23,986 nucleotides of DNA. Source: a virus. Each line of letters opens with the position of its first letter. Position 1 is the first letter of the stretch. A program made the translations under genes and the position numbers. The notes under the pieces were generated by a model. It saw only the letters and a list, made by a program, of their open reading frames with translations, searched no databases and had not been told where the DNA came from. The DNA lies in IMG/VR virus record IMGVR_UViG_3300031566_000366, positions 1 to 23,986 of that record; one strand, 5' to 3'. This document shows, in pieces, positions 1-23,986 of the stretch.

Positions 1-15
1 TGTTGTTAAAGACAT
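1..15 (-). CDS. Start of an unidentified gene cut by the window edge
   Basis: An ATG at 15-13 opens a frame reading Met-Ser-Leu-Thr-Thr before the window ends. An AGAGG ribosome binding site sits 7 nt upstream, just after the tail fibre stop codon. Spacing and binding site match the other genes here, so a real downstream gene is likely. Its product cannot be told from five residues. In T7-like genomes lysis genes often follow the fibre, but that is context only. Confidence 0.5.
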
Positions 16-28
16 AAGTTATCCTCTA

Positions 29-1924
29 TTATACAAAACCAAGCTGTGGTGTGCCGAGTAGAATGTTATCAGCTGCCTGAACAAAGTAAGGCACAATGTC
101 TACTGCACCTGCAGTGCCTGACAATGTAAGACCTGCGCCACCTGCAGTTTCCCAATCAGTTCCAAGAGATACTGTACGTGCTGCACCGCTATGAATAAAG
201 ATAAACACACCTGACATACCCGCAACTTCTGTTGATGGATTGTTTAGTGTAATGTTACCTGTAAGCGTCCATACAAAACTATTATATACATAAAGGTCTG
301 GTGTAACTGAACCAGTTTTACTTGCAGTTTCAACTTTACCTACAGTATTAGAACCTGCTAATATGTAGCTATCATTAACCTCAAGCATTTCTGCGCCACC
401 AGTTACAACACGCCATTGGTTTGCAGCGTGGAACTGCATATAGGTATCTGTGTCACCTTCTCGATAAATTGTGTCAGCAATGTAGATGTTATCTACTGCG
501 TTAAGATTGCCATTGATGTTAACACCTGTGCTGGTGGTTTCTAACTTCGGCACGTTGTTAAAGTTCAATTCAACTTTGCCATCCGATACACACTGTATCA
601 TCGTTTCGCCAGTGTACTTTTGTAGCGAAATGTTATTGCCTCTAATTAGAAATGTGCCGCTGGCATACGTTTCATCAATATATGCGTTTGCACCATCGTG
701 GTAAATTTGCAGTTTTCCAGAAGAAAAAGATGCTTTGTTGTTATCACCGAAGTTGATGTCACCTGTAACACTGCCGCCAGCTAGGGGTAAGCCACCAAGG
801 TTAGACAAAGCTGTTGACGCACTAGCAACATCAGATAAGTTATTAGCAGATGTGAGTAAGCCAGCCGTAGACACTGCCGCAACTTGCCAAGCCGAACCGT
901 TATAGACTTTCAACTCATTGCTGGTTGTGTTGAAATACAAGTCGCCAGTAGTCAGTGCGTTACCATCATTATCCACCGCTGGGTCTGAAGCAAATGCACC
1001 GAGGTAGGTGTCAGTGAAGTTATCTAATGCAAGTTCAGCCGCCGCTTGTGCCGCTTCTGCCGCAGTCTGCGCGGCTTCGGCATTTGTCTCAGCGGTTTCC
1101 GCATTTGTCTGCGCTGTTTCTGCTAAAGCCTGAGCCGCTTCTGCCGCCGCCTGGGCTGTCTCCGCATCATTGGCGTGGCCTTCTGCCGTAACCGCGCTGG
1201 CCGCCGCATTGGAGGCCTGGGTCGCCGCATATTCAGCATCAACCACTAAATCCCACTTAGCGGAGTCAGCGTTAGAACTGATAGGAGTAGTGCCGGAAGA
1301 TGTATGAGCCGTGTTACAACGATAAACATTGTAGTTGCTGGCGTCTTTCACCAGGTCACGAACCGTATATGATGTAGCCGCCGCCCAGTTTCCACGCCAG
1401 TTACCGATATCCTCACCGACAACCGGATTACCATTGGAGTCAAAAGCCAGAGTCTTGCCAGCCCGTGATGCCTTGGCAGGGAGCGTCATATCAACAACAC
1501 CGCCGTCAGCCACTAGGGCAGGGTCAAAGACTGGTGCCCTCATGCCACGACTACTCTCCTCACTGATCTGTTGGATCATGATGATCTGGCTATCAAGCTG
1601 TTCATTGAGAGACGCGGCTCTTAAATCACCAGCCGTCACAAAGTCAGTTGTCCGCTCAACGTCACGACCACCAACAATAACGATCTGATCATCTGCGTCA
1701 GGAGTTGTGGGGACATTAGTGCCAACCACAATAGTCACACTGCCTGTCCCATTAGCGTTGATTGTCACCGTGTAATCAGTGGTAAGGGTCAACACCTGGG
1801 CATTAAAATAGACGGCCAGGTCAGTCTGGCTAAGTATTTCAAAGGTAAATGCGTAAGGTCCCGTGCCAGCCGATCCACTGAACACTGCCCGTCTAGTTAC
1901 TGCATTGATACTATAATCTGCCAT
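29..1924 (-). CDS. Tail fibre protein with gp17-type N-terminus, carbohydrate-binding-like module and alanine-rich coiled coil
   Basis: This 631-aa protein probably forms the host-recognition fibre. Residues 1-130 resemble the T7 gp17 N-terminal domain that attaches fibres to the tail (motif YTVTINANGTGSVTIV near 51-66). Residues about 176-229 (W-x-G-x-W, then spaced Tyr, Cys-x-x-x-His-Thr-Ser and a final Trp) look like the small aromatic modules of the CBM5/12 carbohydrate-binding type. Residues 254-302 are seven contiguous heptads of pattern A-E-x-A-(Q/E)-x-x, expected to form a trimeric coiled coil. The rest is Gly/Ser/Asn/Thr-rich beta-type fibre sequence, including a LYFNTTSNELKVYNGSAW motif near 329-346. 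No chaperone or depolymerase active site was recognised. The ATG follows a GAGG site. The attachment domain is well supported; receptor binding is inferred. Confidence 0.9.
   Translation of the reverse strand: MADYSINAVTRRAVFSGSAGTGPYAFTFEILSQTDLAVYFNAQVLTLTTDYTVTINANGTGSVTIVVGTNVPTTPDADDQIVIVGGRDVERTTDFVTAGDLRAASLNEQLDSQIIMIQQISEESSRGMRAPVFDPALVADGGVVDMTLPAKASRAGKTLAFDSNGNPVVGEDIGNWRGNWAAATSYTVRDLVKDASNYNVYRCNTAHTSSGTTPISSNADSAKWDLVVDAEYAATQASNAAASAVTAEGHANDAETAQAAAEAAQALAETAQTNAETAETNAEAAQTAAEAAQAAAELALDNFTDTYLGAFASDPAVDNDGNALTTGDLYFNTTSNELKVYNGSAWQVAAVSTAGLLTSANNLSDVASASTALSNLGGLPLAGGSVTGDINFGDNNKASFSSGKLQIYHDGANAYIDETYASGTFLIRGNNISLQKYTGETMIQCVSDGKVELNFNNVPKLETTSTGVNINGNLNAVDNIYIADTIYREGDTDTYMQFHAANQWRVVTGGAEMLEVNDSYILAGSNTVGKVETASKTGSVTPDLYVYNSFVWTLTGNITLNNPSTEVAGMSGVFIFIHSGAARTVSLGTDWETAGGAGLTLSGTAGAVDIVPYFVQAADNILLGTPQLGFV
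1019..1165 (-). repeat. Seven tandem 21-bp coding repeats (heptad coiled coil in the fibre)
   Basis: Seven back-to-back 21-bp units encode heptads with alanine at positions 1 and 4 and Glu or Gln at positions 2 and 5. The DNA copies are imperfect. The repeat lies wholly inside the tail fibre gene and gives the alanine-rich coiled-coil rod; copy number changes here would alter rod length. Confidence 0.85.
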
Positions 1925-1953
1925 TTTTACACCTCACGGCCTTTGGTTGTTTT

Positions 1954-1982
1954 ACCATAAAAGCCAGGAAATTGCTAATCAA
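1954..1982 (-). promoter_or_regulatory. Possible sigma70-type promoter for the tail fibre gene
   Basis: In the 59-bp gap before the fibre gene, minus-strand TTGATT (1982-1977) and TATGGT (1959-1954) are separated by 17 bp. Each matches four of six consensus positions. The position, about 30 bp before the start codon, fits, but the match is modest and no terminator precedes it. Confidence 0.28.
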
Positions 1983-1983
1983 C

Positions 1984-4458
1984 CTAGCCACCTGTTACGC
2001 CCCATACGTTAGGTGGTCTGTCAGGAGTGAATTGACCTGGCCTCCACCAATACTCTTGGCCGTAATCTTTCATTCTATCTCTCTCTATCCTTCTAAATCG
2101 TCTCCTTGCTTTTGGGTCAGCCATCAAAGTCAACTGATCTAGAATGGCCCTCTCATAAGCCAGGCGCAAATAAAACGCTGATGACCCTGGCAGATTCCGG
2201 CCAAAGAACTGTATGGTCTCACGACCTATATTAGTCTCTTCTCCTTGTAGCCCCTGGACAAGATTGCCAAATGTCAGGCTCAAAAGGTCCTGGGCAAATG
2301 AGGTTCTTGGGCCTGAGATTGTTTCGCCAATGCCGCCGCCAAACTCATTAAGAGACGCATATAAGAAATCACCCATGATGCTAAGACCGCCACTAGCCAG
2401 AAGGGCCTTACCCCAGAACTCCGGTGAGTCCATTGGCAATTCATCACGACCCTTAGATATCTCTCTTAACTGTATTGCCAGGCCAGCCATTAAGGTTGTG
2501 CTTATGAGAAGGTCTGCTCCTATCGAGGCGCGGCTCTTGAGGCTGTTCCTAAACATAGCTGACTGAATGTTCCGGAGAAAAAACGTAACAGGGAAGTTCT
2601 TAAACATAGCTGTTGAACGGGTCATTTCCCCAGCTATGGTGCCAGGCCTAGTCTTTCCGGTCCAAAACACCCTACCCCTGACAGAGTTGTTTGGGACTGC
2701 CAAGTCGGTCATACCCTGGATCATCTCCATCATCTTGAAAGCCAGGTCCCTATCCACTTCCATTACCTCATCTGGTCGCAAGAACGTGGAGCCTTTGTGT
2801 GTATAAGGAGGCACATCCTTTAGCTTGGTCCACATTTCCTCAGTGAACCCGTATCTAGATAAGGTATCTTGCAATTCACCAGGTAGATTGCGCCATGGCT
2901 TTTTAGCATTATCAGCAATGAAGCCCATAAACTCCATGCCAAAGGCCCAACGTCCGGCCTGGGTAAATGGCGATAACAGAGTAACATTAAGAGCAAAGTT
3001 GCTGATATATTCACTAAACTTGTGACCCGTCATCTCGCCAGCATAACGTGACTTACTAAACGCAAACGCTGACCAATGCTCTGCAATAAGACCCATTCTC
3101 ACTGCCTGTTGCTTTGTAGCCTTGTTAGCCGTTAGCATTTGCAATGCGGCTTTAGTCGATGACTTAAATGTAGACATCCCAGCCATGCGCTTGGTAATCC
3201 TGGTGAAGTTAGGGTCAGTCGCAATAGCCAGGATAGATGTAGAGCCAAGGTAAGCTGATGTCAGGATATTCCCCAAAGTAGCCATAGTCCTGGCAACTGG
3301 CCCATTTACCGGAGCATTAGAGGTGCCAGTTATGTAGTCATACATTTCCTCAAACTTGTTAATTGAAGACTCAGCTTTTTCTGATGTTTTGTTATTACCA
3401 GCGGCGGCATCAGCAATCTTAGCGTCTCTCCTGACTTTGTTTTGCATAAACCTGATAGAAGAGTTGGGATTTGGCCCAAGTATTTCAAGAAAAGCCACAT
3501 CACGAGCCATCGTGTCTAGGTGACTAATCATAATAGTAAATGGGTCTCCGCCACCAAAACGCTCTTGATACTCTAGCCACATATCAGCGTTCTTAAATTT
3601 CAAGAAGCGATGATCCTGGCGGCGTCTTGCGAGTGACTTGCCCTGGCCTCCAACCGAACTCTCTTTAATTTTAGAAAAACCATCAGTAGAGATTGTGTCA
3701 TAAATCTCATCAAGAACGTCCTCAAGTTCAAGAGTGGTCATAGGCTTGTTAGTCTTAAAGCTGACCATGTTCTCAACATCTAGCTTATCTCTAATAAATG
3801 TTTTCCACTCAGTTCTGCCAGCTTTTCTTATGGTCAAACCATCATGTGCTGTCGGCATCCCCCAGTCTTTTCTTTTAACGATATCACCACCAGCTTTGTT
3901 AAATGACAGGCGCAAGAACTCTGCGGCTTTTGCCCAGGCTTGAGCCATCAATCTTGCAGACTCATCTCCAGTGTTTTCGCCAAACGCTTCTTTTACCATA
4001 GCCTTGGCCTTTGCTTTAGCTGGTTTGGTTGTGCGACCCAGGACTGCGGACTTACGCAACTCTGTAATGTTCTCATCCATCATAGCTTCAGCCATACCAC
4101 GCAGGGCACGTTGTCTTAACGTCACATTAGAGTAAGTGGCTTGGCCAGTGTAGTCTTGCTCAAGAAGGGCAATCATCCCTTCACCCTTGTTCTTGCCTTT
4201 ATAGCTATCAATGTTTTTAGCCAGGCGAGACTGAGCCGCACGTTGTAATATCATCCGGCGTTTGCTCTGGTACTTCTGATATTTGATAGTGTCAAAAGTA
4301 TCCACTGCCGCTTGTGCATTAGCTTGGGTATCAGACATACTTTTATTGGCTTTATTATCTACCTGGAAACTAATGAACATTTCACTAGCTTCTCGATGTT
4401 GAGCCTGGGTTATTTCGCCATTCTTTAAGGCGCGGTTTATACAGTCTAAAAATTCCAT
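1984..4458 (-). CDS. Large internal virion protein, gp16 C-terminal-like
   Basis: This 824-aa protein is probably part of the internal core and DNA-ejection channel. Its place before the fibre gene and after two other large internal proteins matches T7 gp16. The C-terminal about 130 residues contain a stretch with FGRNLPGSSAFY and a basic block ending in a W-W-x-P-G motif. This resembles the end of large internal virion proteins in many podoviruses. Hydrophobic stretches (around a TLGNILTSAYLG segment and an ISTTLMAGLAI segment) could enter the membrane. No lytic transglycosylase motif was found, so the gp16 enzyme domain is missing or elsewhere. The ATG at 4458 overlaps the previous stop as TAATG and is preferred to an upstream GTG at 4470 that has no separate binding site. 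Confidence 0.75.
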   Translation of the reverse strand: MEFLDCINRALKNGEITQAQHREASEMFISFQVDNKANKSMSDTQANAQAAVDTFDTIKYQKYQSKRRMILQRAAQSRLAKNIDSYKGKNKGEGMIALLEQDYTGQATYSNVTLRQRALRGMAEAMMDENITELRKSAVLGRTTKPAKAKAKAMVKEAFGENTGDESARLMAQAWAKAAEFLRLSFNKAGGDIVKRKDWGMPTAHDGLTIRKAGRTEWKTFIRDKLDVENMVSFKTNKPMTTLELEDVLDEIYDTISTDGFSKIKESSVGGQGKSLARRRQDHRFLKFKNADMWLEYQERFGGGDPFTIMISHLDTMARDVAFLEILGPNPNSSIRFMQNKVRRDAKIADAAAGNNKTSEKAESSINKFEEMYDYITGTSNAPVNGPVARTMATLGNILTSAYLGSTSILAIATDPNFTRITKRMAGMSTFKSSTKAALQMLTANKATKQQAVRMGLIAEHWSAFAFSKSRYAGEMTGHKFSEYISNFALNVTLLSPFTQAGRWAFGMEFMGFIADNAKKPWRNLPGELQDTLSRYGFTEEMWTKLKDVPPYTHKGSTFLRPDEVMEVDRDLAFKMMEMIQGMTDLAVPNNSVRGRVFWTGKTRPGTIAGEMTRSTAMFKNFPVTFFLRNIQSAMFRNSLKSRASIGADLLISTTLMAGLAIQLREISKGRDELPMDSPEFWGKALLASGGLSIMGDFLYASLNEFGGGIGETISGPRTSFAQDLLSLTFGNLVQGLQGEETNIGRETIQFFGRNLPGSSAFYLRLAYERAILDQLTLMADPKARRRFRRIERDRMKDYGQEYWWRPGQFTPDRPPNVWGVTGG

Positions 4459-6620
4459 TAGATTATACACCTCGACAAGCTGTTGACCATAGCCTCATCC
4501 TGGGCAAGTTGCGCCTTTACCTCGGCCCCAGTCATCTCTTTTGAAATAACCTGGTCGCCGTCCACCGTATCTACATATAGAATTTCATCATCTGGCATAT
4601 TTGCAAAGTCAGTTGATTGCTCTACCTGGTCAACAGTTGCGTCAATATCTTTTTCTGTAACACGGGTTTCCTGGGGCAGAGGACGCTCTATATCAGCCTC
4701 AGGGGCATCATCAGGTAGTCTACCCCTCTCAAGGTTTGCAGAGGCCTTGTTGGCCTTTGTATTAGCCTCAATGAATTGTTCTATTTTTGAAGCAACCGCT
4801 TGATCCTCGCCTGGCCTTCTGGGCTGTCCGCCCACTCCTGGACCTTCAAGTCTATCGCGTCTAAGTCGTAAATCGGTGCCTTCGAGGAGACCCCTGGTGT
4901 CTTCGATGACTGGCTTTGGGGCTGTTCTGGTTGTGGCATTGTTGTCGATGTGGGCGTAGCCATCTGCTAATCCTTCTCTCTTTAGATTGTTGTATGTGGA
5001 CATGGGCTTATCACCCACGCTCTTTAGGTAATTGTATGGGACATAACGGCCAGTATTGATAAACCTCTGTATCATGCGGCTCATAGCAACTTCTGCCTTG
5101 ACATCCATACCGACTACATCAATTTCATAGTCATAGTTTCTTAGGCGTTCAATAAGTTTCTTAATGCTTTTATCGTTACCGCCCACCTTTGGTATGACGA
5201 CATTGATACCATCACCTAATGCCTGGGCCAATGCGACTTCAGCTATTTGCGCTGACTCTTCATGAACAGCATTTGCCCCACGACCTTCAGCAAACTCTGG
5301 CATAAACTTCTTGGCCTCATCAGCATCAATGATTGCGGCATTATGTTTTCTGGCAATAGGATTAGCTATGCTTGACTTCCCTGCCGCCGGAGGCCCTAAA
5401 ACAATAATTGCTCTTTTACCAGCAACAATAGGAGTTTGAGGGACAGGCAACTTATCTGCGGTCCAAGCCAATATCTTAGCGTCATCATAGACACGTCTTA
5501 CTATGGATTGCGTACCAGTTATGTTTTGACCAGTAGCCGGATCAACAAAGCTACGGTTTAAGTCCCACTCAACACTGCCATAATTAGGTGCATTGATAGT
5601 TTCCGGTGTTTCTATAAGTGCTTGCTCAACGCTCTGTATGGCAGGGCTGTTAAGAATTGTCGCCTCATCAGCCCCACGATTTAAGTCATCTACTAAGTTG
5701 ACGACATCATCAGAAACACTATCAGGCGCAGAATATTGTAATGGCTGGTCTGTATTGTTAATCATATCAGGGCTTTGCGTCAGTTGATCTAGATCATCAA
5801 AAGCGTGATTAACTACGTCAACTTCTTTGCGCTTTAGATATCCAGCATCTGCTAATACATCTAAGCCCTTTGTTACTTGAGCATTTGTAAAGTGCAGAGC
5901 CTTTGAGCCGCCTGTAAGAACTGGAGGAACCGCCGCACCAAAAGTAAAGCCAGCCCCCACTGCGGTTAAGAAATCAGCATAGGTATAATCCATGCCCAAT
6001 TCATCATACCAGTCTGCGATACCAAGTTGCAAATAAGCCTCTGTCCCTGCACCAAGTAAGCCTTCTTTAAGCATCCTGGCCCCTATACCACCCTTTGCTC
6101 CCTTGCCTCTAAAGAAAAGCATTTGTTCAATAAAGACATCATCTGTCATGGCACCAGCCGTTTGGCCCAGGAAACTACCTAAAACACCCATCCAGGTCTG
6201 ACGCTCTGCCGCATCAGCCGATCTGGTCATTGACTCTCTGGCGTCATCATAGGCTAGTTCATATATTTTTTGCCCACTTAGGTCTGCATACTCCGGATAT
6301 ATATCAGGCCTTTCAGACACATACTCCGCCAGTTTCCCGACATTGGTATACATCTCTTCATCTGTGTAATGAACAGGGGCACCAGTGCCTGGGATATAGG
6401 CAGGGCTTCTGAATATTTTGCCTTCTCGCTCTTCAATAGCCGCAATGATTGGATCAATCTGTTTGTTGAGCAAAAGAACTTTACTATCAACATTCCCAGA
6501 CTGTATTTGTTCGTGCATTTGTATTGCAAAGGCTTCGCCAAAACCAATAGCCTCTCCACCAAATCGTGCAGGGATATCTCCTATTCCGGTATTGTTATAC
6601 TGCTCAAAGAATAAGGTCAT
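4458..6620 (-). CDS. Internal virion protein with an embedded zeta-toxin-like P-loop kinase domain
   Basis: This 720-aa protein lies between two internal virion proteins and overlaps the upstream one by 4 bp (ATGA), so it is probably a virion or ejection protein. Residues 1-300 contain glycine-rich hydrophobic stretches (around MGVLGSFLGQTAG and TAVGAGFTFGAAVPPVL) that could associate with membranes. Residues about 395-560 look like a zeta-toxin kinase: a hydrophobic strand then Walker A GPPAAGKSS (409-417, Lys415), an IIDADE acidic motif (Asp432, Asp434), a VHEES helix (452-456), and a later helix with Arg515 and Arg519 where zeta kinases place phosphate-binding arginines. The C-terminal 140 residues are acidic, Gln-rich and probably disordered. 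Zeta toxins phosphorylate UDP-N-acetylglucosamine; whether this one does is unknown. No epsilon-type antitoxin gene is adjacent. Confidence 0.8.
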   Translation of the reverse strand: MTLFFEQYNNTGIGDIPARFGGEAIGFGEAFAIQMHEQIQSGNVDSKVLLLNKQIDPIIAAIEEREGKIFRSPAYIPGTGAPVHYTDEEMYTNVGKLAEYVSERPDIYPEYADLSGQKIYELAYDDARESMTRSADAAERQTWMGVLGSFLGQTAGAMTDDVFIEQMLFFRGKGAKGGIGARMLKEGLLGAGTEAYLQLGIADWYDELGMDYTYADFLTAVGAGFTFGAAVPPVLTGGSKALHFTNAQVTKGLDVLADAGYLKRKEVDVVNHAFDDLDQLTQSPDMINNTDQPLQYSAPDSVSDDVVNLVDDLNRGADEATILNSPAIQSVEQALIETPETINAPNYGSVEWDLNRSFVDPATGQNITGTQSIVRRVYDDAKILAWTADKLPVPQTPIVAGKRAIIVLGPPAAGKSSIANPIARKHNAAIIDADEAKKFMPEFAEGRGANAVHEESAQIAEVALAQALGDGINVVIPKVGGNDKSIKKLIERLRNYDYEIDVVGMDVKAEVAMSRMIQRFINTGRYVPYNYLKSVGDKPMSTYNNLKREGLADGYAHIDNNATTRTAPKPVIEDTRGLLEGTDLRLRRDRLEGPGVGGQPRRPGEDQAVASKIEQFIEANTKANKASANLERGRLPDDAPEADIERPLPQETRVTEKDIDATVDQVEQSTDFANMPDDEILYVDTVDGDQVISKEMTGAEVKAQLAQDEAMVNSLSRCII
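4941..5438 (-). other. Zeta-toxin-like kinase domain (sub-region of the 720-aa virion protein)
   Basis: This marks residues about 395-560. Motif order matches the zeta family: Walker A with Lys415, the DADE acidic motif 18 residues after the P-loop, the conserved His-Glu-Glu helix, a strand (NVVIPKVGG), and an arginine-bearing helix followed by GRYVP. Canonical zeta proteins often have a D-G-T at the strand after the His-Glu-Glu helix; here it reads P-K-V-G-G, so substrate specificity may differ. Boundaries are estimates. Confidence 0.75.
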
Positions 6621-9232
6621 GGCTTATACCTTTTCAAATCAATGAGGTATGGGAAGCCATCTGGAGCAAACATTGTTTCGGGACTGCTAGGGTGGCGCAA
6701 CTTGTAAATGCCATCTCCAACTGTGATGAGGCGGTATCTGCTAATATCATCTAAGTCAAAAGGTGAGTTATTTAAAGCCCCAACAGGCATCTTATCATAA
6801 GGGAGGAATTCCGCTGTTTCTCTGTCTTGTACAACAGCCACCTTCAAGAAATCTTCTTCTGTGGCAAATTCCATAATATCATCTATGTCATCTTGTGGAA
6901 TATTGTTTGGCAAGATAACCTGGGTGTCATTGTAAGTCACAATGCCGCCGAAACGCTTGCTACCTATTTCCACCATACCAGTCGCGTACTGAATAGCATC
7001 CTCATATAAGTCATCATCAAATGATCCGGAACTACTGCCGCCCATTCCAAGATAGTAATAATCAGCTATTTTCTTGGCATTATCTACAAACTTAGCAACT
7101 CCAGGCGTTTCTGTCAGGCCACCAAATGTAGTTATGTTTTGCTCTCTCATGTCAGTCAGTTCGCCATATGCTCTATCTTCCATGCCATCTTTAATTTTGC
7201 GGCCAACTATCATTCTGTCCATAACTTTCGGACTTGTCTGATCCACCATTAAACCACCCATATGGGCAAGGACAGGAGCCTGTTTGTTAAGGGCATCCAG
7301 AGCCTCTACGGTATCAACTCCAAAGACCTGGTTCACTCTCATGAGATATGCCATTTGTAATTGAGGATCAGCATCAACAATAGCATTGGCCAGTTGTTCA
7401 CCTTCCGAATCGGTCAACAAGCGGCGTTTCGTCCCGTAGTGAGATACAACTGCATTAGCATCCTGTCTGCGCTGTCGGACAACGCCTTGGACTTCAGGAG
7501 ATAAGGGATCAAAGTCTGGGTTAAGAGCCATCATCATAAGGCTCTGATCAAGAGTTATAACACCAGAGCCATTTGCCCAGGATAGTGGGTCCTTATTAAG
7601 GCCCGTTGTCATGGCTGTGAGCCGACCCTCTATAAGATTTATGATTTCATTTTCGGATGCTGTGTACCCGTCTTCCCTGGCCTCGGTGCGGAATTTATTA
7701 AGTTTTGCCTCTAACTCAAGAGCAGTGTCATCTGCCAGGTCATTAAACCTCTGGCTCCGACCAAACATAATTTGATACTCAACATTAAGAGCATCAACCA
7801 ACTCTTCTGGTGCCCCACTTTCTCTAAGGGCTTCTATATCTTGTCCGATTGATTGGAACATTGCTGGGTCAACAGGATTAAAGTCGTCAACAATTTTTTG
7901 GATATTATCAATCTTTTGGCCAATAGCTGTTGCAGATTTACCCCAGGCTGTATTTTGTGCATTAGCCTCAGAGACGGCGGAACTTAGTTTGCTCTTGATA
8001 ATCTTAAAGCGCATCATATCGCTAGGCGTTGCCATCTCTTCTTCTACGATAGCTGACTCTAAACGATCATGCTCTGCTTGAAGTTGGTCAAGATTAAAGT
8101 CTTTGACGTTGCGGAGATAGTCTATATTCTCCTCTGCCATAGTCACGGCTTCTTTAAGTTCAGCAATCCTTCCCTTGTCAGCACCAGCCTCTTCTAAAGC
8201 CGCAATCCTTGAATTGATATCCTTAATAGTTTGCTGACTAGGAATACCAGCGGAACTTACTATATTTAGAACATTGGTTTGAATATCTTGCCCAAGATTA
8301 GATATCTCACCATTGAGAGCAGTCTGTTCTCTTGTTGCGGCAAGTTTGAATTTGTTTGCCAGGGCTTCAGCGTTTGCATCAGGCAGACCTCTAGCAAGCC
8401 CACCCTCATCATCGATACTGTCAGCCAAGTCATCAGCAAACTGCATCTTTTCTTCTATGGTCTCAAGGCGATCATATGAGCCATTTAGTCTAGCTGTATG
8501 TGCCCTGCGCTTTGCTTTTAAGACTTCATTGGCGGCTTCCTCTTCTGAGTACTCCTGACCAATTAGCATCTCATAGATATTGTTTGCGCTTTCATCTATG
8601 TACTTGTCTATATCGCCCAGGGTAGAACGGGCCATATCCTCAATAGCAAAGTTCATATCCTCTAACTGAGACGCACCAACCGCTCTGGCCTTGACCCTTT
8701 CCTTCTTGAGGTAGTCTTCAGAGAAATTAAGATAATGAGCGTTACGTTGATCATCTAGCCGGAGAGTAACATTCTGAGCCGCCTCAGGTGAAAGCATACC
8801 AACAACATCAGAATAACCAACAGTCACGGCGTCCAAGCGATCTGCCAGTTGATCTGGGGTCTCACCCAGCTTCATTGACTCCAGGTACTCTCTGCCCATA
8901 ACAGACTTGGCCTCAACCTGAATTTGTGTGCTAAGGCCCTTAACAGCCGCCTCATAAGCCGCCGCTTCTGGGATATTCAAAGTTGCTGGGTCGCGGCCTT
9001 GTAGGTCAAGGAGAGTGCCACGGGGGTCTTCTGCCCCAGCCATACCACCTCTGATTTGGGCAGTACGTTGTGCATCCTTAAATGCAAAGTCAGCAATCCG
9101 GTTCATAGCATTAGTAAATGTCTCTTGCGTCCGAACTGCCTCACGGCCAGCGGCAAAGTCGATGGATGGGACACCTGATGGGGCAGTCGTCTGAACTGGC
9201 TGATATGTTAGTCTGTCAAATAAATCTGCCAT
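6617..9232 (-). CDS. Large internal virion protein, gp15-like
   Basis: This 871-aa protein occupies the position of T7 gp15, between the gp14-like protein and the gp16-like pair. It is mostly charged alpha-helical sequence with long coiled-coil stretches (around residues 310-480) and no signal peptide or enzyme motif. The N-terminal segment with an IDFAAGREA motif recalls the start of gp15-type proteins. In T7, gp15 and gp16 form the periplasmic tube that carries DNA into the cell. An AGGGGG binding site lies 6 nt upstream of the ATG, and the gene overlaps the next one by 4 bp. Family placement rests on size, composition and order more than on a diagnostic motif. Confidence 0.7.
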   Translation of the reverse strand: MADLFDRLTYQPVQTTAPSGVPSIDFAAGREAVRTQETFTNAMNRIADFAFKDAQRTAQIRGGMAGAEDPRGTLLDLQGRDPATLNIPEAAAYEAAVKGLSTQIQVEAKSVMGREYLESMKLGETPDQLADRLDAVTVGYSDVVGMLSPEAAQNVTLRLDDQRNAHYLNFSEDYLKKERVKARAVGASQLEDMNFAIEDMARSTLGDIDKYIDESANNIYEMLIGQEYSEEEAANEVLKAKRRAHTARLNGSYDRLETIEEKMQFADDLADSIDDEGGLARGLPDANAEALANKFKLAATREQTALNGEISNLGQDIQTNVLNIVSSAGIPSQQTIKDINSRIAALEEAGADKGRIAELKEAVTMAEENIDYLRNVKDFNLDQLQAEHDRLESAIVEEEMATPSDMMRFKIIKSKLSSAVSEANAQNTAWGKSATAIGQKIDNIQKIVDDFNPVDPAMFQSIGQDIEALRESGAPEELVDALNVEYQIMFGRSQRFNDLADDTALELEAKLNKFRTEAREDGYTASENEIINLIEGRLTAMTTGLNKDPLSWANGSGVITLDQSLMMMALNPDFDPLSPEVQGVVRQRRQDANAVVSHYGTKRRLLTDSEGEQLANAIVDADPQLQMAYLMRVNQVFGVDTVEALDALNKQAPVLAHMGGLMVDQTSPKVMDRMIVGRKIKDGMEDRAYGELTDMREQNITTFGGLTETPGVAKFVDNAKKIADYYYLGMGGSSSGSFDDDLYEDAIQYATGMVEIGSKRFGGIVTYNDTQVILPNNIPQDDIDDIMEFATEEDFLKVAVVQDRETAEFLPYDKMPVGALNNSPFDLDDISRYRLITVGDGIYKLRHPSSPETMFAPDGFPYLIDLKRYKP

Positions 9233-9234
9233 TA

Positions 9235-9813
9235 TTAACCCCCTGAGTATCCAAAGTAGCCTGGACTCGAACTATAAGATGGTGCGCTTGCCCCTCCTGT
9301 CGGGACTGGAGATGTTGTTTTGGTAAAGTTAAACGCGTCAGTCTGCGAACCCATGTAAGCCGCCTGACCAAAACTAGATATCATATTAATAAAGCCTTGA
9401 CGCTTCGCCATAGACCCAGCGGCTATATATTGTGCAGATTGCATAGCCCCTGATGCCTCAATGATCTTACCATTTAACTCAGCCATCTGACGGTTTTCTC
9501 TAGTCGTATAGAAGTCAGCAACACCCTTACCCATATTATACATAGCCAGGTTTTGGACAGAGCCGGAAAATGGATCAATGGACCCAGCCGCCGCTCTAGC
9601 GTTTATAGTCGCCATATTACGGGCAACATTCTTGAGAACCTCAACTCCATTACGCATATGATTAATAGCCTCTGCACGGGACCGCAGTGCCTGTGCCCTT
9701 GCCTGTAATTCAGCTTGTCTAGCCTGGGCACCATATAACTTAGCCTGGGCACGACCCATAGTGTATGAGCCTATACCCCCTGCTACTGCCGCCGCTATTG
9801 CTACATATTCCAT
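9235..9813 (-). CDS. Internal virion protein, gp14-like
   Basis: This 192-aa protein starts with a hydrophobic Gly/Ala-rich segment (YVAIAAAVAGGIGSYTMG) followed by a helical, Ala/Gln/Arg-rich stretch and a flexible Gly/Ser/Pro/Tyr-rich tail ending in YSGG. The layout fits T7 gp14, the internal protein that inserts in the outer membrane during ejection. The position right after tail tube B agrees. The ATG at 9813, one nucleotide after the upstream TGA, is chosen over a TTG at 9849, which would add 12 unlikely residues; the binding site is weak (GGGG), so translation is probably coupled to the upstream gene. Confidence 0.75.
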   Translation of the reverse strand: MEYVAIAAAVAGGIGSYTMGRAQAKLYGAQARQAELQARAQALRSRAEAINHMRNGVEVLKNVARNMATINARAAAGSIDPFSGSVQNLAMYNMGKGVADFYTTRENRQMAELNGKIIEASGAMQSAQYIAAGSMAKRQGFINMISSFGQAAYMGSQTDAFNFTKTTSPVPTGGASAPSYSSSPGYFGYSGG

Positions 9814-9814
9814 A

Positions 9815-12019
9815 TCACTGCCCCACTGACACTTTGTAGTCCAAAGCAAGTAACGTCATATCTAACGGGACGCTTTGGGTTATGGTTATCTGGCCCTCTT
9901 TGCTAAAACCAAGGATTGGGCCAACGGTCTTAACGCCTGTATATGGCGTAACTGCGGCATCAAGATTGCCCTCCCCAAATTGCCGGAAAGCTACTTGCTC
10001 ACCATTAACTGTCATAGCCTGTGTCTCAAAGACTTCAGCATTAACCTCAAGGATGCGCTTCTTAAAACCACGCAATGAACCAGACTGTATCTGAGGCTCA
10101 ACTGGCAATGTCTTGATCTCAACATCATATGCCAGACCAACCTCATAGCCAGTCACACTATCACGGTCAAAAGTTACGGTATTGCTTGTGACGGTCTCAT
10201 CCGGTTGGACAATGCCGTCCAGGATAACCTTAACCGTCTCAGTGTCCAGGTGAGCCGCTGAAGCCGTAGAGGCAACACCTGACGCCTGGACTGCGCTATC
10301 TAGGTGAAGTATGCTGTCGAAATACTCCACAAAGTAATAGTCAACACTATCCACTGTGCGTTTGACCACTGCATAAATGGTGTCAACATCTACACCTACG
10401 GCCTCAAACGCACCATCAGTTGTGAACTCAGCCGGAGCCGTAACCTCCTGGGACCGGAGCAATGAGAAGACAATTAGTGAGCCATCATCATCATTGACGA
10501 TCATCAAACGGTCACTCTCATCAGTAGAGGTAGCGCGGCGGATAGCCATGTCCTTCGGCGTCTTAAACAAATGGCCGGATAACATTGACACGTTGCTGGT
10601 GTTGTAAGCCAGTTCTGTATCGGTAAAGGCTAGTTCGTTTAGAGACTTGCCCTTGCGCTGAATGAATAGAGTGCCGGAATCAACCCCGACAATCGGCACG
10701 TTTGACTTTGAGCCATTACGGGTTGCAATCTTCACAATGAAGTTAGATGGTGTGATAGGGTCCAGATTAGCCTGGGGGACATAGAACTCACCGCCAGTCG
10801 TAAATATCTGTAAGTCACGGCCTGAGAAGATGTCTGTTACGCTATTGAGCGTGGAGGTCGAGATTGTCGCCTCCAGAGCCGCATCGTCCAGGCTCTCGCC
10901 TTTGTCAAAGTTGAAGAAGTCATCAACCCTGGATGCCCAGATGGTTGATGGCAGTGACCCAGAGCCAGCAAGCCATAGACGGCCTTCATGGAAAGTTATG
11001 GCCTTAGGCCAGCCCCTGTCATTAGACCAGGCGTCTTCATAGCCATACTCGATTTCCCAGTTTCCAGAAGTAATAGCGTCAGTGTCAAAAAATGAAATAT
11101 CAACTGTTGCTTTGACAACCGTATTACTTACAAATTCAATTATTCTGGCACGGCCAAACCCATTGGTCACATTAATATATTGACCGACACTGTTTGCTCC
11201 AAATGCTTTAATCTCATATCCAGTCGTTGCGTCTGGGGCTGTTGTAAAAGCTGGGGAAACAGTCGCAACTTTCGTTGTAGCATTATAGTCGCTGATATGC
11301 CTATGTTGGCCTGATCCGGTGCCTGAGGTTAAGTGCAAAGACATCCCATTACATTGGTCATCGGAAGTAAAGCTGGTTGCACTTTTTAACGTAATCGTGC
11401 TAGTTGACCCAGCTTGAGCAGTGCCAGTGTCACTGGTGACGCTTGAGGCAGTAACTGTGATATTACCAACCGTGGCTGACGGCGTAATAGTAAATGTTGG
11501 GCTGTTATAGTTTATTGTGTAAGGGTATTGAGGAGTAAAATCAAAAGTAATAGTAGTCTTTGTCCAATCAGCGTTAGTCGCACCTCTTACTAATTTAAGG
11601 GGCACCAGGTCTTTATGAACAAAGATAATGGTGTCGGCTGATTGAGCATAACGCAACTCAGGCAACATAGACGCAGTAATTTCGGATATTGCCAGGTAAT
11701 CGTTACCAGAGGCGTTGATGTTGGTAATTAAAACGCCATCTCTAAAAACATATAGCTTGCCTGGCGTAATGGCAAACATATAGCTATCATCAGTGTTAAA
11801 CTCAAACGGAACTAACCGAACACCATCAGCCGCTCCACTATCCAGGGTCATGATATAGCGCAAGCCTTCGCGCCGCTTGCATCCACCTTGGGGCTGAATG
11901 ATGACGTTCTTAGCCGTCTCTAAGGCTGAGTAATATTGCTTTAGGTCAATCCTGGCGCGGAGTAGCGGATCAATCTCACCGACAGCAAAGTTTGTTTGGA
12001 TAGAAACAAGTCGGCTCAT
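9815..12019 (-). CDS. Tail tubular protein B (gp12-like tail nozzle)
   Basis: This 734-aa protein is the distal tail tube or nozzle. The N-terminus is characteristic of the T7 gp12 family: SIQTNFAVGEIDPLLRAR, then KNVIIQPQGGCKRREGLRY, a motif kept in podovirus nozzle proteins. A WEIEYGYEDAWSNDRGWPKA region followed by FHEGRLWLAGS (mid-protein) is also typical. The gene overlaps tail tube A by 4 bp, so the two are probably translated together, matching their joint place in the virion. The start is fixed by the ATGA overlap. Confidence 0.93.
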   Translation of the reverse strand: MSRLVSIQTNFAVGEIDPLLRARIDLKQYYSALETAKNVIIQPQGGCKRREGLRYIMTLDSGAADGVRLVPFEFNTDDSYMFAITPGKLYVFRDGVLITNINASGNDYLAISEITASMLPELRYAQSADTIIFVHKDLVPLKLVRGATNADWTKTTITFDFTPQYPYTINYNSPTFTITPSATVGNITVTASSVTSDTGTAQAGSTSTITLKSATSFTSDDQCNGMSLHLTSGTGSGQHRHISDYNATTKVATVSPAFTTAPDATTGYEIKAFGANSVGQYINVTNGFGRARIIEFVSNTVVKATVDISFFDTDAITSGNWEIEYGYEDAWSNDRGWPKAITFHEGRLWLAGSGSLPSTIWASRVDDFFNFDKGESLDDAALEATISTSTLNSVTDIFSGRDLQIFTTGGEFYVPQANLDPITPSNFIVKIATRNGSKSNVPIVGVDSGTLFIQRKGKSLNELAFTDTELAYNTSNVSMLSGHLFKTPKDMAIRRATSTDESDRLMIVNDDDGSLIVFSLLRSQEVTAPAEFTTDGAFEAVGVDVDTIYAVVKRTVDSVDYYFVEYFDSILHLDSAVQASGVASTASAAHLDTETVKVILDGIVQPDETVTSNTVTFDRDSVTGYEVGLAYDVEIKTLPVEPQIQSGSLRGFKKRILEVNAEVFETQAMTVNGEQVAFRQFGEGNLDAAVTPYTGVKTVGPILGFSKEGQITITQSVPLDMTLLALDYKVSVGQ

Positions 12020-12633
12020 CCTCTAACCGATATCAGACTGTAATCCTCTATCGCCTCTATCTGGCGGTTCTGGCTGTCGATAGAGGTGGCTACGCGGAAG
12101 AAGCCTCCACGCATATTCTCAGACGGCGTACCAGTCGCAATGTTTTTGAAGTAGTCCGCTTTGGTTATCTGGTCAGTCACGGTTTCCGCAATGTTCCAGG
12201 CCATCATATATTTTAGCAGTTGGATAAAGTATGTAGGCAATTCTGACTCGGATGGAGCATACTGATAATCAACATAAATAGACCCTTCAGAGGACAGAAG
12301 TTTGTCACCCATAATTTCCCAACCATATTGGATTGGCTTTGCCCCAGACGTGCCCTGATTAAAGACCGCTCTTACATTATTTAGGCGATCACCTGGCAGT
12401 TGGTACTCATATAAAAACTCATTAACAGGAGTATTGATTGTCCGAGCCAGTTGCACCTTCTTAAAAGAAAACGTCCAGGGAAACATCCCTAGAGTGCTGT
12501 CTCGAATATCATCATATAGGCGGTCACATATCTGAGCCGCGTCTGTCCCCTCAGAAAAAGAAGAGAGAGGTTTGGCACCCAGCATTATCAAAGCGTCTGA
12601 GCAAATAGACAGTTTTGTATCACCAGATGCCAT
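12016..12633 (-). CDS. Tail tubular protein A (gp11-like adaptor)
   Basis: This 205-aa protein is the adaptor ring below the portal. The opening LSICSDALIMLGAKPLSSF and the following DRLYDDIRDSTLGMFPWTF are hallmarks of the T7 gp11 family, and the length is normal. It lies directly upstream of, and overlaps, the gp12-like gene. A GGAGAGAG site precedes the ATG. A 9-bp GC-rich hairpin lies upstream, between this gene and the capsid unit. Confidence 0.93.
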   Translation of the reverse strand: MASGDTKLSICSDALIMLGAKPLSSFSEGTDAAQICDRLYDDIRDSTLGMFPWTFSFKKVQLARTINTPVNEFLYEYQLPGDRLNNVRAVFNQGTSGAKPIQYGWEIMGDKLLSSEGSIYVDYQYAPSESELPTYFIQLLKYMMAWNIAETVTDQITKADYFKNIATGTPSENMRGGFFRVATSIDSQNRQIEAIEDYSLISVRG

Positions 12634-12650
12634 ATCTCTCTCCTAAGTTA

Positions 12651-12681
12651 GGGGCGGCTGGCGTCAGGGAGAAGCCGCCCC
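12651..12681 (-). terminator. GC-rich hairpin between capsid and tail genes, possible attenuator or RNA processing site
   Basis: GGGGCGGCT at 12651-12659 pairs perfectly with AGCCGCCCC at 12673-12681, a 9-bp stem with a 13-nt loop. The following minus-strand bases are TAACTT rather than a run of T, so full termination is doubtful. Partial termination or protection of the capsid mRNA 3' end would fit its place after the 91-aa gene. Confidence 0.55.
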
Positions 12682-12692
12682 AGGGAGGAATG

Positions 12693-12968
12693 TTAATCAC
12701 TATCTGTGACAGCGATGGTTGTCCCATCTGACACATCGACTACACCAGAGGCATTGCTAAGAACAATGACCAAAGAGGCAGTTGGAGTGTTGCTGTCATA
12801 GACATACATCAGATCACCTACTTTGAGGACACCAGATGCGTCATTAAAGTAGCCAGCGGTGTTGACCGTAGCGATAGCATCAGCGGTGGTGTAAGACCAC
12901 ATCTGAGGCGCACTACCAGCCTTTGCTTGGCCACCGATAGGCTGTAAGCCAGTTTCAGAATAAGCCAT
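12693..12968 (-). CDS. Possible capsid decoration or stabilising protein
   Basis: This 91-aa protein follows the major capsid gene after 14 bp. It has no signal peptide or membrane segment. It is rich in Ser, Thr, Val, Gly and Asp with alternating hydrophobic residues, suggesting a small beta-rich fold, and has an LMYVYDSNTPTASLVIVLSN segment. Small proteins right after the capsid gene in many phages are head decoration or cement proteins, and sharing the presumed strong capsid transcript fits that role. An AGGAG site lies 8 nt before the ATG. No specific family is recognised. Confidence 0.6.
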   Translation of the reverse strand: MAYSETGLQPIGGQAKAGSAPQMWSYTTADAIATVNTAGYFNDASGVLKVGDLMYVYDSNTPTASLVIVLSNASGVVDVSDGTTIAVTDSD

Positions 12969-12982
12969 AGATCAATCTCCTC

Positions 12983-13822
12983 TTAGCTTTCACGGCAAGT
13001 GATTTTAGTGACACCTTCAGCATCAATAGCCACACTTCCGGCAGAGAACATTGAGGCAACCAAAAATGAGGTCTTCTCTGGAATGTAATCTACGCGGCTT
13101 GTCTGGCCCATGCCGATACCGAGGCCCATAGCGTCACGATGGAAAGCATAAACGATCCGGTCATTAGAACCGTCAATCGCCAAACCACCTTCGTCACGAT
13201 CCCCAATAGACACAAAACGGAAGCCAAGAAACGTATTAACCTCACCTGTAACTAGAGCCTTGACAGTGTTGAAATCACTTGATGTGACTGCTGTTTCTGC
13301 CAATAGAGAGTCCATGTTATTGGCGTGGGCAATGATCACACGGCCTTCGGCTGGGACGTTTTTAGCATCCATCGCCTTTTTAGCGGCCCGTAGCTTTGCC
13401 ACGTTGAGGTTAGTATCTGTGCCACCAATGTCATTGCTGACAGTGTTTGTGCCAGATGAAGCGGCCAGGGCGTCAATGACTACCTGATCCATACGTCTGC
13501 CAATAGCACCTGATACGACCTGGACCAATTCCGCTCTATCTTGGAAATTGACCTTGGCTTGATTAAAGATATCGCTGTACTCTGCGGCGATGTAATCTTC
13601 CATCGTTGCAGTCACTTGCGAATAAGTTGTGGACATAGGCACCACATCAGTTTGTGGTACGCGGATGCTTGCAGTTCCCTTACCAATCTTAGGGAATTTT
13701 ACTGTTGAACCTTCGACAGTGCGTTCACGGGTCAAACCAGCCAATGCTCGCTGACCCTGATAGGCTTGTTTCACCTCACTGTCAAAAAGCGTCACAAATG
13801 CGTTGCTAATAGAAACGGCCAT
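12983..13822 (-). CDS. Major capsid protein
   Basis: This 279-aa protein sits just after the scaffold gene. Features of the phage capsid family are the N-terminal FVTLFDSEVKQAYQG motif, a TVKFPKIGKGTAS loop, a helical spine around residues 75-118 containing RRMDQVVIDAL, and a C-terminal domain with VTGEVNTFLGFRFVS and GMGQTSRVDYIPEK. An HK97-type fold is expected. It is shorter than T7 gp10 and closer to the capsid proteins of the Phage_capsid_2 type, a tentative placement. A strong AAGGAG site precedes the ATG, and a candidate promoter lies about 105 bp upstream of the start, which suits high expression. Confidence 0.9.
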   Translation of the reverse strand: MAVSISNAFVTLFDSEVKQAYQGQRALAGLTRERTVEGSTVKFPKIGKGTASIRVPQTDVVPMSTTYSQVTATMEDYIAAEYSDIFNQAKVNFQDRAELVQVVSGAIGRRMDQVVIDALAASSGTNTVSNDIGGTDTNLNVAKLRAAKKAMDAKNVPAEGRVIIAHANNMDSLLAETAVTSSDFNTVKALVTGEVNTFLGFRFVSIGDRDEGGLAIDGSNDRIVYAFHRDAMGLGIGMGQTSRVDYIPEKTSFLVASMFSAGSVAIDAEGVTKITCRES

Positions 13823-13904
13823 TTGCTTTCTCCTTTTGAAGTTAAAATAGGGTTAAACATCGCTTCGGTTGTCCTGGTGGGCCGGATTAGCGAGAACTGG
13901 CCGC

Positions 13905-13979
13905 AAAAAACGGTTGTCAGTTACACGCAATATAGCCTCATTCAGACTTGCTTACAACCGACAACCGTATAATTTTTTT
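13905..13979. terminator. Bidirectional factor-independent terminator between scaffold and capsid genes
   Basis: Arms at 13910-13922 and 13956-13968 form a 13-bp stem with one G-T pair and a 33-nt loop. On the minus strand the stem is followed by six T (13910-13905). On the plus strand it is followed by ATAA-like bases and seven T (13973-13979). Strong stem and T run support termination of the scaffold transcript, though the loop is unusually long. Confidence 0.7.
13929..13957 (-). promoter_or_regulatory. Candidate sigma70-type promoter for the capsid gene, inside the terminator loop
   Basis: Minus-strand TTGTAA (13957-13952, four of six) and TATATT (13934-13929, five of six) are spaced 17 bp apart. 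Transcription would begin near 13922, about 100 bp before the capsid start codon. The -10 box and most of the spacer lie in the hairpin loop and the -35 box straddles the stem edge. Location ahead of the most expressed phage gene supports the call; it is untested. Confidence 0.55.
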
Positions 13980-13993
13980 GGTATGGTTACGCT

Positions 13994-14824
13994 CTAGGCT
14001 TCACCAAAGGCTTTCATAAATTCACGCTCAACCTGTTTGGTGTATGCCATGTCCTTGCCATATCTTGGGTCAGCTACCATGGAGTCAAGATCAGACCTGG
14101 TATATGCGGCTCCCTCCTGGACATCCAGGGTTGGGATAGGGGACTCATTATAGGACTGCCTAATCTTATTGATGGCGTTAATAAAGTGACCATTAGATGA
14201 AGCATCAGCCAAAGCCTCGACTTCATTATTGTTGAGAACACCAGAACGCCCTAGCTTTGTCAGCCAACGCTCAGTCTCATCAATAATCTTATCAGCACCC
14301 TTACCTAACTTTGCCATCTCTTCCTGTCGGGTGGTCTCTGCCGCTTGCGTCATTTGAGTCATGCCCTGCATATACATCTGAGCAATTTCATTAAACGCAT
14401 CCTGGGAGATGCCGTGCTTCTTGGCTACATCGAGATAGCCCTGGAGCATTTCATCATCTTCTGGGACACCAGCCTCAGTCATAACGTCCATGGCATATTC
14501 ACCATCCTTAGGAGCCTTGTGCAGACCCTGGGACATCTTTGTCCGGATTTCATTATAGGCTTTGAATACGCCCTCAACATCAGGGCCATCTTTATCAGAC
14601 CAAAATTGTTGAGGTATCCAGTCTGGTCTATCCCCCCAATCTATCGGCTCTTCTTCTGCCTCCTCGGCTTGAAGGTGAGGCATTACATCAGTCTCTTGGC
14701 CTTCCGCTGGGGTTTCTTCATCTACTTTGATATTTAGGAGATTTGATTGCTCTTGGTTATCGGTTTGCGGCTCATTGGTATTTTCCTCTGAGTTATCGCT
14801 CACGGCCAAATTTTGATCATTCAT
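13994..14824 (-). CDS. Scaffolding protein
   Basis: This 276-aa protein lies immediately before the capsid gene, the usual place for a scaffold. It has a long acidic, Glu/Gln/Asn-rich, probably disordered N-terminus, then a DWGDRPDWIPQQFW motif common in podovirus scaffolds, and a helical C-terminal half ending in a charged segment (KQVEREFMKAFGEA) that could bind the coat. It overlaps the upstream gene by 4 bp. A terminator hairpin follows it. No protease motif is present. Confidence 0.85.
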   Translation of the reverse strand: MNDQNLAVSDNSEENTNEPQTDNQEQSNLLNIKVDEETPAEGQETDVMPHLQAEEAEEEPIDWGDRPDWIPQQFWSDKDGPDVEGVFKAYNEIRTKMSQGLHKAPKDGEYAMDVMTEAGVPEDDEMLQGYLDVAKKHGISQDAFNEIAQMYMQGMTQMTQAAETTRQEEMAKLGKGADKIIDETERWLTKLGRSGVLNNNEVEALADASSNGHFINAINKIRQSYNESPIPTLDVQEGAAYTRSDLDSMVADPRYGKDMAYTKQVEREFMKAFGEA

Positions 14825-15069
14825 AAGTTACGACCTCTAGTTATACGCCTCTCTATTTCGCGGACAATCGAGTTCTGGCCTTCCCGTGCAAACCCATGTG
14901 ACGCATCCTCGCCTGGATACCAGGTTGGTTGTTCAATGGTTGTTTTGCGGAGATGTTCTAAAACTGCTTGCCCTTCCTTCGTGGAGAAGCATCGCACGAA
15001 AGTTCTATCCAGGTCATCACGATCTGTATGGCCTGGGTTTAAGGTTTGAAATACGCTGTCATCGCTCAT
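14821..15069 (-). CDS. Small Bbp19-like phage protein
   Basis: This 82-aa protein has the pattern F-x-x-C-F-S-T-x-E-G-Q-x-V-L-x-x-L-R, a later aromatic/acidic stretch, and a C-terminal EGQNSIVREIERRITRG, which recalls the Bbp19-like family found between portal and scaffold genes in many phages. Function is unknown; a virion or assembly role is inferred. It overlaps both neighbours by 4 bp, so it is translated as part of the portal-scaffold block. Confidence 0.7.
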   Translation of the reverse strand: MSDDSVFQTLNPGHTDRDDLDRTFVRCFSTKEGQAVLEHLRKTTIEQPTWYPGEDASHGFAREGQNSIVREIERRITRGRNL

Positions 15070-16619
15070 TGTTGCGGCACTCCCTGTTGTTGCATTTGAG
15101 CCATGGAGTTCTGCATTTCTTGAATAATCGCCTCACGTTGCTCTGGGGTGTTTATAACAGACCGTGGCACCGCCATCTTATCAATGATGTAGTCAAGCAT
15201 AGCATCCTGGTTAATAGCCACTTGACCCATAGGTCCGGCACCAGCCGCTATCTGCATAAACTGTAAGACGTTTTGCAAATCATCCATGTTCTGCGCCTGG
15301 GCTAATGGAGACACGGGGATAACCCGAACTACCTTGCCATCAGCCTTCAGCGGCATATCAATGATGTTCTGTTCATCCATCACATACAGGATACGATTGA
15401 CCAGAGGCATCATACATTCTGTTATCATCCGACCATAGGCGGCACCCATGTTCTGAGACAACTCCTTCATGCGTTCCACGATCTCTGTCGCCGATCTGGC
15501 GGACTGTGTATCAAGCGGTAAAGTGTCATCCAGGAGCATCTTTTTGATGCCCATCACCAGGTCGTTAATGACCAACTGACCCACATTGAAGTCCGCCGCA
15601 GAGCGTAATGGCTGAAGGCTTGCGCCATTAGGACCACCGTTACGGGCTACTGGGATGATAGCCCCAGGCGCAATGGTTATGTTTTGTGGGTTAAGAACAC
15701 CATCGTCCGCCGCTGTATAGACGCCAGCAACTGAGATGGATGCGTTCTTTAGCACAAGTTCCTTTACCTTGTTCAGCGTCTTAATATCAGGCAATGCGCT
15801 GACCAATGGGCCACGGCCATAGACTTCGCCAGCAACTTTCATATATCGCGCCACAATCCAAGGACTGACTTTCATAGTCCGGTAGACTAACTCTTCTGAG
15901 TTAGCGGCCTTTTTATCCTTCTGGTAAATCAGATGATAGCAATAAGTCTGCATCTTCTCAGACCAAACTGTTGCCTCCAGGAGTTCAATCTCCTCCTCAG
16001 GCTTATCCATTAGCTTTCGCTTGAGTTCATCAGTCAGTTTTGCATCAGGCCATTGACGCTCAATCACGTCAACACGGATACGCATCTTACGATATACGTT
16101 ATCAACCACACCATGCGGCCCTTCTTCCAGGCTCACAAGATATTGTGGCACGGCTGTAAATTGTACCGGAGCATCACCATTGCCTGGTTGCACAAGCATA
16201 ACCGCAGTGCCGACACAAAGGTCCAGGAGAAACTCTGACATGGCCAGGTCAAAGTTTGTCTGCCGAATAATCTCAAACATCTTCTCGCTGTACATATCCA
16301 AAGCCTGGCCAATCTCATTCTTACGATCCTCAGGCACCTCATTGCCTGGCTGTAAGCGACACCAGCTTCTGTATGGCGGAAACAAAGCTGACTGAATACG
16401 ATTAGCAAATCTTTGAGTAGAATTAATAGCAGTAGCGTCAAATACCCTGGCCATCTTATCTTGGCCTGGCGTCTTACCTTCATAGTAGCCTGAGTAAAGA
16501 TTACGCTGGGGCAGTGCAAATTCATAGCACTCTTCATAGATTGTGCGCCATTGCTCTTTTCTAGCATCAGCCTTATCAGCACGTTTAGATATCTCTTGTG
16601 GGGTAAGTTTGTCAGCCAT
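15066..16619 (-). CDS. Portal protein (gp8-type head-tail connector)
   Basis: This 517-aa protein forms the ring through which DNA is packaged and ejected. Recognisable segments of the T7 gp8 head-to-tail connecting family are YEFALPQRNLY and TAINSTQRFANRIQSALFPPYRSW near the N-terminus, LLDLCVGTAVMLVQPG, VSPWIVARYMKVAGEVYGRGP, and the QSARSATEIVERMKELSQNMG helix. The C-terminal tail is Gln/Met-rich. Length is normal for the family. It overlaps the upstream gene by 8 bp and the downstream gene by 4 bp. Confidence 0.95.
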   Translation of the reverse strand: MADKLTPQEISKRADKADARKEQWRTIYEECYEFALPQRNLYSGYYEGKTPGQDKMARVFDATAINSTQRFANRIQSALFPPYRSWCRLQPGNEVPEDRKNEIGQALDMYSEKMFEIIRQTNFDLAMSEFLLDLCVGTAVMLVQPGNGDAPVQFTAVPQYLVSLEEGPHGVVDNVYRKMRIRVDVIERQWPDAKLTDELKRKLMDKPEEEIELLEATVWSEKMQTYCYHLIYQKDKKAANSEELVYRTMKVSPWIVARYMKVAGEVYGRGPLVSALPDIKTLNKVKELVLKNASISVAGVYTAADDGVLNPQNITIAPGAIIPVARNGGPNGASLQPLRSAADFNVGQLVINDLVMGIKKMLLDDTLPLDTQSARSATEIVERMKELSQNMGAAYGRMITECMMPLVNRILYVMDEQNIIDMPLKADGKVVRVIPVSPLAQAQNMDDLQNVLQFMQIAAGAGPMGQVAINQDAMLDYIIDKMAVPRSVINTPEQREAIIQEMQNSMAQMQQQGVPQQ

Positions 16620-16899
16620 TCTTTTTTAACCTTTTAGAAATAGCCGCCGCCTTTGCCCTGGCGTCAGCCTTAGATGATGCTCCCCAGGCTTGCAATGACA
16701 GAAGCAGTCTGGTGGGTCGGCCCTTGCTATCACGCTCTGGGCCAGAGTTCCCAGCCATACGAGCCAGGAAAGAGGCGCGGCGTGGGTTATCGCCCTTCTT
16801 GACAGGAGGTTTTAAGTTAGCCCCCTCCTTGCGCTTGAAGTGGGCACGGCCAGCGGCATTAAGTCCGCCGGAAGGGTTCTGATGCTTTTTCAGCGTCAT
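16612..16899 (-). CDS. DUF6321-like basic protein
   Basis: This 95-aa, strongly basic protein carries NPSGGLNAAGRAHFKRKEG followed by AN-LKPPVKKG, a basic FLARMAGNSGP segment and a KGRPTRLLLSLQAWGAS segment, as in the DUF6321 family of phages. The role is unknown; DNA or RNA binding is possible from the charge. It overlaps the 50-aa gene before it by 4 bp and the portal gene by 8 bp. Confidence 0.75.
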   Translation of the reverse strand: MTLKKHQNPSGGLNAAGRAHFKRKEGANLKPPVKKGDNPRRASFLARMAGNSGPERDSKGRPTRLLLSLQAWGASSKADARAKAAAISKRLKKNG

Positions 16900-17048
16900 G
16901 ACTTGGCGGCCCTCATGTTATCCACAAGGTTTGGATATTTGCGGCCACCCTTACGAGCCATGTCCATAGCACGTTTCTTCTGGGCCTTAGAAAGCCCCTG
17001 AGGCTTGCCTAGACTCTTCGGACGGGGTTTGTCCCATACTTGTTTCAT
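16896..17048 (-). CDS. Short basic protein of unknown function (50 aa)
   Basis: An ATG at 17048 opens a 50-codon frame beginning MKQVWDKPRPKSLGKPQG and ending MRAAKS. An AGGAGG site lies 5 nt before the ATG, and the stop overlaps the next ATG by 4 bp, so the frame fits the operon exactly. The product is rich in Lys, Arg and Pro with a central SKAQKKRAMDMARKGGRKYP helix, suggesting nucleic-acid contact. No family is recognised. Confidence 0.8.
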   Translation of the reverse strand: MKQVWDKPRPKSLGKPQGLSKAQKKRAMDMARKGGRKYPNLVDNMRAAKS

Positions 17049-17061
17049 ATCAGCCTCCTAG
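17045..17061 (-). repeat. Second copy of duplicated gene junction with ribosome binding site
   Basis: The 17-nt CTAGGAGGCTGATATGA encodes Leu-Gly-Gly-stop of the 125-aa protein, the binding site AGGAGG and the next start codon. An identical copy is at 17424-17440. Confidence 0.85.
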
Positions 17062-17427
17062 CGTCTGTTGTTGGCCGCCTATCCCCTTAACTGCATTAGG
17101 ACGATAAGGGGAAAGCAACAAGCGATATGCTGAACGGCCACGGCGGCGTGATCTAGATGACGCGGTAGCAACGGTTTTAGCCTTTTCCTCAGATGCCTTG
17201 AGACGCTCTTCCTGTTGCTTGAGAACAGCCTCTTGTTTATCCATGGCCGCCTTCTGAGCCGTTTCAGCCTTTTCCATTGCGGCTTTCTGGGCTGGCATCA
17301 TTTCGCCATAGAGAGCGGCTCTACGCTCATCCTTATCCATGCCAGTCACAACATCAAAGGTTTCAGTAAGTTTTTTCTTAACTAACTTCTCGCCAGCCTT
17401 TGTTACCTTCTTAACAACAGCACTCAT
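17050..17427 (-). CDS. Coiled-coil small protein, paralogue of its upstream neighbour
   Basis: This 125-aa protein has a basic N-terminus, a helical Ala/Glu/Gln/Lys-rich coiled-coil centre (residues about 32-86), an RSRRRGRSA linker and a 25-residue tail starting YRLLLSPYRP and ending in LGG. The tail matches that of the 85-aa protein at 15 of 25 positions, so the two probably arose by duplication. The architecture recalls small proteins encoded just before portal genes in other phages (a charged helix, then an Arg/Gly linker and short hydrophobic tail); their role is not established. The last codons contain the binding site for the next gene. Confidence 0.8.
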   Translation of the reverse strand: MSAVVKKVTKAGEKLVKKKLTETFDVVTGMDKDERRAALYGEMMPAQKAAMEKAETAQKAAMDKQEAVLKQQEERLKASEEKAKTVATASSRSRRRGRSAYRLLLSPYRPNAVKGIGGQQQTLGG

Positions 17428-17440
17428 ATCAGCCTCCTAG
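17424..17440 (-). repeat. First copy of duplicated gene junction with ribosome binding site
   Basis: CTAGGAGGCTGATATGA joins the 85-aa and 125-aa genes. It encodes the terminal Leu-Gly-Gly-stop of the 85-aa protein and supplies the AGGAGG site and ATG of the 125-aa gene. It is identical to 17045-17061. Confidence 0.85.
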
Positions 17441-17686
17441 CATACCGCTAGACCCTTTGATCCCCGTCTGGGCATCAGGTCGCATAGAAGATAGCAAAAG
17501 CCGATATGGGCCACGCCGTCTTGCCTTGGCCGTAGCCTGGGCTTTCTTCATGGCGGATTGCTCTTGAGACATCAGTTGCTCTTCCTGTTTCTCCAGGATA
17601 GCGGTCTGTTGTTCCATTGCCTGAGTCTGCATCTCAATAGATTTAGACATATCCGGCATCTTAGGTGTTCTAAATAAAAAACTCAT
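17429..17686 (-). CDS. Coiled-coil small protein with RLLLS tail
   Basis: This 85-aa protein has an N-terminal FLFRTPKMPDMSKS segment, a Gln/Glu/Met-rich coiled coil (residues about 15-55), an ARRRG linker and a tail starting YRLLLSSMRPD and ending in LGG. It overlaps the gp13-like gene by 4 bp and is followed 1 nt later by the ATG of its longer paralogue. Its place between terminase and portal genes suggests a head-connector or internal-core role. That is inference from context. Confidence 0.8.
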   Translation of the reverse strand: MSFLFRTPKMPDMSKSIEMQTQAMEQQTAILEKQEEQLMSQEQSAMKKAQATAKARRRGPYRLLLSSMRPDAQTGIKGSSGMLGG

Positions 17687-18162
17687 TCGTAAAACCTCGA
17701 CATCACATGATAGTCACTGCCATCCGGCCCATACTTAGCCAGCGTGGCTTCTTTCTTAAAATACAATGTCTCCGCAAATCGGATAGCCTGTAAGTGCCGT
17801 GAATGAACCATGAATTGAAGTCTCCGCAGTCCCATAGCAGTACCAATGTGCTGAAAAAAGCCACGCCCTGCCCTTACCAATGGTACTGGCGCAGTATTAA
17901 TACGCTTGCTTGGCACCATCCAGGCCTCGCCAAATCCATCCCAGAAGGGCACAACGCCAAATGAAATAAACAACTTATTCTTATACATTAGGCTAAAAGA
18001 CGGGTTTCCCTCCGCCTGGGCCTTAATGTAAAGCGGAAAATCAGGGATATGCTTCGATGTCTCCCTGGTCATGTCTGTCAGTTCCATCATATGAATATGC
18101 CCATAGTGAAACTCAACAGCCCTCAACCCTGTCCACTCGGACACCTGTTGCAAATTTACCAT
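17683..18162 (-). CDS. T7 gp13-like protein with acetyltransferase-like features
   Basis: This 159-aa protein resembles the T7 gp13 group (DUF2833), which includes proteins with a GNAT-like core. Visible features are a strand with ISFGVVPFWDGFGEAWMVPS (67-85), an AGRGFFQHIGTAMGLRRL helix (98-115), and a C-terminal VHSRHLQAIRFAETLYFKKE segment (119-138), the usual ending of a GNAT fold. In T7, gp13 helps build the internal core. A clear acetyl-CoA loop is not visible, so catalysis is uncertain. The ATG overlaps the large terminase stop by 7 bp; the binding site is poor, suggesting coupled translation. Confidence 0.65.
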   Translation of the reverse strand: MVNLQQVSEWTGLRAVEFHYGHIHMMELTDMTRETSKHIPDFPLYIKAQAEGNPSFSLMYKNKLFISFGVVPFWDGFGEAWMVPSKRINTAPVPLVRAGRGFFQHIGTAMGLRRLQFMVHSRHLQAIRFAETLYFKKEATLAKYGPDGSDYHVMSRFYE

Positions 18163-19706
18163 ACACTAAAATCCAACTTAGCAACGGTAGGAGTAAAGTT
18201 ACGATTACCAACACCCCTGGTAATACGGCGATGCTCCCCAGCCCCAAGTAACAAATACCCAAACGCATCACCAACGTGGGATGAGTCATTCTTATTCGGC
18301 GCATCCCGAAACCTGTCAGTCCCACCACTAATCCCAACACGCTTGAAGTGATAGCCCCCAGCCAAGGCCTTACGCAACCTGGTACACCTGGCATTAACCC
18401 GTAATCCTGGCTTGCCATCAACAAGCCTCAACATAGGAGCGGCACCAGCTTCTCGCCGCACCTGGAAGTCGTTAGACGCCGTAGGTTGAGCCTGGAGACC
18501 AATCGTCCGCAAATGGTCAAAAGCCGTGACCTCAAATATCTCATCACGCTTCATACCAGCCGGATCACCCCAGACCTTAACCTCTAACTTCGGATACTTC
18601 ATGTTCAACTCATAGAGCAACATCTGACCAAACCTCTCCAGGCCCATATCCTCAGTCACAATCTCATCCAAAATATGCCACTTTCCTGACGCATACCGCT
18701 GACCAATCACCGCCGCCGGAGTCAACCCAAAGTCTAACCCAACATGAAGCGGCAAACTGTTATCAACTGGAATATCGCTATCCACCATAATCGTGTCATC
18801 ATACTCATGCCAGACGGGCTTGCCCTCCTTCACATAGACATACTTACCGCCAACATAACACTCAATCCAATCTAACTCCTTGTCCCCGATCTGTTGCTCA
18901 TAATACCCCTGGGGCAAGTTTCTAACATTCTCCGCCTTAGGATTATTAACCCACAACCTACCACCACCAGGCAAAGCCTCAGGATCATCGCTGGTGGTCT
19001 CAACCATGCCAGGAGGCTGTTTATAAAAATTCCACTTATACTTCCCACGCACAGGCTCACGCTCCGACAGCCTATGCCACCAGTGATCATCAGCCATAGG
19101 GTTCGTATCAGCCCATATCCCACGCCAGGGGGCACCACCATTACTCTTAGTCGGATATCGCCCGACACGATGCGTCAACCCCTGGACAATACTCAAAGGC
19201 AACTCACGGGCCTCATTTACCCACGCCCCTGTCAACTCCAATGATAACAGCTTCCGGATATCCTTAGGCTGATCCAATGCCAAAAAGATAACCTCACAAT
19301 CAATCCCTGCGGCATCACCCCTGGACGGTAACTTAATGTGATGCGTCAACGGCGGACTCCAACGCATTGGACCAAATACATTCTCCGGAAATAACTCAAG
19401 CCACGTCTTAATAGTCGTGGTCCGCAACTCCGGATAACTGTTCCGAACAACCACAAACCTGGAATACCTAATCCCATCCTTCGGAGATACAGGCTGTTTC
19501 ACCGCCCTCAACATAATCTCAGCGGCACTAGCATACGACTTGCCAGACCCCACCGGACCCATCAAGCCACGGAAAAACGCATCATCCGACAGAAACCTCC
19601 AAACCGTAGGACTGGTACTAAAATCTAAATCCAACCCACCAAAAACACCGTCAGCATCAACCTTGCGCCGCGCTGACCTATCCTTCGCCGCTTTCGTCCT
19701 CGCCAT
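18156..19706 (-). CDS. Terminase large subunit
   Basis: This 516-aa protein is the DNA-packaging ATPase and nuclease. Numbered from the chosen start, Walker A is GPVGSGKS (50-57), the Walker B-like segment is ELTGAWVNEA with Glu165, and a QPKDIRKLLSLELTGAWVNE stretch is typical of podovirus large terminases. The RNase H-like nuclease has VGLDFGLTP (Asp325), VWGDPAG (Asp381) and HVGDAFGYL (Asp480), the expected acidic triad. An ATG at 19706 has a GAGG site 6 nt upstream and is preferred; ATGs at 19739 and 19718 would add 11 or 4 residues but lack good sites. The gene overlaps the small terminase gene by 29 bp. Confidence 0.95.
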   Translation of the reverse strand: MARTKAAKDRSARRKVDADGVFGGLDLDFSTSPTVWRFLSDDAFFRGLMGPVGSGKSYASAAEIMLRAVKQPVSPKDGIRYSRFVVVRNSYPELRTTTIKTWLELFPENVFGPMRWSPPLTHHIKLPSRGDAAGIDCEVIFLALDQPKDIRKLLSLELTGAWVNEARELPLSIVQGLTHRVGRYPTKSNGGAPWRGIWADTNPMADDHWWHRLSEREPVRGKYKWNFYKQPPGMVETTSDDPEALPGGGRLWVNNPKAENVRNLPQGYYEQQIGDKELDWIECYVGGKYVYVKEGKPVWHEYDDTIMVDSDIPVDNSLPLHVGLDFGLTPAAVIGQRYASGKWHILDEIVTEDMGLERFGQMLLYELNMKYPKLEVKVWGDPAGMKRDEIFEVTAFDHLRTIGLQAQPTASNDFQVRREAGAAPMLRLVDGKPGLRVNARCTRLRKALAGGYHFKRVGISGGTDRFRDAPNKNDSSHVGDAFGYLLLGAGEHRRITRGVGNRNFTPTVAKLDFSVW

Positions 19707-20091
19707 CCTTTTCCTCATACTCTGTGACCATAGGCCCATGTAAGTTAATCCCTAGAACCGATGGCCGATCAGTCTTCTCAAGCCCTGGCTCCAACAACCC
19801 ATGATGCTTCGCTAACATCCGCAAAGCCGACACCTTATCGTGCATCTCAACCTCAATGGCATTACCCATCCTGGTCGGCGTCACTTTCACCTTCTTAATC
19901 CCACGCCTAACATGAGCCGGAACATCCTTCGCATCCTTCAACGACACCCGTCCCTGCTCATCCCAGGACATCACCTCAGTAATATCAGATGACGCAAGAA
20001 TAGCTAACTCTTGTTTTACCGCTTCACGCTCATCCTCAGACCCAAAGACCAAAGCCTTACGCATCTCTCTTACTGTCAGTTTTTTTGACAT
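19678..20091 (-). CDS. Terminase small subunit, short N-terminus
   Basis: This 137-aa protein fits the small terminase that recognises phage DNA. The segment from about 29 to 100 (LAILASSDITEVMSWDEQG, a VSLKDAKDVPAH piece, and HDKVSALRMLAKHHGLLEPG) is the conserved later part of Terminase_2-type proteins. The usual N-terminal helix-turn-helix of about 50 residues is missing, and nothing like it is seen upstream in another frame. The ATG at 20091 is chosen over a GTG at 20100 because the GGAAGG site lies 9 nt before the ATG but touches the GTG. The gene directly precedes and overlaps the large terminase. Confidence 0.85.
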   Translation of the reverse strand: MSKKLTVREMRKALVFGSEDEREAVKQELAILASSDITEVMSWDEQGRVSLKDAKDVPAHVRRGIKKVKVTPTRMGNAIEVEMHDKVSALRMLAKHHGLLEPGLEKTDRPSVLGINLHGPMVTEYEEKDGEDESGEG

Positions 20092-20188
20092 TAAACGCAC
20101 CCTTCCTTAAATGCGCCCACCTCTTCTCAAAGATAGGCCTATGCGGTATCTCAGGTATCTTAAACAACTCCTGTAACCTACCACTCAT
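20057..20188 (-). CDS. Possible micro-ORF of 43 aa
   Basis: An ATG at 20188 opens a 43-codon frame (MSGRLQELFKIPEIPHRP at the start) that bridges the otherwise empty 86 bp between the zinc-ribbon and small terminase genes. It overlaps the upstream gene by 11 bp and the downstream gene by 35 bp. The product is basic and has no recognised family. The binding site is weak (ACGAAG), so it may not be translated except through coupling. Confidence 0.35.
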   Translation of the reverse strand: MSGRLQELFKIPEIPHRPIFEKRWAHLRKGAFNVKKTDSKRDA

Positions 20189-20468
20189 CTTCGTCAAACT
20201 TGACTTTCCCACTAAACATCGCCTCCTCTAACTCATCATCGCTCATATCATCAAAATCAACAATCACTATATCCGGCTTCTTAACCTTAGGCCTGGGCGG
20301 TGCCTTGAAAGCCACAACCTTCTTCGGCAGTTCAGCCTGGGGCATAACCACCTCTAACGTAGTGTACTTATGTCCACAAGACTTACACTGCCTCCGCCGC
20401 CGGATTGTATTCTCAAATGGCCTTGAGTCATAAACATCACTTTTGCTTCTGCACACTGGACAAAGCAT
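20178..20468 (-). CDS. Zinc-ribbon protein resembling the NrdR N-terminal domain
   Basis: This 96-aa protein starts with MLCPVC, has Cys3, Cys6, Cys28 and Cys31 as a four-cysteine zinc site, and carries YDSRPFENTIRRRRQCKSCG and YTTLE motifs that closely match the zinc-ribbon of NrdR, the repressor of ribonucleotide reductase genes. The NrdR ATP-cone domain is absent; a Pro/Lys linker and a very acidic C-terminus replace it. It may bind DNA or act in transcription, but it cannot sense nucleotides as NrdR does. The ATG at 20468 has AGGAGG 6 nt upstream, which decides the start. It overlaps the previous gene by 32 bp. Confidence 0.8.
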   Translation of the reverse strand: MLCPVCRSKSDVYDSRPFENTIRRRRQCKSCGHKYTTLEVVMPQAELPKKVVAFKAPPRPKVKKPDIVIVDFDDMSDDELEEAMFSGKVKFDEDEW

Positions 20469-20751
20469 TGGCAACCTCCTTCTCCATATCCGAAATCCCA
20501 CGGCCTATGCCGCCATACCCAATAATATCAGCCCAGGAGTCATCATGCGTAGGCTCATGGATTAAACGGGCCAGCTTCAACGCCACCATGCACATAACCA
20601 CCTCATTCGGGCTAACATCCTTCTGCAACAACACCGACCACAACTGAGCAACAGCTACATGGTTGGCGTATGGCGACCCATAGTTCATATTCCGCTCCCT
20701 GATGATTGCGGCTACCGACTCAATGGCGTCTGTGTATTTATCAATGCTCAT
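20437..20751 (-). CDS. DUF6378-like phage protein
   Basis: This 104-aa protein matches the phage DUF6378 pattern: an R-N-x-N-Y-G-S-P segment, NHVAVAQLWSVLL, a helix VVMCMVALKLARL and a final HDDSWADIIGYGGIG. Function is unknown, although the fold is suspected to relate to nucleotide-processing helical proteins because of the acidic DDSWAD motif. The ATG at 20751 has AGGAG 7 nt upstream and is preferred to a GTG at 20790 inside the leader. It is the first gene after a 156-bp gap. Confidence 0.8.
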   Translation of the reverse strand: MSIDKYTDAIESVAAIIRERNMNYGSPYANHVAVAQLWSVLLQKDVSPNEVVMCMVALKLARLIHEPTHDDSWADIIGYGGIGRGISDMEKEVANALSSVQKQK

Positions 20752-20907
20752 GGCAAATCTCCTAAAATTTTGAGTGAGACCCCCGACCACACACGCGGAG
20801 GGGGGAGGGGAAGGGTGCCTTTTCCTGCAATATCAAGGACTTACGCATAAACATAGGCCCCCTGTTGCAATAGCGAAGCCAGCGTTTGGCTATTGTAATC
20901 CTGGCGA
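20752..20907 (-). other. Noncoding leader with pyrimidine tract (156 bp)
   Basis: This is the largest gap in the replication half. On the minus strand it holds a C-rich tract (20815-20797, runs of 3, 4 and 6 C), a GGGGG run (20784-20780) that could pair with the C run, and CAATAGC/GCTATTG arms (20868-20874 and 20889-20895, 14-nt loop). A TATAAT (20912-20907) overlaps the upstream stop codon but has no convincing -35 box. Control of the genes that follow is likely but not shown. Confidence 0.45.
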
Positions 20908-21585
20908 TTATAGTGCCGACCATTTTGCCACCTGCTCTAATGTCATAGGCGGCGTTCTTCCGGACTTGAGGTTAGACCTAGTCATATCAACGGTTGCAGT
21001 CTTGACCTGTTCCGGAGTGACGCCACGGCTTGCCAACTCTCTGGCAAAGTCCTGGTTCGGACCTGGCAATCTGCGCTGACCGGACGCCATCTCGATGCCC
21101 AAAACGAACGCTTGTGCAAGTATCCGAAAGTCGGGATTTTCACCCTCAGACTCCCTTCTCATATGCGGTACGCTCATGGCCTTCTCTTCGGCTGGCTCGG
21201 TTGCGACCTTCGGCCTCGGACTCCAGAACTGCTCACGGCTTGGCAACTCAGTCTGCGGCCCATCAAACATGACTTGGTATCTTGTGGTTCTCCAGGTGTT
21301 CTTAGGCTTGATAGTTGGCGGATAGTCTCTTGGTTGTAGCTTTCTGACGTATCCATTCTTGATCAGCCTTCCAACATGAACACTGACGGTCTTTGTGCTT
21401 CGGCTAATATGCCTAGCTATGGTCACTCTTGATGGCCACGCTATGCCATAAGCATTGGTATAAAGACAGATGGCACCGAGGACTCTTAGCGTTGTCCAGT
21501 GCATCTTATCGTCTTGTATGGCTCTTGCCGGAAGGACGCTATACTTCCTGATCTCCGGCTTGTTATCAAAAGGGGATTGGGTCAT
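20908..21585 (-). CDS. Winged-helix DNA-binding protein, possible replication initiator
   Basis: This 225-aa protein has a winged helix at residues about 28-84: MHWTTLRVLGAICLYTNAYG, WPSRVTIARHI as the first helix pair, RSTKTVSVHVGRLIKNGYV as recognition helix and wing. The pattern fits HTH_36-type and phage replication O-type N-terminal domains. The C-terminal part (LASRGVTPEQVKTA to LEQVAKWSAL) is a second small helical region. Its place beside the primase-helicase gene suggests replication initiation or helicase loading; a regulator is the alternative. It overlaps the upstream gene by 20 bp, and a GGAG site lies 10 nt before the ATG. Confidence 0.7.
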   Translation of the reverse strand: MTQSPFDNKPEIRKYSVLPARAIQDDKMHWTTLRVLGAICLYTNAYGIAWPSRVTIARHISRSTKTVSVHVGRLIKNGYVRKLQPRDYPPTIKPKNTWRTTRYQVMFDGPQTELPSREQFWSPRPKVATEPAEEKAMSVPHMRRESEGENPDFRILAQAFVLGIEMASGQRRLPGPNQDFARELASRGVTPEQVKTATVDMTRSNLKSGRTPPMTLEQVAKWSAL

Positions 21586-22168
21586 CTGGCATTGTCTCCG
21601 ATGGTTTCAACTCAGTCACTCTTGCGCCAGGGAAGACTTGCTTTGCTTTGACTACCATAGGCGGAACAAAGTCCAGCAACTCCTCTGCGCTAACATATGC
21701 TACATCACCTGGCGCATCCTTTGGCATCTCTTCCATGGTCCTGACAAGTCGGACAGTAATATCCGGCATCCTGGGATGTCTCATCTCCCAATAGTCATTA
21801 GGGTCAATAACCTTTGCGCCTTGCTCTGTTGCTATCTTGTCCAGGGCCTTCCACGCTCTGATCATACCCTCGCCATGTTTCCTCATGCCTGGCTCATCAT
21901 TACGCTGGATAGCATCATTAAACTTCTCTCTTTGTGACAGAAACCGTTGGCCTATTTCTGGCTCAACCAAACGCTCCAATCTTTCCACCCCCCAGCGCAA
22001 CTCCATCTCCCTTGCCACAAGGTCATGGGACAAGATAACTGCCTTCGTCTCCTCGGACATTGGGACAGTGGGACAGGACTCTAGAGAGTGTCCTGTCCGT
22101 CCCGTCTGTCGGACATTTGTCCCACGCTTGTCCCATTTACCGTAACCCTTTGATTTTATTCTGGACAT
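21566..22168 (-). CDS. Unknown protein between primase and winged-helix genes
   Basis: This 200-aa protein belongs to no family that I recognise. The first 35 residues are basic and Gly/Ser/Thr-rich. Residues about 40-115 are charged and helical, with an LVAREMELRWGVERLERLVEP segment. The later part has a DYWEMRHPRMPDITVRLV segment and an ELLDFVPPMVVKAKQVFPGA segment. The ATG at 22168 is chosen because AAGGAGG (22184-22178) lies 9 nt upstream; an ATG at 22177 touches that site and is unlikely. The 5' end contains most of the GGACA/TGTCC cluster. Confidence 0.75.
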   Translation of the reverse strand: MSRIKSKGYGKWDKRGTNVRQTGRTGHSLESCPTVPMSEETKAVILSHDLVAREMELRWGVERLERLVEPEIGQRFLSQREKFNDAIQRNDEPGMRKHGEGMIRAWKALDKIATEQGAKVIDPNDYWEMRHPRMPDITVRLVRTMEEMPKDAPGDVAYVSAEELLDFVPPMVVKAKQVFPGARVTELKPSETMPDDPIPF

Positions 22169-22188
22169 TTTGTCCATCCTCCTTGTCC
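22027..22188. repeat. Cluster of GGACA/TGTCC pentamers, possible protein-binding or origin site
   Basis: Twelve GGACA or TGTCC pentamers occur in 162 bp (first bases of core at 22028, 22055, 22063, 22071, 22089, 22094, 22111, 22118, 22129, 22163, 22171 and 22184). They include a perfect 9-bp inverted repeat (22071-22079 and 22090-22098, 10-bp spacer) and two tight dyads with 2-bp and 3-bp spacers (22111-22122 and 22163-22175). About 0.3 such pentamers would be expected by chance. Confidence 0.7.
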
Positions 22189-22190
22189 GG

Positions 22191-23986
22191 TCATGATTTA
22201 CACTTCCACACCAGATTTCCCCATTTACCCACGATTTTCTTCTGGATTAGGACTTCTGCGGCGCGACTAAAAGCCTTTCTCTCGGCATCCGGATTGCCAG
22301 TTGAGATGCTTTTGGTTAGTGATATTTGTCTCCAATATGACTCATCCACGACAGTCACTCCGGTGGGATAATTCTCTCCGCCTGGTGATGATTGCCCATG
22401 CTTTATCATTGCGTCATTAAGGGCATCCAAGACGGCTTTCTGCGCTGGTCTAAGGCCTTTTGTGTTGCCGCCTTTTGGCCCTTGGTCTGTTCTCTCCAGG
22501 ACCAGGCTTGTCTCAATGTCCAGGGCAAGGGCATCAGCCGCCACCTCAACACTGATGGTATTCATCCAGATTGGGTCCATCATCTCTGCGTCTTTCTGCT
22601 TCTCCACGACCAGGGAGACTGACTCACCGACCCGTTCCACTCTCATTGATGCGTCTACTGCCCCCAGGATGGCTGATGAGCCTCTTGCCCCACGGGATGA
22701 GTCCTTGCCAGAGTGGTGAATAGCCATAACACAACAGTTGAAGGCCTCTCGGACGCTATCCATGGCTCTAATCGCCTGGCCTATGTCCTGGGAACTGTTC
22801 TCATCACCTGTCATACTTCTGGCCAATGTGTCGAATATCACCAGTCTTACTGGTCCCTCTGACGCAGTTTGTATTGTGGTATGTAGGTCCTGGGCATTGG
22901 TCTCATCCATCAGGTCCACTGATGATGGCACGACTATGAACGGTGCCTTTTGCTCAAGACCTCTGTGACTATGCCATGCCGCTATTCTCTTTTTAAGGCC
23001 CCCTACGCCCTCTCCAGCCACATATATGACCTGACCACCCAAAGTCGTCTGACTCTGCCACATGGCGTTGTGAGCCACACTGAGGGCCATATCCAATGCA
23101 ATGAAGGTTTTACCGCACCCTGGCTCCCCATACATCATGGCCAGGGACTTATCTGGGATGAGGCCTTCGACCAGCCACTCGACAGGTGGGAGGTTGGCTA
23201 TATCGTTTAAGGTTAGGATAGGTAGCGGCGTGATTTTGTCTTTAATCTCGTCTGCGGCTCTAATCAGTTGGGCCAGTGATTTTTTGTCTCCGCCTTGCAT
23301 GATCCAATCGCTGACATCGCCTTTATCTCCTACGGGCAGTCTTACGACCTTCATGCGCCTGGCTATGCCCTGGAGATTGCCCAGGAGAGTTCGGGCATGG
23401 GCCTCACCAGCCTTATCATTGTGCGGCAGTATGATGACATCACGGTCCTGGAACCATTTGTTGAGGCCCTGGCTCCAGTTCCCAGCACCGCCGGAGTTAC
23501 ACGTTGTCACAAAGCCAAGTGTCGCTAGGTTATCAGCGTCCTTCTCGCCTTCGCATATGAATATAGGCTTTTCTGGATTGTTAATGATGTCCGGCAAGTG
23601 ATAGGGCAGAGGCTCAGTATCTCCCAGGCCCCAAACAATACGGCCATTCTCTACACGCCGTTGCCGGAAGGTCTTTGGCTCATAACGTAACACCTCATAC
23701 GTTACCTCACCATGCTCATTGACATAAGGATAGGTCGCCACCAGGGAAGTCTTGATGGTGTCGTGACCATTGGCATGGCCATTTGGCTTGTTGTCGGTCT
23801 CGATGCCCAGGGACTCCAGGACATCAGGAACATGAGCCAGTGGGTTATCGCGTTTAATGAGGTCCGCGCAACCGCCGCCAGTCATGCTTTCATGGCAGTA
23901 CCAAGTGCCCTTATCGAGGTCCACCGAGAGTGATCCATGTGAGCCATAACGCCACTCCCTTTTGTTTGACAGTTTTGGATTAGGCT
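22191..23986 (-). CDS. Primase-helicase (TOPRIM plus RecA-like ATPase), 5' end cut by window edge
   Basis: The frame is open to the right edge, so the 597 visible residues lack the true N-terminus; a GTG at 23924 is internal. Numbering from the first visible residue: residues 11-40 (WRYGSHGSLSV and GTWYCHESMTGGG) match the end of the primase zinc-binding region. TOPRIM motifs are IFICEGEKDADNLATLG (Glu145) and ILPHNDKAGEAHA (Asp190). A RecA-like ATPase follows, with Walker A GEPGCGKT (286-293), Walker B LVIFDTLAR (381-389) and IHHSGKD near 422. The protein should prime and unwind phage DNA. The last 130 residues hold a probable DNA-binding region. Only 22 bp separate it from the next gene. 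Confidence 0.9.
   Translation of the reverse strand, partial: PNPKLSNKREWRYGSHGSLSVDLDKGTWYCHESMTGGGCADLIKRDNPLAHVPDVLESLGIETDNKPNGHANGHDTIKTSLVATYPYVNEHGEVTYEVLRYEPKTFRQRRVENGRIVWGLGDTEPLPYHLPDIINNPEKPIFICEGEKDADNLATLGFVTTCNSGGAGNWSQGLNKWFQDRDVIILPHNDKAGEAHARTLLGNLQGIARRMKVVRLPVGDKGDVSDWIMQGGDKKSLAQLIRAADEIKDKITPLPILTLNDIANLPPVEWLVEGLIPDKSLAMMYGEPGCGKTFIALDMALSVAHNAMWQSQTTLGGQVIYVAGEGVGGLKKRIAAWHSHRGLEQKAPFIVVPSSVDLMDETNAQDLHTTIQTASEGPVRLVIFDTLARSMTGDENSSQDIGQAIRAMDSVREAFNCCVMAIHHSGKDSSRGARGSSAILGAVDASMRVERVGESVSLVVEKQKDAEMMDPIWMNTISVEVAADALALDIETSLVLERTDQGPKGGNTKGLRPAQKAVLDALNDAMIKHGQSSPGGENYPTGVTVVDESYWRQISLTKSISTGNPDAERKAFSRAAEVLIQKKIVGKWGNLVWKCKS

What the first reader, a model, noticed from the sequence alone, without database searches (positions are those of the whole stretch)
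4458..6620. Zeta-toxin-like kinase domain inside an internal virion protein
The sequence shows a P-loop (GPPAAGKSS), IIDADE, VHEES and an arginine helix in zeta-toxin order at residues about 395-560 of a 720-aa protein lying between gp15-like and gp16-like genes. Zeta proteins are known as kinases that poison cells by phosphorylating UDP-N-acetylglucosamine. T7 internal virion proteins are known to be ejected into the cell. Inference: the phage may inject a kinase with its DNA, perhaps to stall wall synthesis, exclude rivals or modify a host target. No adjacent antitoxin is seen. I do not know of a description of this arrangement.
Basis: partly seen in the sequence, partly recalled or inferred. 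Interest (0 to 1): 0.88.

Follow-up and report, generated by a model that had tools for sequence, protein, structure and literature searches.

The report
Swappable enzyme cargo in phage injection protein
A marine virus of bacteria appears to carry, inside one of the proteins it shoots into the cell together with its DNA, a kinase related to bacterial "zeta" toxins, and in sister viruses the same slot holds a different enzyme or none, so the protein looks like a delivery vehicle with exchangeable cargo.

Summary
ORF 4458-6620 (-), 720 aa, contains a real zeta-superfamily kinase at residues 396-585 (Pfam Zeta_toxin E=3.3e-20; a pLDDT 93.6 model whose best PDB matches are the zeta and PezT toxins). 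The phosphotransfer residues K46/D67/K70/R158/R171 are all present (K415, D434, K437, R519, R525) and nearly invariant in 55 non-redundant phage homologues. Most residues by which zeta toxin grips UDP-GlcNAc are not; the key T118 is V479. The proposed wall-synthesis poisoning is therefore unsupported: kinase yes, substrate unknown.

The gene is in the slot of epsilon15 gp16, an ejection protein, between gp15- and gp17-like genes. In relatives the first ~285 and last ~100 residues are conserved while the middle is exchanged. Of 60 non-redundant slot proteins, 29 carry zeta, 12 a Tas1-like (p)ppApp/alarmone-synthetase domain, 19 neither, none both. Sisters L014 and L048 are 87-88% identical on both flanks but carry zeta versus Tas1-like cargo.

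Zeta kinases in injected phage "polyvalent proteins" were predicted in 2017 (fused to MuF), so this is a new variant of a known kind. The exchangeable zeta/Tas1 slot in podovirus ejection proteins is the new part. Ejection and enzyme activity are inferred, not shown.

The parts
4458..6620 (-). Slot gene: 720-aa internal virion (ejection-type) protein with zeta-kinase cargo
   Evidence: start ATG overlaps the stop of the gp15-like gene, and its TAA overlaps an ATG of the gp17-like gene
5766..6620 (-). N-terminal module, residues 1-285, all-helical, glycine-rich, shared by zeta, Tas1-like and cargo-less slot proteins
   Evidence: weak match of residues 126-289 to the T7 gp16 family phrog_342, E=5.6e-4
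5436..5660 (-). Pre-kinase extension, residues 321-395, conserved with the kinase in unrelated carriers
4866..5435 (-). Zeta-superfamily kinase domain, residues 396-585
5370..5396 (-). Walker A GPPAAGKSS, residues 409-417 (K415 = zeta K46)
   Evidence: K in 55/55 homologues
5316..5333 (-). IIDADE, residues 430-435 (D434 = catalytic base D67; K437 = K70 lies just beyond)
   Evidence: D432, D434 and K437 in 55/55 homologues
5253..5267 (-). VHEES, residues 452-456
   Evidence: H453 and S456 in 55/55, E455 in 53/55 homologues
5046..5078 (-). Arginine helix R515, R519 (= R158), R525 (= R171)
   Evidence: 54, 55 and 54 of 55 homologues
4461..4793 (-). C-terminal tail, residues about 610-720, conserved whatever the cargo; C718 nearly invariant
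6617..9232 (-). gp15-like internal virion protein (phrog_992)
9235..9849 (-). gp14-like internal virion protein (phrog_418)
1984..4470 (-). gp17-like virion structural protein (phrog_684), used as the neighbour marker

Best explanation
The protein is a modular ejection protein in the gp16 slot of an epsilon15-order podovirus. The first ~285 residues and the last ~100 residues are the virion/ejection part. Between them sits an exchangeable ~290-residue cassette, here a catalytically competent zeta-superfamily kinase. Proposed mechanism: made late, packed in the head with gp14/gp15/gp17-like proteins, ejected ahead of or with the DNA, and reaching the ATP-containing cytoplasm, where the kinase phosphorylates a small host metabolite, probably a nucleotide-like molecule that is not necessarily UDP-GlcNAc, and so tilts host metabolism or nucleotide-based defence in the first minutes of infection. 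Sister phages deliver a Tas1-like alarmone synthetase or no enzyme from the same slot. Shown here: kinase fold and catalytic residues, the slot, conservation of the ends, cassette exchange. Inferred: virion location, ejection, activity, substrate and benefit.
For: Kinase; dN/dS of the kinase 0.05-0.24 in five pairs. Slot and operon. Cargo independent of vehicle: L017, L052 and L054 keep both ends without cargo; L014 and L048 are 87.5% and 88% identical in the 331-residue N-part and 109-residue C-part, with neighbouring genes 72-87% identical, but carry zeta versus a Tas1-like domain (Tas1 6ox6 E=2.6e-19; swap). 0 of 60 slot proteins carry both, Fisher p=1.4e-4; in the subset found by the neighbour gene alone 10 zeta, 12 Tas1-like, 18 neither of 40, p=0.019. 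On the gp17-like tree the cargo label needs 15 changes, at least 10 for zeta on supported branches. Virion precedent: P-SS2 ORF030 = MuF + zeta, 96.5 peptides on average in purified virions. Polyvalent partner domains (ParB-like, ART-PolyVal, LPD38, MuF, Tas1/RelA) occur in other carriers. UDP-GlcNAc residues lost; precedent of a zeta-fold kinase that does not use UDP-GlcNAc: AvrRxo1.
Against: No virion proteomics for this lineage; the N-terminal module has no match in cultured phages or the PDB and only a weak one to the T7 gp16 family; phiV10 gp19 (the epsilon15-type slot protein) shares position and no significant sequence. Ejection of an enzyme through the tail is assumed. P-SS2 peptides may come from other parts of a 1,500-residue protein. 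Mutual exclusion is counted on related sequences, so the p values overstate independence.
Confidence: 0.62

Rival explanations
1. One reading: an injected UDP-GlcNAc kinase that blocks peptidoglycan synthesis, to kill, to soften the wall for DNA entry, or to exclude rivals.
For: Closest solved relatives are UDP-GlcNAc kinases zeta and PezT; Iyer et al. proposed wall weakening for MuF-zeta proteins; E100 is kept as E461 here and as E or D in 32 of 55.
Against: T118, R120, T121 and T128 are V, G, N and L in the window; V in 45 of 55 at T118. PezT with V at that place is non-toxic. Zeta-type kinases also occur in viruses of haloarchaea, which have no murein (general knowledge).
Confidence: 0.12
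2. An injected polynucleotide kinase that repairs host-cleaved tRNA or nicked phage DNA ends on entry.
For: Bacterial Pnkp is the second-best sequence relative (4xrp E=1.2e-6); phrog_505 polynucleotide kinase E=1.2e-10; PNK folds rank after zeta and AvrRxo1.
Against: Zeta models score far better (3.3e-20); the zeta-type lysine K437 (K70) is invariant in 55/55 where the aligned Pnkp1 has an arginine; no phosphatase or ligase partner domain detected.
Confidence: 0.1
3. The kinase acts before packaging, in the producing cell, or is a purely structural insertion; it is not delivered.
For: Late structural operon; many slot proteins have no enzyme; no antitoxin protects the producing cell.
Against: Catalytic residues invariant and purifying selection argue against a structural-only role; exchange for another nucleotide-active enzyme in the same slot argues for delivery by the vehicle.
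Confidence: 0.12

Closest known systems
Polyvalent proteins (Iyer et al. 2017, PMC5512222), MuF-zeta type
   Same: Multidomain phage proteins thought to be injected with DNA; zeta-toxin-like kinase and RelA/SpoT domains named among their parts; same partner domains (ParB-like, ART-PolyVal, LPD38, MuF) in other carriers found here
   Different: Vehicle here is a podovirus ejection protein in the epsilon15 gp16 slot, without MuF and without a metallopeptidase; a single cassette is exchanged between fixed ends; that text does not mention internal virion proteins or gp16
Zeta/PezT toxins of toxin-antitoxin modules (1gvn, 3q8x, 2p5t)
   Same: Fold, Walker A, D67, K70, R158, R171
   Different: No epsilon/PezA antitoxin; most UDP-GlcNAc contacts replaced; domain inside a large virion-type protein
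AvrRxo1 (zeta-fold kinase of a plant pathogen)
   Same: Catalytic residues kept and UDP-GlcNAc contacts lost; next best fold after zeta/PezT
   Different: Different residues at the substrate site and a different delivery route; nothing shows a shared substrate
Epsilon15/phiV10 gp16 and T7 gp16 ejection proteins
   Same: Gene position between gp15-like and gp17-like (or end of the gp14-15-16 operon); variable size; domain swapping already noted for lysozyme domains (PMC8954989)
   Different: Little or no sequence similarity; T7 gp16 has an N-terminal transglycosylase, this one a kinase in the C-terminal half
Tas1 (p)ppApp synthetase, a type VI secretion effector (6ox6)
   Same: Closest solved relative of the alternative cargo in the same slot of sister phages
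   Different: Found in relatives (for example L048), not in the window

Membership tests
Zeta toxin family (PF06414) | Significant match to the family profile | tested here: met
   E=3.3e-20, above the curated cutoff
Zeta toxin family (PF06414) | Zeta/PezT fold | tested here: met
   pLDDT 93.6 model; first eight PDB matches are zeta/PezT
Zeta toxin family (PF06414) | Phosphotransfer residues K46, D67, K70, R158, R171 | tested here: met
   K415, D434, K437, R519, R525
UDP-GlcNAc kinases of the zeta/PezT type | UDP-GlcNAc-binding residues E100, T118, R120, T121, T128 | tested here: not met
   E461 kept; V479, G481, N482, L489 differ (residues from PMC3062530 and PMC4938570)
Epsilon/zeta toxin-antitoxin module | Adjacent antitoxin gene | tested here: not met
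   Neighbours are virion genes; none of ten small window ORFs matches an antitoxin
Epsilon/zeta toxin-antitoxin module | Toxicity dependent on kinase activity | not testable with these tools
   Needs expression and mutants
Polyvalent proteins (Iyer et al. 2017) | Enzymatic domains of conflict systems joined to virion-associated parts in one phage polypeptide | tested here: met
   Kinase plus ejection-type N and C parts; relatives add ParB-like and Tas1-like domains
Polyvalent proteins (Iyer et al. 2017) | Metallopeptidase (zincin) domain, the common hub | tested here: not met
   No peptidase match in the protein; present in only about 36% of the class according to the paper, so not required
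Podovirus gp16-type ejection proteins | Gene position in the gp14-gp15-gp16(-gp17) operon | tested here: met
Podovirus gp16-type ejection proteins | Sequence similarity to characterised members | tested here: inconclusive
   phrog_342 E=5.6e-4 for residues 126-289; no significant match to T7 gp16 or phiV10 gp19 directly
Podovirus gp16-type ejection proteins | Present in the virion and ejected into the cell | not testable with these tools
   Needs virion proteomics and infection assays

The most novel reading that the evidence does not exclude
A lineage of uncultured podoviruses uses its gp16-slot ejection protein as a standardised injector in which one nucleotide-active enzyme at a time, a zeta-fold kinase with a new substrate or a Tas1-like (p)ppApp/alarmone synthetase, is loaded as exchangeable cargo and delivered into the host at DNA entry, the choice tracking host defences.
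Probability: 0.35. Interest if true: 0.85.

Novelty: new variant of a known kind. Interest (0 to 1): 0.64.

Why it matters
Injected phage enzymes are known in a few cases, but what they do in the first minutes of infection is mostly unstudied. A fixed vehicle with alternative enzymes in one slot turns this into a testable comparison: same vehicle, different cargo. It would show that short-tailed phages, like type VI secretion and polymorphic toxins, deliver nucleotide-attacking enzymes into bacteria, would offer a possible protein-delivery part, and would point to a zeta-fold kinase with a substrate other than UDP-GlcNAc.

Tried and rejected
Direct search of viral contigs with the single protein found nothing, because six short patterns were too strict; the neighbour gene gp17-like and then an alignment of slot proteins worked. 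phmmer of the full protein against PDB gave nothing; the profile did. The full-length model was poor (pLDDT 65) although its top folds were already zeta; the kinase region with 36 homologues gave pLDDT 93.6. The N-terminal module and the ParB-like domain have no significant PDB match. Attempts to join the N-terminal module to T7 gp16 or phiV10 gp19 by profile comparison failed or were marginal. The genome collection gave two partial matches in alphaproteobacterial metagenome bins, too weak to name a host. Searches for papers describing zeta toxin with internal virion or ejection proteins found none in the open library; Tas1 with ppApp, phage and virion, none. Rejected: an orphan toxin-antitoxin module (no antitoxin, operon of virion genes); assembly artefact (many independent contigs with the same architecture); the conserved cysteine near the C-terminus as a mere by-product of the overlapping start codon was considered and not settled.

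Full report
WHAT IS THERE. The window is a complete 23,986-bp IMG/VR viral record with a podovirus gene order on the minus strand: terminase, portal, major capsid protein, tail tubular A and B, gp14-like, gp15-like, the slot gene, gp17-like, tail fibre. The slot gene, 4458-6620 (-), encodes 720 residues. Pfam assigns residues 403-560 to Zeta_toxin with E=3.3e-20.

IS IT A ZETA KINASE? Yes by sequence and fold. A profile of 11 phage homologues finds zeta toxin (E=2.3e-12), bacterial Pnkp (1.2e-6) and PezT (2.2e-5) among PDB sequences. A model of residues 321-590 made with 36 homologues has mean pLDDT 93.6, and its first eight PDB matches are zeta or PezT chains, followed by AvrRxo1 and polynucleotide kinases. 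Mapped on zeta toxin, K46, D65, D67, K70, R158 and R171 correspond to K415, D432, D434, K437, R519 and R525, identical in 54 or 55 of 55 non-redundant phage homologues. The kinase is under purifying selection (dN/dS 0.05-0.24 in five pairs) and in four of five pairs is as conserved as or more conserved at protein level than the N-terminal part.

IS IT A UDP-GlcNAc KINASE? Probably not. In zeta toxin UDP-GlcNAc is bound by E100, T118, R120 and T128, with T121 close by (PMC3062530; PMC4938570). Here the equivalents are E461, V479, G481, L489 and N482. Valine is the commonest residue at the T118 position (45 of 55), and a threonine-to-valine change there makes PezT non-toxic. AvrRxo1 shows the same pattern, catalytic residues kept and sugar-nucleotide contacts lost, and does not phosphorylate UDP-GlcNAc. 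Related kinases also occur in viruses of haloarchaea, hosts without murein (general knowledge). The substrate is open.

WHAT IS THE VEHICLE? In phiV10, a relative of epsilon15, the order is gp15-like (phrog_992), a 600-residue protein corresponding to epsilon15 gp16, then the gp17-like phrog_684 protein. The window protein occupies that middle slot. Podovirus internal virion proteins of this operon are ejection proteins (review PMC8954989). The N-terminal 285 residues are helical and glycine-rich and match the T7 gp16 family phrog_342 weakly (E=5.6e-4); other slot proteins match it better (best 1.4e-22). Direct comparison with T7 gp16 and phiV10 gp19 is not significant, so assignment rests mainly on position. 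No cultured phage has a match to this N-terminal module.

A CARGO SLOT. The gp17-like neighbour gene was used to collect relatives without regard to cargo, and an alignment of slot proteins to collect more. Profiles built here for the N-terminal module, a ParB-like middle domain with an ADGHQRL motif, the zeta kinase, the alternative cargo and the C-terminal tail were run on 60 non-redundant complete slot proteins. 29 carry zeta, 12 carry the alternative cargo, 19 neither, and none both. The alternative cargo's best solved relative is Tas1 (E=2.6e-19), a type VI secretion toxin that makes (p)ppApp, followed by RelA. In the cargo-blind subset of 40 the counts are 10, 12 and 18. Fisher tests give p=1.4e-4 for all and 0.019 for the blind subset, but related sequences are not independent, so the pair L014/L048 is the stronger evidence: the first 331 residues are 87.5% identical, the last 109 are 88% identical, the flanking genes are 72-87% identical, and the stretch between is a zeta kinase in one and a Tas1-like domain in the other. 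On a tree of the gp17-like gene the cargo label needs 15 changes, with at least 10 changes for zeta forced by well supported branches. L017, L052 and L054 have both ends and nothing recognisable between, so the cargo is dispensable for the vehicle.

OTHER CARRIERS. The same kinase type, with its ~75-residue leader, lies in unrelated carriers: 380-660-residue proteins, and a 3,293-residue protein with ART-PolyVal and LPD38 domains. Cyanophage P-SS2 ORF030 is a MuF plus zeta protein and was one of the most strongly detected virion proteins by mass spectrometry, 96.5 peptides on average (PMC2784084). The authors called it a capsid protein and did not mention the kinase; which part of the 1,500 residues gave the peptides is not stated in the text read.

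WHAT IS KNOWN. Iyer et al. 2017 (PMC5512222) described polyvalent proteins, injected multidomain proteins of phages and plasmids, and named zeta-toxin-like kinases fused to MuF in phages and RelA/SpoT domains among their parts. The general idea is therefore known. I found no description of a zeta kinase in a podovirus ejection protein, nor of a zeta/Tas1 exchange in one slot, in the open library; that library is incomplete.

MECHANISM. Most likely the protein is packed in the head, ejected at infection, and its kinase reaches the cytoplasm where ATP is available, phosphorylating a nucleotide-like metabolite. That the alternative cargo is a nucleotide-attacking enzyme supports a target in nucleotide metabolism or nucleotide-based defence. 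Kinase fold, residues, slot and exchange are shown; virion location, ejection, activity, substrate and benefit are inferred.

VERDICT. Real, correctly observed, partly correctly interpreted. New variant of a known kind; interest 0.64.

Noticed in passing
L002:13690-18186 (cyanophage P-SS2 ORF030): MuF plus zeta kinase protein that was detected in purified virions with 96.5 peptides on average but published as a capsid protein without mention of the kinase.
   Followed up: partly
L048:6749-9001, residues 377-600, and L026, L035, L047, L069: Tas1/RelA-like synthetase domain as alternative cargo in the same slot; catalytic-type motif residues conserved.
   Followed up: partly
L051:7056-9010: Slot gene is short and followed by a separate 271-aa PD-(D/E)XK nuclease-like ORF before the gp17-like gene.
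   Followed up: no
L059:5528-9001, residues 989-1046: GNAT acetyltransferase domain at the cargo position of a slot protein.
   Followed up: no
L033, L035, L045, L047, L055 (middle of slot protein): A ~340-residue ParB-like domain with ADGHQRL motif, also present in the 3,293-aa protein of L223 and matching the C-terminal extension of a large portal family (phrog_21).
   Followed up: partly
L248:8545-12423 (halovirus HCTV-5 gene 114): Zeta plus ParB-domain protein encoded among portal, ADP-ribosyltransferase, MuF and capsid genes of an archaeal virus.
   Followed up: partly
BFVD entry A0A6J5LTH6: A 1,134-aa uncultured phage protein labelled anti-CBASS Acb1 is among the closest viral folds to the kinase, hinting at a counter-defence partnership.
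   Followed up: no
window 4461-4793: Nearly invariant cysteine three residues from the C-terminus across slot proteins, including distant ones; role unknown, partly overlapping the start of the next gene.
   Followed up: no
window 20178-20501: Small protein with an NrdR-like zinc ribbon (Pfam E=1.6e-13).
   Followed up: no
window 29-1924: Tail-fibre-like protein with a weak carbohydrate-binding CBM_5_12 match (E=0.0047).
   Followed up: no
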